This document shows positions 1 to 64,000 of a DNA stretch of 64,000 bases, in pieces. The notes under the pieces are model-generated. The model saw only the letters and a program-made list of their open reading frames with translations, made no database searches and was not told where the DNA came from. Within the stretch, counting starts at the first letter, position 1. The number at the start of each line of letters is the position of its first letter. Made by a program: the position numbers and the translations under genes. This DNA is from Thermus aquaticus (GTDB lineage: Bacteria; Deinococcota; Deinococci; Deinococcales; Thermaceae): assembly GCF_001280255.1 (NCBI RefSeq), contig NZ_LHCI01000106.1, positions 1,811,228-1,875,227 on the forward strand, in the 5' to 3' direction.

Positions 1-204
1 GTAACCAAGGGAAGGAACCCCTCCGGCGCCTATCCCTGGCGGGTCCTGAGGGTAGGCCTTTTCCTTCCCCTTCTCGGGCTTGAGGTGCCCAGGGACCTTT
101 CTCCCCTCAAGCCCATCCTGCACGGATCGTGGAAGGGGTGGAAGATAGGCTCAGGTCCTCATCCTGGTGGAGGGCCGGAGTGCGCTAATGTGCACTTTTG
201 CTAA
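1..204 (+). other. Open frame entering from the window edge, identity unknown
   Basis: Frame 1 is open from the first base to a TAA at 202-204, about 67 codons, with no ATG. It ends in residues ECANVHFC. It could be the tail of a gene that starts outside the window, perhaps a mobile element, because its stop lies exactly where a P-type ATPase fragment on the other strand breaks off. I recognise no domain, and it may be chance in GC-rich DNA. Confidence 0.2.
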
Positions 205-286
205 CCAGGGCGTTGGGCCCGTATTCCTGGAGCCTCTTCCTGGCTTCTTCGGAGGAAAGCCCGCGCACGAAGGCAATATACCCGAT
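185..286 (-). pseudogene. Remnant of a P-type cation ATPase N-terminus
   Basis: Read on the minus strand, about 33 residues include [19 protein letters not shown], which closely matches the cytoplasmic N-terminal segment of P-type cation-transporting ATPases (pattern GLS-EEA-RL-YGPN-L). The frame then hits TAG at 187-185. The transmembrane, phosphorylation (DKTGT) and ATP-binding regions are all absent from the window. It is therefore a truncated fragment, probably left by a rearrangement or insertion. The match is seen in the sequence; how it was truncated is inferred. Confidence 0.55.
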
Positions 287-391
287 GGGCCACGGGCCGA
301 GTACCCCGCCTGCGAGGACCCCAAAGAACCGCCGAGGCTCGGTGAAGGGTTTTGGTGGGTTTTGGTATGGAAGGAGCGAGGGGCGGCCACC

Positions 392-397
392 TATACT
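392..397 (+). promoter_or_regulatory. -10 element TATACT, leaderless start
   Basis: TATACT lies 6 nt before the ATG at 404, so transcription should begin at or next to the start codon. No Shine-Dalgarno sequence is visible. No good -35 hexamer stands at 17 bp. Confidence 0.5.
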
Positions 398-403
398 AAG
401 GCC

Positions 404-970
404 ATGCTCCAGTACCCCGAGCTTCCCCTGGAAAGCCCCCTCATAGACGCCGAGCTTCCCGACCCCCGGGGCGGGCGCTACCGCCTCTCCCAGTTCCAAG
501 AGCCCCTTCTCGCCGTGGTCTTCATGTGCAACCACTGCCCCTACGTCAAGGGCTCCATCCGGGAGCTGGTGGACCTGGCCGAGGCCTACCGGGGCCAGGT
601 GGCCTTCGTGGGCATCAACCCCAACGACTACGCGCGCTACCCCGAGGACAGCCCCGAGGGCATGGTGGCCTTCGCAAGGGAGCACGGCATCTTTTTCCCC
701 TACCTTCTGGACGAGACCCAGGAGGTGGCCAAGGCCTACCGGGCCCTCCGCACCCCCGAGGTCTTCCTCTTTGACGAGCGGAGGCTCCTCCGCTACCACG
801 GGCGGGTCAACGACAACCCCAAGTTTCCCGACCAGGTCCAAAGCCACGACCTGAAGGCCGCCATAGAGGCCCTCCTCCGGGGAGAAGAGCCTCCTCTAAA
901 GGAGGCTCCGGCCATCGGGTGCACTATCAAGTGGCGGCCCGGCAACGAGCCCGAGGTCAAGATCGGCTGA
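404..970 (+). CDS. Thioredoxin-fold redoxin family protein (AhpC/TlpA-like)
   Basis: This 188-residue protein has a thioredoxin-like fold of the redoxin/AhpC-TSA type. It carries a CNHC motif at residues 42-45, directly after the hydrophobic strand LLAVVFM, followed by a conserved-looking HCPYVKG segment. A further Cys lies near the C-terminus (IGCTIKW). There is no signal peptide, so it is probably a cytoplasmic thiol oxidoreductase or peroxiredoxin-like enzyme; the substrate is unknown. I chose the ATG at 404 because a -10 element sits 6 nt upstream and the fold begins there; the longer open frame upstream overlaps the ATPase remnant and is not protein-like. Confidence 0.8.
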
Positions 971-1012
971 GGCTGTGGTAGACTCCCTCCGGGCTTGGGC
1001 CCGGAGGTGAAG

Positions 1013-1945
1013 ATGCGCGTACTGATCACGGGCGGCGCCGGCTTCATCGGGAGCCACATCGCCGAGGCCCTTCTGCGGGAGGGCCTCGAGGTGGCGGTAT
1101 TGGACAACCTCTCCACGGGCAAGCGGGAAAACGTCCCCCCGGGGGTCCCCTTCTACCAGGTGGACCTGAGGGACGGGGAAGGGGTGGAGCGGGTCTTCCG
1201 GGAGTTCCGCCCCACCCACGTCTCCCACCAGGCAGCCCAGGCCTCGGTCAAGGTGAGCGTGGAGGACCCCCTTCTGGACTTCGCCGTGAACCTGGTGGGG
1301 GGGATGAACCTCCTGGAGGCCTGCCGGAGGCACGGCGTGGAGAAGCTGGTCTTCGCCTCCACCGGCGGGGCCATCTACGGGGAGGTGCCCGAGGGGGAGG
1401 CCGCCGAGGAGACCTGGCCCCCCAGGCCCAAAAGCCCCTACGCCGCCAGCAAGGCGGCCTTTGAGGGGTACCTCTCCGCCTACGGGCAGAACTACGGCCT
1501 CAAGTGGGTCTCCTTGCGCTACGGCAACGTCTACGGGCCCAGGCAGGACCCCCACGGGGAGGCGGGGGTGGTGGCCATCTTCGCCGAGCGGGTCCTTAAA
1601 GGGGAGCCCGTGACCCTCTACGCCAGGAGGACCCCGGGGGACGAAGGGTGCGTGCGGGACTACGTTTATGTGGGCGACGTGGCCGAGGCCCACACCCTGG
1701 CCCTTTTGAGCCTCGAGGGGGTCTACAACGTGGGCACCGGGGAGGGGCACACCACCCTCGAGGTCCTAAAGGCCGTGGCCGAGGCCGCCCTTAGGACCCC
1801 GGAGGTGCGCCACGCCCCACCGCGCCCCGGGGACCTGGAAAGGAGCGTCCTCTCCCCCCTTAAGCTCATGGCCCACGGCTGGCGGCCGCGGGTGGGCTTC
1901 CGGGAGGGGATCCGCCTTACCGTGGAACACTTCCGGGGGCGTTGA
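1013..1945 (+). CDS. galE: NAD-dependent epimerase/dehydratase, probable UDP-glucose 4-epimerase
   Basis: This 310-residue extended short-chain dehydrogenase has the Rossmann signature GGAGFIGS at residues 7-14 and the catalytic YAASK at 143-147. The NAD-binding domain is followed by a sugar-nucleotide-binding C-terminal part. It most likely interconverts UDP-glucose and UDP-galactose for envelope sugars, although related enzymes act on other NDP-sugars. The start is ATG at 1013, preceded by GGAGGT at 1003-1008; a TTG at 995 is in frame but lies before that ribosome site. Confidence 0.85.
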   Translation: MRVLITGGAGFIGSHIAEALLREGLEVAVLDNLSTGKRENVPPGVPFYQVDLRDGEGVERVFREFRPTHVSHQAAQASVKVSVEDPLLDFAVNLVGGMNLLEACRRHGVEKLVFASTGGAIYGEVPEGEAAEETWPPRPKSPYAASKAAFEGYLSAYGQNYGLKWVSLRYGNVYGPRQDPHGEAGVVAIFAERVLKGEPVTLYARRTPGDEGCVRDYVYVGDVAEAHTLALLSLEGVYNVGTGEGHTTLEVLKAVAEAALRTPEVRHAPPRPGDLERSVLSPLKLMAHGWRPRVGFREGIRLTVEHFRGR

Positions 1946-1969
1946 CCTACCCCACCCCGGTATTCCACA

Positions 1970-2275
1970 ATGAACCCCATGCGCGTGCGCTTCTTCAACC
2001 CAGCCTGGTTCGCCACCGTCATGGGGGGAAGCGGGGTGGCCCTGGCCCTCAAGCCTTTCGGGCTGGTCTTCCCCCTGGCCGCCTTCACCCTGGGCACCCG
2101 GGCCCTAGCCGAGGGGTTGGAGAACCGGGTCTTCGCCCTCCTCTCCTGGGAGCTACTTCTGGCGCTCCTTTCCTTCTACCTGCCCCTTCTCCTCCGCACC
2201 CTCCTGGCCTTCCTCCGGTTGGAGGTGCTGCAGCCAGCGCCGGGCCAGGCGCACCCGGGCCCTCAGGCCCGCTAG
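1970..2275 (+). pseudogene. Collapsed SLAC1/TehA-family transporter remnant
   Basis: A 101-codon frame starts with [19 protein letters not shown], which resembles the first membrane helix of SLAC1/TehA anion channels (pattern F-PAWF--VMGTG). It then runs straight into [19 protein letters not shown], which resembles the segment near the C-terminus of the same family. About 200 residues and most of the ten helices are missing between them. I read this as an internal deletion that left a non-functional gene. Its last 123 nt overlap the 3' end of the argH-like gene on the other strand. Confidence 0.5.
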
Positions 2276-3577
2276 GGCCTTCTGGTCCTCCTTCAGCCGC
2301 CTCTTGGCCCGGGAAAGGGCCTGGGCCCTGGCCTTAGGCCCCACCCCGCCCAGGACCTCCCTTCGGGCCAAGAAGGCGGGGAGGCTCATCCAGGCCAAAA
2401 GCTCCTCCCTGTCCACCCCCAGGAGCTCGGGCCTGAGGCCGGGAAGGGCCCCCCGGACCCGGCGGTGGGCCTCGGGCAGGGGAATGCCCTTCCGCACCAG
2501 GAGGTCCGCGGCCTCGGAGGCCAGGACCTCGGGGGAGAGCTCCTCCATGAGGGCCTCCTGGACGAAGGCCCCCTCCTCCAAAGCGGCCCGGGTGAGCTCC
2601 AAGGCCGCCTCCCCCGCCTCCAAAGCGGCGGCCAGAGGCTCCAAGACCCCGGTGGAGTGGTCGTTGAGGTCGGTGAAGGGGGTGTTGTGGTTGAGGAAGG
2701 CCAAGGCCTCGAGGCTCCCCATAAGCCTGCCGGCGTAGATGCGGGCGTGCTCCAAGACCACGGGGTTTTGCTTCTGGGGCATGAAGCTGGACCCCTGGGA
2801 AAGCCTTTCCCCCACAAGGAAGGCCCCCCGGCCCGCCCAGAAGAGGAGGTCGGTGAGGAGGCGGGAAAGGCTCGCCCCTAGGGCCTGCAAAGCGGCGGCC
2901 AGCTCCAGGGCGTAGTCCCCGGAGGCCACCGCGTCCAGGGTGTTCTCCACCGGGCCCTCAAAGCCCAGGAGGGCCGCCAGGCGCCTTCGGTCCACGGGGT
3001 AGGGGCACCCCGCCAGAGCGCTGGCCCCCAAGGGCGAGCGGTTCACGTTGCTGAGGGCCCGGAAAAGCCGCTCGGTGTCCCGGGAGAGGAGGCTTTCCAC
3101 GCCCAGGAGGTAGTGGTCCAGGGTGGAGGGCTGGGCGGGGCGGTGGTGGGTGTGGAGGACCACAACCACCCCCTCCACCCGCGCCGCCAGGCGCAAAACG
3201 GCCCGCCGCAGGCGGAGGAGGTCCCCCAGAAGGGCCAGGGTCCGGTCCCTGAGGTAGGCCCGGAAGACGGTCAGGTCCAGGTCGTTGCGGGAAAGCCCCC
3301 GGCGCACCGCCCCCGCCACCTCCTCCCCCCAGTGCTCGGCGAGCTGGGCCTGGATGGAGAAGAAGACGTCCTCCACCTCCCCGGTGAAGCTGGGCAGGGG
3401 CAGGGTGCGGAGCTCCCTCAGGGCGGCCACCGCCTCCTTGGCGTGGGGCAGGCCCAGGCGGGCAAGCTCCAGGGCATAGGCGGTGAGGGCGTCAAAGAAG
3501 TGGGGGACCAGGGCCTCCCGGGCCAGGCGGTAGTGCCGGGCCAGGACCCAGCGGCGGAAGACCCCGTGCCAGCCCAT
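2153..3577 (-). CDS. argH: Argininosuccinate lyase-like protein (fumarase/aspartase superfamily)
   Basis: This 474-residue protein belongs to the superfamily that eliminates fumarate from C-N or C-O substrates. It carries the signature [11 protein letters not shown] with the catalytic-loop serine, and an [11 protein letters not shown] segment typical of argininosuccinate lyase. Family members are about 460 residues, so it is full length; the last roughly 40 residues are Arg/Glu-rich and unusual. It is the last gene of the coaE-SDR-sufE-plsY run, not in an arginine operon, so it may be a paralogue with another substrate. Confidence 0.75.
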
Positions 3578-3586
3578 GCCCCTAGG

Positions 3587-4126
3587 CTATCGGTTCCAGT
3601 CCTTCAGGTGGCGGAAGGCCACGGGAAGCCCCACCCCCAGGCCGAAGAGGAGGTGGGCCGCCGTCTTCCCCAGCATGGCCGCCAGGAGGGGCATGGCCAA
3701 GGCCACCGCGAAGACCGCCCGGTAAGGCCTCCGGAAGAGGGCGGTGAGGAGGGCAAAGAGGGCGAGGGCCCATAGGAGGAGCCTGGGGTCCACGGCCAGG
3801 AGGACCCCCGCCCCGGGGGCCAGGGCCTTGCCGCCCCGGAAGAGGAGCCAGGGGGAGAAGGCGTGCCCCCACACCGCCCCCACGCCCCCCAGAAGCCCCC
3901 CCAAAGGACTTCCGGAAACCCCTTCCCCCACCGCCACCGCCAGAGCCCCCTTGAAGAGGTCCAGAAGGAGGACGAGAAGCCCGGGGACGGGCCCCAGGAG
4001 GCGAAAGGCGTTCAGGGCCCCGGGGTTGCCCGAGCCCTCCTTTAGGAGGTCCTTTCCCCTCAAGGCCCCAAACCAGTAGGCCACGGGCAGGCTTCCCAGA
4101 AAATAGCCCAGGAGGAAGGGGGTCAT
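3587..4126 (-). CDS. plsY: Acyl-phosphate:glycerol-3-phosphate acyltransferase PlsY
   Basis: This 179-residue integral membrane enzyme acylates glycerol-3-phosphate with acyl-phosphate, the first step of phospholipid synthesis. The sequence shows the three conserved PlsY regions: GSLPVAY with KEGSGNPGALNAFR, the DLFKG segment, and a glycine-rich GHAFSPWLLFRGGK loop, with hydrophobic helices between. The start ATG at 4126 overlaps the sufE stop (ATGA), which supports translational coupling; a much longer open frame upstream is a shadow of sufE. Confidence 0.9.
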   Translation of the reverse strand: MTPFLLGYFLGSLPVAYWFGALRGKDLLKEGSGNPGALNAFRLLGPVPGLLVLLLDLFKGALAVAVGEGVSGSPLGGLLGGVGAVWGHAFSPWLLFRGGKALAPGAGVLLAVDPRLLLWALALFALLTALFRRPYRAVFAVALAMPLLAAMLGKTAAHLLFGLGVGLPVAFRHLKDWNR

Positions 4127-4530
4127 GAAAGGGCGCGGCGCACCTGGTCCTGAAGCCGCAAGAGGGCGGCCTCGAGGCCCCGAAGCCGCAAGGGGGTAAA
4201 GAGCTCCTCCAGCCCCGAGCCCCGGTAAAAGGTGGGGGGAAGGGCTAGGACCGCTTCCGGGGATTCGCCCTCGAGGCCTTCTTTTAAGAGGCCGGCGAAG
4301 GCCTTCACCGTGGGGGCCTCGTCGGGCACGGCGAAGTGGAGGTGGACCCTCCCCTCCCGCACCTCCGCCTTTAGGGCGAAGGGGGTCTGGCACTCGGGCA
4401 CGGGCTCCAGGGCCAGGCCTTCGGGGGGTGGGGGCACCTTTTTGGCGTAGTCCAGGAGGACCTGGGCCTTAAGCTCCCTGGGCAGGGAGCGGAAGAGGGC
4501 TAAGGCCTCCTCTAGGCGCTTGGGCATCAT
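4123..4530 (-). CDS. sufE: SufE family Fe-S cluster assembly sulfur acceptor
   Basis: This 135-residue cytoplasmic protein is of the SufE type, which accepts persulfide sulfur from the cysteine desulfurase SufS. The single key cysteine is in VPECQTPFAL, matching the GCQS-V segment of the family, and the flanking alpha/beta pattern and length fit. No sufS or other suf gene is nearby; the gene sits between the SDR and plsY. The first two codons are both ATG. Confidence 0.85.
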   Translation of the reverse strand: MMPKRLEEALALFRSLPRELKAQVLLDYAKKVPPPPEGLALEPVPECQTPFALKAEVREGRVHLHFAVPDEAPTVKAFAGLLKEGLEGESPEAVLALPPTFYRGSGLEELFTPLRLRGLEAALLRLQDQVRRALS

Positions 4531-4539
4531 CCCCTAAGC

Positions 4540-5223
4540 TTACCCCCTGCCGGGCCGGGTGGGCCGGATCTCTATCTCGCTCAAAAGGGCCCTCTCCGGC
4601 ATCTCCAGGGCGAAGAGGATGGCCCGGGCCACGTCCTCGGGGGCGAGCTTCCAGCCCTCCCCCACCGGGCTCCCGGCGAAGCCGGTGTCCACGGAGCCGG
4701 GCAGGACGTTCACCACCCGCACCCCCATCTCCCGTAGCTCCAGCATGGCGGCCCCCATGAGGCCCAAGAGGCCGAACTTGCTGGCGTTGTAGGCGGCCCC
4801 GCCCTTGAAGGCGTTCTTGCCCGCCAGGCTCCCCACGTTGACCACCACGCCCCGGGAGCGCAGGAGGAGGGGAAGGGCGGCCTTGAGGCCCAGGAAGGGG
4901 CCCATGAGGTTCACCTCCAAGACCTCCCGCACCTCCTCCTCGGAAAGCTCCACCACCGGCTTCATGATGCCGATGCCGGCGTTGTTGATGAGGGCGAAAA
5001 GCCCGCCGAAGGCCTCCTCCATCCTTCCTACGGCCCTTTCCCAGTCCTCCCGCCGCCGCACGTCGCCGACGATGGGCAAGGCCCCGGGGAGTTCCCGGGC
5101 CAGGGCCTCCAGCCTGGCCCCGTTCCGGGCGAGAAGCCCCACCCCATAGCCCCTGGCGTGGAGGAGCCGGGCCGTGGCCTCGCCGATGCCCCGGCTGGCC
5201 CCGCTGATGAGCGCCGCCTTCAT
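4540..5223 (-). CDS. Short-chain dehydrogenase/reductase
   Basis: This classical SDR has 227 residues. The cofactor motif [10 protein letters not shown] is at residues 7-16, NNAG follows in the middle, and the catalytic pair is in YNASK. An Arg after the first strand region (ARN) suggests NADP(H). The substrate cannot be told from sequence. Its start overlaps the coaE stop by 4 nt, and the two genes are surely co-transcribed. Confidence 0.85.
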
Positions 5224-5822
5224 ACCCCCAGGATAGCCCGGATCTCCCCAAGAAGGGCCTGGACCCGGGCCCTCAGGTCCTCCAGGCTCCCCCGGTTCTC
5301 CAGGACCCAGGTCGCCCGCTTGCGCTTCTCCTCCTCGGGCATCTGGGCCCTCTCCCGGGCCAGAACCTCCTCCCGGGAAAGCCCCGAGCGCACCATGGCC
5401 CGCTTCAGGCGCTCCTCCAGGGGGGCCGCCACCAGGATGGTGCCCTGAAGCCTTCCCTCCCAGCCCTTCTCAAAGAGGAGGGGGATCTCCACGAAGACCA
5501 GGGGGGCCTCGAGGCGGGAAAGTTCTTCCTCAAGAAGCCTGCGCACCTCGGGGTGAATCAGTTCTTCCAGGGCCCTTAGCCTCTGCGGGTCCGAGAAAAC
5601 CAGTTGGGCGAGCCGCCTCCGGTCCAGCTCCTCGCCCAAGAAGGCCTCGGGGAAGAGGGCCTTGAGCTCGGCCTTTTTGAGCTCACGGGCCCTTTCGGCC
5701 AGCAGGTCAGCGTCCAGGACGGGGTAGCCCATCTCCCGGAGGAAGGCCGCCACCGTGCTCTTGCCGCTTCCGATGTTGCCGGTTAGGCCGATAATGATGG
5801 GGTGCTTCGCCTGATCGCCCAT
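5220..5822 (-). CDS. coaE: Dephospho-CoA kinase
   Basis: This 200-residue P-loop kinase performs the last step of coenzyme A synthesis, phosphorylating the 3'-hydroxyl of dephospho-CoA. The Walker A is [12 protein letters not shown], followed by the DAD motif (VLDADLLAE) and the lid region with [10 protein letters not shown]. Length matches the family. It heads the five-gene minus-strand run down to the argH-like gene. Its ATG lies inside the first codons of the divergent polymerase gene, so the two transcription units overlap head to head by 21 nt. Confidence 0.93.
5790..5795 (+). promoter_or_regulatory. -10 element GATAAT, leaderless start
   Basis: GATAAT lies 6 nt before the GTG at 5802. 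This spacing supports the GTG as the true start although it overlaps the 5' end of coaE on the other strand. Confidence 0.45.
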
Positions 5823-7118
5823 AGGGACTTCCCCTTTTATACCCCCAAGGGGGTCATCCCCGTGGGGGGGGCGCTAAGGGACCTCCTCCTGGGCCGAAGG
5901 CCCCTGGACCTGGACTTCGCCGCACTGGACCCGCAAAAAGCGGCGGAGGAGGCCAAAGGGCGCTACGGGGGCACCCTCTTTCCCCTGGACCCGGAGAGGG
6001 GCCACTACCGCCTGGTCGCAGGGGCCCTCACCCTGGACTTCACCCCCCTCGAGGGGAGCCCCGAAGAGGACCTCCTGCGGCGGGACTACCGGGTAAACGC
6101 CCTCCTCTGGCTCAAGGGCAGGGTCTTCGGCCTGCCGGGGGCGGAGGAGGACCTCGGGAAGCGCCTTCTCGTCCCCGTGCGGGAGGAAAACCTGTACGCC
6201 GACCACCTAAGAAGCCTAAGGGGGGTGCGCTTGAGCACCACTCTGGGCCTGGGCCTCCCTCCGGAAACCAGGAGGGCCCTCGCCCGCCACGCCCGCTTCC
6301 TCCAGGAAAACCCCTCCGCCCTCCCCGCCCGGGAGCGGGTGCGGGAGGAACTGGCCAAGCTCCTCCTCAGCAAAAGGGCTCCTTTTGGCCTTCGCCTCCT
6401 GGAGCGGACGGGGCTTCTAGGGGTCTACCTCCCGGAGCTCACCCACCTGGTGGGCCTCCACCAGGGCGGGGTCCACCACCTCCCGGCCTGGGAGCACACC
6501 CTTTCCGTCCTCTTCCACCTCCTCTGGCTCTTTCCTGAGGCTCCCCTCGAGGCCCGCCTGGCCGCCCTCTACCACGATGCCGGCAAGCCCTTGACCCGCC
6601 GCTATGACCCCGAGGTGGGCCTCTACCGCTTCTTCGGCCACGCCGAGGTGGGGGCGGAAATGGCCAAAGCGGCCCTCTTTTGGCTCTGCTTCCCCAAGGA
6701 GGTGGTGGAGAAGGCGGCCCACCTGGTGCGCCGCCACATGGACCGCCCCCCCGAGGGGACCAAGGCCCTCCGCCGCTTCTACTTCAAGCGAAGGGACCTC
6801 CTCCCCGCCCTCCCCTACCTGATGGCGGCGGACCGCCTCGCGGCCAAGGGGGTGGAGGCCGAGGCCTGGCCCCTCCTCGAGGCCTTTCGGGAAGCCCTGA
6901 AGACGCCCCTCCCCCAGGAGCCCCTCCTCTCCGGGGAGGAGGTCATGGCCCTTCTGGGCCTGAGGCCCGGCCCCCTGGTGGGGGAGGCCCTCAAGGCGCT
7001 CCTGGAGGCCCAGGCGGAGGGGAGTGTAGCGAGCCGGGAAGAGGCCAGGCGCTTTCTCCTATATTGGAGGGATGGAAGGACGGCTCAGGCTACGCCAGCC
7101 CCAGATCACCCCGGTTGA
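5802..7118 (+). CDS. CCA-adding enzyme / poly(A) polymerase family nucleotidyltransferase with HD domain
   Basis: This 438-residue class II nucleotidyltransferase starts with the head domain: GGALRDLLLGRRPLDLDF contains the GG motif and the catalytic D-x-D. The RRDYRVNALLW segment follows. A metal-dependent HD phosphohydrolase domain is visible around HLPAWEHT and LYHDAGKP, with further His residues in FFGHAEVG. Such enzymes repair or extend tRNA CCA ends or polyadenylate RNA, and sequence alone does not decide which. The GTG start is backed by a -10 element at the leaderless distance. It overlaps the next gene by 47 nt. Confidence 0.85.
   Translation: MLRLIAHRDFPFYTPKGVIPVGGALRDLLLGRRPLDLDFAALDPQKAAEEAKGRYGGTLFPLDPERGHYRLVAGALTLDFTPLEGSPEEDLLRRDYRVNALLWLKGRVFGLPGAEEDLGKRLLVPVREENLYADHLRSLRGVRLSTTLGLGLPPETRRALARHARFLQENPSALPARERVREELAKLLLSKRAPFGLRLLERTGLLGVYLPELTHLVGLHQGGVHHLPAWEHTLSVLFHLLWLFPEAPLEARLAALYHDAGKPLTRRYDPEVGLYRFFGHAEVGAEMAKAALFWLCFPKEVVEKAAHLVRRHMDRPPEGTKALRRFYFKRRDLLPALPYLMAADRLAAKGVEAEAWPLLEAFREALKTPLPQEPLLSGEEVMALLGLRPGPLVGEALKALLEAQAEGSVASREEARRFLLYWRDGRTAQATPAPDHPG
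7060..7065 (+). promoter_or_regulatory. TATATT 6 nt before a start codon, combined with a GGAGGG ribosome site
   Basis: TATATT is followed directly by GGAGGG and then the ATG at 7072. The gene could be read from the upstream transcript using GGAGGG, from its own leaderless promoter, or both. Confidence 0.35.
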
Positions 7119-8184
7119 GGGCGGGTTTCTCCTCACCGACCCCTACGGGGTTTACGAGAAGCCCTTAGCCCTCACCGAAGGGGGCCTCTTCCTCCTCCCC
7201 CTAATGGAGGGGAGGACCCTGGAGGAGGTCCAGGAGGAGGTCTTCAAGGCCCACGGGGTCTTGGTGCCCAGGAAGGAGCTGGAAGAGCTCGTGAAAGCCC
7301 TGGAGGAAGCGGGCCTCCTCCTCACCGAGAAAGTGCAGGAAAGGCTCAGGGAAGAAGAGGCCAAGCTCAAAAGGGAAAGGCCCATGCGCCTGGCGGGCCT
7401 CTCCTACCCCCAAGGGGAGAAGGAAGCCCGGGCCTTCCTGGAGGCCTTCCGGGCCGCCTACCCCGGCGAGGGGAAGGAAGCGGAGGTCCTCCTCCTCCCC
7501 CACCTGGAGCCCGCCCGCATCCCCGAGGCCTACGGGGCGGCTTTGGCCGTTTTGGAGAGGACCCGGGAGCCCGAGCGCATCTACCTGGTGGGGGTGGCCC
7601 ACAGGCCCCTGGAGGCGAAGGCGGCCGCCCTCCCCGTCCCCTTCCACACCCCCTTTGGCCCCATGGAGCCCGACCTCCCCGCCCTCCAGGCCCTGGACGC
7701 CCTCCTCCCCTACGAGCTCTTCAACACCCCCCTGGCCTTCCGGGAGGAGCATAGCCTAGAGCTTCCCCTCTTCTTCCTGAAGGGGCGATACCCAAAGGCC
7801 CGCCTCGTCCCCCTGCTGGTGGGAAGACGGGGCCCGGAGCTGGGGGAGGCCCTCAGGGTGGTCCTCAAGGACCACCCCGGCCTGGTGGTCCTGGCCGTGG
7901 ACCTCTCCCACGTGGGCCCCAGGTTCGGGGACGAGCCCCTGAGCCGCCCCCTGGCGGAGGAGGCCAGGCGGCGGGACCTGGGCTTTCTGGAGCGGCTCGC
8001 CCAGGGGGAGCCCGAGGCCGCCTTGGCCTTCCTAGGGGAAAACCCCACCCGCATAGACGCCACCGAGGTGGTGGGAAGCCTCGCCCCCCTTCTCCGGGGC
8101 AGGCGCGGGGAGGTCCTGGCCCACCGCCTGGACCTCGAGGCCCCCACCTTAAGCGCGGTGGGGGCCGGAACCTTGGCCTTTTAA
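7072..8184 (+). CDS. amrB: MEMO family protein (AmmeMemoRadiSam system protein B) with extra N-terminal domain
   Basis: This 370-residue protein has a C-terminal MEMO domain from about residue 105 on, a fold related to extradiol dioxygenases. Candidate metal or active-site residues include the His in VGVAHRPLE, EEHSLELPL and AVDLSHVG. The first roughly 100 residues look like a small PqqD-like or winged-helix unit and are extra compared with the usual 270-residue MEMO protein. The family often accompanies an AMMECR1 protein and a radical SAM enzyme, but neither is in this window. The function is not established. Confidence 0.8.
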   Translation: MEGRLRLRQPQITPVEGGFLLTDPYGVYEKPLALTEGGLFLLPLMEGRTLEEVQEEVFKAHGVLVPRKELEELVKALEEAGLLLTEKVQERLREEEAKLKRERPMRLAGLSYPQGEKEARAFLEAFRAAYPGEGKEAEVLLLPHLEPARIPEAYGAALAVLERTREPERIYLVGVAHRPLEAKAAALPVPFHTPFGPMEPDLPALQALDALLPYELFNTPLAFREEHSLELPLFFLKGRYPKARLVPLLVGRRGPELGEALRVVLKDHPGLVVLAVDLSHVGPRFGDEPLSRPLAEEARRRDLGFLERLAQGEPEAALAFLGENPTRIDATEVVGSLAPLLRGRRGEVLAHRLDLEAPTLSAVGAGTLAF

Positions 8185-8214
8185 GTACCCCTAGCGCCGC
8201 CTTTTGCGGCGGGG
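8182..8214 (+). terminator. Stop-linked hairpin after the MEMO gene
   Basis: The stop TAA is followed by GTACCCC and then a GCCGCC / GGCGGG hairpin with a CTTTTG-type loop. There is no long U run. It lies over the last codons of rnr on the other strand. The same stop-plus-GTACCCC start is seen at 27612 and 44209. Confidence 0.45.
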
Positions 8215-10398
8215 GCGGGTCTTTTCCGGGCGGTTCTCCTTAGGCTGCCACTCGCCGAAGTAGATGGTGTTGACCGTGGCCCGCTCGGGACGGGTGTCCC
8301 GGGCCCGGTCCTTGGGGGGTCCGACCACTTTCCTCATGTCCACCTCCTCTTCTTTCCTCTTCGTGGATGCCTCCACGTAGGGCACCAGGTCAATCTGCCT
8401 GAGCCTGGGGTTGGCGGCGGCGATGACCACCTCCATCTCGTCCCCCAAGCGGATCCTCTTCCCTTTGGGGCCCAGGAGGGCCATGGCCTCCTCGCTGTAG
8501 GTGTAGGGCCCCAGGGCCTCGAGGCGCACAAGCCCCTCCACCCCGTTTCTTAGCATGACGAAGGCCCCGAAGCCCGCCACCCCGGTCACCTTCCCCTTGA
8601 AGCGCTCCCCCAGGTGGAGCTCGGCCCACTTGGCCATGTAGTACTTGGTGAGCTCCCTCTCGGCGGCCTCGGCCTTGCGCTCCATCTCCGAGGCGTGCTC
8701 AGCGATGGCGGGGAACTGGGAAAACCACGTGGCCTTCCGCTTCTCCGTCAGGGTGCGCCGCATGGAGGCCCTTAAGACCCGGTGGACCACCAGGTCCGGG
8801 TAGCGGCGGATGGGGCTCGTGAAGTGCAGGTAGTGCTCCATGGCCAGGCCGAAGTGGCCCAGGTTCTCCGGGGCGTAGCGGGCAAGCCTGAGGGAACGGA
8901 GAACCAGGTTAGCCACCACGGGCTCCTCGGGGCGGCCCTTGGCCTCGAGGAGAACCTTCTGCAGGGCCTTGGCCGAGACCTTCTCCGGCAGGGTGTAGCC
9001 GAGGCGCTGTAGGGCCTGGCGAAGCTTGCCGTAGGCCTCCTCCAGGGGCTCCTCGTGGACCCGGAAAAGCCCGGGAAGCCCCCGCTTGACCAGGTGCTCG
9101 GCCACCAGCCGGTTGGCGAGGAGCATGAGCTCCTCAATGAGGCTCCGGGCCCGGGGCTCCTCCTGGGGGATGAGGCGCAGGGTGCCCCCCTCCACCTCCA
9201 CCTTCACCTCGGGGAAGCTGAAGTCCAAAGAGCCCTCCTTCAGGCGCTTTTCCCGCATCCTCTGGGTGAGGTCCAGAAGAAGGCTCAGGTCCTCGGCTAA
9301 GAAGGCGTGGGCCTCGGGGAGGCCAAACCCCTCGGCGAAGGCCTCCACCTCGGTGTAGGTAAGGCGGGCCACGCTCCTGATGACCCCCTCGGCGAAGCGG
9401 ACCCTCTTGACCTCCAGGTCCTCGCCGAGGTCCACCAGGACCGAGAGGACGAGGCGGTCCTCGTGGGGCTTCAGGGAGCAGACCCCGTTGGAAAGCCTCT
9501 CGGGGAGCATGGGGAGGACCCGGCCCGGCAGGTAGACGCTGGTGCCCCGCAAGAAGGCCTCCTGGTCCAGGGGGCTTCCCTCCTTCACGTAGAAGGAGAC
9601 GTCGGCGATGTGGACGCCCACCCGGTAGCCCTTGGGGAGGCGCTCTATGTGGATGGCGTCGTCAAAGTCCTTGGCGTCCACCCCGTCAATGGTGAAGACC
9701 CGAAGGGCGCGGAAGTCCTGCCGCCTCCTTAGCTCCTCCTCGGGGATGGCCAGGGGGATGGCCTCGGCCTCCTTTAAGACCTCCTCTGGGAACTCGGCCC
9801 GGAGGCCGTACTTGGCGATGACGGCCTCGGTCTCCGTCTCCGGGGCGTCCCCTTCGCCCAGATACTCCAGGAAGACCCCGTAGGGGCGCTTCTCGTAATG
9901 GACCTGGACCACGATGCGGCTTCCCCGCTTGAGGCCCTCCAGGCCTTCGGGGAGAAGCCTTAGCTCGGGGAGGCCCGGCTCGTCGGGGATGAGGACGGCG
10001 TACCCCCGCCTATAGTCCAAGGTGCCCACCACCCGCTCCCTGGCCCGCTTTAAGACCCGCTCCACCACCCCAAAGGGCCTTCCGTCCCGGCCCGGGGGCA
10101 TGACCCGGGCCTCCACCAGGTCGTCGGGCCAGGCGTCCCCCGTGTACCCCGGGGGGATGAAGAGGTCCTTCTCGGGCAGGCGCACGAAGCCGTACCCGTC
10201 CCGGTGCAGGCTGATGGGGCCCTGGACCCGGCTTGGGAGAAAGTACTGGCTCCCCTTCTTCTCCAAAAGCCCTTCCCGAACCAGGGCCTTCAGGTAGGCC
10301 TTGGCCTCCCTTTTGGAAAGCCCAAAGCGGTGGAGGATCTCCTCCAGCCGGTGGGGCTTGCCGGTTTTCTTGAAAAACTCCAGTAAGGTTTCCCGCAT
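8191..10398 (-). CDS. rnr: Ribonuclease R
   Basis: This 735-residue RNase II/R family 3'-5' exoribonuclease degrades structured RNA. The order of domains is an N-terminal winged helix (residues about 1-55), cold-shock-type RNA-binding domains (to about 200), the RNB catalytic domain with the acidic cluster VDAKDFDDAI, and a C-terminal S1 domain (KGKVTGVAGFGAFVML), ending in a basic tail RPRRKRRR. The start codon is 1 nt from the stop of the upstream aminotransferase, so it is the last gene of the glmM operon. A basic tail is typical of RNase R. Confidence 0.93.
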   Translation of the reverse strand: MRETLLEFFKKTGKPHRLEEILHRFGLSKREAKAYLKALVREGLLEKKGSQYFLPSRVQGPISLHRDGYGFVRLPEKDLFIPPGYTGDAWPDDLVEARVMPPGRDGRPFGVVERVLKRARERVVGTLDYRRGYAVLIPDEPGLPELRLLPEGLEGLKRGSRIVVQVHYEKRPYGVFLEYLGEGDAPETETEAVIAKYGLRAEFPEEVLKEAEAIPLAIPEEELRRRQDFRALRVFTIDGVDAKDFDDAIHIERLPKGYRVGVHIADVSFYVKEGSPLDQEAFLRGTSVYLPGRVLPMLPERLSNGVCSLKPHEDRLVLSVLVDLGEDLEVKRVRFAEGVIRSVARLTYTEVEAFAEGFGLPEAHAFLAEDLSLLLDLTQRMREKRLKEGSLDFSFPEVKVEVEGGTLRLIPQEEPRARSLIEELMLLANRLVAEHLVKRGLPGLFRVHEEPLEEAYGKLRQALQRLGYTLPEKVSAKALQKVLLEAKGRPEEPVVANLVLRSLRLARYAPENLGHFGLAMEHYLHFTSPIRRYPDLVVHRVLRASMRRTLTEKRKATWFSQFPAIAEHASEMERKAEAAERELTKYYMAKWAELHLGERFKGKVTGVAGFGAFVMLRNGVEGLVRLEALGPYTYSEEAMALLGPKGKRIRLGDEMEVVIAAANPRLRQIDLVPYVEASTKRKEEEVDMRKVVGPPKDRARDTRPERATVNTIYFGEWQPKENRPEKTRPRRKRRR

Positions 10399-10399
10399 T

Positions 10400-11644
10400 T
10401 TATCCTAAGAGGCCCTCGAGGGCCTTCTCCGTGGCCTCAAGGCTTTCGGAAAAGGCCGAAAGGGCCTCGTCCACGTGCTCCCGGCCGATGATCAGGGGGG
10501 GCTCCAGGCGCACCACCTTGGGGTTGTTGAGGCCGAAGGCGGTGATGACCCCCCGCTCGGCCAGCTCGGCCACCACCAGGGCCCCGATGTCGGCGTCGGT
10601 GAACTCCACCCCAAGCATCAGCCCCCGGCCCCGCACGTCCTCTATGAGGTGGGGGTACCGGGCCTTTAGGGCCTTAAGCCCCTCCATGAGGAGGCCCCCC
10701 ATCTCCAGGGCCCTCCTGGGCAGGTCCTCCTCCAGGGTGACCTCTATGGCCGCCAAGGCCGCCGCCGCCGCCAGGGGGTTGCCGCCGAAGGTGGAGGAGT
10801 GGAAGAGGGGGTTCTGCCTGAAGATCTCAAAGACCTCCCGCCGCCCCACGCAGGCCCCGATGGGCATGACCCCGCCCCCCAGGGCCTTGGCCAGGGTCAT
10901 GAGGTCGGGGGCCACGCCCTCCCAGTCCACCCCAAAGAGCCTGCCGGTGCGGCCCAGGCCGGTCTGGACCTCGTCGGCGATCATGAGGACCCCCCGCTTG
11001 CGGGTGATCTCCCGCACCCCCCGGAGGTAGCCCTCGGGAGGCACCCGGATCCCCCCTTCCCCCTGGATGGGCTCCACGATGACGGCGGCCGTATCCCCGT
11101 CTATGGCGGCCTCGAGGGCCTCGAGGTCCCCATAGGGGACCACCTTGACGCCGGGGAGGAGGGGCCTGGCCGGGTCCTGGTACTGGGGCCTGGGGGTGAG
11201 GGAGAGGGCCCCCATGGTCTTGCCGTGGAAGCCCCCCTCGGTGGTGATGATCCCCGGCTTGCCGGTGTAGGCCCGGGCCAGCTTGATGGCGGCCTCCACC
11301 GCCTCGGCCCCGGAGTTGCCGAAGAAGACCATCTCCAGGCCCTCGGGGGTGATCTCGGCCAGCTTGGCCGCCAGCCTGGCCGTGGGCTCGGAGACCAGGA
11401 CCCGCACCGACATGGGCATGCGGGCCAGCTGGGCCATCACCGCCTCCACCACCTTGGGGTGGCGGTGGCCCAGGTTCAGGGCGCCGTAAAGGCCAAGAAA
11501 GTCCAGGTAGCGCTTGCCGGTGGTGTCCCAGACGTAGGGCCCCTCGGCGTGGGATTCCACCCGGTCCAGACCGGTGAAGCGGAGGAGGCCGGCGAGCCCT
11601 GGGTTGATGTGGCGCTCAAAGAGGGAGAAGGGGGAAAGGTCCAT
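10400..11644 (-). CDS. Class III PLP-dependent aminotransferase (acetylornithine/ornithine-type)
   Basis: This 414-residue fold-type I aminotransferase has GNSGAEAVEAAIKLAR near residue 110, the PLP aspartate in IADEVQTGLGRTG, and the Schiff-base lysine in TLAKALGGGVMPIGA. The class transfers the terminal amino group of acetylornithine, ornithine, putrescine, 4-aminobutyrate or similar compounds. It is not next to arginine genes; it lies between a thioesterase and rnr. The substrate is therefore left open. Confidence 0.85.
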   Translation of the reverse strand: MDLSPFSLFERHINPGLAGLLRFTGLDRVESHAEGPYVWDTTGKRYLDFLGLYGALNLGHRHPKVVEAVMAQLARMPMSVRVLVSEPTARLAAKLAEITPEGLEMVFFGNSGAEAVEAAIKLARAYTGKPGIITTEGGFHGKTMGALSLTPRPQYQDPARPLLPGVKVVPYGDLEALEAAIDGDTAAVIVEPIQGEGGIRVPPEGYLRGVREITRKRGVLMIADEVQTGLGRTGRLFGVDWEGVAPDLMTLAKALGGGVMPIGACVGRREVFEIFRQNPLFHSSTFGGNPLAAAAALAAIEVTLEEDLPRRALEMGGLLMEGLKALKARYPHLIEDVRGRGLMLGVEFTDADIGALVVAELAERGVITAFGLNNPKVVRLEPPLIIGREHVDEALSAFSESLEATEKALEGLLG

Positions 11645-11653
11645 GCCGCTACG

Positions 11654-12052
11654 CTACCCTAAGTGTAGCACACGCAAGGCCTTCAGGATGTCCTCGGGGA
11701 TGCGGGCGGCCCGCCCGCCCACCTGGCAGAGGTGGCGGGTGAACCCCTCGGCGAGGAGGGCCTCCCCCCGCAAAACCCGGTAGCGGAAGAGGAGGGCCCG
11801 GGAGGAAACCTCCGCCAGGCGGGTCCGGACCTCCACCACCTCGCCGAAGCGGGCGGGGCTCCGGAAGGTGAGGCCCAGCTCCACCACAGGGAAGTACACC
11901 CCCCTGGCCTCCACCAGGTGGTAGGGAAGCCCCGCCTCCTCCAGAAACTCCACCCGGGCGACCTCCAGGTAAACGGCGTAGACCGAGTGGTGGACCACCC
12001 CCATCTGGTCCGTCTCCGCGTAGCGCACCTTGATCAGGGTTCGGGATTCCAC
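11654..12052 (-). CDS. Acyl-CoA thioesterase, hotdog fold (4HBT/YbgC type)
   Basis: This 132-residue single hotdog-domain protein carries the catalytic signature YAETDQMGVVHHSVYAVYLE, in which the Asp after YAET is the expected catalytic residue. It hydrolyses acyl-CoA or acyl-ACP thioesters; the physiological substrate is unknown. Its start overlaps the end of rbfA by 19 nt, so translation is probably coupled. Confidence 0.85.
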   Translation of the reverse strand: MESRTLIKVRYAETDQMGVVHHSVYAVYLEVARVEFLEEAGLPYHLVEARGVYFPVVELGLTFRSPARFGEVVEVRTRLAEVSSRALLFRYRVLRGEALLAEGFTRHLCQVGGRAARIPEDILKALRVLHLG

Positions 12053-12318
12053 GGCAGAAACGCCAGACGGGGCAGGCGCCTCAAGCGCACCCGCCGCCCC
12101 AAAGCGCTGGCAAGCCGCCTCTCGGCGTGGGCCAGGGCCTCGAGGGCCCCCTCCTGGTCCCGGAAGGCCTCCACGTAGACCGAAAGCAGGCCGCCGTCCG
12201 GGGAGAGGCGGGCGGCCTCCACGGTGAGGAGGAAGAGCCTAGGGTCCTCCAGGGCCTGGATCTCCTCCGCCAAAATCCGCCTAAGCCGCTCCTCCAGGTG
12301 GGCCTTCCCGTAGCTCAC
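12034..12318 (-). CDS. rbfA: Ribosome-binding factor A
   Basis: This 94-residue KH-like protein assists maturation of the 16S rRNA 5' end in the 30S subunit. The N-terminal helix (YGKAHLEERLRRILAEEIQAL), the DPRL segment and the VYVEAF strand fit the family, and the length is close to the usual 95-120. It lies between glmM and a thioesterase, not in the nusA-infB operon at 38-42 kb where rbfA sits in many bacteria. Confidence 0.85.
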   Translation of the reverse strand: MSYGKAHLEERLRRILAEEIQALEDPRLFLLTVEAARLSPDGGLLSVYVEAFRDQEGALEALAHAERRLASALGRRVRLRRLPRLAFLPWNPEP

Positions 12319-12327
12319 GCCCCCAGC

Positions 12328-13629
12328 TTACCCCCGGGCCAGGGCCTCCACCACCCGGGCCAGCTCCTGGGCCACCGCCTCCGCGCCCTCCTCGGCCTCC
12401 ACCATGACCCGGATCAGGGGCTCGGTGCCCGAGGGGCGCACGCTCACCCGGCCCCGGCCCGCAAGCCGCCTCGTTGCCTCCTCTATGGCCGCCTTGAGCC
12501 TGGGGTCCTCCATGACCCGCGCCTTGTCCTCCACCCGCACGTTAAGGAGGACCTGGGGGTACATGGGAAGCCGCTCGTACCATTCGGAGAGGTCGCCCCC
12601 TAGGCGCTTCAGGGCCTCCAGGGTGAGGAGGGCGGAAAGGAGCCCGTCCCCCGTGGTGTGGTGGCGGCGGAAGATGACGTGGCCCGAGGGCTCCCCCCCG
12701 AGGTGAAGGCCCTTCTCCTTCAGCATTTCCAGAACGTAGCGGTCCCCCACCTGGGCCCGGTGGAAGGCGAGGCCCCGCTCCCGGAGGGCCACCTCGAGGC
12801 CCATGTTGCTCATGACCGTGCCCACCACCCCGGGCTCGCCGAAGGCCAAAGCGGTGAGGTAGAGGATGTGGTCCCCGTGGAAAAGCCGCCCCTTGCGGTC
12901 AATGAACTGGACCCGGTCCCCGTCGCCGTCAAAGGCGATGCCCAGGTCCAGCCCTAGCTCCACCACGAAGCGGGAAAGGGCCTCGGGGTGGGTGGAGCCG
13001 CACCCCTTGTTGATGTTCCTGCCGTCGGGCGTGTTGAAGAAGGCCATGACCTCGGCCCCCGCCCTCTGGAAGACCTTGGGGCCCACCCGGTAGGTGGCTC
13101 CGTGGGCCAGGTCCAGGCCCATCTTCAGGCCCGTGAGGTCCGGGGCGTGTTCCAGGAGGAAGTCCATGTACATGCGCTCGGCCTCGCGGAAGTCCCCCAC
13201 GGTGCCGATGCCCCGGGTAGGGTGAGCCTCGTCCAGAAGCGCCTCTATGGCCTCCTCGGCCTCGTCGGGGAGCTTCTCCCCCGAGGGGCCGAAGAACTTG
13301 ATGCCGTTGTCCTGGTAGGGGTTGTGGCTGGCGGAGATCATGGCCCCGGCGGTGGCCCCCAGGCGGCGGGTGAGGTGGGCCACCCCCGGGGTGGGCAGGA
13401 CCCCCAGGTGCTCCACCCGTACCCCCTGGCTCATGAGGCCCGCCGCCAACGCGGCCTCCAAGAGGTCCGAGGACTCCCGGGTGTCCTTGGCCAGGAGGAC
13501 CACGGGCCTAGGGCTTTCCTGGCGGAAGTAGGCCCCCGCCGCCTGGCCTAACCTCAGGACGAACTCCGGGGTCAGGGGGGGCTTGCCCGCCTCCCCCCGC
13601 ACCCCGTCGGTGCCGAAGTAGCGCCTCAC
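12328..13629 (-). CDS. glmM: Phosphoglucosamine mutase
   Basis: This 433-residue enzyme interconverts glucosamine-6-phosphate and glucosamine-1-phosphate for peptidoglycan precursors. It starts with RRYFGTDGVRGEAG, has the phosphoserine loop ISASHNP (Ser101), the metal-binding DGDGDR, and a C-terminal RPSGTEPLIRVMVE phosphate-binding motif. I chose the GTG at 13629 because the family begins there and TATAGT lies 7 nt upstream; the open frame runs further upstream but that part is not conserved. It heads the run glmM-rbfA-thioesterase-aminotransferase-rnr. Confidence 0.93.
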   Translation of the reverse strand: MRRYFGTDGVRGEAGKPPLTPEFVLRLGQAAGAYFRQESPRPVVLLAKDTRESSDLLEAALAAGLMSQGVRVEHLGVLPTPGVAHLTRRLGATAGAMISASHNPYQDNGIKFFGPSGEKLPDEAEEAIEALLDEAHPTRGIGTVGDFREAERMYMDFLLEHAPDLTGLKMGLDLAHGATYRVGPKVFQRAGAEVMAFFNTPDGRNINKGCGSTHPEALSRFVVELGLDLGIAFDGDGDRVQFIDRKGRLFHGDHILYLTALAFGEPGVVGTVMSNMGLEVALRERGLAFHRAQVGDRYVLEMLKEKGLHLGGEPSGHVIFRRHHTTGDGLLSALLTLEALKRLGGDLSEWYERLPMYPQVLLNVRVEDKARVMEDPRLKAAIEEATRRLAGRGRVSVRPSGTEPLIRVMVEAEEGAEAVAQELARVVEALARG

Positions 13630-13636
13630 GGCGGCC

Positions 13637-13642
13637 ACTATA
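13637..13642 (-). promoter_or_regulatory. -10 element TATAGT for glmM, leaderless
   Basis: TATAGT on the minus strand ends 7 nt before the GTG start. No good -35 hexamer is visible at the expected distance. Confidence 0.5.
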
Positions 13643-13684
13643 CCAGGGCCCGGGGGACAGGTGGCGAGGTTTTTCGCGGCTTGA

Positions 13685-13728
13685 TTTACTAAGCACACTG
13701 AGTAAAAATACTTACTGTGCTGAGCAAA
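13685..13728. repeat. 44-bp imperfect palindrome over the ATPase start codon
   Basis: Pairing bases outward from the centre at 13706/13707, 16 of 22 pairs match. The best inner arm is AGCACA / TGTGCT, and the outer arms are TTTACTAAGCAC and GTGCTGAGCAAA. It covers the GTG at 13717 and lies between two divergent genes. It is AT-rich against its surroundings. It could be an operator, a hairpin that hides the start codon, or an insertion target. Confidence 0.7.
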
Positions 13729-14904
13729 AACACCTTTACCCGTCCCCAAGCCCAGGAACTGCTAAGGCGGCTCAAGGCGCCCCGCCACCTGCTGCAGGTG
13801 GTCCTAGGCCCCAGGCAGGTGGGCAAGACCACCCTGGCCCTACAGGTGGCCCAGACCTCCGGCCTTCCCTACCACTACGCCTCCGCCGATGAACCCACCC
13901 TCAAGGAAGCCCCCTGGCTGGAAACCCAGTGGACCCTGGCCCGCCGCCTGGCCCAGACGGGGGAAGCCCTCCTGGTCTTGGACGAAGTCCAGAAGGCGTT
14001 GGGCTGGTCGGAGACCCTAAAGCGCCTCTGGGACGAGGACACCCTCCAGGGCCTCCCCCTCAAGGTGGTCCTCTTAGGTTCCTCTCCCCTACTCCTGCAG
14101 AAGGGCCTTTCGGAAAGCCTTGCTGGCCGCTTTGAGGTCCTTCGCCTCCCCCACTGGACCTTTTACGAGATGGAGCGGGCCTTCGGGTACGCCCTCCCCG
14201 AGTACCTTTACTTCGGGGGGTACCCGGGCACGGCCCCCTTGCGGGGGGAACCGGAGAGGTTCGCCCGCTACATCAAAGACGCCCTTCTGGAGACCACCCT
14301 GGGACGCGATATCCTGCTCCACGCTCGGGTGGAGAAACCCGCCCTCCTAAGACGGGTTTTGGAGCTCGGCCTCCTCTACAGCGGCCAGGTGCTCTCCTAC
14401 ACAAAGATGCTGGGGCAACTCCAGGATGCCGGGAACACGGTGACCCTGGCCCATTACTTGGAGCTCCTAGGAGGGGCGGGCCTCCTAGCCGCCCTGCAGA
14501 AGTACGCCGCCGAGCCCTTCCGGCGCCGCGCCTCGAGCCCCAAGCTCCTGGCCCTTAATACGGGGCTCATCACGGCGGTCTTGGGGCTTTCCCCAAAGGA
14601 GGTGTGGGCGGACGCCGCCCTCATGGGGCGGCTCGTGGAAACCGCCGTGGGCGCCCACCTTCTGGCCCACGCCCCCCACGGGGGCTTTGAGGTGTACTAC
14701 TGGCGGGAAAGGGACCAGGAGGTTGACTTCGTCTTGAAGAAGGGAAGGCGCCTTCTGGCTTTGGAGGTCAAAAGCGCCCCTTCCCAAAGGACCAAAGGGC
14801 TAAAAGCCTTCACCCAGGCCTTTGGAGGAAAGGGGCTACTCCTGGGCCCAGGGGGTATCCCCCTGGAAGCCTTCCTTCGGGAGGACCCCCTGGCCTTTCT
14901 TTAG
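13717..14904 (+). CDS. AAA-type ATPase with DUF4143 C-terminal domain
   Basis: This 395-residue protein of the AAA_14/DUF4143 group is common in thermophile accessory DNA and of unsettled function. Walker A is GPRQVGKTTLA near residue 32 and Walker B is LLVLDEVQKA. The C-terminal part contains EVDFVLKKGRRLLALEVKS, which looks like a PD-(D/E)xK nuclease core with D, E and K in place. It starts with GTG inside a 44-bp palindrome. Single transcription unit, convergent with polA; likely acquired by transfer, judging from the AT-rich upstream patch. Confidence 0.8.
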   Translation: MLSKNTFTRPQAQELLRRLKAPRHLLQVVLGPRQVGKTTLALQVAQTSGLPYHYASADEPTLKEAPWLETQWTLARRLAQTGEALLVLDEVQKALGWSETLKRLWDEDTLQGLPLKVVLLGSSPLLLQKGLSESLAGRFEVLRLPHWTFYEMERAFGYALPEYLYFGGYPGTAPLRGEPERFARYIKDALLETTLGRDILLHARVEKPALLRRVLELGLLYSGQVLSYTKMLGQLQDAGNTVTLAHYLELLGGAGLLAALQKYAAEPFRRRASSPKLLALNTGLITAVLGLSPKEVWADAALMGRLVETAVGAHLLAHAPHGGFEVYYWRERDQEVDFVLKKGRRLLALEVKSAPSQRTKGLKAFTQAFGGKGLLLGPGGIPLEAFLREDPLAFL

Positions 14905-14971
14905 GGCAAAAAACCCTCATACCCTTGTTTCCTGTTTCCTTCGGCCCACCATGCCTGGTAACTTCCCCAGA

Positions 14972-15019
14972 AACCTTTTGCCGGGGCCCCCATGCTGGCT
15001 TGGGCCAGCATGGGGTGGT
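14972..15019. repeat. 48-bp hairpin repeat, copy 1
   Basis: This stretch is identical over 48 bp to 27625-27672. Its core is a perfect 12-bp stem (CCCCATGCTGGC / GCCAGCATGGGG) with a TTGG loop, preceded by CCTTTTGCCGGGG. It lies between the convergent ATPase and polA genes and could end both transcripts. Similarity continues weakly about 12 bp further to the left. Confidence 0.8.
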
Positions 15020-15020
15020 A

Positions 15021-17519
15021 TCACTCCTTGGCGGAGAGCCAGTCCTCCCCTATCCCCACCTCCACCTCCAGGGGCACGGCCAGGGGATACACCCCCTCCA
15101 TGACCTCCTTGGCCAGCCGGGCCACGGCCTCCGCCCTCTCTTTTGGGGCCTCGAGGACCAGCTCGTCGTGGACCTGAAGGAGCATCCTGGCCCCCATTTC
15201 CTCCAGCCTGGGGAAGAGCTTCACCATAGCCAGCTTCATGAGGTCGGCGGCGGTGCCCTGGACGGGCATGTTGAAGGCCATGCGCTCGGCCGCCTCCCGC
15301 ACGCTCTTCACCCGGGCCTCTAGGTCTGGCACGTAGCGGCGGCGGCCGAAGAGGGTCTCCACGTACCCCCGCCTCCTGCCCTCCTCCAGGGTCTTCTCAA
15401 TCCAGGCCCGCACCTTGGGGAAGCTCTGAAAGTAGCGCTCAATGAAGGCCTGGGCCTCCTCGTAAGGGATGGCTAGCTCCTGGGAGAGGCGGTGGGCCGA
15501 CATGCCGTAGAGGACCCCGAAGTTGATGGTCTTGGCCGCCCGGCGCATCAGGGGGTCCACGGCCTCCCGGGGGACGCCGAACATCCAGCTGGCGGTCTCC
15601 GTGTGGATGTCCCGCCCCTCCTGGAAGACCCGGATCAGGTTCTCGTCGCCGGAGAGGTGGGCCAGCACCCTGAGCTCTATCTGGCTATAGTCCAGGGCCA
15701 CCAATAGCCACCCCTCCTCGGCGATGAAGGCCCGGCGGATCCTCTGCCCAAGCGGGGTGCGGACGGGGATGTTCTGGAGGTTGGGATCGGAGCTACTTAG
15801 CCTGCCCGTGGCCGTGGCCGTCTGGTTGAAGCGGGTGTGGAGGCGGCCCGTCCTGGGGTGGATGAGGTCCGGCAAGGGGTCAATGTAGGTGCTCTTCAGC
15901 TTGGTGAGCTCCCGGTACTGCAGGATCTTCTCCACGATGGGGTGGGCCTCGCGGAGGGCCTCCAGGACGGCGGCGCTGGTGGAGCGCTTGCCGGTCTTCT
16001 CCGTCTTGCCGATGGCGGGAAGCCCTAGCTCGTCAAAGAGGACCCTTTCCAGCTGGTCCCGGGAGTTGAGGTTGAAGGGGTGGCCGGCCAGGCGGAAGAC
16101 CTCGGCCTCGAGGCGGGCGATCTCCTCGGCCACCTCCAGGGACAAGGCCCTGAGATAGGCCACGTCCAGGCGCACCCCCGTGGCCTCCATGTGGGCCAGG
16201 ACAGCGGAAAGGGGCCTCTCCACCTCCCGGTAAAGCCAAAGGAGCCTCTCCTCCCCCTCAAGCCTCCCCCACAGGTTGGCGAAGAGCCTCTCGGAAAGGG
16301 CGGCCCGCTCCCCCGCCTCCTCCGTCCACTCCCCGCCGTAGCGCCGGGCCACCCCCTCGGGGGGGGTGTTGGAAGGGTCCAGGAGGTAGGCGAGGAGCAT
16401 GGGGTCGTCGCCGGGCGGGAGGCCAAGGCCTTCCCTCAGGGCCAGAACGCTCAGGTCTTTGGCGAGAAGCCCCCGCGCCTCCTTCAGGTCCCTGAGGGCT
16501 TTATAAGGCTCGGGGGCCCGGTGGACCCGGCCCCCCCTGGCGGCGGCCAGGGCCAGAAGATCGGCCCACATGGGCTCCTTGCGGGAAAGCACAAAGCCCA
16601 CGAAGGCCCCTTCCGGCGGGGGCCAGGGGGCCTCCTCCAGGGCCTTGGGGCTTTCCAGAAGGCCGAACTCGTGGAGGAGGCTGCCAAACTCAAGCCTCTC
16701 CAGAAAGGCCCTAAGCCTCTCCCGGTCGGGCTCCCGCCTTTTGGCGAAGTCCACCTCCAGGGGCAGGTCGGTGCGCACCTTGGCCAGGTCCCAGGAGAGC
16801 TTCAGATCGTCCATGTGGGCCAGGATCTTCTCCCGGATGGCGGGCTTCAGCCGGTCCAGGTTCTTGAGGAGGGCTTCCAGGCTCCCCCACTCCTCCAGAA
16901 GCTTCCTCGCCGTCTTCTCCCCGATGCCCTTGACCCCGGGAAGGTTGTCGGACTCGTCCCCGGTCAGGGCCCGGTAGTCGGCCCACTGGTCGGGCCTCAG
17001 GCCGTACTTTTCCCAAAGCCAGGCCGGGGTGATGAGGTACCCCTCGGGGTGGAGGACGTGGATGCGGTCGGAAAGGAGCTGGTAAAGGTCTTTGTCGGCG
17101 GTGAGGATGCGGACCTCGTAGCCCTCCTTTTCCGCCTTCTTGGCCAGGCTGGCCAGGACGTCGTCCGCCTCGTAGCCCGGGACCTCGAGGCGCGCCAGCC
17201 CCAGGAGGTCCACCAGCTCCTTGATGAGGGCGAGTTGCCGGGGAAAGTCCTCCGGCGTGGGGGCCCGGCCCGCCTTGTACCCCCCGTAGGCCTCGTGGCG
17301 GAAGGAGGGGGCCTTGGCGTCAAAGACCACGATCACCGCGTCCCCGTCCTCCTTGAGGGCCTTGAGGAGGCTCTTGGCGAAGCCGTAGACCGCCTGCACC
17401 GGCTCCCCCCGGCTGGTGGTGAGGCCCTTCAGGGCGTGGAAGGTGCGGTAGGCCAGGTGGTGGCCGTCCACCAGGAGGACCCGGCCCTTGGGCTCAAAGA
17501 GGGGCAGCATCCCCCTCAT
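15021..17519 (-). CDS. polA: DNA polymerase I (Taq polymerase)
   Basis: This 832-residue family A DNA polymerase is the enzyme known as Taq. The order is a 5' nuclease domain (about 1-290), an inactive 3'-5' exonuclease-like domain (about 290-420) that lacks the usual catalytic acidic residues, and the polymerase domain with motif A DYSQIELR, motif B RRAAKTINFGVLYG and motif C VHDELV. It matches the published Taq sequence as I remember it, except Pro instead of Thr at residue 386 (codon 16362-16364). It is the third gene after aroE and yigZ, with GGAAGGG before the ATG. Confidence 0.98.
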   Translation of the reverse strand: MRGMLPLFEPKGRVLLVDGHHLAYRTFHALKGLTTSRGEPVQAVYGFAKSLLKALKEDGDAVIVVFDAKAPSFRHEAYGGYKAGRAPTPEDFPRQLALIKELVDLLGLARLEVPGYEADDVLASLAKKAEKEGYEVRILTADKDLYQLLSDRIHVLHPEGYLITPAWLWEKYGLRPDQWADYRALTGDESDNLPGVKGIGEKTARKLLEEWGSLEALLKNLDRLKPAIREKILAHMDDLKLSWDLAKVRTDLPLEVDFAKRREPDRERLRAFLERLEFGSLLHEFGLLESPKALEEAPWPPPEGAFVGFVLSRKEPMWADLLALAAARGGRVHRAPEPYKALRDLKEARGLLAKDLSVLALREGLGLPPGDDPMLLAYLLDPSNTPPEGVARRYGGEWTEEAGERAALSERLFANLWGRLEGEERLLWLYREVERPLSAVLAHMEATGVRLDVAYLRALSLEVAEEIARLEAEVFRLAGHPFNLNSRDQLERVLFDELGLPAIGKTEKTGKRSTSAAVLEALREAHPIVEKILQYRELTKLKSTYIDPLPDLIHPRTGRLHTRFNQTATATGRLSSSDPNLQNIPVRTPLGQRIRRAFIAEEGWLLVALDYSQIELRVLAHLSGDENLIRVFQEGRDIHTETASWMFGVPREAVDPLMRRAAKTINFGVLYGMSAHRLSQELAIPYEEAQAFIERYFQSFPKVRAWIEKTLEEGRRRGYVETLFGRRRYVPDLEARVKSVREAAERMAFNMPVQGTAADLMKLAMVKLFPRLEEMGARMLLQVHDELVLEAPKERAEAVARLAKEVMEGVYPLAVPLEVEVGIGEDWLSAKE

Positions 17520-17520
17520 G

Positions 17521-18093
17521 TTACCCTTCCACCACCCGCCCCCGGGTAGCGTCCTGAAGGGCTTTTAGAAACGCCTCCCTCTCCCCCTCGGGAAGGGCCA
17601 GCTGGAACCGGACGCCCTCAGGCAGGTAGATCTCCTCCGCCCCATGCCCCCACTTCTGCAAGAGGGCGTGCACCCGGCCCACTTCAGCGAAGGGCACCAC
17701 GAAGGCCAGGGGCACCTTCCGCCCCCGGCGCAACGCCTCCGCCGCCACGCCCCCGTAGGCCCGCACCAGCCCCCCCGCCCCCAGCTTGACCCCGCCGAAG
17801 TAGCGGACCACCAGCACCGCCACCCGGTCCAGGCCCTGGGCCTCTATGGCGTGGAGGATGGGCTTCCCGGCCGTTCCCGCGGGCTCGCCGTCATCAAAGA
17901 AGCGGTAGAGGGGGCCCACCTTGTAGGCGTAACAGTTGTGGGTGGCCTCGGGCTCCCGGTGGGCCTCCAAAAAGGCCAAGGCCTCCTCCTCCGAGGCCAC
18001 GGGGACCGCCTTGGCGATGAAGCGGCTTTTCTGGATGACCTCCTCGTGGACCACGGGTTCAGCCAGGGTCAGGCGCACAAGACCTCCGGGCAA
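17521..18093 (-). CDS. yigZ: YigZ/IMPACT family protein
   Basis: This 190-residue protein has the UPF0029 N-terminal domain, with KSRFIAKAVPV, THNCYAYKVG, DDGEPAGTAGKP and VVRYFGGVKLGAGGLVRAYG, and the short C-terminal ferredoxin-like DUF1949 domain. The family is linked to translation regulation (eukaryotic IMPACT); the bacterial role is unclear. It lies between aroE and polA and ends 1 nt before the polA start. Confidence 0.9.
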   Translation of the reverse strand: MPGGLVRLTLAEPVVHEEVIQKSRFIAKAVPVASEEEALAFLEAHREPEATHNCYAYKVGPLYRFFDDGEPAGTAGKPILHAIEAQGLDRVAVLVVRYFGGVKLGAGGLVRAYGGVAAEALRRGRKVPLAFVVPFAEVGRVHALLQKWGHGAEEIYLPEGVRFQLALPEGEREAFLKALQDATRGRVVEG

Positions 18094-18109
18094 GACCGCC
18101 CCCTCCAGC

Positions 18110-18901
18110 CTACCCGCCCAGGGCCCTCAAGGCCGCCTCCTCCATCCCCTTGGGGTCCGGAAGAAGCCCCGTCCAGATTTGGAAGGCCAAGGCCCCCTGC
18201 CAGGCCAGCATGGGAAGCCCCGTCTGCACCAGAAGCCCCCGGGCCCGGGCCTCCTTCAGGAAGCGGGTCCAGAGGGGGCGGTAGACCAGGTCCACCGCCG
18301 CCCCCGCCTCGGGGAAGAGCTCGGCGGGGAGAGGGGTCTCCTCGGGGGCGTTCAGGCCCACGCTGGTGGCGTTGACGAGAAGCCGCGCCTCCCTGGCCCG
18401 CTCCAGGGGCACCGCCCTGAGGCCAAAGGCCTCCGCCAGGGCCAGGGCCCGCTCCTCGGTGCGGTTCCAGACCCAGACCTCGAGGCCCGCCCCCTTCAGG
18501 GCGTAGGCCACCGCCCGCCCCGCCCCCCCGGCCCCCAGGACCAAAGCCGGGCCCTGAAGGGGAATCCCCCCCGCCTTCAGGGCCTCCAGAAAGCCCAAAG
18601 CGTCGGTGTTGAAGCCGAAGAGGTGCCCCTTCAGGGAAAGCACGGTGTTGACCGCCCCGATGGCCTTGGCCTCGGGAGCCGCCCAGTCCACGAACTCCAG
18701 GGCCTTTTCCTTGAGGGGAATGGTGAGGTTCACCCCCCGGTACTCCCGGCGCACCTCCTCAAGGCGGTCGGCCAGGTGCACAAGAGGGGTCTCCAGGGCC
18801 TCGTAGGTGCCGGGAAGGCCCAGGCTCCTGAGGGCGTGGGCGTGCATGGCGGGGGACAGGGAGTGGGCCACGGGATGGCCCAAGACGGCCAGGCGCAGCA
18901 T
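18110..18901 (-). CDS. aroE: Shikimate dehydrogenase
   Basis: This 263-residue enzyme reduces 3-dehydroshikimate with NADPH in aromatic amino acid synthesis. It shows the substrate loop HSLSPAMHAHAL, the catalytic Lys in NLTIPLKEKAL, GAVNTV, the NTDALGF motif and the cofactor motif VLGAGGAGRAV with NRT following. It heads the minus-strand run aroE-yigZ-polA. TATCCT 7 nt before the ATG suggests a leaderless start, although AGGGG also precedes the codon. Confidence 0.95.
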   Translation of the reverse strand: MLRLAVLGHPVAHSLSPAMHAHALRSLGLPGTYEALETPLVHLADRLEEVRREYRGVNLTIPLKEKALEFVDWAAPEAKAIGAVNTVLSLKGHLFGFNTDALGFLEALKAGGIPLQGPALVLGAGGAGRAVAYALKGAGLEVWVWNRTEERALALAEAFGLRAVPLERAREARLLVNATSVGLNAPEETPLPAELFPEAGAAVDLVYRPLWTRFLKEARARGLLVQTGLPMLAWQGALAFQIWTGLLPDPKGMEEAALRALGG

Positions 18902-18908
18902 CCCCTAA

Positions 18909-18914
18909 AGGATA
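18909..18914 (-). promoter_or_regulatory. -10 element TATCCT for aroE
   Basis: TATCCT on the minus strand ends 7 nt before the aroE ATG at 18901. It lies 36 bp from the divergent nfeD -10. Confidence 0.4.
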
Positions 18915-18950
18915 GCGTGGCCCAGGCCCCATCTTCCCGGGCAAAGCGTA

Positions 18951-18956
18951 TAGAAT
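18951..18956 (+). promoter_or_regulatory. -10 element TAGAAT, sets nfeD start at GTG
   Basis: TAGAAT overlaps the first ATG of the frame (18955), so that ATG cannot be transcribed from this promoter. The in-frame GTG at 18964 is 7 nt downstream and gives a typical signal peptide start. Confidence 0.5.
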
Positions 18957-18963
18957 GGAGGCG

Positions 18964-20223
18964 GTGAAAAGGCTCTTGGCCCTTGCCCTTCTCCTCTCCC
19001 TGGCCCTGGGAAAGACCTACCTCATCCCCATCCAGGGGGAGATTGACCCCGCTTTGGCCGTCTTCGTGGACCAGGCCCTCTCCCGGGCCGAGCGGGAGGG
19101 GGCGAGCGGGGTGGCCCTCCTCATTGACACCCCCGGGGGAAGGGTGGACGCCGCCATCCGGATCTCCGACCGCCTCCTGCAAACCCCCCTCCCCACCCTG
19201 GCCGTGGTGCAGAACGCCTTCTCCGCCGGGGCCCTCATCGCCCTCTCCTGCCGCCAGATCGCCATGCTCCCCGGCTCGGAGATCGGGGCCGCCCTGCCCA
19301 TCGTGGCCCCGCCCCTAGGCCAGCCCCAGGCGGCCGACCAGAAGGTAATCTCGGCCCTAAAAGGGAAGTTCCGCGCCGTGGCCGAGGCCAGGGGGAGGCC
19401 CGTCCAGCTGGCGGAGGCCATGGTGGACCCGGCCATAGAGATCCCCGGCCTCACCGCCAAGGGAGAGCCCCTCACCCTCTCCGCCGACAAGGCGGTGGAG
19501 CTCAAGGTGGCCGACTTCAAGGCGGGAAGCCTGCCCGAGGCCCTGAGGCAGGCGGGCTTCAGCCCGGAGACGGAACGGCTCACCCCAGGCCCCCGGGTCC
19601 AGGTGGCCCGCTTCCTGACCAGCTCCGCCGTGGCGGGGATCCTCCTGGCCCTGGGCCTTCTCCTCCTCCTCCTGGAGCTCTTCACCCCGGGCTTCGGCGT
19701 GATGGGGGCTCTGGGCCTGGCCTTCTTGGGCCTCTACTTCGCCGGGGGGTGGTTGGCGGGGCTTTCCGGGGCCTTTGAGCTCCTCCTCTTCTTCCTGGGC
19801 GTGGGCCTCCTCCTGGTGGAAGCCTTCTTGTTCCCGGGGTTCGGCATCGCCGGGGCCTTGGGCGTGGGGGCCATTCTGGCCTCCGTCTACTTCACCTTCG
19901 GGGAAAACGCCCTCCTGGTGATGGCCATCGCCGTGATCGCCCTGGGGCTTGGGCTTCTCCTGGTGTTCCGCTACCTGCCCAGGACCCGCCCCGCCAGGGC
20001 CCTGGTCCTGGAGAGCGCCATTGAGGCCCACGCCACGGGGGAGGAGGTGGAGGTAGGCATGGTGGGTACGGCCCTCACGGACCTCAGGCCGGGGGGCGTG
20101 GCCCGGTTTGGGGCCAAGCGCATGGACGTGGTAGCCAACCGTGGGTTCATCCCCAAGGGCACCCCTATCAGGGTGGTGGAGGTGCGGGGGCCCACGGTGG
20201 TGGTGGAGGCTTTGGAGGAATAG
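18964..20223 (+). CDS. nfeD: NfeD family membrane-bound serine protease
   Basis: This 419-residue long-form NfeD protein begins with a signal peptide ([15 protein letters not shown]). A ClpP/crotonase-like domain follows, with [13 protein letters not shown] and the nucleophile Ser in [11 protein letters not shown]. Next come four or five hydrophobic helices between about residues 215 and 345, and a C-terminal OB-fold NfeD domain. The partner is normally a flotillin, and floA indeed follows 2 nt downstream. It probably processes membrane proteins in lipid microdomains. GTG is preferred as the start because of the -10 position. Confidence 0.9.
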
Positions 20224-20225
20224 CT

Positions 20226-21203
20226 ATGGAAGGAATCGGCGTGCTCTTTTTGGCCTTTGTTGTCCTCGTTCTGGTCTTTCTCTTCTTCAGCCTCATCCCG
20301 GTGGGCCTCTGGATCTCCGCCTGGGCGGCCGGGGTGCGGGTCCCCCTGCTGACCCTGGTGGCCATGCGCCTCAGGCGCGTGCCCCCGGCCAAGATCATCT
20401 ACCCCCTCATCAAGGCCACCAAGGCGGGGCTGGACGTGCGGCTGGACCGCCTCGAGGCCCACTACCTGGCGGGGGGCAACGTGGACCGGGTGGTGGACGC
20501 CCTCATCGCCGCCGACAAGGCCGGCATCAAGCTCACCTTTGACCGGGCGGCGGCCATTGACCTGGCGGGCCGGGACGTGCTGGAGGCGGTGCGGGTCTCC
20601 GTGAACCCCAAGGTCATCCAGACCCCCATGGTGGCGGCCGTGGCCAAGGACGGCATCCAGCTTCTGGCCACCGCCCGGGTCACGGTGCGGGCCAACATTG
20701 ACCGCCTGGTGGGCGGGGCCGGGGAGGAGACCATCATCGCCCGCGTGGGGGAAGGCATCGTGACCACCATCGGCTCCGCCAACTCCCACAAGGAGGTCTT
20801 GGAGAACCCCGACCGCATCTCCAAGACCGTTTTGGAGAAGGGCCTGGATGCCGGCACCGCCTTTGAGATCCTCTCGGTGGATATCGCCGACGTGGACGTG
20901 GGCAAGAACATCGGGGCCCAGCTCCAGATTGACCAGGCCGAGGCCGACAAGAAGATCGCCCAGGCCAAGGCGGAGGAGCGCCGGGCCATGGCCGTGGCGG
21001 CGGAGCAGGAGAACCGGGCCCTAGTGGAGGCCATGCGGGCCAAGCTGGTGGAGGCCCAGGCCCAGGTCCCCCTGGCCCTGGCCGAGGCCCTGAGGAAGGG
21101 AAACCTGGGGGTCATGGACTACTACCGCCTCAAGAACATAGAGGCCGACACCGACATGCGGGAGTCCATCAGCCGGGCGGCCAAGCCCGAGGGTGAGGAA
21201 TGA
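20226..21203 (+). CDS. floA: Flotillin-like protein FloA
   Basis: This 325-residue protein has an N-terminal hairpin membrane anchor (about residues 5-35) and a SPFH/band-7-like core ending with a helical region rich in Ala, Glu and Lys ([20 protein letters not shown]). It matches the YqfA/FloA family of bacterial flotillins that organise membrane microdomains. Gene order nfeD-floA is the classic pair, in which the protease acts with the scaffold. Confidence 0.93.
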
Positions 21204-21595
21204 GCCTGGGCGACCTTTTAGGCCTCCTTTTCCTCCTCTTCTTCGTGATCCTCCCCGCCCTTCAGGGCCTGCGCCGTGCGCCCCCCACGCCCCCGGTCTT
21301 TCCCGAGGAGCCCTTTCCCGAGCCCCGGCCCGCCCCCAAACCCAAGCCCAAGGCCAAGCCCAGGCCCAAACCCCCCCCTGCCCCGGCCCTTGAGCCCAGG
21401 CGGCCGGAAGGGGAAAGCTTAGAACGCCTCCCCGCTCCGGAAAGGACCCCGCTGGAAGTGCGCTTCCGCGAGGAAGTTGAGGAAACGCCCACGCCCAAGA
21501 GGCGCGCCAAGCGCCTTGTGTCCACCGACCCCGAGAGCCTGCTGAAAGGGGTGATATGGCACGAAATCCTGAAGAAGAAGCCCAGAGGGTGGTGA
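21200..21595 (+). CDS. Small membrane-anchored Pro/Lys-rich protein, function unknown
   Basis: This 131-residue protein has one N-terminal hydrophobic helix ([19 protein letters not shown]), a Pro-rich linker with repeated P-K-P and A-K-P steps, and a conserved-looking C-terminal tail ([22 protein letters not shown]). It overlaps floA by 4 nt and phoH by 40 nt, so it belongs to the operon. The tail pattern suggests a protein-binding motif displayed in the cytoplasm. I do not recognise a family. Confidence 0.7.
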
Positions 21596-23622
21596 TCCCC
21601 CTTAAGCCCGAGGAGACCCTAGCCTTCCTGGGCCAGGCCGACCGCCACCTGAAGAAGCTCCGCGCCCTCTTCAAGGAGGCCTTGGGCGAGGGGCTGAAGC
21701 TGGTGGTCCGCGGGGACCAGGTGGAGCTATTGGGAGAGCCGGAGAAGGTGGCGGTGGCGGAGCGGGTGGTGCGGGACCTCTTGGCCCTCCTCCGCCAGGG
21801 GGCGGAGCTGGACGAGCCCACCCTGGAGCAGGCCGTGGCCCTGGCCCAGGAGGGGCAGGGCCTCTACGAGGCCACGAGCCTGGAGTCCGAGCTGAGCCTT
21901 CCCGGCCGCCTCCGGCCCAAGACCCCGGGGCAGAGGCGGTACGTGGAGGCCATCGCCAAAAACGACATCACCTTCGGCGTGGGCCCCGCCGGAACCGGCA
22001 AGACCTACCTGGCGGTGGCCATGGCCGTGAGCCACCTTCGGGCCCGCAAGGTCAAACGCATCGTCCTGACGCGGCCGGCGGTGGAGGCGGGGGAGAAGCT
22101 GGGCTTTCTGCCCGGGGACATCCAGGCCAAGGTGGACCCCTACCTGAGGCCCCTCTACGACGCCCTCTTTGACATGATTGACGCTGAGCGCTTTGAGCAG
22201 TATCTGCAGTCAGGGATCATTGAGGTGGCGCCCCTGGCCTTTATGAGGGGCAGGGCCCAGCCCGTGGACACGCCGGTGCTGACCCCCGAGGGCTTCCGTC
22301 CCATCGGCAACCTGAAGCCAGGGGACTGGGTGGTGGGGGCCTACGGCGTGCCGGTGATGGTGGTGGCCGTCTATCCTCAGGGGAAGCAGCCCATCTACCG
22401 GGTCCGCTTCAGCGACGGCGTGGAAACCCGGGCCACGGGAGACCACCTCTGGGCCGTCCTCACGCCCTGGGACCGGAGGCGAGGGCGCCCCCCTCGCCTG
22501 GTCACCACCGAAGAGATGCGGGGGAACCTCCGCCTGCACCACCAGCACCGCTACGAAGTTCCCCTCCTCCAAGCGCCCGTAGAGTTTCCCAAGCGCCCCG
22601 TCCCCTTGGACCCCTACGCTCTGGGCCTCCTCCTGGGAGATGGATGCCTCACGGGCAGCACCACGCCTAGCTTCTCCACCGGCGACCCCGAGCTTAAAGA
22701 GGCCCTTGCCGAAAGGCTTCAAGGGGTGCAGGTAATCCCGAAAGGCGGCGTGGACCACGCCCTGACCCTGGGCTTCAAGGGGGGGAAAAACCGCAACCCG
22801 GTCAGCGAGGCCCTCCGGGCCCTAGGCCTCTGGGGAACCCGCTCCAACGAGCGCTTTGTGCCCGAAGACTATCTGTGGAACACCTCGGAGGTTCGTTTGG
22901 GCGTTCTCCAAGGCCTGCTGGACAGCGACGGCAGCGTGCACGCGCAGGAGGGACGAAGGGCGCGGGTTCAGTTCTCCACCTCCTCTTTCCGCCTGGCCCG
23001 GGACGTGGCCTTCCTGGTCCGCTCCCTGGGCGGCGTGGTCTACCATCGGGTGCGGCCCCAAGACCGCCTGCGCCCGGGCCTGGCCCGGGGCCGGCCCGTC
23101 TACCACCGGGCCGAAAGCCACGTGCTGGATATCCGCCTGCCCCCGGGGCTTCCGCCCTTCCGCCTGGCGCGAAAGGCAAAGGTCTATGCCCAAACCGGAG
23201 GGATTCGTCCCATGCGATTCGTGGAAGCCATTGAACCCGCCGGGGAGGCGGAGGCGGTGTGCATCACGGTGGCCAGTCCCGACGGCCTTTACGTGACCGA
23301 GGACTTCATCCTCACCCACAACACCCTGAACGACGCCTTCATCATCCTGGACGAAGCCCAGAACACCACCCCGGAGCAGATGAAGATGTTCCTGACCCGC
23401 ATGGGCTTCAGCTCCAAGATGGTCATCACCGGGGACGTAACCCAGATTGACCTGCCCAAGCACCAGAAGTCGGGCCTCATTGAGGCCACCCGCATCCTGA
23501 AGGGGATTGAGGGCATCGCCTTCATCTACTTCAAGGAATCCGACGTGGTCCGCCACCCCCTGGTGGCCCGCATCATCAAGGCCTACGAGGAGGCCGAGCG
23601 TGGTGGCGGTTCTGGCCAATAA
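21556..23622 (+). CDS. phoH: PhoH family ATPase precursor interrupted by an intein
   Basis: The precursor has 688 residues; removing residues 234-589 leaves a 332-residue PhoH, the usual size. The exteins give a KH-like N-terminal region, Walker A GPAGTGKTYLA, TRPAVEAGEKLGFLPGD, and after the insertion LNDAFIILDEAQNTTPEQMK (Walker B) and GDVTQIDLP. PhoH proteins are RNA-associated P-loop ATPases, often next to ybeY as here. The insertion splits MRGR from TLND, just before Walker B, so the enzyme needs splicing to work. Confidence 0.95.
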   Translation: MARNPEEEAQRVVIPLKPEETLAFLGQADRHLKKLRALFKEALGEGLKLVVRGDQVELLGEPEKVAVAERVVRDLLALLRQGAELDEPTLEQAVALAQEGQGLYEATSLESELSLPGRLRPKTPGQRRYVEAIAKNDITFGVGPAGTGKTYLAVAMAVSHLRARKVKRIVLTRPAVEAGEKLGFLPGDIQAKVDPYLRPLYDALFDMIDAERFEQYLQSGIIEVAPLAFMRGRAQPVDTPVLTPEGFRPIGNLKPGDWVVGAYGVPVMVVAVYPQGKQPIYRVRFSDGVETRATGDHLWAVLTPWDRRRGRPPRLVTTEEMRGNLRLHHQHRYEVPLLQAPVEFPKRPVPLDPYALGLLLGDGCLTGSTTPSFSTGDPELKEALAERLQGVQVIPKGGVDHALTLGFKGGKNRNPVSEALRALGLWGTRSNERFVPEDYLWNTSEVRLGVLQGLLDSDGSVHAQEGRRARVQFSTSSFRLARDVAFLVRSLGGVVYHRVRPQDRLRPGLARGRPVYHRAESHVLDIRLPPGLPPFRLARKAKVYAQTGGIRPMRFVEAIEPAGEAEAVCITVASPDGLYVTEDFILTHNTLNDAFIILDEAQNTTPEQMKMFLTRMGFSSKMVITGDVTQIDLPKHQKSGLIEATRILKGIEGIAFIYFKESDVVRHPLVARIIKAYEEAERGGGSGQ
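22255..23322 (+). mobile_element. Intein in PhoH, class 3 type, with LAGLIDADG endonuclease
   Basis: This 356-residue intein starts with Ala and ends His-Asn before a Thr extein residue. Block A is AQPVDTPVLTPEGF; block B is TGDHLW with Thr61, His64 and Trp66; block F has Cys336 (AVCITVAS); block G is LTHN with Thr354. Trp, Cys and Thr at these places are the WCT signature of class 3 inteins, in which the block F Cys replaces the N-terminal nucleophile. Two dodecapeptide motifs, ALGLLLGDGC near residue 121 and LQGLLDSDGS near 220, mark a homing endonuclease domain. No frameshift is seen, so both activities may be intact. Confidence 0.9.
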
Positions 23623-24019
23623 GCGCCCCCCAAGGGGCCTTGTGCCCAGGCTCCGCCGGGCCCTTTCCGCCCTCATGGAGGAGCTGGGCGTGGGAGACAA
23701 GGCGGTCACGGTGATCCTCACCGGGGACCGGCGCATAAGGGCCCTCAAGCGGGCGTGGTGGGGGGAGGACGAGGCCACCGACGTCCTCTCCTTCCCCCAC
23801 TACGAGCCCGGGGACCCCTTCGTCCCCCCCCACCTGGGGGACATCTGGATCAGCCTGGACACGGCGAGGAGGCAGGCGGAGGCCCGGGGAGCCCCTTTGG
23901 AGGAGGAGGTCCTGGTCCTGGCGGCCCACGGGCTTTGGCACCTCCTGGGCCACGACCACCAGAAGGAGGAGGATTGGGAAGGGTTCCACCGCGTCCAAGA
24001 GAGGATCCTCACCCTGTAA
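23600..24019 (+). CDS. ybeY: Endoribonuclease YbeY
   Basis: This 139-residue single-metal endoribonuclease takes part in 16S rRNA 3' maturation and ribosome quality control. The zinc motif HGLWHLLGHDH is present, with DVLSFPH before it. Start is GTG at 23600 or the next GTG, with GAGGAGG-like sequence just upstream inside the end of phoH, which it overlaps. A longer frame upstream has no family match. Confidence 0.92.
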   Translation: MVAVLANKRPPRGLVPRLRRALSALMEELGVGDKAVTVILTGDRRIRALKRAWWGEDEATDVLSFPHYEPGDPFVPPHLGDIWISLDTARRQAEARGAPLEEEVLVLAAHGLWHLLGHDHQKEEDWEGFHRVQERILTL

Positions 24020-24024
24020 AGGGG

Positions 24025-24372
24025 GTGGCCCGCTCCTTCCTCTACGCCTGGGAGGGCCTCGTCTACGCCTGGCGGGTGCAGAGGAACTTCCGCCTCGAGG
24101 CCTATTTGGGCCTTTTAGCCCTCCTCCTCGCCCTCTGGCTTGGGGTGGACCCGGTGCCCGTCCTTCTCCTCATCGCCTTGGTCCTCTCCCTGGAGCTTTT
24201 GAACACCGCCCTCGAGGCCCTCACCGACCTGGCGAGCCCCGTCTACCACCCCCTGGCCAAGCGGGCCAAGGACACCGCCGCCGCCGCTGTCTTCCTGGCG
24301 AGCCTCCTGGCCCTCTCCATCGGCCTCCACCTCTTCCTCCCTCCCCTTCTCCGCAAGCTTGGGCTAATCTAG
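24025..24372 (+). CDS. dgkA: Diacylglycerol/undecaprenol kinase, DgkA family
   Basis: This 115-residue membrane enzyme has three hydrophobic helices. The conserved segment NFRLEAYLGLLALLLA, the catalytic Glu in SLELLNTALEALTDL and the KRAKDTAAAAV motif identify the family. Gram-positive members with this neighbourhood (ybeY-dgkA) phosphorylate undecaprenol rather than diacylglycerol; which applies here is not clear. The GTG start is 5 nt after the ybeY stop. Confidence 0.9.
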   Translation: MARSFLYAWEGLVYAWRVQRNFRLEAYLGLLALLLALWLGVDPVPVLLLIALVLSLELLNTALEALTDLASPVYHPLAKRAKDTAAAAVFLASLLALSIGLHLFLPPLLRKLGLI

Positions 24373-24376
24373 GGGC

Positions 24377-24739
24377 ATGGACCACGAAGAGCGGGAGATG
24401 ATCCTGGAGCTCTTTCCAGGCACCTCCCCCGACCTCCTCCCCATCGGGGAGATCCTCTACTACCGGGACGAGGAGGGGCGGGTGGTCATCGTGGAAAAGG
24501 GCCCTCCGGAGCTTTCCCTCACCCTAGAACCCCTCCCCGGCCACGTGGCGGGCCCCCAGGTGTGCGAGGCCTGCCGCCGCCACCTCTCGGGAAGCGCCCT
24601 GGGCTTCTTCCGGCATCCCGTGGGGGGCAAGGAGACCCACCTCCGCTACCTGGTCCTCTGCCAGGACACCGCCTCCTGCGCGGGCCACGCCGAGCCCGAG
24701 CGTTTGAGGGAAATCCTCCTTCGGGGTATACTCACCTGA
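24377..24739 (+). CDS. Probable treble-clef zinc-finger protein, function unknown
   Basis: This 120-residue protein has CEACRRH at about residue 63 and CQDTASCAGH near residue 95, i.e. C-x2-C and C-x5-C pairs separated by an aromatic/basic stretch ending in LRYLVLC. This resembles the C-terminal zinc domain of elongation-factor-G-binding (FusB-like) proteins, though that link is only by motif. It sits between dgkA and gfh1 in an otherwise translation- and transcription-related run. Confidence 0.6.
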   Translation: MDHEEREMILELFPGTSPDLLPIGEILYYRDEEGRVVIVEKGPPELSLTLEPLPGHVAGPQVCEACRRHLSGSALGFFRHPVGGKETHLRYLVLCQDTASCAGHAEPERLREILLRGILT

Positions 24740-24802
24740 GAAGGAGGCCCCTGGGCCAGGGAGGTCGGCTTTGGCCGGCCTCCATGACTTACGAGGTGAG
24801 CT

Positions 24803-26747
<1,945 letters not shown>

Positions 26748-26748
<1 letters not shown>

Positions 26749-27614
26749 TGGCGGAGCGGGCGGCCTGGACCAGCCTGCTTGTGGCCCTCCTAGTCCTGGG
26801 GCTGAAGGCCCTGGCCTACCGCCTCACGGGCTCGGTGGCCCTCCTCTCCGACGCCCTGGAGTCCACGGTCAACGTGGTGGCGGCCCTCCTGGCCCTCTTC
26901 GCCATCCGCTTCGCCGCAAGGCCCCCGGATGCCACCCACCCCTTCGGCCACACCAAGGCCGAGTACCTCTCCGCCGTCCTCGAGGGGGTCTTCATCCTCC
27001 TGGCCGCCTTCTTCATCGCCAAGGAGGCCCTGCCCCGCCTCCTCCACCCCACGCCCCTCGAGGACCTGGGCCCCGGGCTTGTGGTCAGCCTCCTCGCCTC
27101 CACCCTAAACGGGCTTCTCGCCTACCGCCTCATCTCCCTGGGCAAGGCCCTCCGCTCCCCTGCCCTCGCCGCCGACGGCTACCACGTCCTAAGCGATGTC
27201 CTCACCTCCTTGGGGGTCCTCCTGGGGGTGGGCCTGGCCTGGGCCACGGGCTTTTGGGCCCTGGACCCTCTGCTCGCCCTTCTGGTGGCGGCGAACATCC
27301 TCTACATGGGCTTCCGCCTGGTGCGGGAGTCCTTGGGGGGCCTTCTGGACGAGGGCCTCTCCCCAGAGGAGGTGGCCCGGATCCAGGCCCTGATCGCCCG
27401 GGAACTCTCGGGCAAGGCCCTGGAGGTCCACGACCTGAAGACCCGCAAGGCGGGGCACCGGGCCTTTTTGGAGTTCCACCTGGTGGTCCCGGGAAGCCTC
27501 ACCGTGGCCGAGGCCCACGCCCTCTGCGACCGACTGGAGAAGGCCCTCGAGGCCGAGATCCCCGGGCTTAGCGTCACCATCCACGTGGAGCCGGAAAGCG
27601 AGCGCCAGGCCTAA
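26748..27614 (+). CDS. czrB: Cation diffusion facilitator, zinc/cadmium efflux (CzrB-like)
   Basis: This 288-residue transporter has six predicted helices and a cytoplasmic C-terminal domain (about 205-285). The metal-site patterns are in helix 2 (SDALESTVNV) and helix 5 (DGYHVLSDVL); THPFGHTK is a typical loop. It exports divalent metals such as Zn2+ in exchange for protons. T. thermophilus CzrB has about the same length. Regulation is not visible; it is read through from lysS. Confidence 0.85.
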
Positions 27615-27672
27615 GTACCCCAAGAACCTTTTGCCGGGGCCCCCATGCTGGCTTGGGCCAGCATGGGGTGGT
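27612..27672 (+). terminator. Stop-linked hairpin with 48-bp repeat, copy 2
   Basis: After the stop TAA comes GTACCCC and then, from 27625 to 27672, the same 48 bp as at 14972-15019, with a perfect 12-bp stem. It follows the last gene of the long nfeD-czrB run and is probably its terminator, though there is no U run. Confidence 0.6.
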
Positions 27673-27728
27673 GTAACGCTCTTTTCCCCACGGGCGAAAA
27701 AGCGTAAACTAGGGGCCAAGGAGGGCCC

Positions 27729-29384
<1,656 letters not shown>

Positions 29385-29394
29385 GAGGGTTGGC

Positions 29395-29823
29395 ATGGCG
29401 GACCTGAACAGGCGCATACGGGTGCTTATCGCCAAGCCGGGGCTGGACGGCCACGACCGTGGGGCCAAGGTGGTGGCCCGGGCCCTGCGGGACGCCGGCA
29501 TGGAGGTCATCTACACCGGCCTCCGGCAGACCCCGGAGATGATCGTCTCCGCCGCCATCCAGGAGGACGTGGACGCCGTAGGGCTTTCCATCCTCTCCGG
29601 AGCCCACATGCACTACTTCCGCGAGGTCAAGCGCCTCCTGGACGAGCAGGGGGCTTCCGATATCCTCCTTTTCGGCGGAGGCATCATCCCCGATGAGGAC
29701 GTGCCCAAGCTGAAGGAGCTGGGGGTAGCCGCCGTCTTCGGCCCCGGCACCAGCACCCAGGAGATCGTGGACTTCCTGAAGCGGGCGGTGCCCGAGCGCT
29801 GGAAGGCCCAGGGACTGGCATGA
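29395..29823 (+). CDS. mcmA2: Methylmalonyl-CoA mutase, cobalamin-binding subunit
   Basis: This 142-residue B12-binding domain carries the lower-ligand motif [12 protein letters not shown] (D-x-H-x-x-G), SILSGAHMH and [14 protein letters not shown], the base-off/His-on pattern. It forms the active enzyme with the upstream subunit. Start codon 10 nt after that gene. Confidence 0.95.
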
Positions 29824-30287
29824 AGGCCATCCAGCTCCACTACCCACCGGAGTGGGCCCACTGCTACGGGTGCGGGTACCTCAACCCCATGGGCCTCCAC
29901 ATCAAGACCTACTGGAACAAGGAGAAGGGGGAGAGCGAGACCCGCTTCACCCCAAGCCCCCACCACACGGCCATCCCCGGCTTCGTCTACGGAGGGCTTT
30001 TGGCCTCCTTGGTGGACTGCCACTCCACCGCCACCGCCGCCGCCGCCAAGGCCCAAGCCGAGGGGGTTTCCCTGGAGGAAAACCCCTTGCGCTTCGTCAC
30101 CGCCAGCCTCAAGGTGGACTACCTGAAGCCTACCCCCTTGGGACCGGAACTTCTCCTGGTGGGGCGGACCAAGGAGGTCAAGGGCAAAAAGGTGGTGGTG
30201 GAGACCGAGCTTTACGCCGAGGGCACCCTCACGGTGCGGGGAGAGGCGGTTTTTGTCCAGATCACCGAGGGCTTTGCCAGGCCTTAA
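29820..30287 (+). CDS. PaaI-type acyl-CoA thioesterase
   Basis: This 155-residue hotdog-fold protein has a [15 protein letters not shown] start, [20 protein letters not shown] as the central helix with the catalytic region, and [18 protein letters not shown]. It likely hydrolyses acyl-CoA intermediates. It overlaps the mutase small subunit by 4 nt, which suggests a role in propionate or branched-chain acyl-CoA metabolism. Confidence 0.8.
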
Positions 30288-30615
30288 GCGCCTCCAGGGA
30301 GCGGATCAGGGCCCCCAGGGGCTCGGCCTTGGGGGAGGCGATGAGGACCAGCTCCAGCCAGGCCTGCTCCAGAATCTCCTTGACCTCGTCCAGGCCCTCC
30401 CCGCCCCAGGCCTGGCCCAGGGCCGCCGCCTGGAGCATCTCCTGGAGGCGGCGGTTCTCCTCCTCCATCCGCCTTAGGTACCACCCCAGGCGGAGGGCCT
30501 CCATCTCGGCGTGGACGAGCTTGCTCTGGAGCTCGGCGATCTTGCGGTTCTCCGCCTCTACCTTGGCCCGAAGGGGGGCCATGCGGCGCTCCAGCTCGTC
30601 GTCCCAGTGGAGCAT
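30262..30615 (-). CDS. Small coiled-coil protein, function unknown
   Basis: This 117-residue protein has a long charged helical region (about residues 5-65, rich in Glu, Arg and Leu, no Pro) and an amphipathic C-terminal half. No family is recognised. Its end overlaps the convergent thioesterase by 26 nt. Codon use is like its neighbours. Confidence 0.55.
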   Translation of the reverse strand: MLHWDDELERRMAPLRAKVEAENRKIAELQSKLVHAEMEALRLGWYLRRMEEENRRLQEMLQAAALGQAWGGEGLDEVKEILEQAWLELVLIASPKAEPLGALIRSLEALKAWQSPR

Positions 30616-30672
30616 GGGTCTATTTTAGGTTCGCCCCTGGGAAGAAGGTGTGACGTGCGCACATGAGAACCC

Positions 30673-31590
30673 TTAGAACTCAAAAAAGGCGGGTACGAAC
30701 TCATACCCCTCCCCCTGGCGTCGGATGCGCCCCAGGGCTGGCCAGGGAAAGTGGTAGGCGGTGACCAGGCTCCGCTCCTCGGCCACCCTTTGGAAAAGCC
30801 GGGCCCGGGTGCGCACCGCCTCGGCCTTGTCCATGTCAAAGCCCAGGTAAGCCTGAGAAAAGCGTAAAGAGAGAAGGTAATGCCCAGCGGCGTCCCCGAA
30901 GACGAAAAGCTTCTGGCCTTGGGAGGCCACCTCGAGGCTCATGTGCCCCGGGGTGTGGCCGTAGGAGGCCACCGCGCGCACGCCGGGGAGGATCTCCTCC
31001 CCCTCTTTCACGGCCCGAATGCGCTCCTTTAGGGGCACCAGGGTACGGTTCACCGCTGGAGAAGGGTTCTTAAGCCAGTAGTCTAGGTCCACCTCCCCCA
31101 TAAGGTAGGCGGCCCGGGGGAAGGCGGGGCGACCCTCCCCGTCCACCAAACCCCCGATGTGGTCGGGGTGGCCGTGTGTGAGGAAGACGTGGGTGATGTC
31201 CTCGGGAGCGTAGCCCGCCAGCTCCAAATGGGCGAGGAGCCGCCCGCCGGCGGCCACGCCCCGCCCCGTGTCCACCAAAAGCCGGGCCTCCCCCAGGTCC
31301 AAAAGCACGGGGTTAAAGTTGTTGCGGGTGGCCTCGGGGTTCAGGAAGTTTTCCTCCAAGGTGCGGCGGAAGGCCTCCTGGAGCTCCGGGTTAGCCCCCC
31401 AGTTGGGCAGTAGAGGCCCAGGAGGCGACTGCCCGTCGGAAAGGACGATGGCGGCCACGCCACCTAGGGAAAACCGGTAAAACCCACCCCCATTCACCCC
31501 CTTAGGAGACCGCCCTTGGGCTTGCCCCCCGAGGAACAGCCCCGAAAACAAAAGGCCTCCCGTGGCCTGGATAAAGGTTCTGCGCTTCAT
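30673..31590 (-). CDS. Metallo-beta-lactamase-fold hydrolase with Tat signal
   Basis: This 305-residue exported protein has an N-terminal twin-arginine signal (KRRTFIQATGGLLFSGLFLGG). The zinc motif LTHGHPDHIGG and later His and Asp residues (YGHTPGHMS, FGDAAGH) give a binuclear site like that of lactonases and related MBL enzymes. It is folded before export if Tat is used. The ATG at 31590 has AAGGGG upstream; a TTG 18 nt earlier is less likely. The gene follows the VWA gene by 22 nt. Confidence 0.85.
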   Translation of the reverse strand: MKRRTFIQATGGLLFSGLFLGGQAQGRSPKGVNGGGFYRFSLGGVAAIVLSDGQSPPGPLLPNWGANPELQEAFRRTLEENFLNPEATRNNFNPVLLDLGEARLLVDTGRGVAAGGRLLAHLELAGYAPEDITHVFLTHGHPDHIGGLVDGEGRPAFPRAAYLMGEVDLDYWLKNPSPAVNRTLVPLKERIRAVKEGEEILPGVRAVASYGHTPGHMSLEVASQGQKLFVFGDAAGHYLLSLRFSQAYLGFDMDKAEAVRTRARLFQRVAEERSLVTAYHFPWPALGRIRRQGEGYEFVPAFFEF

Positions 31591-31612
31591 GCTTGCCCCC
31601 TTGAGCAAGAGG

Positions 31613-33748
31613 CTACGCCTGGGAGGCCTCCCAGAATGTGACCCGGCCCACCCGCCCCTCCCAAACCCTCTCCAGCAAGAAGAGGACCAGGGCCAGGGCC
31701 AGCAGGTAGGGCCTAAGGGGAAGGGAAGCGGTGGCCCTTCTGGGAAGCTCTTCCAGGGTGAGGAGCCGCCCCCCGCTCCCCTCGGCCAGGGCCTTTAGGT
31801 TCCCCTCCCCGTCCCTTGGGGTCCACTCCCCGGGGAGGGGAAGGGCCAGGGGGAGGCGGAGCTTTCCCGAAAGCAAAACGCCTTCCTCCCGGAGGACGGC
31901 CTCGTACCTGAGGGGCCCCGTGGGCACCAAGGGAACCTCCTTCCCGCCCACCAGAACCTGGGGAGCCTCGAGGCGGCCCAGGACCACCGCCCGCACCCCC
32001 TCCCCCTCGGGGTAGGCGTAAAGGGCCAGGGCCCTCTGCCCCCCGGCCAGGTAGCGGGCCAGGCCCCCCAGGAAGGGGGCGGCCCCCTCCCAGCCCTTCC
32101 AGGAGCGGGAGAGGTCGGTGGCCAGGGCGGCCACCCTCCCCTCCCCCCGCTCCCCCAGGGCCAGGAGGGCCCGGTCCCCGCTCTTTAGGACCACCTGGGC
32201 CCAGGGCTCGGCCCGGGCAGGGAGAAGCACGGAGAGGGGCGGGAAGGCGAAGCCCTCGGTGAGGGGGTGGGAGAGGGCCTCCACGGGAAAGCGCCCTTCC
32301 AGACTTTCCCCTTGGAAGACCTCCTGCCCCTCCTTGAGGAAGAGGCGGGGAAGCTCCTGGGGCGTGGCCGCCCGGTAGAACCGCCCCCCGCCCCTTTGGG
32401 CCAGGGCCTCGAGGAAGGCGGCGTCGGCGTCCGGGCCCAGGGCCAGGGCGCTCACCTCAACCCCGGCGGTGGCGGCCAGGGCCAGGATGGGCTCCTTGGG
32501 GTCGGCGATGAGGCCGTCCGTGAGTACCAAGACCGCCTTCCGCTCCACGGGCACATCCTCAAGGAGGCGGAGGGCCTCGCGGAAGGCCCCGCCCAGGACC
32601 GTCCCCCCACCCGCCCGCAGGGAGAGGAGGAGGCTTTCCGCCTCCTTCTTGCCCTGGGCGGTCATGGGCCTGGGGGGAAAGAGGACCCTGGGACTGGAGC
32701 TAAAGAGGACCACCCCCAGGTAGTCCTCAGGGGCGGCGCTTCTGACGAGCTCCAAAGCCCCCGCCACCGCCATGGCCAGCTTCTCCCCCTCCATGCTCCC
32801 CGAGACGTCCAGCACCAGGACCAAAGCCGCCCCCTTCCGCCCCAGGGGCTTCAGGGGAAGGTCCTCCGGCAGGGCCCGGTCCCAGCCGCCAAAGAAGAGG
32901 CCCTTGGGGGTGGCGGTGAAGAGGAGGCCGCCCCCCCGGCGCAGGTAGTCCCTGAGGGCTTCTGGGGCCCCCGGGGGCAGGTCCAGGACCCCCAGGCCCA
33001 CGGCCACCAGGTCCGCCTCCAGGGGAAGCCGGAAGGCCTCCTCCACCAAAAAGCCCTGGGCCTCCAGGTACCGGGCGAGGGCGGGGTCCCCCAGGACCAG
33101 GGCCCTGGCGCGGTCGGCGGGGGCCAGGCGGGCTTTGGCCTCGCTCCTTCCCCAAGGACCTTCCGCCACGGCCCGCACCTCCGCCTCCCCCGTCAGGGGA
33201 AAGGCGTAGGTGAGGACCCGCCGCCCCTCCACCCGAAGCCGCCGCTCCCAAGGGCCCGCCGGGCCCTCCACCCGGAGGCGGGCCTCGGCGGGGCGGGGGG
33301 CCTCGAGGACCACCCCCACCCCCACGGTCTCCCCCAAAAAGGGGTAAGGGGGCGGGACCAGGCGCAGGTCCACGTGGGCCTTGGGGGGGACGTAGAGGGC
33401 GTCCAAAGGAAAGGGCGGGGGGACAGGGGAAAAAAGGCCGTCGGAGACCAGGACCACCCGGCTTGGCCGGAGCCTCAGGGCCTCCTGGAAGGCCGCCCTC
33501 AGGTCCGTCCTCTCCCCCAGGTCCAGCCGCCTGGCCGTGGGAGAGGGCAAAAGGACCGCCCGCTCGGCGAAGGCCACGTAGGTGGCCTCCCGGGGAAGGC
33601 GCCCGGCCAGGGCGAAGACGCCCTCCCTCGCCGAGGGGGAGAAGTCCAGGAGGTAGACCACCCGGCCCGGCAGGGGAAGCCTCGGGTCCAAGGCCGCAAG
33701 GAGAAGGAGGAGAAGAACAAGCCCCCGCAAAACCGGGACCCTGCCCAC
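31613..33748 (-). CDS. Membrane-anchored von Willebrand factor A domain protein
   Basis: This 711-residue protein has N-terminal and C-terminal hydrophobic helices (about 8-20 and 678-695). The central VWA domain has the MIDAS motif DVSGSM with later Thr and Asp (LTDGL). Flanking beta-rich and amidotransferase-like regions resemble BatA/BatB-type or glutamine-amidotransferase-like membrane proteins. It probably displays a metal-dependent adhesion or complex-assembly domain outside the cell. It starts 4 nt after ribBA, so it is in the riboflavin transcript, with no obvious functional link. Confidence 0.8.
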   Translation of the reverse strand: MGRVPVLRGLVLLLLLLAALDPRLPLPGRVVYLLDFSPSAREGVFALAGRLPREATYVAFAERAVLLPSPTARRLDLGERTDLRAAFQEALRLRPSRVVLVSDGLFSPVPPPFPLDALYVPPKAHVDLRLVPPPYPFLGETVGVGVVLEAPRPAEARLRVEGPAGPWERRLRVEGRRVLTYAFPLTGEAEVRAVAEGPWGRSEAKARLAPADRARALVLGDPALARYLEAQGFLVEEAFRLPLEADLVAVGLGVLDLPPGAPEALRDYLRRGGGLLFTATPKGLFFGGWDRALPEDLPLKPLGRKGAALVLVLDVSGSMEGEKLAMAVAGALELVRSAAPEDYLGVVLFSSSPRVLFPPRPMTAQGKKEAESLLLSLRAGGGTVLGGAFREALRLLEDVPVERKAVLVLTDGLIADPKEPILALAATAGVEVSALALGPDADAAFLEALAQRGGGRFYRAATPQELPRLFLKEGQEVFQGESLEGRFPVEALSHPLTEGFAFPPLSVLLPARAEPWAQVVLKSGDRALLALGERGEGRVAALATDLSRSWKGWEGAAPFLGGLARYLAGGQRALALYAYPEGEGVRAVVLGRLEAPQVLVGGKEVPLVPTGPLRYEAVLREEGVLLSGKLRLPLALPLPGEWTPRDGEGNLKALAEGSGGRLLTLEELPRRATASLPLRPYLLALALVLFLLERVWEGRVGRVTFWEASQA

Positions 33749-33752
33749 GGCC

Positions 33753-34952
33753 TCAGTCCATCCAGTGGCCCAGCTTCTCCTTCTTGGCCTGGAGGTAGCG
33801 CTCGTTGTGGGGGTTGTCCCCGGCCCTTAAGGGGACGCGCTCCACGATCTCTATGCCGAAGCCGGAAAGGGCCTTCACCTTTCTCGGGTTGTTGGTGAGA
33901 AGGCGCATCTTCCGTACCCCCAGGTCGTAGAGGATCTGGGCCCCCACCCCGTAGTCCCTTAGGTCCGGGGGAAAGCCCAGGGCCAGGTTGGCCTCCACCG
34001 TGTCCAGGCCCTGGTCCTGGAGGTGGTAGGCCCGGATCTTGTTGACGAGGCCAATCCCCCGCCCCTCCTGCCTCAGGTAGACCAGGACCCCCTTGCCCTC
34101 CTGGGCGATCCGCTCCATGGCCAGGTCCCTTTGGAAGCCGCAGTCGCACCTCAGGGAGTGGAGGGCGTCCCCGGTGAGGCACTCCGAGTGCATGCGCACC
34201 AAGACGGGCTCCTCGGGGTCCCAGCTCCCCATGACCAAGGCGGCGTGCTCCTCCCCCGTGAGGGTGTCCCGGTAGCCCAGGATGCGAAACTCCCCGAATC
34301 GGGTGGGAAGCGTGGCCTCGGCCTCCCGGCGCACGTAGAGGTCGCCCTTCAGAAGCCGGTAGCGGATGAGGTCGGCGATGGTCCCCACCTTGAGGCCGTG
34401 CCTCCTGGCGAACTCCAAGAGGTCGGGCAGGCGGGCCATGGTGCCGTCCTCCTTGAGGATCTCAATGAGGCTTCCCACCGGGGTTAAGCCCGCCAGGCGC
34501 AGGAGGTCCACCGTGGCCTCGGTGTGCCCGGCCCGGCGCAGGACTCCCCCGGGCCTGGCCACCAAGGGGAAGACGTGCCCCGGGCGGCGGAAGTCCTGGG
34601 GCCTGGCCTCGGGATCGGCCAGAAGCCGGATGGTGGCCGCCCGCTCAAAGGCGGAGATGCCGGTGGTGGTGCCCCGGGCGTCCACGCTCACCGTGAAGCG
34701 GGTCCCCTGAGGGTCCTGGTTCCTTTCCACCATGAGGGGAAGGTCCAGGGCCTTGGCCCGCTCCTCCGGCATGGCCACGCAGAGGAGGCCCCGGCACTCC
34801 CGGAGCATGAAGTTCACCCACTCCGGGGTCACGTGCTCCGCCGCCATGATGAGGTCGCCCTCGTTCTCCCGGTCCTCGTCGTCCACCAGGATCACCGGGC
34901 GGCCCTGGCGGAGTTCCTCTAAGAGTTCCTTGACGCCCGCAAGTCCCTCCAT
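33753..34952 (-). CDS. ribBA: Bifunctional DHBP synthase / GTP cyclohydrolase II
   Basis: This 399-residue fusion begins the two branches of riboflavin synthesis. The RibB part (to about residue 200) has DDEDRENEGDLIMAAE and the RPGHVFPL motif; the RibA part has HSECLTGDALHSLRCDCGFQ with the zinc cysteines and RQEGRGIGLVNK. Either the ATG at 34952 or the GTG just before it (34955, overlapping the ribE stop) may start translation. It follows ribD and ribE. Confidence 0.95.
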   Translation of the reverse strand: MEGLAGVKELLEELRQGRPVILVDDEDRENEGDLIMAAEHVTPEWVNFMLRECRGLLCVAMPEERAKALDLPLMVERNQDPQGTRFTVSVDARGTTTGISAFERAATIRLLADPEARPQDFRRPGHVFPLVARPGGVLRRAGHTEATVDLLRLAGLTPVGSLIEILKEDGTMARLPDLLEFARRHGLKVGTIADLIRYRLLKGDLYVRREAEATLPTRFGEFRILGYRDTLTGEEHAALVMGSWDPEEPVLVRMHSECLTGDALHSLRCDCGFQRDLAMERIAQEGKGVLVYLRQEGRGIGLVNKIRAYHLQDQGLDTVEANLALGFPPDLRDYGVGAQILYDLGVRKMRLLTNNPRKVKALSGFGIEIVERVPLRAGDNPHNERYLQAKKEKLGHWMD

Positions 34953-35536
34953 CACGCCCTCCCCACAAGCCTTTCCAGATACCGGGCGATGAGGTCCACC
35001 TCCAGGTTCACCCCATCCCCCACCCTCAGGCCCCCCAGGTTGGTCACGGCCAGGGTGTGGGGGATGAGGGTCACGAAGAAGGCCTCGCCCGCAAGGCCCG
35101 CCACCGTGAGGGAGACCCCGTTCAGGGCCACGCTCCCCTTCTCGGCGATGTAGCGGGCGTACTCCGCAGGGGGCCTAAAGAAGTAGTCCTTGGCCCCCGG
35201 GGCCTCCCGCACCTCCACCAGCTCCGCCACCCCGTCCACGTGCCCGGTGACGAAGTGGCCGCCCAGGCGGTCCCCCACCTTGAGGGCCCGTTCCAGGTTG
35301 GGGCGGTGGCCCACCCGCCAGGTGGGGGCGGTGCGCCTCAGGGTCTCCTGGGCCAGCTCCACCCAAAACCCCTCCCCGTCCACGGCGACGGCGGTGAGGC
35401 AGGCCCCGTCCACGGCGATGGAGTCCCCCACCTTCAGGTCCTCGAGGACCTTCTTTGCCCCTATCCGCACCCTCAGGAAGGGGCCTTCCTGCACCTCCAG
35501 AACCACGCCCGTTTCCTCTACCAGTCCGGTGAACAT
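34952..35536 (-). CDS. ribE: Riboflavin synthase alpha subunit
   Basis: This 194-residue enzyme dismutates two lumazine molecules to riboflavin. It has two repeated lumazine-binding barrels, starting MFTGLVEETG, with DGACLT and GHFVTGHVDG in repeat-equivalent places and NGVSLTV in the second. The ATG at 35536 shares one base with the ribD stop (TGATG). The upstream in-frame codons belong to ribD. Confidence 0.95.
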   Translation of the reverse strand: MFTGLVEETGVVLEVQEGPFLRVRIGAKKVLEDLKVGDSIAVDGACLTAVAVDGEGFWVELAQETLRRTAPTWRVGHRPNLERALKVGDRLGGHFVTGHVDGVAELVEVREAPGAKDYFFRPPAEYARYIAEKGSVALNGVSLTVAGLAGEAFFVTLIPHTLAVTNLGGLRVGDGVNLEVDLIARYLERLVGRA

Positions 35537-36669
35537 CACCCCTCCAGGTACGCCTCCAGCCAAAGGTCATCGCCCAGCCACTCCCGGCGGTGAAGGCGAA
35601 GCCTAAGGGCCTCCGCCATCCGCTGCACGCCAAAGCCCTCAAGAAGGCCCCGCCCCTCCCCCAGAAGCTTGGGGGCCAGGAAGAGGGCCAGCTTGTCCAC
35701 CAGCCCCCTGGCCAAAAAGGCCCCGGCAAGCCCTGGGCCGCCCTCCAGAAGCACCCCGTCTATCCCCTCCGCCCGCAAAAGGGCCAAGGCCCTTTCCGGG
35801 CTCACCCGCCCCCCCTCCCGGGGAAGCTCCTCCACCCGGGCCCCGGCGGCCTCTAGGGCCTTAAGCCGCTCCTTGGGGGCCCCCTCCCCCGCCAGGATGA
35901 GGACCCTGGCCCGCTCCCCCCGGGGGCCAGGGCGGAAGAGGCGGGCCGTGGGCGGCGTGCGGGCCTCGGTGTCCAGGACCACCTTCAGGGGGTCCCGGAG
36001 GGGCGGGGGCTCCAGCATGAGGGGGAAGGGGCGGAAGTCCGGCTCCCGCACGGTGAGGGCGGGGTCGTCCTGAAGGACGGTCCCCACCCCCACCATGACG
36101 GCGGGGAGCCACTGCCGGTAGGCGTGGGCCACCCGGCGGCTCGCCTCGGAGGAGACGTAGCGGGCATCCCCCAGGCGCGTGGCCACCCGCCCGTCCAGGG
36201 TGAGGGCCGCCTTTAGGAGGACGAAGGGGCGGCCCCTCCTTAGGGCGGTGAAGAAGGCCTCGTTCTGATCCTGGGCCTCCTGCTCCAATAGCCCCGCCTC
36301 CACCGCCACCCCGGCCGCAAGGAGCCTGGCCATGCCCCCCTGGGCCAGGGGGTTGGGGTCCCGGGCCGCCAGGACCACCCGGGCCACCCCCGCCCGGATC
36401 AGGGCCAGGGAGCAGGGGGGGGTGCGGCCGTGGTGGTCGCAGGGCTCCAGGCTCACATACACCGTGGCCCCGCGGGCCCGCTCCCCGGCGGCCTCGAGGG
36501 CCAGCGCCTCGGCGTGGGGGGCCCCCGCCCTGGGGTGGTACCCCTCCCCCACGATCTCCCCGTCCCGCACCACCACCGCCCCCACCAGAGGGTTGGGGTG
36601 GGTGTGGCCCCGGGCCCTTTCGGCGATCTGCAGGGCTCTTCGCAAAAAACGCTCGTCCAGGTCGCGCAA
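35536..36669 (-). CDS. ribD: Bifunctional riboflavin biosynthesis deaminase/reductase
   Basis: This 377-residue protein has a deaminase domain with the zinc motif (HAEALAL, then PCDHHGRTPPC) and a C-terminal reductase domain (LLKAALTLDGRVA, LLEGGPGLAGAFL). I place the start at TTG 36669-36667 because AAGGAGG lies 4 nt before it; an ATG at 36687 is inside the FMN riboswitch stem and would use no ribosome site. The family normally begins a few residues before DERFLRRAL, which fits. First gene of ribD-ribE-ribBA. Confidence 0.9.
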   Translation of the reverse strand: MRDLDERFLRRALQIAERARGHTHPNPLVGAVVVRDGEIVGEGYHPRAGAPHAEALALEAAGERARGATVYVSLEPCDHHGRTPPCSLALIRAGVARVVLAARDPNPLAQGGMARLLAAGVAVEAGLLEQEAQDQNEAFFTALRRGRPFVLLKAALTLDGRVATRLGDARYVSSEASRRVAHAYRQWLPAVMVGVGTVLQDDPALTVREPDFRPFPLMLEPPPLRDPLKVVLDTEARTPPTARLFRPGPRGERARVLILAGEGAPKERLKALEAAGARVEELPREGGRVSPERALALLRAEGIDGVLLEGGPGLAGAFLARGLVDKLALFLAPKLLGEGRGLLEGFGVQRMAEALRLRLHRREWLGDDLWLEAYLEG

Positions 36670-36673
36670 ACGC

Positions 36674-36790
36674 CCTCCTTCTCCCATCCGGACTTTCACC
36701 GTCGGCCCCGGAGTTCCACCGGGTCGGGCCCCAGAGGGGCTTCGCGGGCTTTCACCGCCGGTGGGGACTTCCACCCCGCCCCGAAGGAGG
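36674..36790 (-). promoter_or_regulatory. FMN riboswitch (RFN element)
   Basis: On the minus strand the conserved RFN pieces occur in order: TTCGGGGCGGGGTG, CCCACCGGCGGT, AAGCCCGCGA and GGCCGACGGTGAAAGTCCG. The closing P1 stem is a perfect 8-bp pairing of 36783-36790 with 36674-36681. The 3' strand of P1 contains the ribD ribosome site AAGGAGG, so FMN binding should hide it and stop translation. It starts 31 nt after vapC. Confidence 0.95.
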
Positions 36791-36821
36791 TGCCACAGGC
36801 ACCAAACCCAGTCTACCGGGC

Positions 36822-37262
36822 CTAAAGGGGGGAAGTGTGGGGGTGGACCACTTCCAGCCCCTCCCCCTGGGCCAGGACCAGAAAGTGGGCGTCCAGGGTC
36901 AGCACCGGGGCCTGCCACAGGAGTCCGGTGGCCGCCACCAGGGCATCGGTGAGGCCCAGGGGAAGGTCCCGGTAACGCAAAAGCATGCGGTGAGCGTGGG
37001 ACAGAGCCTCCGCATCCCAATGGGCCAGGAAAAACCCCGCCTCCAGGTCCTCCAAAAAGCGCAGCAGAGGCTTCAACCCCAGGCGCTTTTCCAAAAGATA
37101 ACCCACCTCGGCCAAAATCGCCGCGGGAAGGACAAGGGGCCCAGGGAATCTGGCCACCTGCCCCTTCACCCAGCCGTGATCGGGGTCCAGGCGGTTCACC
37201 CAGGCGAAAACCGCCGAGGTATCCAAAACCAAGGCCCAGAGGCCCTTTTCAGGAAGGTTCAC
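36822..37262 (-). CDS. vapC: PIN-domain toxin VapC
   Basis: This 146-residue PIN ribonuclease has the acidic residues in order: LVLDTSAVF, ILAEVGYLL, LTDALVAA and LTLDAHFLV. The GTG start at 37262 overlaps the antitoxin gene by 14 nt. It is the toxin of a type II pair and cleaves RNA, in other species often tRNA or rRNA. The longer open frame upstream lies inside vapB. Confidence 0.85.
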   Translation of the reverse strand: MNLPEKGLWALVLDTSAVFAWVNRLDPDHGWVKGQVARFPGPLVLPAAILAEVGYLLEKRLGLKPLLRFLEDLEAGFFLAHWDAEALSHAHRMLLRYRDLPLGLTDALVAATGLLWQAPVLTLDAHFLVLAQGEGLEVVHPHTSPL

Positions 37263-37479
37263 GCCCCTCCTTGCCCCAGGCCGCCTCCAGCCAGGCCTCG
37301 GCGCCACGCCCCGTCAGCTCAGGGTCCTCCCCGGCCCCCAAGGACCTGGATGCGGGCCGGGAGAGGTAGCGCTCAAGGGCCTCCCGGACAAGCTCAGCCT
37401 GGGAGCGCCCCTCCTGCCTGGCCCGCATCTCCAAGAGGCGCTTTAACCTCTGGGGAAGGTACAGCGTGGTCTTTTCCAT
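37249..37479 (-). CDS. vapB: Ribbon-helix-helix antitoxin VapB
   Basis: This 76-residue protein starts with a ribbon-helix-helix DNA-binding fold (TTLYLPQRLKRLLEMRA, then SQAELVREALERYL). The C-terminal half would wrap the VapC toxin. A TAGTAT -10 lies 6 nt before the ATG, so the pair is probably transcribed leaderless and repressed by its own product at the TATGG repeats over the start. Confidence 0.85.
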   Translation of the reverse strand: MEKTTLYLPQRLKRLLEMRARQEGRSQAELVREALERYLSRPASRSLGAGEDPELTGRGAEAWLEAAWGKEGREPS

Positions 37480-37496
37480 ACCGCCATACTACCATA
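37476..37496 (-). promoter_or_regulatory. vapBC promoter and three TATGG repeats
   Basis: On the minus strand TATGG occurs three times with exact 8-nt spacing (plus-strand CCATA at 37476, 37484 and 37492). The -10 TAGTAT (37486-37491) lies between them and the last repeat includes the start codon. The layout fits an autoregulatory operator for an RHH dimer. Confidence 0.5.
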
Positions 37497-37506
37497 CAAG
37501 GGGCCA

Positions 37507-37531
37507 AAAGAAAAAGGTGCCTTTCGGCACC
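37507..37531 (-). terminator. Rho-independent terminator of tmRNA
   Basis: A GGTGCC/GGCACC stem with a GAAA tetraloop is followed on the minus strand by a T-rich run. It ends 4 nt after the tmRNA CCA. Confidence 0.85.
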
Positions 37532-37535
37532 CTTT

Positions 37536-37908
37536 TGGTGGAGGTGGGGGGAGTTGAACCCCCGTCCGAAGGTCTCTACGGCGGGCCTCTACGCGCGTAG
37601 TCCGCGTTTTAGGTGTCCCCCTGGCTTAGCCCGCGGACGGGCGGCCAGGGGCGAGCCCCCTTGCGCTTCGCCTGGGGTTAGGGGGCGTGGCCCCAGGCTA
37701 GCCGGGTTTGTGTCCCCGCATCCGGTGAGCCCCCGGCAGGGCCACCGGGCGAGGTCGCGGTCATTAAGCCGCGAGAGCAGCAGGCTTGTTGGCCTTTGTG
37801 GTTTCGCGGGTTTTTACGGTCACGCCCTTTTGGGCGTACCTACGAGGCCACCCGCACCTCGGCGCGCAACCCTGCCTTCGACGACCCCCGTCGAGACCGT
37901 TCACCCCC
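37536..37908 (-). ncRNA. ssrA: tmRNA
   Basis: About 373 nt. The tRNA-like ends pair (GGGGGTG with CACCTCC, then ACCA encoded), and the T arm GACGGGGGTTCAACTCCCCC is at the 3' end. The 5' part begins GGGGGTGAACGGTCTCGACGG. The tag frame ends Ala-Leu-Ala-Ala-stop at GCTCTCGCGGCTTAATGA, followed by several pseudoknot-like GC stems. It rescues stalled ribosomes with SmpB, which is not in this window. Confidence 0.95.
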
Positions 37909-37910
37909 AT

Positions 37911-37945
37911 GTGCCTTGGCCGGACTCGGACCGGCAACCTTGAGT
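37911..37945 (-). other. tRNA-like T-arm fragment upstream of tmRNA
   Basis: On the minus strand GCCGG, a 7-nt TCCGAGT loop and CCGGC form a T-arm-like hairpin, followed by CAAGGC as if the 3' side of an acceptor stem. No matching D or anticodon arms are found upstream and CCA is not encoded. It is either a decayed tRNA 3' half or part of the tmRNA leader. Confidence 0.35.
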
Positions 37946-37958
37946 GTATCAGGCTAAA

Positions 37959-37992
37959 GGCCTTGTGGTCAAGGCCCCCTTGGGTGTACACT
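37959..37992 (+). promoter_or_regulatory. Probable promoter of the rimP-nusA-infB operon
   Basis: TTGTGG (37963-37968) and TACACT (37987-37992) are 18 bp apart, with TG before the -10. A perfect GGCCTT/AAGGCC hairpin (37959-37976) overlaps the -35. Downstream, CACTGG-GG-CCAGTG and a CCCTTC/GAAGGG hairpin lie in the leader before rimP. Confidence 0.45.
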
Positions 37993-38070
37993 GGGGCCAG
38001 TGCTCCCAAGGGAGGGGGGTGGGTGTAAGCCCACCCTTCCTTTGTGAAGGGGGCCAGCAGGAGGTGCCGG

Positions 38071-38496
38071 GTGGACCTTTGGCGGTTGGTGGAAGAAGCG
38101 GTGGAACCTTTGGACCTCGAGGTCCTAGAGGTCAAGGAGGCCCCGGGAGAGGTCCTGGTGCGGCTTGAGCGCAAGGACGAGAAGCCCATCACCGTGGCCG
38201 ATCTGGAGCGGGCCAGCCGCCACATTGAGGCGGTCTTGGACCGGGAGGACCCCATCCCCGGGAGCTACCGCCTTCTGGTGGAGTCCCCAGGTCCCAAAAG
38301 GCCCCTTTTCACCCGCCGCCACTTTGAGCGCTTCCAGGGGCTAAAGGCCAAGGTCCCGGGCCCGGAGGGCTTCGTGGGGAGGATCCTCCGGGTGGAAGGG
38401 GACGAGGTGGTCTTCCAGGTGGGCTCCCTGGAGAAGCGCCTCACCCTGGGCACCTTCCGCGCCACCCTGGCCGAATGGCCTGAGGAGCCCAGATAG
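38071..38496 (+). CDS. rimP: Ribosome maturation factor RimP
   Basis: This 141-residue protein acts in 30S assembly. It has the N-terminal alpha/beta domain (EPLDLEVLEVKEAPGEVLV, ASRHIEAVLD, YRLLVESPGPKRPL) and a small C-terminal SH3-like barrel. The GTG at 38071 is chosen because GGAGG lies 8 nt upstream; an in-frame GTG at 38044 would add nine residues foreign to the family. First gene of rimP-nusA-ylxR-infB. Confidence 0.92.
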   Translation: MDLWRLVEEAVEPLDLEVLEVKEAPGEVLVRLERKDEKPITVADLERASRHIEAVLDREDPIPGSYRLLVESPGPKRPLFTRRHFERFQGLKAKVPGPEGFVGRILRVEGDEVVFQVGSLEKRLTLGTFRATLAEWPEEPR

Positions 38497-38504
38497 GAGG
38501 AAGG

Positions 38505-39662
38505 ATGAACCGGGAGTTCATAGAAGCCCTGCAGCACCTCGCCCTGGAGCGCGGGGTCAGCACGGAGGAGGTCCTCGAGGCCTTCAAGGAGGCCCTGCGC
38601 AAGGCCTACATCAAAAGACAAAAAGGATACAAAAAAGAGGAGGTGGAGGAGGGCAAGGGCCCCGAGGTGGACGTCTACATTGACCCCCAGACCGGGCGGA
38701 TAGAGATGGTGGAGGTCCGCCGGGTGGTGGAGAAGGTGGAGGACCCCGATAAGGAGATCTCCCTGGCCGAGGCCCTCCAGTACGACCCCGAGGTCCAGCT
38801 AGGGGACGAGATGGAGTTCCCCATTGATCCCGAGGGGCTCTCCCGGGTGGCCATCCAGGACCTGCGCCAGCTCCTCACCCAGCGCCTCAAGGAGTCCGAG
38901 CGGAACCGCATCTACAACGAGTACAAGGACAAGGAAGGGCAGGTCCTGACCGGCGTGGTGACCCGGGTGGACAACCGGGGCAACGTCTTCGTGGACCTGG
39001 GCCGGGGGGAGGCCTACCTGCCCAAGAGCGAGCAGATCCCCACCGAGCGCTACTACCCCGGCCAGCGCCTCAAGGTCTACCTGAAGAAGGTGGACCGCTC
39101 GGCCAAGGGCCCCTCCCTGATCGTGAGCCGGGCCCACGAGAAGCTTCTGGAACACCTCCTCAAGCAGGAGGTCCCCGAGATCGCCGAGGGCATCGTGGAG
39201 ATCAAGGCCATCGCCCGGGAGCCCGGCCGCAGGAGCAAGGTGGCGGTGACGAGCCACAACCCCAACGTGGATCCCATCGGGGCCTGCATCGGCCACAAGG
39301 GCCAGCGGATCCAGGCGGTCTCGGCGGAGCTGGGCCGGGAAAAGGTGGACATCATCCTGTGGTCCAAAGACCCCAAGGAGTTCATCAGAAACGCCCTCTC
39401 CCCCGCCCAGGTGGGCTCCATTGAGCTGGACCCCGAGGCCAAGAAGGCCCGGGTCAAGGTGACCAAGGACCAGCACTCCCTGGCCATCGGCACCGGCGGG
39501 CAGAACGTGCGCCTGGCCTCCAAGCTCACCGGCTACGACATCCACTTTGAGGAGGCGGAGATCTCCGACCTGGACGAGGCCATCCGCCGGGCGGCCCAGG
39601 AGGAGGCCGAGGAGAAGACCCGGGCCAAGGAGGAGTTTGAGAAGCTCTTCCGGGACCTCTAG
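38505..39662 (+). CDS. nusA: Transcription termination/antitermination factor NusA
   Basis: This 385-residue protein has the N-terminal RNA-polymerase-binding domain (to about 130), S1 (about 140-205; GVVTRVDNRGNVFVDLG) and two KH domains (about 210-350; GACIGHKGQRIQAV, IGTGGQNVRLAS). It lacks the C-terminal acidic repeats of E. coli NusA, as expected for Thermus. AGGAGG precedes the ATG. Confidence 0.97.
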   Translation: MNREFIEALQHLALERGVSTEEVLEAFKEALRKAYIKRQKGYKKEEVEEGKGPEVDVYIDPQTGRIEMVEVRRVVEKVEDPDKEISLAEALQYDPEVQLGDEMEFPIDPEGLSRVAIQDLRQLLTQRLKESERNRIYNEYKDKEGQVLTGVVTRVDNRGNVFVDLGRGEAYLPKSEQIPTERYYPGQRLKVYLKKVDRSAKGPSLIVSRAHEKLLEHLLKQEVPEIAEGIVEIKAIAREPGRRSKVAVTSHNPNVDPIGACIGHKGQRIQAVSAELGREKVDIILWSKDPKEFIRNALSPAQVGSIELDPEAKKARVKVTKDQHSLAIGTGGQNVRLASKLTGYDIHFEEAEISDLDEAIRRAAQEEAEEKTRAKEEFEKLFRDL

Positions 39663-39664
39663 CC

Positions 39665-39940
39665 ATGAAGCACGTCCCCCTGCGCATGTGCGTGGCCTGC
39701 CGCAAAAGGCGGCCCAAGGGGGAGCTACTCCGGGTGGTCCTGACCGAGGGGGGCTTCCTCCTGGACCCCACGGGGAAGCTCCCCGGCAGGGGGGCCTACG
39801 TCTGCCCCGACAACCCGGACTGCTGGACGGAAAAGAAGCTCCGGCGCTTCGCCGGAGGCCGGGCCAAGGCCTTGTCCGAAGCGCTTATGGCCCACCTAGG
39901 AGGTAAGGATGGCCAAAATACGCATCTACCAGCTGGCTAA
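39665..39940 (+). CDS. ylxR: YlxR family RNA-binding protein
   Basis: This 91-residue DUF448 protein begins PLRMCVACRKRRPKGELLRVV and has GRGAYVC, the family signature. In other bacteria the small basic protein binds RNA or modulates RNase P or nucleoid functions. It lies in the normal place between nusA and infB and overlaps infB by 32 nt. Confidence 0.92.
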   Translation: MKHVPLRMCVACRKRRPKGELLRVVLTEGGFLLDPTGKLPGRGAYVCPDNPDCWTEKKLRRFAGGRAKALSEALMAHLGGKDGQNTHLPAG

Positions 39941-41624
39941 AGAGCTGGGCATGAAGAGCGAGGAGCTTTTAGAGCTCCTGGACCAGATGGGGGTGCCCTA
40001 CAAGTCCCACGCTTCCACCCTGAGCGAGGAGGACGCCGAGGCGGTGCGGGAGCTGGTCAAGGAGCAAAGGGGCCTACAGGAAAAACAGGCCGAGGAGGAG
40101 AGGCGGAAAAGCCTCCCCAGGCGCCCCCCCGTGGTGGTCATCATGGGCCACGTGGACCACGGGAAGACCACCCTCCTGGACTACCTCAGGAAAAGCCGCA
40201 TCGCCGAGAAGGAGGCCGGGGGGATCACCCAGCACGTGGGGGCCTTTGAGGTGAAAACCCCCCAGGGGACCGTGGTCTTCATTGACACCCCGGGGCACGA
40301 GGCCTTCACCACCATCCGCCAGCGGGGGGCCAAGGTGGCGGACATCGCCGTGATCGTCATCGCCGCCGACGACGGGGTCATGCCCCAGACCGAAGAGGCC
40401 ATCGCCCACGCCAAGGCCGCCGGGGCCAAGATCATCTTCGCCCTCAACAAGATGGACCTGCCCCAGGCCGACCCCGAGAAGGTGAAGCGCCAGCTGATGG
40501 AGCGGGGCTTCGTGCCCGAGGAGTACGGGGGCGACGCCATCATCGTGCCCATTAGCGCCAAGACGGGGCAAGGGGTACAGGACCTCCTGGAGATGATCCT
40601 CCTCATCGCCGAGCTGGAGGACTACCGGGCCGACCCGAACGCCGAGCCTAAAGGGGTGATCCTGGAGTCCAAGCTGGACAAGCAGGCGGGCATCATCGCC
40701 AACATGCTGGTCCAGGAAGGCACCTTCCGCGTGGGGGACTACGTGGTGGCCGGGGAGGTCTATGGACGCATCCGGGCCATGATGGACTCCGAGGGCAACC
40801 AGCGCAAGGAGGCGGGGCCGGGAAGCGCCGTCCAGGTCCTGGGCTTCCAGGAGCTCCCCCACGCCGGCGACGTGGTGGAGTGGGTACCGGACCTCGAGGC
40901 CGCCAAGGAGATCGCCGAGGAGCGCAAGGAGGAAAGGAGGGCCAAGGAGGAGGCCGAGAGGGAGCGCCGCCCCAGGACCATGGCCGACCTCCTGCGGGCC
41001 CTAGAGGAGGAGGGGCAGAAGGAGGTCAACCTCATCCTGCGGGCGGACACCCAGGGCTCCCTGGAGGCCATCCAGCACATCCTGGCCCGGGAGAGCACCG
41101 ACGAGGTGAAGATCAACGTCCTCCTGGCCCAGGTGGGGGCCCCCACGGAATCCGACGTCCTCCTGGCCCAGACGGCGGGAGCGGCCATTTTGGCCTTCGG
41201 GGTCAACCCGCCCGCCTCGGTGAAGAAAAAGGCCGAGGAGAAGGGGGTCCTCCTCAAGACCTTCCGCATCATCTACGACCTCATTGACGAAGTGCGGAAC
41301 ATGGTCAAGGGGCAGAAGGAGCCCAAGTACAAGGAGGAGGTCCTGGGCCGGGCCGAGGTGCGGGCCGTCTTCCGCCTGCCCACGGGCAAGCAGGTGGCCG
41401 GGTGCATGGTCACCCAGGGCAAGATCCTGAGGAACGCCGAGGTGCGGGTTCTGCGCAAGGGGCAGGAGATCTGGCGGGGCCGCATCGGAAGCCTCAAGCG
41501 CTTCAAGGAGGACGTGCGGGAGGTGGCCCAGGGCTACGAGTGCGGGCTTGGCCTCGAGGGCTTTGACGAGTTCCAGGAAGGGGACATCATAGAGGCCTTC
41601 CAGCTGGTGGAGGTGCCCGCTTAG
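39909..41624 (+). CDS. infB: Translation initiation factor IF-2
   Basis: This 571-residue protein is a short IF-2. A compact N-terminal domain (KIRIYQLAKELGMKSEELLELLD) is followed by the G domain with GHVDHGKTT, DTPGHEAF, NKMD and SAKTGQG, then domains II-IV. It brings fMet-tRNA to the 30S subunit. The long disordered N-terminal region of enteric IF-2 is missing, normal for Thermus. Confidence 0.97.
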   Translation: MAKIRIYQLAKELGMKSEELLELLDQMGVPYKSHASTLSEEDAEAVRELVKEQRGLQEKQAEEERRKSLPRRPPVVVIMGHVDHGKTTLLDYLRKSRIAEKEAGGITQHVGAFEVKTPQGTVVFIDTPGHEAFTTIRQRGAKVADIAVIVIAADDGVMPQTEEAIAHAKAAGAKIIFALNKMDLPQADPEKVKRQLMERGFVPEEYGGDAIIVPISAKTGQGVQDLLEMILLIAELEDYRADPNAEPKGVILESKLDKQAGIIANMLVQEGTFRVGDYVVAGEVYGRIRAMMDSEGNQRKEAGPGSAVQVLGFQELPHAGDVVEWVPDLEAAKEIAEERKEERRAKEEAERERRPRTMADLLRALEEEGQKEVNLILRADTQGSLEAIQHILARESTDEVKINVLLAQVGAPTESDVLLAQTAGAAILAFGVNPPASVKKKAEEKGVLLKTFRIIYDLIDEVRNMVKGQKEPKYKEEVLGRAEVRAVFRLPTGKQVAGCMVTQGKILRNAEVRVLRKGQEIWRGRIGSLKRFKEDVREVAQGYECGLGLEGFDEFQEGDIIEAFQLVEVPA

Positions 41625-41632
41625 GGGGGTCC

Positions 41633-41923
41633 GTGGGGCGGGCCTTGGTTCTGGGAGCGCTTCTAGCCCTCCTCCTTCAGGGGGGGGCCTGGCCGGAACC
41701 CAGGGGAAAAGGGGAAGCGGGCCTCTTCCCCGGGGGACCCACCCTGGTCCTGAAGGAAGAGCGGAAGCCCCTTCTCCCCTCCCCTCTCCTCCCCCCCAAG
41801 GGGGAGAAGCCCTCCCCCCTTAGCCTCAGGCCCTGGAAGGCCCCGCCCCCCCTGCCCAATACGCCTCTTCCGAGACCGCTCCTTTACCTCCTCTACGGGA
41901 AGCTCCAGCTAGAGGGGGGCTAG
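41633..41923 (+). CDS. Small secreted Pro-rich protein, function unknown
   Basis: This 96-residue frame starts with GTG and a plausible signal peptide (RALVLGALLALLLQGGAW), followed by a Pro/Leu/Lys-rich chain with no Cys and a short hydrophobic end (RPLLYLLYGKLQLEGG). No family is recognised. It sits 8 nt after infB and 77 nt before secDF. Confidence 0.5.
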   Translation: MGRALVLGALLALLLQGGAWPEPRGKGEAGLFPGGPTLVLKEERKPLLPSPLLPPKGEKPSPLSLRPWKAPPPLPNTPLPRPLLYLLYGKLQLEGG

Positions 41924-42000
41924 GCCGGGGTTTTCCCACCCTTTTCCGCAACATCCGGCCCTAAGACCAAAGGCAAGGACGAGACCTTCTGGAGGTAAAT

Positions 42001-44211
42001 ATGAACCGCAAACTGACCACCGGCCTGCTTCTTTTGGGCCTTTTCCTCCTTTCCCTCCTGGCGGTGTGGAAGCCCTGGGCCCCGGATGAGCCCAAGGTCC
42101 GCCTGGGCCTGGACCTCAAAGGGGGGCTTCGCATCTTGCTGGAAGCGGACGTGGAAAACCCCACCCCCGACGACCTGGAAAAGGCCCGCACCGTGCTGGA
42201 AAACCGCGTCAACGCCCTGGGCGTGGCCGAGCCCGTCATCCAGATCCAGGGGCAGAGGCGCGTCGTGGTGGAGCTCCCCGGCCTCTCCCAGGCCGACCAG
42301 GACCGGGCCCTGAAGCTCATCGGCCAGCGGGCGGTCCTGGAGTTCCGCATCCTCAAGGAAGGGGCCACCGGCACCACCGTGGCCCAGATCAACCAGGCCC
42401 TGAGGGAAAACCCCCGCCTGAAGCGGGAGGACCTGGAAAAGGACCTGATCAAGCCCGAGGACCTGGGGCCGCCCCTCCTCACGGGGGCGGACCTGGCGGA
42501 CGCCCGGGCGGTCTTTGACCAGTTCGGCCGCCCCCAGGTGGCCCTCACCTTCACCCCCGAAGGAGCCAAGAAGTTTGAGGAGGTGACCCGGGCCAACGTG
42601 GGCAAGCGTCTCGCCATCGTCCTGGACGGCAAGGTCTACACCGCCCCCGTCATCCGCCAGGCCATCACCGGCGGGCAGGCGGTCATTGAGGGGCTTTCCG
42701 GCCTCGAGGAGGCCAGCGAGATCGCCCTGGTCCTGCGCTCGGGGGCTCTGCCCGTGCCCCTCAAGGTGGTGGAGATCCGGGCCATCGGCCCCACCCTGGG
42801 CCAAGACGCCATCCAGGCGGGCATCAGGGCGGCGTTGATCGGCACCCTGGCCATCTTCCTCCTCATCTTCGCCTACTACGGGCCAAGCCTGGGCCTGGTG
42901 GCCTCCTTGGGCCTCCTTTACACCTCAGCCCTGATCCTGGGCCTTCTCTCGGGGCTCGGGGCTACCCTCACCCTGCCCGGCATCGCCGGTCTGGTCCTCA
43001 CCCTGGGCGCGGCGGTGGACGGCAACGTCCTCTCCTTTGAGCGCATCAAGGAGGAGCTCCGGGCGGGCAAGCGCTTCCGCCAGGCTATCCCCGAGGGCTT
43101 CCGGCACTCCACCCTCACCATCTTGGACGTCAACGCGGCCCACCTCCTGGCGGCGGCGGCGCTTTACCAGTACGCCACCGGCCCCGTGCGGGGCTTCGCC
43201 GTGGTCCTGGCCATCGGGGTGGTGGCCAGCGTCTTCTCCAACCTGGTCTTCAGCCGCTACCTCCTGGAGCGCCTGGCCGAGCGGGGGGAGATCCGGCCCC
43301 CCATGTGGCTGGTGGACCCCCGGTGGAACTTCATGGGCCCGGCCCGCTACATCACGGCGGCCACCCTGCTCCTGGCCGCGCTGGCCTCGGCCGTGGTCTT
43401 CACCAAGGGCTTCAACTACAGCATTGACTTCACCGGAGGCACCGCCTACCTGATCCGGACCTCCCCGGAGACGGGCGTGGACACCCTGAGGCGCTTCCTG
43501 GCGGAGAAGGGCTTCCCCGCCAAGGAGGCCGTCATCACCGAGGTCCAGGCCCCTACCGCCAGCGCCAGCTACAAGGAGTTCTCCTTGAAGCTCCCTCCCC
43601 TCGAGGACGCCAAGCGCCTGGAGCTGGAAAGGCTCTTTAGGGAGGAGCTGAAGGCCCAGGTCCTCACCTCGGAGACCGTGGGCCCCGCCGTGGGCCAGGA
43701 GCTGAGGCGGAACGCCATCATGGCGGTGCTGGTGGGCCTTGGCCTCATCCTCATCTACGTGGCCTTCCGCTTTGACTGGACCTTCGGCGTGGCCAGCGTC
43801 CTGGCGGTGGCCCACGACGTGGCCATCGTGGCGGGGATCTACAGCCTCCTGGGCCTGGAGTTTTCCATCTCCACCATCGCCGCCCTGCTCACCATCGTGG
43901 GCTACTCCATCAACGACTCCATCGTGGTCTCGGACCGGATTCGGGAAAACCAGAAGCTCCTGCGGGGGATCCCCTACGCCGAGATGGTCAACCGCTCCAT
44001 CAACCAGACCCTCTCCCGCACGGTGATGACCAGCCTCACCACCCTCCTGCCCATCATCGCCCTCCTCTTCCTGGGGGGAAGCGTCCTAAGGGACTTCGCC
44101 CTGGCCATCTTCGTGGGCATCTTCGTGGGCACCTATAGCTCCATCTACGTGGTGAGCGCCCTGGTGGTCTTCTGGCGGAACCTCCGGGGCCAACAGCCCA
44201 AGCGGGCCTAA
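42001..44211 (+). CDS. secDF: Fused protein-export membrane protein SecDF
   Basis: This 736-residue protein joins SecD and SecF, with 12 predicted helices. SecD starts with LGLDLKGGLRILLEADV and has the large periplasmic P1 domain (about 35-260); the SecF half begins near SIDFTGGTAYLI. Conserved membrane acidic and Arg residues lie in AAVDGNVLSFERIKEELRAGK and NDSIVVSDRIRENQ. It uses the proton gradient to help pull preproteins through SecYEG. GGAGG precedes the ATG. Confidence 0.97.
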   Translation: MNRKLTTGLLLLGLFLLSLLAVWKPWAPDEPKVRLGLDLKGGLRILLEADVENPTPDDLEKARTVLENRVNALGVAEPVIQIQGQRRVVVELPGLSQADQDRALKLIGQRAVLEFRILKEGATGTTVAQINQALRENPRLKREDLEKDLIKPEDLGPPLLTGADLADARAVFDQFGRPQVALTFTPEGAKKFEEVTRANVGKRLAIVLDGKVYTAPVIRQAITGGQAVIEGLSGLEEASEIALVLRSGALPVPLKVVEIRAIGPTLGQDAIQAGIRAALIGTLAIFLLIFAYYGPSLGLVASLGLLYTSALILGLLSGLGATLTLPGIAGLVLTLGAAVDGNVLSFERIKEELRAGKRFRQAIPEGFRHSTLTILDVNAAHLLAAAALYQYATGPVRGFAVVLAIGVVASVFSNLVFSRYLLERLAERGEIRPPMWLVDPRWNFMGPARYITAATLLLAALASAVVFTKGFNYSIDFTGGTAYLIRTSPETGVDTLRRFLAEKGFPAKEAVITEVQAPTASASYKEFSLKLPPLEDAKRLELERLFREELKAQVLTSETVGPAVGQELRRNAIMAVLVGLGLILIYVAFRFDWTFGVASVLAVAHDVAIVAGIYSLLGLEFSISTIAALLTIVGYSINDSIVVSDRIRENQKLLRGIPYAEMVNRSINQTLSRTVMTSLTTLLPIIALLFLGGSVLRDFALAIFVGIFVGTYSSIYVVSALVVFWRNLRGQQPKRA

Positions 44212-44247
44212 GTACCCCACCGCGGCAAAAGCCGCGGTGGGGGCCCC
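44209..44247 (+). terminator. Strong stop-linked hairpin after secDF
   Basis: TAA-GTACCCC begins a perfect 12-bp stem (44215-44226 with 44231-44242, CCCCACCGCGGC) around an AAAA loop, followed by GCCCC. No U run. Likely the terminator of the rimP-secDF unit. Confidence 0.7.
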
Positions 44248-44297
44248 AGAAAAGCCCTTCCACAGCCCTGACTTTGGCACCCCATGTTGCGAAACCA

Positions 44298-44311
44298 AAG
44301 TGCGAGCACTT
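44298..44311. promoter_or_regulatory. Palindrome AAGTGC-GA-GCACTT upstream of lepA
   Basis: Two perfect 6-bp arms around GA lie 39 nt before the lepA ATG. Possible operator; the regulator is unknown. Confidence 0.35.
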
Positions 44312-44349
44312 AGACCCCGCCCTTGACTTTGCCCCCAGGACGGAAGACC

Positions 44350-46182
44350 ATGGGAAGGATGGACCAGCGCCGCATCCGCAACTTTTCCATCATCGCCCAC
44401 GTGGACCACGGGAAGTCCACCCTGGCCGACCGCATCCTGCAGATGACCCACGCCGTGAGCGAGCGGGAGATGCGGGAGCAGTTTCTGGACTCCCTGGAGT
44501 TGGAGCGGGAGCGGGGCATCACCATCAAGGCCAGCGCTGTCCGGGTGGCCTACCGGGCGGGGGACGGGGAGACCTACACCTTTCACCTCATTGACACCCC
44601 CGGCCACGTGGACTTCACCTACGAGGTCTCCCGGGCCTTGGCGGCGGTGGAGGGGGTGCTGCTGGTGGTGGACGCCACCCAGGGGGTGGAGGCCCAGACC
44701 ATCGCCAACTTCTACCTGGCCCTGGAGCACAACCACACCATCATCCCGGTCATCAACAAGATTGACCTGCCCAACGCCAGGCCCCTGGAGGTGGCCCTCG
44801 AGGTGGAGGAGGTCTTAGGCCTTCCCGCCGACGAGGCCATCTTCGCCTCCGGGAAGACCGGGGAGGGGGTGGAGGAGATCCTGGAGGCCATCGTGAAGCG
44901 CATCCCGCCCCCCCAGGGGGACCCCGGGGCCCCCCTCAAGGCCCTCATCTTTGACTCCCTCTACGACGCCTACCAGGGGGTGATCCCCTACATCCGGGTC
45001 TTTGATGGGCGGGTGCGCCCCGGAGACCGGATCCGCATCTTCTCCACGGGCAAGGAGTTCCTGGTGGACAAGGTGGGCACCTTCACCCCCCAGGGTCTCG
45101 TGCCCTTGGAGGCGCTCTCCGCCGGAGAGGTGGGCTGGCTCACCGCCGCCATCCGCGACATCCACGACGTGCAGGTGGGCGACACCCTCACCCTGGCGGA
45201 CCGCCCCACGCCCACCCCCTACCCCGGCTTCCGCCCCGCCAAGCCCGTGGTCTTCGCCGGGCTTTACCCGGTGGAGTCCCAGGATTACGGCAAGCTTCGC
45301 GACGCCCTGGAAAAGCTCAAGCTCAACGACGCCGCCCTCCACTTTGAGCCGGAGACCTCCACCGCCCTCGGCTTCGGCTTCCGCTGTGGCTTTTTGGGCC
45401 TCCTGCACGCCGAAATCGTCCAGGAGAGGCTGGAGCGGGAGTTTGGCCTGGAGCTCATCGCCACCGCCCCCAGCGTGGTCTACAAGGTGCGCCTCAAGGA
45501 CGGCACCGAAAGGGAGATCCACAACCCCGCCGACCTCCCCGACCCCACCAAGATGGAGGAGATCCTGGAGCCCTACGTGAAGCTCACCATCTTCACCCCC
45601 GAGGAGTACGTGGGGGCCATTATGCAACTGGTCCAGGAGAAGCGGGGCCGGCTGGTCAACATGACCTACCTGCCGGGGGCGCAGAAACGGGTGGAGCTCG
45701 TCTACGAGGTCCCCTTCGCCGAGATCCTCTACGACTTCCACGACCGCCTCAAAAGCGTCTCCCGGGGCTACGCCTCCATGGACTACGAGCAGATGGGCTA
45801 CCAGCCCGGGGACCTGGTCAAGGTGAACGTCCTGGTGCACGGGGAGCCGGTGGACGCCCTCACCTTCATCGCCCACCGGGACAAGGCCTACAGCATGGCC
45901 CGGGCCATCGTGGACAAGCTGGCCGAGGTGATCCCCCGCCAGCTCTTTGAGGTGCCCATCCAGGCGGCCATCGGGGGGAAGATCATCGCCCGCGCCACGG
46001 TGAAGGCCCTGAGGAAGGACGTGCTGGCCAAGTGCTACGGCGGGGACGTGACCCGCAAGAAGAAGCTTCTGGAGAAGCAGAAGGAGGGCAAGAAGCGGCT
46101 CAAGGCCATCGGCAAGGTGGAGGTGCCCCAGGAGGCCTTCCTGGCGGTGCTCTCGGCGGGGCGGGATGAGTCTAAGGGCTAG
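44350..46182 (+). CDS. lepA: Elongation factor 4 (LepA)
   Basis: This 610-residue translational GTPase has G1 [23 protein letters not shown] and the LepA-specific C-terminal domain ([13 protein letters not shown] at the end). It acts on ribosomes in stalled or mispositioned states. The ATG at 44350 gives a T. thermophilus-like length; TTG codons further upstream are in frame but not needed. It overlaps the kinase gene by 17 nt. Confidence 0.95.
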
Positions 46183-47140
46183 GCTCGCCCTGGTCATCGC
46201 TCTCCTCGCCTTTTTGCCCAACCTGGTCCTGGCCCTCACCCTGGGCCTCATGGGGGAGGGGCCCTGGCTTCCCCTCCTCCTCTGGCTCCTCCTTCTCGCC
46301 CTGGTCTCCGCCATGGTGGGCTACTTCCTCTCGCGAAGCCTCCTCAAGCCCCTGGAGGAGCTCACCCTGGCCCTGGCCTACCTCTCCTTGAAGGGGGGGT
46401 CGGTGGCAAGCCTCAGGCTCCCTTCCCCCCAGGAGCCCCCACCGGAGGAGGTCGCCAAGCTGAGGCGGCGCTTTGAAGAGCTCTTGGAGCGCCTGCGGGA
46501 GCTCATGGAGGCCCGTGAGGCCTTCTACGCCGCCTTGGCCCACGACCTCAAGACCCCCCTCCTCTCCGCCATCCGGGCCCTGGAGTACCTGGAAGGCCGG
46601 GACGACCTGGGCCGGGAGAGGCGGGTAGCCCTCCTCCACCAGGTGCGGCAGGAGCTGGCCCGGGCCCACCTCCTAGTGGAGAACCTCCTGGCGCTTTCCC
46701 GCCTCGAGGCCCACGCCCCCAGGCGGGAGACCCTGAACCTGAGGGCCCTGGCCGAGGACCTCCTCCTCCGCCACGGCGAGGAGGCGCGAAGGCGGGGCCT
46801 AGGCCTGGAGGTGGCGGGAGCGGGGCTCGCCCGGGGGGACAGGCTTCTACTGGAAAGGGCCCTGGCCAACCTCCTGGAAAACGCCCTGCGCCACGCCAGG
46901 ACCCGGGTGCGCCTCCTGGTGGAGGAGGGGGCCATCAGCGTGGAGGACGACGGACCCGGCCTTCCCCTTCCCCTTTCGGCCCTGGCCCAGCCCTTCCGCC
47001 AGGGGGAGGGGCTTAGGGGAAGCTCGGGCCTCGGCCTTTACACCGCCAAGCGGGTGGCCGAGGCCCTGGGAGGGAGGCTCACCGCCTGCGCCTCCTCCTT
47101 GGGCGGGGCCTGCCTCAGGCTGGAGCTCCCCAGGCTTTAG
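46166..47140 (+). CDS. Sensor histidine kinase, orphan
   Basis: This 324-residue protein has two N-terminal helices with almost no periplasmic loop, a HAMP-like linker ([18 protein letters not shown]), the H box [10 protein letters not shown] and the ATPase boxes ([33 protein letters not shown]). It has no adjacent response regulator. Translation is coupled to lepA. The lack of a sensor domain suggests it senses the membrane or a partner protein. Confidence 0.9.
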
Positions 47141-47142
47141 GC

Positions 47143-47805
47143 CTATTCCATGACCGGGGGAATCTGCCGCACCCAGAGGATGTAGGAGAGGTACTCCAGG
47201 TACTTTAGCGGCACCTCGGAGACGGGGCGGTCCACCTCGAGGCTCATCATGGCCTCGCCCCCCTTCTTCTTGCGGCTCACGGTGAGGTAGGCGATGTTGA
47301 CCTCGTCGTCGGCCAGGATGCGGGCCACCCGGGCCACCACCCCCGGGGTGTCCACGTTCTTCACCACCAGGGTAGGGGCCTGGCCGGTGATGCGCACCTC
47401 AAAGCCGTCCAGGTCAAAAACCCGCACCAGCCCCCCGCCCAGGGAGCTCCCGGTAACCACGATTCGCTCCTTCTCCCCCTCCAGGACCATGCGGACGGTG
47501 TTGGGGTGGACATCGCCCAGCTCCACCTCCTTGAAGACCACCTCCACCCCCTCCTTCTCCGCCAGGGCCAGGCTCTCCTTGAGGCGCTCGTCGTCGGGCT
47601 TGAGGCCCAGGACCCCGGCCGTGAGGGCCAGGTGGGTGCCGTGCCCCTTGCCCGTCTTGGCGAAGGAGCCGTGAAGGCCGAACTCCACCCGCTTGGGGAC
47701 TTCCCCGAGGAGATACCTGGCGATGAGGGCCAGGCGGCAGGCCCCCGCCGTGTGGCTGGAGGAGGGCCCCACCATGACGGGGCCGATCATGTCCAGTAGG
47801 CCCAT
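47143..47805 (-). CDS. sdaAB: L-serine dehydratase beta subunit
   Basis: This 220-residue subunit of the iron-sulfur L-serine deaminase begins LDMIGPVMVGPSSSHTAGACRLA, the family signature, and ends with an ACT domain (VKNVDTPGVVARVARILADDEVNIAYLTV shape) expected to bind serine. The alpha subunit (sdaAA), which carries the cluster cysteines, is not in this window. Starts from the shared promoter at 47811-47817. Confidence 0.92.
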   Translation of the reverse strand: MGLLDMIGPVMVGPSSSHTAGACRLALIARYLLGEVPKRVEFGLHGSFAKTGKGHGTHLALTAGVLGLKPDDERLKESLALAEKEGVEVVFKEVELGDVHPNTVRMVLEGEKERIVVTGSSLGGGLVRVFDLDGFEVRITGQAPTLVVKNVDTPGVVARVARILADDEVNIAYLTVSRKKKGGEAMMSLEVDRPVSEVPLKYLEYLSYILWVRQIPPVME

Positions 47806-47810
47806 GCCAG

Positions 47811-47817
47811 TAGAATA
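47811..47817. promoter_or_regulatory. Shared -10 for two divergent leaderless genes
   Basis: The gap between the divergent ATGs is 17 bp. TAGAAT (47811-47816, plus) and TATTCT (47817-47812, minus) are the same DNA, each 6 nt from its ATG. Neither gene has room for a ribosome site. Confidence 0.55.
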
Positions 47818-47822
47818 ACCCC

Positions 47823-49733
47823 ATGCGCGCGTGGACCCTCCTGGCCTTTTGGGGCCTGGCCCTGGGCCAGTCCCTGCTCCTGCCCGACCGGACCGAGGTG
47901 GGCGCCCCCCTCACCCTGGAGGGCAAGGACCTCCCCGAAGGCCGCTTTCCCCTGGAGCTTTCGGGCCCCCAGGGGACCAGGACCCTGGAGGTGGAGGTCC
48001 AGGGAGGGCGCTTCCGGCTTCCCCTGGTCCTCGAGGCCCCGGGCGAATACCGCCTGCGCCTCATCCTCCCTTCCGGGCCCCTGGAGGGGAGGCTTCCCGT
48101 GGCCCCCGCCCAAGCCCCCGAGCTCACCCAAGAGGGCCTCCGGCTCCCCTGGGGCCTCCTTCCCTTGCCCCAGGGCCCCTGGCTCGGCCCCCTGGTGGAG
48201 GGGGAGAGGGTCTTGGTGGCCCAGGGGCTTCTGGTGGTGGAGGCGAGCCTCAAGGAGCCCGGCGCCCGCTTCCACTTCGCCCCCAAGCGGGTGGAGGCCC
48301 TCCGCCCCGGCCCCGAGGCGGTCATGGGGGACTGGGTCCTCCCCATCCCCTTCCCGCCCCTCCCCTTTGAGGGCACCGAGGAGGACCTGAAGGCCCTCCT
48401 GCCCCTCCTCCAGGCCCTCAAGCCCCCCAAGCCCTGGCCCTACTACGCCTACTGGACCCTGGACCCCAAGGACCTGAGCCAGGAGGACCTTTTGGCCTAC
48501 GGCCAGGACCTCCTCCAAAGGGGCCACCGCCCCGAGCTCTTCCACGGCCAGGAAGGGGTGGTCCGCATGGCCCAAGGGGCGAGGGCCCTGGCCCAAGAGG
48601 ACCCCGCCCAGGCCCAGCGCCTCACCGAAGCCCTCCTGGCCTACACCCCCCTCTTCCCGGGCTCCCTGGCCTTCTTCCAGGAGCGGGCCGAGGCCCTGAG
48701 GGCCCAGGGGGAGCCCGCCAAGGCCCTGAGGCTGGAGGAGGCGGAGAAGACCCTAAAGACCTGGCTTCCCCCGGACCTGGCCTTCCTGCCCCAGGCCACC
48801 TACGCCTTGGGCCTCGCCTACCTGGCCCTCGTCCTCTACCTCTTCGCCCTCTATCTCCCCGCCCAGGCCAGGGACCTGAGGCCCATCGGCGGCTTCCTGG
48901 GAGGCTACCTCCGCCACCCCCTCCTCCGCCTCCGCCACCTCACCCTGGCCTACGCCAGCCTGGGGGAGAGGCTTTTAGCCTTACTGCTCCTGGTCCTTTT
49001 GGGGCTTGGCTTCCTCCTCTACGGCTTGGACCAGAGGGCCAGGGAAGCAGCCACGGCCCCGCCCTTGGACCGGGGAACCCTGCGGACCCAGGCGGCCCTG
49101 GACTGGCTGAAGGCCAAGCCCCCCACCCCCGAGGTCAAGGCCCTTCTGGGCTACGCCCTCCTCCCCCAGTCCCCCAAGGAGGCCAAGACCCTCCTGGCCG
49201 AGGGGGGCTACCCCTTCGCCAAGGCCCTTTTGGGCGAGGAGGCCCTTTTGGCCCAGGCCTACCGGGAGGCCCCCCTCGAGGGCCCCATCCGGGCCGCCCT
49301 GGGCCTCGGCCAGGACCCCTGGGGCAGGCGGGAGCCCGGCCCCAGCGTCCGCACCCTCTACCTGACCCTCCTCTCCCTGGAGCTTAAGGCCTTCCTGGAG
49401 GACCCCCTGAAGGGGGCGGCCCGCCTGGCCCTGCCCCTTCCGGAGAGGGCCAGGCCCTGGGCCGCTTTGGGCTTCGTCCTGGTCCTCCTCTACCACCTCC
49501 TGGCCTTCTTCTTGCCTAGAAGAAGGGCCTCTCTTTCCGAGGGCTGGGCCCTTGCGGTGCGCCTCCTCGTGCCGGGGAGCCTGGGGTTTTCCTCGGGGCC
49601 TGGCCTCCTGCTCCTCCTCCTGGCCGCCTTTGGCCTCTTGAGGGCCCTCGAGGGCCAGGGGCCGGGCCTCCTCCTCCTGGCCTACGGCCTCCACCTCCTC
49701 ACCCTTCTGGGTTCCTTCCGGAGGGCGCCGTGA
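47823..49733 (+). CDS. Multi-domain membrane protein, function unknown
   Basis: This 636-residue protein has a signal peptide (RAWTLLAFWGLALGQS), a beta-rich exported region (about 18-120), an alpha-helical repeat-like part (about 205-325, TPR-like spacing), then two helices around 338-410, another soluble part and three helices from about 555 to 632. I recognise no family. It starts 6 nt after its -10 and overlaps the DapA-like gene by 4 nt. Confidence 0.7.
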   Translation: MRAWTLLAFWGLALGQSLLLPDRTEVGAPLTLEGKDLPEGRFPLELSGPQGTRTLEVEVQGGRFRLPLVLEAPGEYRLRLILPSGPLEGRLPVAPAQAPELTQEGLRLPWGLLPLPQGPWLGPLVEGERVLVAQGLLVVEASLKEPGARFHFAPKRVEALRPGPEAVMGDWVLPIPFPPLPFEGTEEDLKALLPLLQALKPPKPWPYYAYWTLDPKDLSQEDLLAYGQDLLQRGHRPELFHGQEGVVRMAQGARALAQEDPAQAQRLTEALLAYTPLFPGSLAFFQERAEALRAQGEPAKALRLEEAEKTLKTWLPPDLAFLPQATYALGLAYLALVLYLFALYLPAQARDLRPIGGFLGGYLRHPLLRLRHLTLAYASLGERLLALLLLVLLGLGFLLYGLDQRAREAATAPPLDRGTLRTQAALDWLKAKPPTPEVKALLGYALLPQSPKEAKTLLAEGGYPFAKALLGEEALLAQAYREAPLEGPIRAALGLGQDPWGRREPGPSVRTLYLTLLSLELKAFLEDPLKGAARLALPLPERARPWAALGFVLVLLYHLLAFFLPRRRASLSEGWALAVRLLVPGSLGFSSGPGLLLLLLAAFGLLRALEGQGPGLLLLAYGLHLLTLLGSFRRAP

Positions 49734-50581
49734 TCCTGCCCCCCATCCCCACCCCCTTTGACGGGAAGGGCCGCCTGGACACGGGGGCCTTCCAGGAGCT
49801 GGCCCTGGCCCTGGAGCCCCTGGTGGACGGGCTTCTCATTTACGGCTCCAACGGCGAAGGGGTCCACCTCACCCCCGAGGAGCGCCGCCTGGGCCTTCAG
49901 GCCCTGAAGCCCAGGAAGCCCTTCCTGGTGGGCCTCATGGAGGAGACCCTGCCCCAGGCGGAGAGGGCCTTGGAAGAGGCCAGGGAGGCCGGAGCCTTCG
50001 CCCTCCTGGCCACCCCTCCCCGCTACTACCACGCAAGCCTGGGAGAGGGCCTTCTCCGCTACTACGAGGCCCTGGCGGAGAGGATGCCCCTTTTCCTCTA
50101 CCACGTGCCCCAGAACACCAGGGTGGACCTGCCTCTTTCCGCCGTGGCCGCCCTGGGCCAGCACCCAAAGATCCTGGGCATCAAGGACTCCAGCGGGGAG
50201 ATGCACCGGCTCGCCTTCTACCAGGCCCGCCTGAGGGACTTCCGGGTCTTCACCGGCCACGCCCCCACCTTCCTGGCCGCCTTGGCCCTGGGGGCGGAAG
50301 GGGGCATCCTGGCGGCCGCCAACCTGGCCCCCAGGGCCTACAAGGCCCTCCTGGCCCACTTCCAGGAGGGCCGGCTGGCCGAGGCCCAGGCCCTGCAGCG
50401 GCGGCTATACCCCTTGGGGGACCTCCTCTCCCGGGGCGGGGTTCCCCTCCTCAAGCAGGCCCTGAGGCACCTGGGCCTGCCGGCGGGCTACCCCAGGCCC
50501 CCCTACCCCCAGGAAAGCCCCCTTTTCGGCGAGCTCCTGCCGGTGCTAGACTCCCTGAAGGAAGAGGGGTGGATTCTATGA
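49730..50581 (+). CDS. Dihydrodipicolinate synthase family aldolase
   Basis: This 283-residue TIM-barrel class I aldolase has the substrate loop YGSNGEGVHLTPEER, the Tyr in FLYHVPQNT and the Schiff-base Lys in ILGIKDSSG. The family includes DapA, 4-hydroxy-2-oxoglutarate aldolase and sugar-acid aldolases; the partner genes here do not support lysine synthesis. GTG start, overlapping its neighbours on both sides by 4 nt. Confidence 0.85.
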   Translation: MILPPIPTPFDGKGRLDTGAFQELALALEPLVDGLLIYGSNGEGVHLTPEERRLGLQALKPRKPFLVGLMEETLPQAERALEEAREAGAFALLATPPRYYHASLGEGLLRYYEALAERMPLFLYHVPQNTRVDLPLSAVAALGQHPKILGIKDSSGEMHRLAFYQARLRDFRVFTGHAPTFLAALALGAEGGILAAANLAPRAYKALLAHFQEGRLAEAQALQRRLYPLGDLLSRGGVPLLKQALRHLGLPAGYPRPPYPQESPLFGELLPVLDSLKEEGWIL

Positions 50582-51240
50582 AAAGGTTCGCTCTTCTCCT
50601 GGCCTTCCTGGCCCTCCTTGCCGCCTGCGCCCCCAGGACCCTGGCCCCCGAGGCCCGTTTTCTGGGCGGGGAGATCCGGGGGCTGGAGCTTAGCCCAGGC
50701 CCGGCCCTTCTCCTGGGCCTAAAGGTGGCCTTCCAGAACCCCAACCCCGTCCCTATCCCCCTTTCCGCCTTCGGCGCCAGGCTTCGGGTGGGGGAGGTGG
50801 TCCTGCCCCTGGACCTCACCCTCCCGCCGGGGGAGAAGGAGGAGGTCCTCCTCCTCCGCCTCACCCCCAAGGAGGCCCTGGCCACCGCCAGAGCCCTCCT
50901 CTCCCCGGAAGGGGCCGAGGTGGCCCTCGAGGGCCAGACCCTGGGCCAGCCCCTCACCTTCTTCCACACCCGCCTAAGCCTCCCCCTGGAGCCTTTGCGG
51001 GTGCGCCGAAGCGGCGTCAACCTCTTCCTGGAAAACCCCAACCCCATCCCCTTGCGGGCCGAGGGGAGCCTGGTCCTCCTAGGCCAGCGCCTCTCCGTGC
51101 GGGTGGACCTGCCGGCCCGGGGGGAGGCCCGGGTCCAGGTGGTGGGCTTCAGGCCCGGCCTGGAGCGGGGAAGCGGGCGGCTTGAGCTCCGCCTCGAGGT
51201 CCCAGGCTTCTTCGCCCAGGAGGTCGTCCTCCCCCTCTAA
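50578..51240 (+). CDS. Lipoprotein with two WHy/LEA14-like repeats
   Basis: This 220-residue lipoprotein has a lipobox ending LLAAC (Cys17). Two immunoglobulin-like WHy repeats are visible by VAFQNPNPVPIPLSAFGARL (about 51-70) and VNLFLENPNPIPLRAEGSL (about 145-165). Such domains occur in desiccation- and stress-related proteins. ATGA overlap with the aldolase gene; converges on cdd. Confidence 0.75.
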   Translation: MKRFALLLAFLALLAACAPRTLAPEARFLGGEIRGLELSPGPALLLGLKVAFQNPNPVPIPLSAFGARLRVGEVVLPLDLTLPPGEKEEVLLLRLTPKEALATARALLSPEGAEVALEGQTLGQPLTFFHTRLSLPLEPLRVRRSGVNLFLENPNPIPLRAEGSLVLLGQRLSVRVDLPARGEARVQVVGFRPGLERGSGRLELRLEVPGFFAQEVVLPL

Positions 51241-51605
51241 AGCCTAAAGGCCATGGGGAGGAGGGCCCCTAAGGTGGTGACCTCCTCCCCTTCGGGCCCG
51301 TGGAGGACCACCTCCCCCTCAGGCCCCCCGAACTCCATGAGGACCTGGCGGCACCCGCCGCAAGGGGGGATGGGGCCTTTGGGGCTATAGACGTGGACGC
51401 GGTCTATGCGCCTTTTGCCCGCCAGGACCATGGCGGCCACGGCGTTCCTTTCGGCGCACTGGGAGAGGGGAAAGGCGGCGTTTTCCACGTTGACCCCCAA
51501 AAAGGCCTCCCCCTCGGCCTCCACCAGGGCCACCACGGGAAAGCCCGAGTAGGGGGCGTAGGCCCGCTCCACGTGGGCTTGGAGGAGGGCCTTAATCCTC
51601 TCCAT
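51237..51605 (-). CDS. cdd: Cytidine deaminase
   Basis: This 122-residue homotetrameric-type cytidine deaminase has the zinc motif QCAERNAV with the catalytic Glu, then PCGGCRQVLMEF. It salvages cytidine and deoxycytidine. Its start overlaps the end of the CNNM gene by 14 nt, the same overlap as between vapB and vapC, so it is probably coupled. Confidence 0.95.
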   Translation of the reverse strand: MERIKALLQAHVERAYAPYSGFPVVALVEAEGEAFLGVNVENAAFPLSQCAERNAVAAMVLAGKRRIDRVHVYSPKGPIPPCGGCRQVLMEFGGPEGEVVLHGPEGEEVTTLGALLPMAFRL

Positions 51606-52917
51606 GCTCCACCAGCCTTTCCACCCGCACCCTTTCTATCCGGCGCTGGTCGGCGCTTTCCACCACAAAGCGGAAGCCCTGCCACTCCACGCTCTCCCCC
51701 ACGCCGGGGATGCGGCCGAACCGCTCGTAGAGGAAGCCGGAAAGGGTGTCGTACTCCCCCTCGGGGAGCTCCACCCCCAAGGCCTCGGAGACCTCGTCTA
51801 TGGGGGTCTGGGCCTGGATGGAAAGGGCGCCGTCGGCCAAGCGCTTGATGGGGGCGTCCTCGGGCTCGTCGGTCTCGTCGTAGATCTCGCCCACGATCTC
51901 CTCAATGACGTCCTCCAAGGTCACGAGGCCGGCGGTGCCCCCGAACTCGTCCACCACGATGGCCATGTGGACCTTCCGGCGGCGGAGCTCCTTGAGGAGG
52001 CTCCAGGCGTCCATGTTCTCGGGGACGAAGTAGGGCGGGTGGGCGATGGAGGCCACGGTGCGCCCCTTCAGGTCCTCCTGGCAGTGGTAGTCCAGAAGGT
52101 CCTGGGCGTAGGCGATGCCCACGATGTGGTCCACGCTCTCCCTATAGACGGGGACGCGGCTATAGCGGTGCTCGCGGAAGAGGTGGAGGAAGTCCTCGAG
52201 GCTGGCCTCGGCCTCTATGGCCACCATCTCCACCCGGGGGGTCATGATCTCCCGCACCGGGGTCTCCTCCAGCTCCAGGATGGAGTGGATCATCTCCTCC
52301 TCCTGGGCCTCAATGGTGCCCGCCTCCTCCGCCCCCGCCAGGATGAGCCTGAGCTCCTCTTCGGAGACCAGGGAGGCGTTTCTGGGCTCGAGGCCCAGCG
52401 CCCTGAGGAAAAGCCCCGAGACCAGGCTGAAGAAGCGGCCCACGGGGTAGAGGAGGACCGAGAGGAGGTAGATGGGCCAGGCAGCCACCTTGGCCAGGGC
52501 CGCGGCGTGGTGCACCGCCAGGGACTTGGGGGTGATCTCGCCGAAGAAGAGGATGAGGAAGGTCATGACCCCGGTGGCCACCCCCACCCCGGCGGAGCCG
52601 AAGGCCTCGGTGGCGACCTCGGTGACCAAGGCGGTGGCGGCGATGTTCACCAGGTTGTTGCCCACCAGGATGGTGGTGAGGAAGCGGGTGATGTCCTGGG
52701 CAAGGAGGCGGAAGGGCCCTCCCTGGCTTTCCGCAAGCTCCCGCACCTTCCAGGGGTAGAGGGTGGTGAGGGCGGTTTCGCTGGCGGAGAAGAAGGCGGA
52801 AAGCCCCAAAAAGAAGACCAAAAGAAAAATCTCCCCGGGGGTTGGGGCTTGGGACTGGGCCAGGGCTATGGAGCTGAAGGGCAGGAGGAAGGGCCACCGA
52901 CTGGGAGGTCTGTCCAT
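51592..52917 (-). CDS. CNNM/CorC family membrane protein with CBS pair
   Basis: This 441-residue protein has a DUF21 membrane domain with four helices (to about 180), a CBS-domain pair (about 215-340) and a C-terminal CorC/HlyC domain. Relatives export Mg2+ or resist cobalt; the hemolysin name is historical. TACAAT, preceded by TG, lies 14 nt before the ATG at 52917. A longer frame starting at 53025 would include the promoter. Confidence 0.88.
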
Positions 52918-52968
52918 ATACCTTGGGCCATTGTACACCAAGGAGCGCGGCCCGGCCTGCAGTCCTCC

Positions 52969-52998
52969 CTTGACAGGTGCTTGACGGGTGTGTATAGT
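52969..52998 (+). promoter_or_regulatory. Consensus-like promoter with tandem 11-bp repeat, upstream of marR
   Basis: TTGACA (52970-52975) and TATAGT (52993-52998) are exactly 17 bp apart. CTTGACAGGTG (52969-52979) and CTTGACGGGTG (52980-52990) are tandem repeats covering the -35 and spacer. The ATG is 8 nt after the -10, so this is again leaderless. Confidence 0.75.
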
Positions 52999-53006
52999 TG
53001 AGGAGT

Positions 53007-53441
53007 ATGAACGGTCCCCCCGCACCCCTGGTGGAAGAGCTGTCCCACCTCGGCTACGCCCTCATGCGCCTCCTCCTCCAGCGGGCCAAGGAGGTTTTCG
53101 CCAAGGAGGGGCTTTCCCTCCTTCAGGCCGAGGTCCTGAGGCTGGTGCGGGAGGGGGTGAACGCCCCTTCCCGGCTGGCGGAGCACCTGGAGATCCAGCC
53201 TTCCCAGGTCTCCCACCTCCTGGCCTCGTTGGAGGAGGCCGGTTTGGTGGAGCGGCGCCTGGACTCCGAGGACCGGAGAAGGGTTCTCCTGCACCTTACC
53301 CCCAAAGGGGAAGAAGCCCAAAAGCGGCTCAAGGAGGCCTGGCTTGCGGCCTATAGCCAGCATCTGGCCAGGCTGAACCCTGAGGAGCTCCTCCTCTTCC
53401 GGGACCTCCTGAGGAAGCTCACGGAGGTGGAGCGTGCCTAG
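53007..53441 (+). CDS. MarR family transcriptional regulator
   Basis: This 144-residue winged-helix dimer has the recognition helix in IQPSQVSHLLASLEEAGLVER and the wing RRLDSEDRRRVLLHLT. It likely represses the efflux operon that follows, and itself, by binding the 11-bp repeats in its promoter. The ATG at 53007 follows the -10 by 8 nt; an upstream TTG is inside the -10. Confidence 0.88.
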   Translation: MNGPPAPLVEELSHLGYALMRLLLQRAKEVFAKEGLSLLQAEVLRLVREGVNAPSRLAEHLEIQPSQVSHLLASLEEAGLVERRLDSEDRRRVLLHLTPKGEEAQKRLKEAWLAAYSQHLARLNPEELLLFRDLLRKLTEVERA

Positions 53442-54699
53442 GGTCTTGGCCCTCCTCCTTCTCCTGGCCCCCGCCCTGGCCCAAAGCGCCCTGGCTCCCC
53501 TAAGGGACCACCCCCTGGCCCGCCAGGCCCAAAGCTACCTGGAGGCGGCCCGCAAGGCCCTCCTGGCCCAGGAAAGCCCCGTGGCCCTGAACCTGCAAGC
53601 GGGCCACGCCCGCCTGGGCTACGCCTGCACCCCCGAGGCCCTATGCCAGAGCCTGCCCTCTAGCGGAAGCAACCTCACCCTGGCCCTGGTCCTCACCCCC
53701 TTCCCCTTCGGGGACGTGGCCGACGGGCAGGAGCGGGCCCGCATCGCCCTCAGGCGGGCCGAGTTGGGCTACCGCAGGACCCTCACCGCCCTCCAGGCCC
53801 AGGCGGTGGCCGCCTACGGCCGCTACCAGGAGGCCCTTCTTGGGGAAAAGCTGGCCCTGAAGGGGGTGGAGCTGGCCCAGATGGCCCTGGAGGCCGCCAG
53901 GAAGCGCCAGGCCAACCCCAAGGAGCTGAGGGAGGCGGAGCTCGCCCTCAAGGAGGCGGAAAACCGCCTGGAGGAGGCGAGGCGGGGGGTGGCCCTGGCG
54001 GAGCAGGCGGCCCTGGGCCTGGTGGACCTCGAGGCCCCCCTGCCCCAGATTCCCCTCCCCCAGGGCGGGGCCTACCTGCAGGTGGAGGAGGCGAGGCTTT
54101 CGGTCCAAGAGGCCCAGATCGCCTATGACGGCGCCTTCCGCAACCTCCTGCCCAAGCTGGACGTGAGCTACCTCCGCTACCCCTCGGGCAACGACACCCT
54201 GGCCCTCAGCCTGAGTAGCCGCACCCTGCAGCCCACCCTGAGCTACACCCGCCAGGACCCCGCCCGCCCCGCCACCCAGGTGCCCGGGGCGGGGAGCTAC
54301 CGGAGCGTGGAGGAGCTCAGGCTTTCCCTCTCCCTCACCCTCTCCCCAGGCCTCTTCCAGGGATTGGCGGCGGCCGAGGCCCAGCTACGGGGGGCCCTCG
54401 AGGCCCTAAAGGCGGCGGAGGCCCAGGCCAGGCTTCAGGAAGAGACCCTAAAGGGCGCCCTCCAAAGCGCCGAGGCCGCCTTAGCCCTGGCCCAGCTCCG
54501 CCTGGAGGGCGAGCGAAAGGCCCTGGAAGAGGTGAAACGGCGCCTGGCGTTGGGCCTGGAAAGCGGCCTCGCCCTCAAGCGGGCCGAGCTTTCCCTTTTG
54601 CAGGCGGAGCTTGCCCGCCTGCAGGCCGAGAACAACCTGAAAAACCGCCTGATGGAGCTTTACCAGCTTTACGGTCAAATCCTGGAGGTGAACCCGTGA
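53434..54699 (+). CDS. TolC-like outer membrane efflux protein 1
   Basis: This 421-residue protein has a signal peptide (RVLALLLLLAPALAQS) and two long heptad-like helical regions (about 105-195 and 310-405) around a beta segment, as in TolC trimers. It has a Cys pair in ACTPEALC that could form a disulfide. It overlaps marR by 8 nt and the next gene by 4 nt. Confidence 0.82.
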   Translation: MPRVLALLLLLAPALAQSALAPLRDHPLARQAQSYLEAARKALLAQESPVALNLQAGHARLGYACTPEALCQSLPSSGSNLTLALVLTPFPFGDVADGQERARIALRRAELGYRRTLTALQAQAVAAYGRYQEALLGEKLALKGVELAQMALEAARKRQANPKELREAELALKEAENRLEEARRGVALAEQAALGLVDLEAPLPQIPLPQGGAYLQVEEARLSVQEAQIAYDGAFRNLLPKLDVSYLRYPSGNDTLALSLSSRTLQPTLSYTRQDPARPATQVPGAGSYRSVEELRLSLSLTLSPGLFQGLAAAEAQLRGALEALKAAEAQARLQEETLKGALQSAEAALALAQLRLEGERKALEEVKRRLALGLESGLALKRAELSLLQAELARLQAENNLKNRLMELYQLYGQILEVNP

Positions 54700-55658
54700 G
54701 AACCCTTTGGATCCTGATCCTTTTCTGGCTCCCGGCCCTGGCCCAGCCCCTGCCCGAGGCGCTGAAGAAGGCCCAGGAAGTCCCCGCCGTCCTCAACGCC
54801 AGGCTGGAGGCGGAGGCCAAGGCCAAGGACCTGGCCCGCACCCTGGAAGACCCCCTGCGCACGCCCTTAGGCGAGCTTCAGGCCAGGCAAGCCCTGGCCC
54901 TGGCCGAGGCCAGGCTCAAGCGGGCCCTGGCCCAAGCGGAAAGCGACATCGCCGCCGCCTACGCCCAGGCCCTCGAGGCCGGCCTCCAGGTCAGGCTGGC
55001 GGAAAAGGCCCTGGCGGTGGCGGAGCTGGCCCTCAAGGCCGCCGAGGTCCGGGTCAAGGGGGGTGGGGCCACCTCCTTGGACCTCCTGGAGGCCCAGAAC
55101 CGGGTCCTGGAGGCCAGGAAAAACCTGGAGGCCGCCAAGCGGGGCGAAAACGCCGCCAGGGCCTCTTTGGAGAACCTGGTGGGCCCCTGGAAGCCCGAGC
55201 CCGTGGCGCTTCCCCCCCTGCCGGAAGAGGGCCTGGTGGAGCAGCTTCTTGAGGAGCACGCCGACCTTTTGCAACTCAGGCAAAGCCTGGAGCTCCTCCG
55301 CTTCCAGCGGGGCCTCCTGGACGAGAGCTTCGCCGCCAGGAAGGACATAGAGGCCCTGGAGGACCAGATCAAGACCCTGGAGGTGAGCCTGGGCAACCTG
55401 GAGCGCTCCCTCCGGGTGGGGCTCAAGGCCCGCTACGACCAGCTTGCCCCCCTGCTAGAGGGGGCCAAAGCGGCGGAGGAGGCCTACCGGGCCGCCAAGG
55501 AACGCTACGCCGCCGAGGAGCGGCGCTTCAAGGCCGGGCTCGTGAGCCAGCTTGGGCTCAGGCAACAGGAGCTCGCCCTATTCCAAGCGGAGCTGACTTT
55601 GGCCCAGGCCCGCCACGCCTACCTGAAGGCCTACTACGGCCTTCTGGCCTCGAGGTGA
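54696..55658 (+). CDS. TolC-like outer membrane efflux protein 2, short
   Basis: This 320-residue protein also has a signal peptide (LWILILFWLPALAQ) and long coiled-coil regions (about 55-140 and 220-310), but it is about 100 residues shorter than the first. It may form a mixed or alternative channel. Its sequence is similar in kind but not a close copy, so it is not a recent duplicate. Confidence 0.75.
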   Translation: MRTLWILILFWLPALAQPLPEALKKAQEVPAVLNARLEAEAKAKDLARTLEDPLRTPLGELQARQALALAEARLKRALAQAESDIAAAYAQALEAGLQVRLAEKALAVAELALKAAEVRVKGGGATSLDLLEAQNRVLEARKNLEAAKRGENAARASLENLVGPWKPEPVALPPLPEEGLVEQLLEEHADLLQLRQSLELLRFQRGLLDESFAARKDIEALEDQIKTLEVSLGNLERSLRVGLKARYDQLAPLLEGAKAAEEAYRAAKERYAAEERRFKAGLVSQLGLRQQELALFQAELTLAQARHAYLKAYYGLLASR

Positions 55659-55661
55659 GGG

Positions 55662-56840
55662 ATGAGAAAGGCTCTCCTACTCCTTCCCCTTCTCCTTGTG
55701 GCCTGCGCCCCCAAAAAGGCCGAGGCCCCTCAGGCAGAGGCCGAGCCCTCGAGGGTCCAGGTGCGGGTGGTGGAGGCCAGGCGGGGGGTTCTGGAGCGCG
55801 CCGCCCAGGTGGCCGTGACCCTGCAGGCCGAGCGGGACAGCCTGGTGGCCGCCGGGGCCTCGGGCCGGGTGCAAAGGACCCTTCCTGCGGGAAGCCGGGT
55901 GGCCCAGGGGGAGGGCGTGGTCTTCCTGGACCCCGCCCCCTTCCAGGAGGCCCTGGCCCAGGCCCGGCTGGCCCTGGCCCAGGCCGAGGCCAACCTGGAG
56001 CGGACAAAAAACCAGATCTCCGGAAACCGCCCCGCCCTCCTGGCCCAGCTGGAGGCGGCCAAGGCCCAGCTGGACGCTGCCAGAAGGCGCTACGAGGAGG
56101 GAAAGGCCCTCCTGGCGGTGGGGGCCCTGGCCCCCCTGGACCTCAAGACCCTGGAAGCCCAGTACCAGCAGGCCCAAAGCGCCTATGAGAGCGCCAAGGA
56201 GGCCCTAGACCGCCTGGATAGGGCGGAGGACCTGAGGCTTTTGGAGCTTCAGGTGGAGGCGGCCAGGCTCCAGGTGCGCCAGGCGGAGCGCAACCTCAAG
56301 GAGGCCACCATCCGCGCCCCCTTCGCCGGGGAGGTGGTGGAGGTCTACGTCAAGGAGGGCGAATTCGTGGGCGTGGGGAACCGGGCCTTCCGCCTGGCCA
56401 CCACCGACCGCCTCCTGGCCAAGGCCTACCTTCCCCCCGAGGAGGCGGCCCGCCTCACCCCCGAGACCCGCTTCCTCCTCAGGCAAAGCGGCCAGGAGGT
56501 GCCCGCCCGCCTCCTGCGCAAGACGGACCTTCCCGGGCAGAACCGGCTGGTGGAGGTGGTCCTGAAGCCGGAAGCCCCCCTCACCCCCGGCCCGGCCGAG
56601 GCCCGGTACCAGGAGAAGGTGGCGGAGGGGATCCTCCTCCCCGCCCTGGCGGTGCGGGCGGAGGAGGGCCAGGCGGTGGTCTACGCCGTGGAAGGGGACA
56701 GGGCCCGCCGCCTCCCGGTGCGCCTTCTGGCCCAGGAAGGGGACAAGGCGGCGGTGGAAGGGCTTACGGAGGGGACCCTCGTGGTCTACCCCGTCCCCGA
56801 GGGGCTTAGGGAGGGGGACCTCCTGGAGGTGGTGCGGTGA
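55662..56840 (+). CDS. RND efflux periplasmic adaptor, lipoprotein
   Basis: This 392-residue membrane fusion protein has a lipobox LLVAC (Cys15), a split lipoyl domain (VAAGASGRVQRTLPAGSRV and ATIRAPFAGEVVEVYVKEGEFV), a helical hairpin between (about 95-200), a beta-barrel and a membrane-proximal domain. It bridges the RND pump and the TolC channel. Confidence 0.92.
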   Translation: MRKALLLLPLLLVACAPKKAEAPQAEAEPSRVQVRVVEARRGVLERAAQVAVTLQAERDSLVAAGASGRVQRTLPAGSRVAQGEGVVFLDPAPFQEALAQARLALAQAEANLERTKNQISGNRPALLAQLEAAKAQLDAARRRYEEGKALLAVGALAPLDLKTLEAQYQQAQSAYESAKEALDRLDRAEDLRLLELQVEAARLQVRQAERNLKEATIRAPFAGEVVEVYVKEGEFVGVGNRAFRLATTDRLLAKAYLPPEEAARLTPETRFLLRQSGQEVPARLLRKTDLPGQNRLVEVVLKPEAPLTPGPAEARYQEKVAEGILLPALAVRAEEGQAVVYAVEGDRARRLPVRLLAQEGDKAAVEGLTEGTLVVYPVPEGLREGDLLEVVR

Positions 56841-59800
56841 GGGAAAACCCCCTGGTGGCCTTCTTCGTGGAGCGCTTCGTCTTCGCCACCGCCATCTTCG
56901 TGGGCCTGGTCCTGGTGGGGCTCCTCCTGGGCCTGGGCCTGGGGGTGGAGCTCCTACCCCGCTTCAGCGTGCCCGTGGTGGCGGTCTCCACGGCCTACCC
57001 GGGCGCCGGCCCCGAGGAGGTGGCGGAGCAGGTCTCCAAGCCCCTGGAGGACGCCCTCTCCACCCTAAGCGGGGTGGACACCATCGGCAGCTCCTCCACC
57101 GAGGGGTTCAGCCTGGTCTTCGTCCAGTTCCAGCAGGGGGTGAACGTGGACCAGGCCGCGGTGGAGGTCAGCCAGAAGGTGGCCGCCGCCCGGGGGAGCC
57201 TGCCCAAGGACGCTTCCGCTCCCGTGGTGCAGAAGTTTGACCCCTCGGCCAGCCCCATCCTCTACATCGCCCTCGAGGCCCCGGGGGAGGACCTCTCGGA
57301 GGTCCTCCGCTACGCCGAGCGCTCCCTGAAGCCCAGGCTTCAGCTGGTCCCCGGCGTGGCCGACATCCGCCTCACCGGGGCCCCCAAGCGGGCCATCCGG
57401 GTCTACCTGGACCCAAGCCGCCTCCAGGCCCTGGGCGTGGCCCCGGGGCAGGTGGTCCAGGCCATCTCCGCCTCCGCCCTCAACCTCCCCCTGGGAAGCC
57501 TCACCCAGGAGGAGAGGCGCCTGGTCTACACCCTGCGCTCCACCCCGGCCACCGCCGAGGAAGTGGCGGGCCTCCTCCTGGACCCCTCCCGAGGGGTAAG
57601 GGTGCGGGACGTGGCCCGGGTGGAGGAGCGCCCCGAGGCCCCCAGCACCCTAAACCGCCTGAACGGCCGCCCCGCCGTGCTTCTCGCCGTGGTCAAGACC
57701 CCTAGCGCCAACGCCGTGGCCGTGGCCGACGGGGTGAAGAAGGCCCTAGAGGGGACCAAGCTGCCCCCAGGCTACCGGGCGGAGGTGGCCCTGGACACCA
57801 CCCGCTTCATCCGGGCGGCGGTGAACGACACCGTGCGGGAGGCCTTCCTAGCGGCCCTGGCCGTCTCTTTGGTGGTCCTCATCTTCCTGGGGAAGCTCAA
57901 CTCCGTCTTCTCCGTGATCCTGGCCATCCCCATCACCCTCTCCGGGGCCATCCTCCTCTTCGGCGTTCTCGGCTTCACCTACAACCTGATCAGCCTCCTG
58001 GCCCTCACCGTGGCGGTGGGCATCGTGGTGGACGACTCCATCGTGGTGGCGGAGAACATTGACCGCTACCGCAGGATGGGCTTCGGCCCCAAGGAGGCGG
58101 TCCTCAAGGGGGCCAGCGAGGTGAGCGTGGCGGTGGCGGCGGCCACCTTAAGCCTCCTCGCCGTCTTCCTGCCCATCAGCTTCCTCCCCGGCATCATCGG
58201 CCAGATCTTCCAGCAGTTCGGCCTGGGCATGGCGGCGGCCATCGCCGTGAGCTGGCTGGAGGCCCTCCTCTTCCTCACCGTGCGCCTGGCCTACTTCCCG
58301 GACCCCGAGCCCCCCACCTTCCGGGAGGCCTTAAGGGCCCTCACCCTCCTCCCCCAGGACCTGGCCTGGGCCTACCGCCGGGGCTTCCGCACCCCTTTGG
58401 GCCTCCTTCTGGGGCTTCTTCTGGCCTACCTCCTCCTGCAAAGGGGGCCCCTATTCCTCCTCCTTCTCCCCCTCTACCCCGCCCTCCTAGGCCTCCTCCG
58501 CTATCTGGGGCGGGCCTTCTTAGACTTCATGGGCGCCCTCACCCGGTTCCTCCACCAGGGGGCGGAAGGGAGCCTTTTCCGCCTCACCGAGGCCTACGCC
58601 CGGGGGCTTAGGAGGGTCCTGGCCCGGCCCTACCTGGTCCTGGGGGTGGCGGCCTTGGCCTTTCTCTCCATCTTCCCCATCCTGCCCAGGATCCCCTTCA
58701 ACTTCGTCCCCCGCTCGGACACCGGGGTCCTGACCGCCACCCTGCTCCTGCCCAAGGACACGCCCCTCGCCGTCTCCGACCGGGCGGCGAGGGCCCTCGA
58801 GGCCCGCTTTCTGGCCCACCCCGCCGTGGCCCGGGTGGTGACCACGGTGGGGGCCAGCGCCACCGGCGGGGCCCAGGTGGGGGACCCCTCCCGGGTCCAG
58901 CTCCAGATCGTCCTCAAGCCCAAGGGGGAGCGGGAGGACATCTTCACCCTGACCAAGGTCCTGAACCGGGAGGGCAGGGAGGCCCTAAAGGGCTTCCCCG
59001 GGGCCGACCTCCGGGTCCTGGCCCAGACCGGCCCCGAGGCCGGGGACGCCGACCTCCAGTTCTTCGTCACCAGCCCCGACCGGGCCCTTCTGGAAAAGCG
59101 CGCCGCCGAGATCGTCGCCTACATCGCCGAGAAGCCCTACGTCCTGAGCGTGAAGAGCACCCTCGAGGCCACCCAGCGGGAGAGGGTCTTCGTGCCGGAC
59201 CCCTCCCGGCTCGCCGGCACCGGCCTCACCCCCGGGGACCTGGCCCAGGCCCTCAGGCTTTACCTCTCCGGGACCCAGGCGGCCACCGCCCGCAGGAGCG
59301 GGGAGGAGTTCCCCATCGTGGTCCAGGCCGACCCCTTCAGCCTGGGGGGCGAGGCCGACCTCCTCTCCCTCCCTGTCTACGCCCCCGCCCTCCAGGCTTT
59401 CCTGCCCCTCGGGAGCCTGGGGCGGTTTGAGGAGCGCCCGGGGCCCACCCTCATCTCCCGCCGCAACCAGGCTTACACCGCCGGCATCAACATCAATCTG
59501 AAGCCCGAGGCCCCGGGGAGCTTCCAGATCCAGCGGGAGCTGGAAACGGAGCTCAAAGCCCAGGGCCTTCTGGGGAACGGGGTGGAGATCCTGGCCACCG
59601 GCCTCGGGAGCTTCACCGGGGAGCTGGCCCGCCTGGCCCCCCTGGCCTTCTTGCTGGCCCTGGTCCTCAACTACCTGGTCATCGCCAGCCAGTTCAACGC
59701 CTGGCGCTACCCCCTCTACCTCCTCCTCCCGGTGCCCTTGGCCCTGGTGGGGGCCTTCTGGCTCACCTACCTCCTGGGCACCGGCCTGGACGTGATCAGC

Positions 59801-60142
59801 GTCCTGGGGGTGGTGATGCTGATCGGCCTGGTCACCAAAAACGCCATCCTCCTCCTGGACTTCGCCGTGAAGCGCATGCGGGAGATGCCCCTCAAAGAGG
59901 CCCTGGTGGAGGCGGCCAGGCTCCGGCTTAGGCCCATCCTCATGACCACCCTCACCGTCCTCATCATCAGCCTCCCCCTCCTGCTGGGCACCGGCGAGGG
60001 GGCCGAGTACCGCCGGCCCCTGGGGGTCATCATCCTGGGGGGCCTCCTCTCCTCCACCCTCCTCACCCTCTTCGTGGTGCCCGCCGCCTTCTTCGCCTTT
60101 GAGGGGCGGCGGGCCAGGAAAGAGGAACCCGCGCTGAGGTGA
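56837..60142 (+). CDS. RND family efflux transporter permease
   Basis: This 1101-residue pump has the usual twelve helices and two large periplasmic loops (about 40-330 and 630-880). The proton-relay acidic pair is in GIVVDDSIVVAENIDRYRRMG. The two halves repeat; the second half contains GLVTKNAILLLDFAVKRM. An unusual Leu-rich segment with a helical hairpin lies around 505-560 between the halves. Substrates may be drugs, metals or organic solvents. Fourth gene of the marR operon. Confidence 0.95.
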   Translation: MRENPLVAFFVERFVFATAIFVGLVLVGLLLGLGLGVELLPRFSVPVVAVSTAYPGAGPEEVAEQVSKPLEDALSTLSGVDTIGSSSTEGFSLVFVQFQQGVNVDQAAVEVSQKVAAARGSLPKDASAPVVQKFDPSASPILYIALEAPGEDLSEVLRYAERSLKPRLQLVPGVADIRLTGAPKRAIRVYLDPSRLQALGVAPGQVVQAISASALNLPLGSLTQEERRLVYTLRSTPATAEEVAGLLLDPSRGVRVRDVARVEERPEAPSTLNRLNGRPAVLLAVVKTPSANAVAVADGVKKALEGTKLPPGYRAEVALDTTRFIRAAVNDTVREAFLAALAVSLVVLIFLGKLNSVFSVILAIPITLSGAILLFGVLGFTYNLISLLALTVAVGIVVDDSIVVAENIDRYRRMGFGPKEAVLKGASEVSVAVAAATLSLLAVFLPISFLPGIIGQIFQQFGLGMAAAIAVSWLEALLFLTVRLAYFPDPEPPTFREALRALTLLPQDLAWAYRRGFRTPLGLLLGLLLAYLLLQRGPLFLLLLPLYPALLGLLRYLGRAFLDFMGALTRFLHQGAEGSLFRLTEAYARGLRRVLARPYLVLGVAALAFLSIFPILPRIPFNFVPRSDTGVLTATLLLPKDTPLAVSDRAARALEARFLAHPAVARVVTTVGASATGGAQVGDPSRVQLQIVLKPKGEREDIFTLTKVLNREGREALKGFPGADLRVLAQTGPEAGDADLQFFVTSPDRALLEKRAAEIVAYIAEKPYVLSVKSTLEATQRERVFVPDPSRLAGTGLTPGDLAQALRLYLSGTQAATARRSGEEFPIVVQADPFSLGGEADLLSLPVYAPALQAFLPLGSLGRFEERPGPTLISRRNQAYTAGININLKPEAPGSFQIQRELETELKAQGLLGNGVEILATGLGSFTGELARLAPLAFLLALVLNYLVIASQFNAWRYPLYLLLPVPLALVGAFWLTYLLGTGLDVISVLGVVMLIGLVTKNAILLLDFAVKRMREMPLKEALVEAARLRLRPILMTTLTVLIISLPLLLGTGEGAEYRRPLGVIILGGLLSSTLLTLFVVPAAFFAFEGRRARKEEPALR

Positions 60143-60145
60143 GCC

Positions 60146-60898
60146 GTGAACGCCAAACGCCTCATCTTCTTCCTCGTGCTCTCTGCCCTGGCCTTAGGGG
60201 GGGTCCTCCTTGGGGTGGCCTTCTACCTCTTCAGGCCCCTGAAGGCGGAGGCCATCGTCCAGGACTACCTGAAGGCCCCCGGGCTAAGCCTGAAGGAAGC
60301 CCCATACGGCGTTGAACTCTTTCCCCAAAGCCCCAGGGCCCTCCTGGCCTTCTACCCCGGGGCCCGGGTGGACCCCCTGGCCTACGCCCCGGTCCTGGCC
60401 CCGGTGGCCCAGGCGGGGTATTTGGTGGTCCTCCTCAAGGTGCCCTCGGGGATCGCCCTTTTAGGCAAGGAGCGGGCTCTGGAAGCGAAAAGGGCCCACC
60501 CCGGCCTCCCCCTGGTGGTGGGGGGGCACAGCCTGGGCGGGGTGGCGGCGGCGGAGGTGGCGGCCCGGGAAGGGCTTCCCCTCCTGCTCTTCGCCGCCTA
60601 CCCCGAAGGGGACCTCTCTGGGGTGCGCCTTCCCACCCTGGCCCTTTACGGAACCGAAGACGGCCTCCTGCCCCCAAAGGAGGCCCGGGAAAAGGCCAAA
60701 AGGCTTCCCCAAGGAGCCCGGGTGGTCTTCATAGAGGGCCTGAACCACGCCGGCTTTGGCGCCTACGGGGCGCAAAGGGGAGACAGGCCGGCCAAAAGGC
60801 CCCGGGAGGAGCTCTGGGCGGAGATCCGCCAGGAGGTCCTCCTCTTTTTGGAAAGCCTGGGTCTGGACACGCCTCCCCCTCCCCAGGCGCTACGCTGA
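60146..60898 (+). CDS. Alpha/beta hydrolase, membrane-anchored
   Basis: This 250-residue protein has an N-terminal transmembrane helix (about 6-28) and a fold-5-like alpha/beta hydrolase core. The nucleophile elbow is GHSLGG, the acid lies in LYGTEDGLLPP and the His in GLNHAGFG, so the triad is complete. GTG start 3 nt after the RND gene, so it is the last gene of the efflux operon. The substrate is unknown. Confidence 0.82.
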   Translation: MNAKRLIFFLVLSALALGGVLLGVAFYLFRPLKAEAIVQDYLKAPGLSLKEAPYGVELFPQSPRALLAFYPGARVDPLAYAPVLAPVAQAGYLVVLLKVPSGIALLGKERALEAKRAHPGLPLVVGGHSLGGVAAAEVAAREGLPLLLFAAYPEGDLSGVRLPTLALYGTEDGLLPPKEAREKAKRLPQGARVVFIEGLNHAGFGAYGAQRGDRPAKRPREELWAEIRQEVLLFLESLGLDTPPPPQALR

Positions 60899-60938
60899 GG
60901 GCCAGGGGCAAAGTTGGATAGGGGTGCAAAAGTCCGGG

Positions 60939-60984
60939 CCTCGAGGCCCCTCCTAAGGGAAGAGGGGGGAGCCTATCCCCCCTC
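60939..60984. terminator. Hairpin between the efflux operon and the Mrr remnant
   Basis: GAGGGGGG (60962-60969) pairs with CCCCCCTC (60977-60984) around a 7-nt loop and is followed by CCTTT. A perfect palindrome centred on CCTCGAGG (60939-60946) lies just before. It could end transcription from both sides. Confidence 0.55.
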
Positions 60985-61827
60985 CCTTTCCCCATCCGCT
61001 CAAAAGTCAAAGGCGGACCAGAGGCCCTTGTCCACGATGAGCTCCGCCAGTTCCCTCCCGCCCAGGATGCCGATCCGCAGGTTTTCCCGGTTCAGGTACT
61101 CCTCGGCTGCGCGGTAGGCCTCCTCGCTCACGTCCCCCGTGGTGATCACCAGGCCCATATCGGCCACCCCCGCCCGCAGGGCCTGGGCCAGCTGGTCCAC
61201 CGCGTCCTTTCCCATGGGTTTTCCGGGCTGATAGAACTTGGCCTGGATGCCGACGGTGACCAGCAACCCGCCCATGAGTTGGAAACGGGCTATCACGTCC
61301 GCCCCCTGGTCGCTCCTTCGGGGGACCCACTTCGCCTCCACAGCTCCCACGGCCTGAGCCATCCTCTCCACGAGGGTTTCAAAGCGGTCGGGGTTCATGC
61401 GGCCTTGGGTGAGCTCCTGGCGCACGGCCTCCACCATGCGGGCGCGAAGTTCCTGGGCCAGGTTGGGCGTTTCGCCCCGCTTGGCGTCCTCCAGGACCTT
61501 TTCAATGTGTTTCACCAGGTCGCTGGTGTCCAAGAGAGTCCCGCGGGCCTTCATCCGGCTCTGCAGGGCGGCCGAGGCCAGCTCGCGGGGGATGGGCTTC
61601 TTGTCGTTGAGCCAGCGGACGAGCCTGCGGTGGGCAGCGACGGGGTGGCTCTCGTCGTAGTAGGGGTCCCCCACCACCTCGGCCACGTAGAACTGGCCCC
61701 CCGAGGGAACCACCACGTAATCTCCTGGCTTCATCTCTTACCACCAGAGGGACATCGCGAAGTTGCGCGCCAAACGGTTGTTCTCAATTTTATAGGCGGC
61801 TTTCACCCGCTCGCGGAAATAGTAATA

Positions 61828-62741
61828 CCTTCGTGTGCTACTTGACCCCAACCCCTGGGGTGTGAAAAAAGGGGGGTGCTATGCTTCCAGACCGGGAGCA
61901 CCCCCTCTACTATCTTGACGCAGAAACCCTCCTCGTGGCCATCTACGTCTGGGTAGATGACGAGCTCAAGGCCCTTCAGACCCAAGGGTTCAAGCTCCCC
62001 CCGAAGCAAAGGCACCAGAAAGCCACCCTGGCTGAACTCCTGACCCTGGCCATTTTTCTCCTGCTGCAGGGCCAGGACCTGGCCAAAGGCTACCTGGCCG
62101 CCAAGACCACCCTGAGGGCCTACTTCCCCTCCCTGCCCCACCTCTCCCGCTTTTATCGGGTCCTGCAAAAGGCCCAGGGGTTGTTGGCTCACCTGGCCAT
62201 CCGCCTCGCCGGGGGGATGGGTCTCCTCCAGGTGGTGGACCTCAAACCCATCCCCCTGGCCCACGGCCACCGGGTCCACGGTCTCTCCCTCCCTGAAGCC
62301 GCTGTGGGCGTGGGGCCCCTGGGCGCGTTCGGCGGTTACGTGCTGATGCCGGTGATGAACGAGCGGGGCCTCTTTTTTCGCTGGGCCCTTCTCCCCGGAA
62401 ATGCCCGGGAGACCTGGGGGAGGGACTTGGTGGCGGACCTCCCCGCGGTCTTGGGAGACCGGGGTTTTCGCTGGGTCCAGGGGGTCAAGACCCCACCCTA
62501 TCGGGTCAGGGGAGGAAGGTTGGTGGAAACAGGGTGGAGAAGGTGGATGGGGAAGGTGCGCAACTGGATAGAGACGCGGTTCAGCGTGATGGTGCGGTCC
62601 TTGGGCCTTCACCGTATAGAAGCTCGGTCCTTTTGGGGCCTGGCGGCCCGGGTAAACCTGATCCTCTTGGTCCACAACCTCATTCGGAGCCGGGTCTTGC
62701 TCAGGATGGCCGGGGTGGAGCTATGAGGTAGCACACGAAGG
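61828..62741 (+). mobile_element. 914-bp insertion sequence, probably IS982-like
   Basis: It is bounded by perfect 14-bp inverted repeats CCTTCGTGTGCTAC (61828-61841 and 62728-62741) and flanked by the 4-bp duplication AATA (61824-61827 and 62742-62745). It holds one transposase gene. The duplication is intact, so the insertion is recent. Confidence 0.88.
61881..62726 (+). CDS. DDE transposase of the insertion sequence
   Basis: This 281-residue RNase H-fold transposase has the acidic residues in VVDLKPIPL, LGDRGFRW and NWIETRFSVMVRSLG. The N-terminal helical region (KATLAELLTLAIFLLLQ, PSLPHLSRFYRVLQKA) resembles IS982 proteins. GGGGGG precedes the ATG. The frame is intact. Confidence 0.85.
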   Translation: MLPDREHPLYYLDAETLLVAIYVWVDDELKALQTQGFKLPPKQRHQKATLAELLTLAIFLLLQGQDLAKGYLAAKTTLRAYFPSLPHLSRFYRVLQKAQGLLAHLAIRLAGGMGLLQVVDLKPIPLAHGHRVHGLSLPEAAVGVGPLGAFGGYVLMPVMNERGLFFRWALLPGNARETWGRDLVADLPAVLGDRGFRWVQGVKTPPYRVRGGRLVETGWRRWMGKVRNWIETRFSVMVRSLGLHRIEARSFWGLAARVNLILLVHNLIRSRVLLRMAGVEL

Positions 62742-62877
62742 AATAGCTCAGGCCCTCTGCCAATAGGCCCTTAACCTTTTTCCACCCCACGAAGATCTCG
62801 TCCTTCTCCAGGGCCTCCTGGGTCAAGTCCTGTTCCAGGGGGGCCAGCCGCAGAATAAAAACGTTCCTGCCTTCCAT

Positions 62878-63245
62878 TCTCGCCCACCTCTCTCCGTCCC
62901 TTTTCCCTAAACCCTTTCTCCCCTAACGCCTTTCCCGGGCCAAGGTAAGGGCCGTCATGTTGCTTGCATCTTGCCCCCTAGGGGAGGCCCTACCGCCCCG
63001 GTTGCCGGGCTCCCACGCCCGCGGGATTGATGCCGCCCCGGCCTCCCCGCCGCACGGCATCCCGGTCGCCAAAGACCGCATCCGCATGGACGGCCCACGG
63101 GGTCGGGTGGCCACCTCCCTCACTCTACCCAACCCTCTAAGGTGCTATAGTGGGAAGCGCCGGGGCGGGCGCCCCCCCTCGGAGCCAGACTTCCCCCTAA
63201 AAGTAAGCGTCCCTTTTCCCCATGGGGGAAGGGAAAGGAGCGGGC
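62878..63245. other. Gene-free, hairpin-rich region before aconitase
   Basis: I see no real gene here. GGGGAGGCC (62981-62989) and GGCCTCCCC (63040-63048) pair perfectly around inner hairpins (CGGGC/GCCCG at 63006-63021). Further on CGGTC/GACCG and a GGCC-rich hairpin follow. TATAGT near 63143-63148 is a possible -10, and a CCCTTTTCCCC-AT-GGGGGAAGGG hairpin (about 63209-63232) precedes the aconitase ribosome site. This could be an unannotated structured RNA. Confidence 0.45.
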
Positions 63246-64000
63246 ATGAAGGACAGCTTTCAGACCCTGAAGACCCTGAGCGCGGCCGGCAAGACCTACG
63301 GCTACCACGACCTCACGGAGCTGGAGCGGAAGGGCCTGGCGGAGGTGAGCCGCCTCCCCTTCTCCATCCGGGTCATGCTGGAAAGCCTCCTGAGAAACGA
63401 GGACGGCTACCAGGTGACCCAGGAGGACATCCTGGCCCTGGCAAAGTGGCAACCGGAGCCCGGGGAGATCAACGTGCCCCTGAAGCTGGCCCGGGTCATC
63501 CTCCAGGACTTCACCGGGGTGCCGGCGGTGGTGGACCTGGCCGCCATGCGGGACGCCGTGGCCCGGCGGGGCGGCGACCCGGAGCGCATCAACCCCGTGG
63601 TCCCCGCTGACTTGGTCATTGACCACTCCGTGCAGGTGGACGCCTTCGGCACCGCCTACGCCTTCTTCTACAACGTGGAGAAGGAGTACGAAAGGAACCG
63701 GGAGCGCTACCTCCTCCTCAAGTGGGGGCAGCAGGCCCTCAAGAACTTCCGGGTGGTCCCCCCGGGCACGGGCATCGTCCACCAGGTGAACCTGGAGTAC
63801 CTGGCCCAGGTGGTCATGACCGAGAAGCGGGACGGCCTCACCTTAGCCTTCCCCGACAGCCTGGTGGGCACCGACAGCCACACCACCATGGTGAACGGCC
63901 TGGGGGTCTTGGGCTGGGGCGTGGGCGGCATTGAGGCGGAGGCGGTGATGCTGGGCCAGCCCTACTACATGCTGGCCCCCAAGGTGGTGGGCTTCAAGCT
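63246..64000 (+). CDS. acnA: Aconitate hydratase, 5' part
   Basis: The first 251 residues are present; the gene runs off the window. Sequence such as [39 protein letters not shown] and [38 protein letters not shown] is typical of AcnA/IRP-type aconitase, a TCA-cycle [4Fe-4S] enzyme. AAGGAG precedes the ATG. Confidence 0.96.

Follow-up and report, generated by a model that had tools for sequence, protein, structure and literature searches.

Probable horizontal acquisition and recent inactivation of an Mrr-type restriction gene in Thermus aquaticus

Results

Organization of the locus

The window, i.e., the whole 64,000-nucleotide stretch of T. aquaticus DNA that was analyzed, contains on its minus strand an Mrr-type gene (62877-61000) with two lesions, an inserted insertion sequence (IS) and an in-frame TAA codon. 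The features of the locus are as follows (window coordinates, strand, description).

60905..63139, no strand: strain-specific segment with the Mrr-type gene, between an alpha/beta-hydrolase gene and acnA (from comparison with other Thermus)
62743..62877, minus: 5' part of the gene (codons 1-45, MEGRNVFILRLAPLEQ...LLAEGLSY), 84% identical in amino acids to the same residues of the intact copy
62742..62745, no strand: target-site duplication, copy 1, AATA (from the sequence; 4-bp NATN duplications at related copies)
61828..62741, plus: IS982-like insertion sequence, 914 bp, with 14-bp terminal inverted repeats (from the sequence and related copies)
61881..62726, plus: transposase open reading frame (ORF), 281 amino acids, uninterrupted (NF033520 match)
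61824..61827, no strand: target-site duplication, copy 2, AATA (from the sequence)
61741..61827, minus: continuation of the 5' frame as far as SLWW, separated from the start by the IS; in frame without the IS and one AATA, and collinear with intact homologues
61738..61740, minus: in-frame TAA; compared with every intact homologue, 6 nt are deleted here (from the alignment)
61000..61734, minus: intact 244-amino acid ORF (C-ORF) with the predicted second half of a YTH/PUA-like domain, a linker and the Mrr_cat nuclease domain (Pfam, PADLOC and conserved-site analysis)

When the IS and one AATA are removed, a single frame is reconstructed that runs from the ATG at 62877 to the TAA at 61740-61738, beyond which it continues with GAG ATG to a TGA at 61000. 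This is exactly what the original prediction had stated, namely that excision of the 914-bp element together with one AATA restores one frame while the TAA persists.

The inverted repeats of the IS (CCTTCGTGTGCTAC) are identical at 14 of 14 positions, and AATA is present on both sides. Related copies, both in this genome and elsewhere in Thermus, end in the same way and are usually flanked by a 4-bp duplication of the NATN type (GATA, CATT, AATG, AATA, TATT), and therefore neither the boundaries of the IS nor the size of its duplication are due to chance. Terminal inverted repeats and a target duplication, both repeated at related copies, identify the element as an IS insertion irrespective of its family. 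Since the transposase scores 71 bits (E 1e-19) against NF033520, for which the curated cut-off of the IS982 family is 130 bits, the element at 61828-62741 is on its sequence named IS982-like only. Such copies and fragments are common across Thermus. A recent burst of the IS in the same genome was considered and rejected, the nearest other full copy being just 90% identical. In four different Thermus species, an IS982-like element occupies one site with identical flanks (L018-L021), which, as judged from these sequences, points either to an insertion of old date or to a transferred segment that the species share.

Intact homologues and the nature of the second lesion

A protein search identified intact, full-length homologues on the T. 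thermophilus plasmids pHB5018c (WP_201351613.1) and pTthSNM1-1b (WP_244455032.1) and on the contig CALKFO010000030.1 (here L006), while no homologue of the Mrr-type gene was found in the viral contigs, phage records, and PDB sequences searched. Contig L006 is filed under a Candidatus Bipolaricaulota metagenome-assembled genome (MAG). Its 3-kb downstream flank is mostly 99-100% identical to Thermus genomes, with such stretches in three of them, and by its sequence we regard L006 as Thermus plasmid-like DNA that was misbinned into the Bipolaricaulota MAG. In the pTthSNM1-1b homologue (L068 10001-10963), tyrosine replaces D219 (D219Y), a residue of the D-x-G-x-D motif in the nuclease domain that is invariant in all other copies. 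This copy is possibly inactive, and possibly another damaged one.

All three intact Thermus copies are collinear with the empty-site reading of the window and continuous through the position of the stop. Aligned from start to stop codon, the empty-site sequence differs from them in length by a single gap of 6 nt located exactly at the TAA: the intact copies read ...CTC TGG GAC TTC CTC AAG TGG ATG..., the window ...CTC TGG TGG TAA GAG ATG.... At the protein level, the W-x-F-x-x-x-M pattern of the homologues has become W-W-stop-E-M. A simple point nonsense mutation is ruled out by this gap, and the alignment identifies the second lesion as an in-frame two-codon (6-bp) deletion with the TAA at its junction. 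The TAA may have been created by one deletion alone or by a deletion plus a substitution. Beyond the two lesions, the comparison with the three intact Thermus copies revealed no further frameshift or stop. Relative to these copies, the gene qualifies as a pseudogene by virtue of the IS and the 6-bp deletion with its TAA.

The stop position is likewise read through in five homologues of greater distance (35-41% identical), which have the W-x-F-x-x-x-M pattern. The original prediction had proposed alignment with intact homologues as its check, and the three Thermus copies and five distant relatives all read through the SLWW/EMKPGD junction. It had also specified that homologues starting at MKPGDYVVV with unrelated upstream sequence would contradict it; all homologues found carry the upstream part. 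The list of ORFs alone would suggest such a start, with the 244-amino acid ORF being a natural gene and the upstream ORF unrelated to it. However, the upstream part stands in the same frame in every homologue and has an identity of its own of 84% across codons 1-45, so that this reading is refuted by the intact copies and can practically be dismissed.

Domain composition and predicted fold

The C-ORF matches Mrr_cat (PF04471) with 64.5 bits (cut-off 21, E 1e-17), which places it among the Mrr-type restriction endonucleases. The PD-(D/E)XK-type residues D219, D223, and Q241-x-K243, which are invariant in the family, are retained in the window. In PADLOC, the intact homologue matches the candidate defence family PDC-S02 (residues 18-313 of 321, E 1.7e-26), the C-ORF of the window matches the same profile with residues 1-236 (E 3e-25), and methyl-directed enzymes of type IV are matched more weakly.

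For the intact homologue, an AlphaFold2 model reached a mean pLDDT of 84.7 and a pTM of 0.54, and in a fold search with the whole protein the modification-dependent enzymes AspBHI and MspJI were the sole matches below E 0.001. The N-terminal domain modelled alone (pLDDT 88.5, pTM 0.80) retrieved YTH domains at ranks 1-15, a weak match with a TM of about 0.4 and a best E of 4e-3, while no Pfam family covers this domain. In its predicted fold, the N-terminal domain thus looks weakly similar to YTH/PUA modified-base readers. These models suggest, as the most likely activity, that the intact enzyme recognizes a modified base through the N-terminal YTH/PUA-like domain and cuts with the C-terminal PD-(D/E)XK domain, i.e., that it is probably a modification-dependent restriction endonuclease. 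Both lesions (residue 45; residues 74-76) are located inside the N-terminal domain.

The position of the second lesion also bears on the question of whether a C-terminal protein could still be made. After the deletion, the gene might have worked as a two-cistron unit by termination-reinitiation at TAA-GAG-ATG, leaving the IS as the sole true knock-out, or the short ORF might be working now from another promoter. The ATG follows the stop at a distance of 3 nt and is preceded, 6 nt upstream, by a GGTGG, which could allow a restart of the 244-amino acid ORF, and the C-ORF is undecayed. However, this ATG encodes Met78, an internal residue that is invariant in the family, and a crude scan detected no sigma-70-type promoter-like site on either strand. 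A restarted protein is very improbable, since the break interrupts a single predicted fold, past a long helix and ahead of the last strands.

Chromosomal setting

No close homologue of the Mrr-type gene is present in the genomes of 26 other Thermus species, and neither a chromosomal copy nor one with only one of the lesions was found in the other genomes examined. In relatives, the hydrolase gene and acnA directly adjoin each other or are separated by a small ORF of ~340 bp, and the homology of the window to these genomes ends near 60905 and resumes near 63140. Since close homologues are absent from the 26 species and the flanking genes adjoin in many genomes, the gene was probably acquired, and these sequence comparisons point to horizontal transfer.

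The hydrolase-acnA spot is variable in Thermus (L070-L095), being empty in some species, occupied by the ~340-bp small ORF in others, and by the restriction gene here. A repeat of ~175 bp at 62957-63132 has further copies, with 82-89% identity, in this genome and in eight others of Thermus, and in T. brockianus pTbrSNM4-1b it is located directly 5' of an IS110-family transposase gene. By its sequence, the repeat resembles a solo left end of an IS110 element, situated at the border of the acquired segment that faces acnA.

Age of the inactivation

The nuclease ORF is intact, and its pairwise dN/dS against L006 is 0.38 (bootstrap 0.26-0.53). At sites conserved among the five outgroups, the C-ORF of the window has 1 break and the intact L006 has 8, and against an HMM of the outgroups they score 253 and 248 bits, respectively. 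Because dN/dS is low and conserved sites are kept, most of the divergence took place under constraint, and on these sequence measures the gene was inactivated recently compared with the time of the split between the two copies; the low dN/dS would also fit a C-ORF that is still somewhat constrained. The lack of further stops lends weak support to a recent inactivation, as in simulations 5-12% of wholly neutral branches showed none either. Ordering the lesions by segment decay was tried and abandoned, as the segment of codons 46-73 is too short (dN/dS 0.52, bootstrap 0.19-1.37).

Discussion

Taken together, we consider it likely, with a probability of roughly 0.85, that the gene at the locus was gained by horizontal transfer and has recently been inactivated, and that it encoded a restriction endonuclease of the Mrr type, from the PADLOC candidate family PDC-S02, which probably depended on DNA modification. 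The double knock-out that the original prediction had proposed agrees with the IS, its duplication, the TAA, and the collinear intact homologues. We propose that the gene was acquired by horizontal transfer. Its predicted reader domain has been hit twice, in whichever order: a 6-bp deletion took out two codons, with a TAA now standing in frame, and a separate insertion of an IS982-like element at codon 45/46 duplicated AATA. Each lesion on its own would suffice to abolish the full-length protein, presumably with loss of function in the cell.

Two further claims of the original prediction were not supported. The undamaged IS duplication was expected to order the events; with just 4 bp it dates the IS loosely and is silent on the stop. 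The two lesions were also taken to suggest selection against the gene, but once either of them had inactivated it, the other was neutral, and therefore no selection is demonstrated. The locus represents ordinary gene loss, and its double damage by itself is no proof of selection.

A methylation trigger for the loss of the gene is nevertheless possible: if the enzyme attacked a methyl mark, e.g., 6mA, set by a methyltransferase of its own host, cells that lost it would be at an advantage. Methyltransferases were sought family by family, and the genome encodes several N6/N4 enzymes, including a type IIG restriction-methyltransferase of 1105 amino acids (L117 2121-5435, C107; 2056 bits to PDLC03631), while the 5mC methyltransferase family PF00145 had no match in it. 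Such selection would be in line with the resemblance of the N-terminal domain to YTH 6mA readers and with the D219Y copy, possibly another damaged one. Conflicts between 6mA-dependent enzymes and methyltransferases have been discussed for related systems (PMC11037411). However, a pair of lesions is to be expected even in the absence of selection, and a random hit by an element as common in the genus as the IS982-like one needs no special cause. We therefore regard selected loss as unlikely. The type IIG enzyme has the same length as reported for TaqII, 1105 amino acids (PMC5587805).

A more general form of this idea is less probable still and is offered as speculation. The PDC-S02 proteins would be 6mA-reading (YTH-like) type IV nucleases that clash with the adenine-methylating type IIG enzymes of Thermus, and hence be acquired horizontally and repeatedly inactivated. 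Adenine-methylating type IIG systems are common in Thermus. If such a conflict exists, the locus would be the record of one such purge.

Returning to ordinary loss of an acquired gene, the locus is a well-resolved example of a defence gene being lost, with intact reference copies for comparison. The 6-bp deletion refines an otherwise ordinary picture; the lead is the YTH-like reader joined to an Mrr nuclease, a fusion that looks little described and whose intact plasmid copies can be assayed.

The transposase resembles the IS982 family in its profile match over residues 51-268 and differs in its score under the cut-off; the element here has the ends CCTTCGTGTG... and a 4-bp NATN duplication. 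The T. thermophilus plasmid enzymes are orthologues with 79% amino acid identity over the C-ORF (measured on the near-identical L006), 84% DNA identity, and the same length except for two codons, whereas their genes are plasmid-borne and uninterrupted and the pTthSNM1-1b copy has D219Y. Both the intact homologue and the C-ORF match the PDC-S02 profile over their whole length, although the copy in the window is split and interrupted and PDC-S02 is itself a candidate defence family. The best whole-protein structural matches, MspJI and AspBHI, combine an N-terminal reader with a C-terminal Mrr-like nuclease, the layout that is predicted here. Their reader domain is SRA-like, whereas the N-terminal domain here is predicted to be YTH-like, and the protein has no sequence match to any solved structure.
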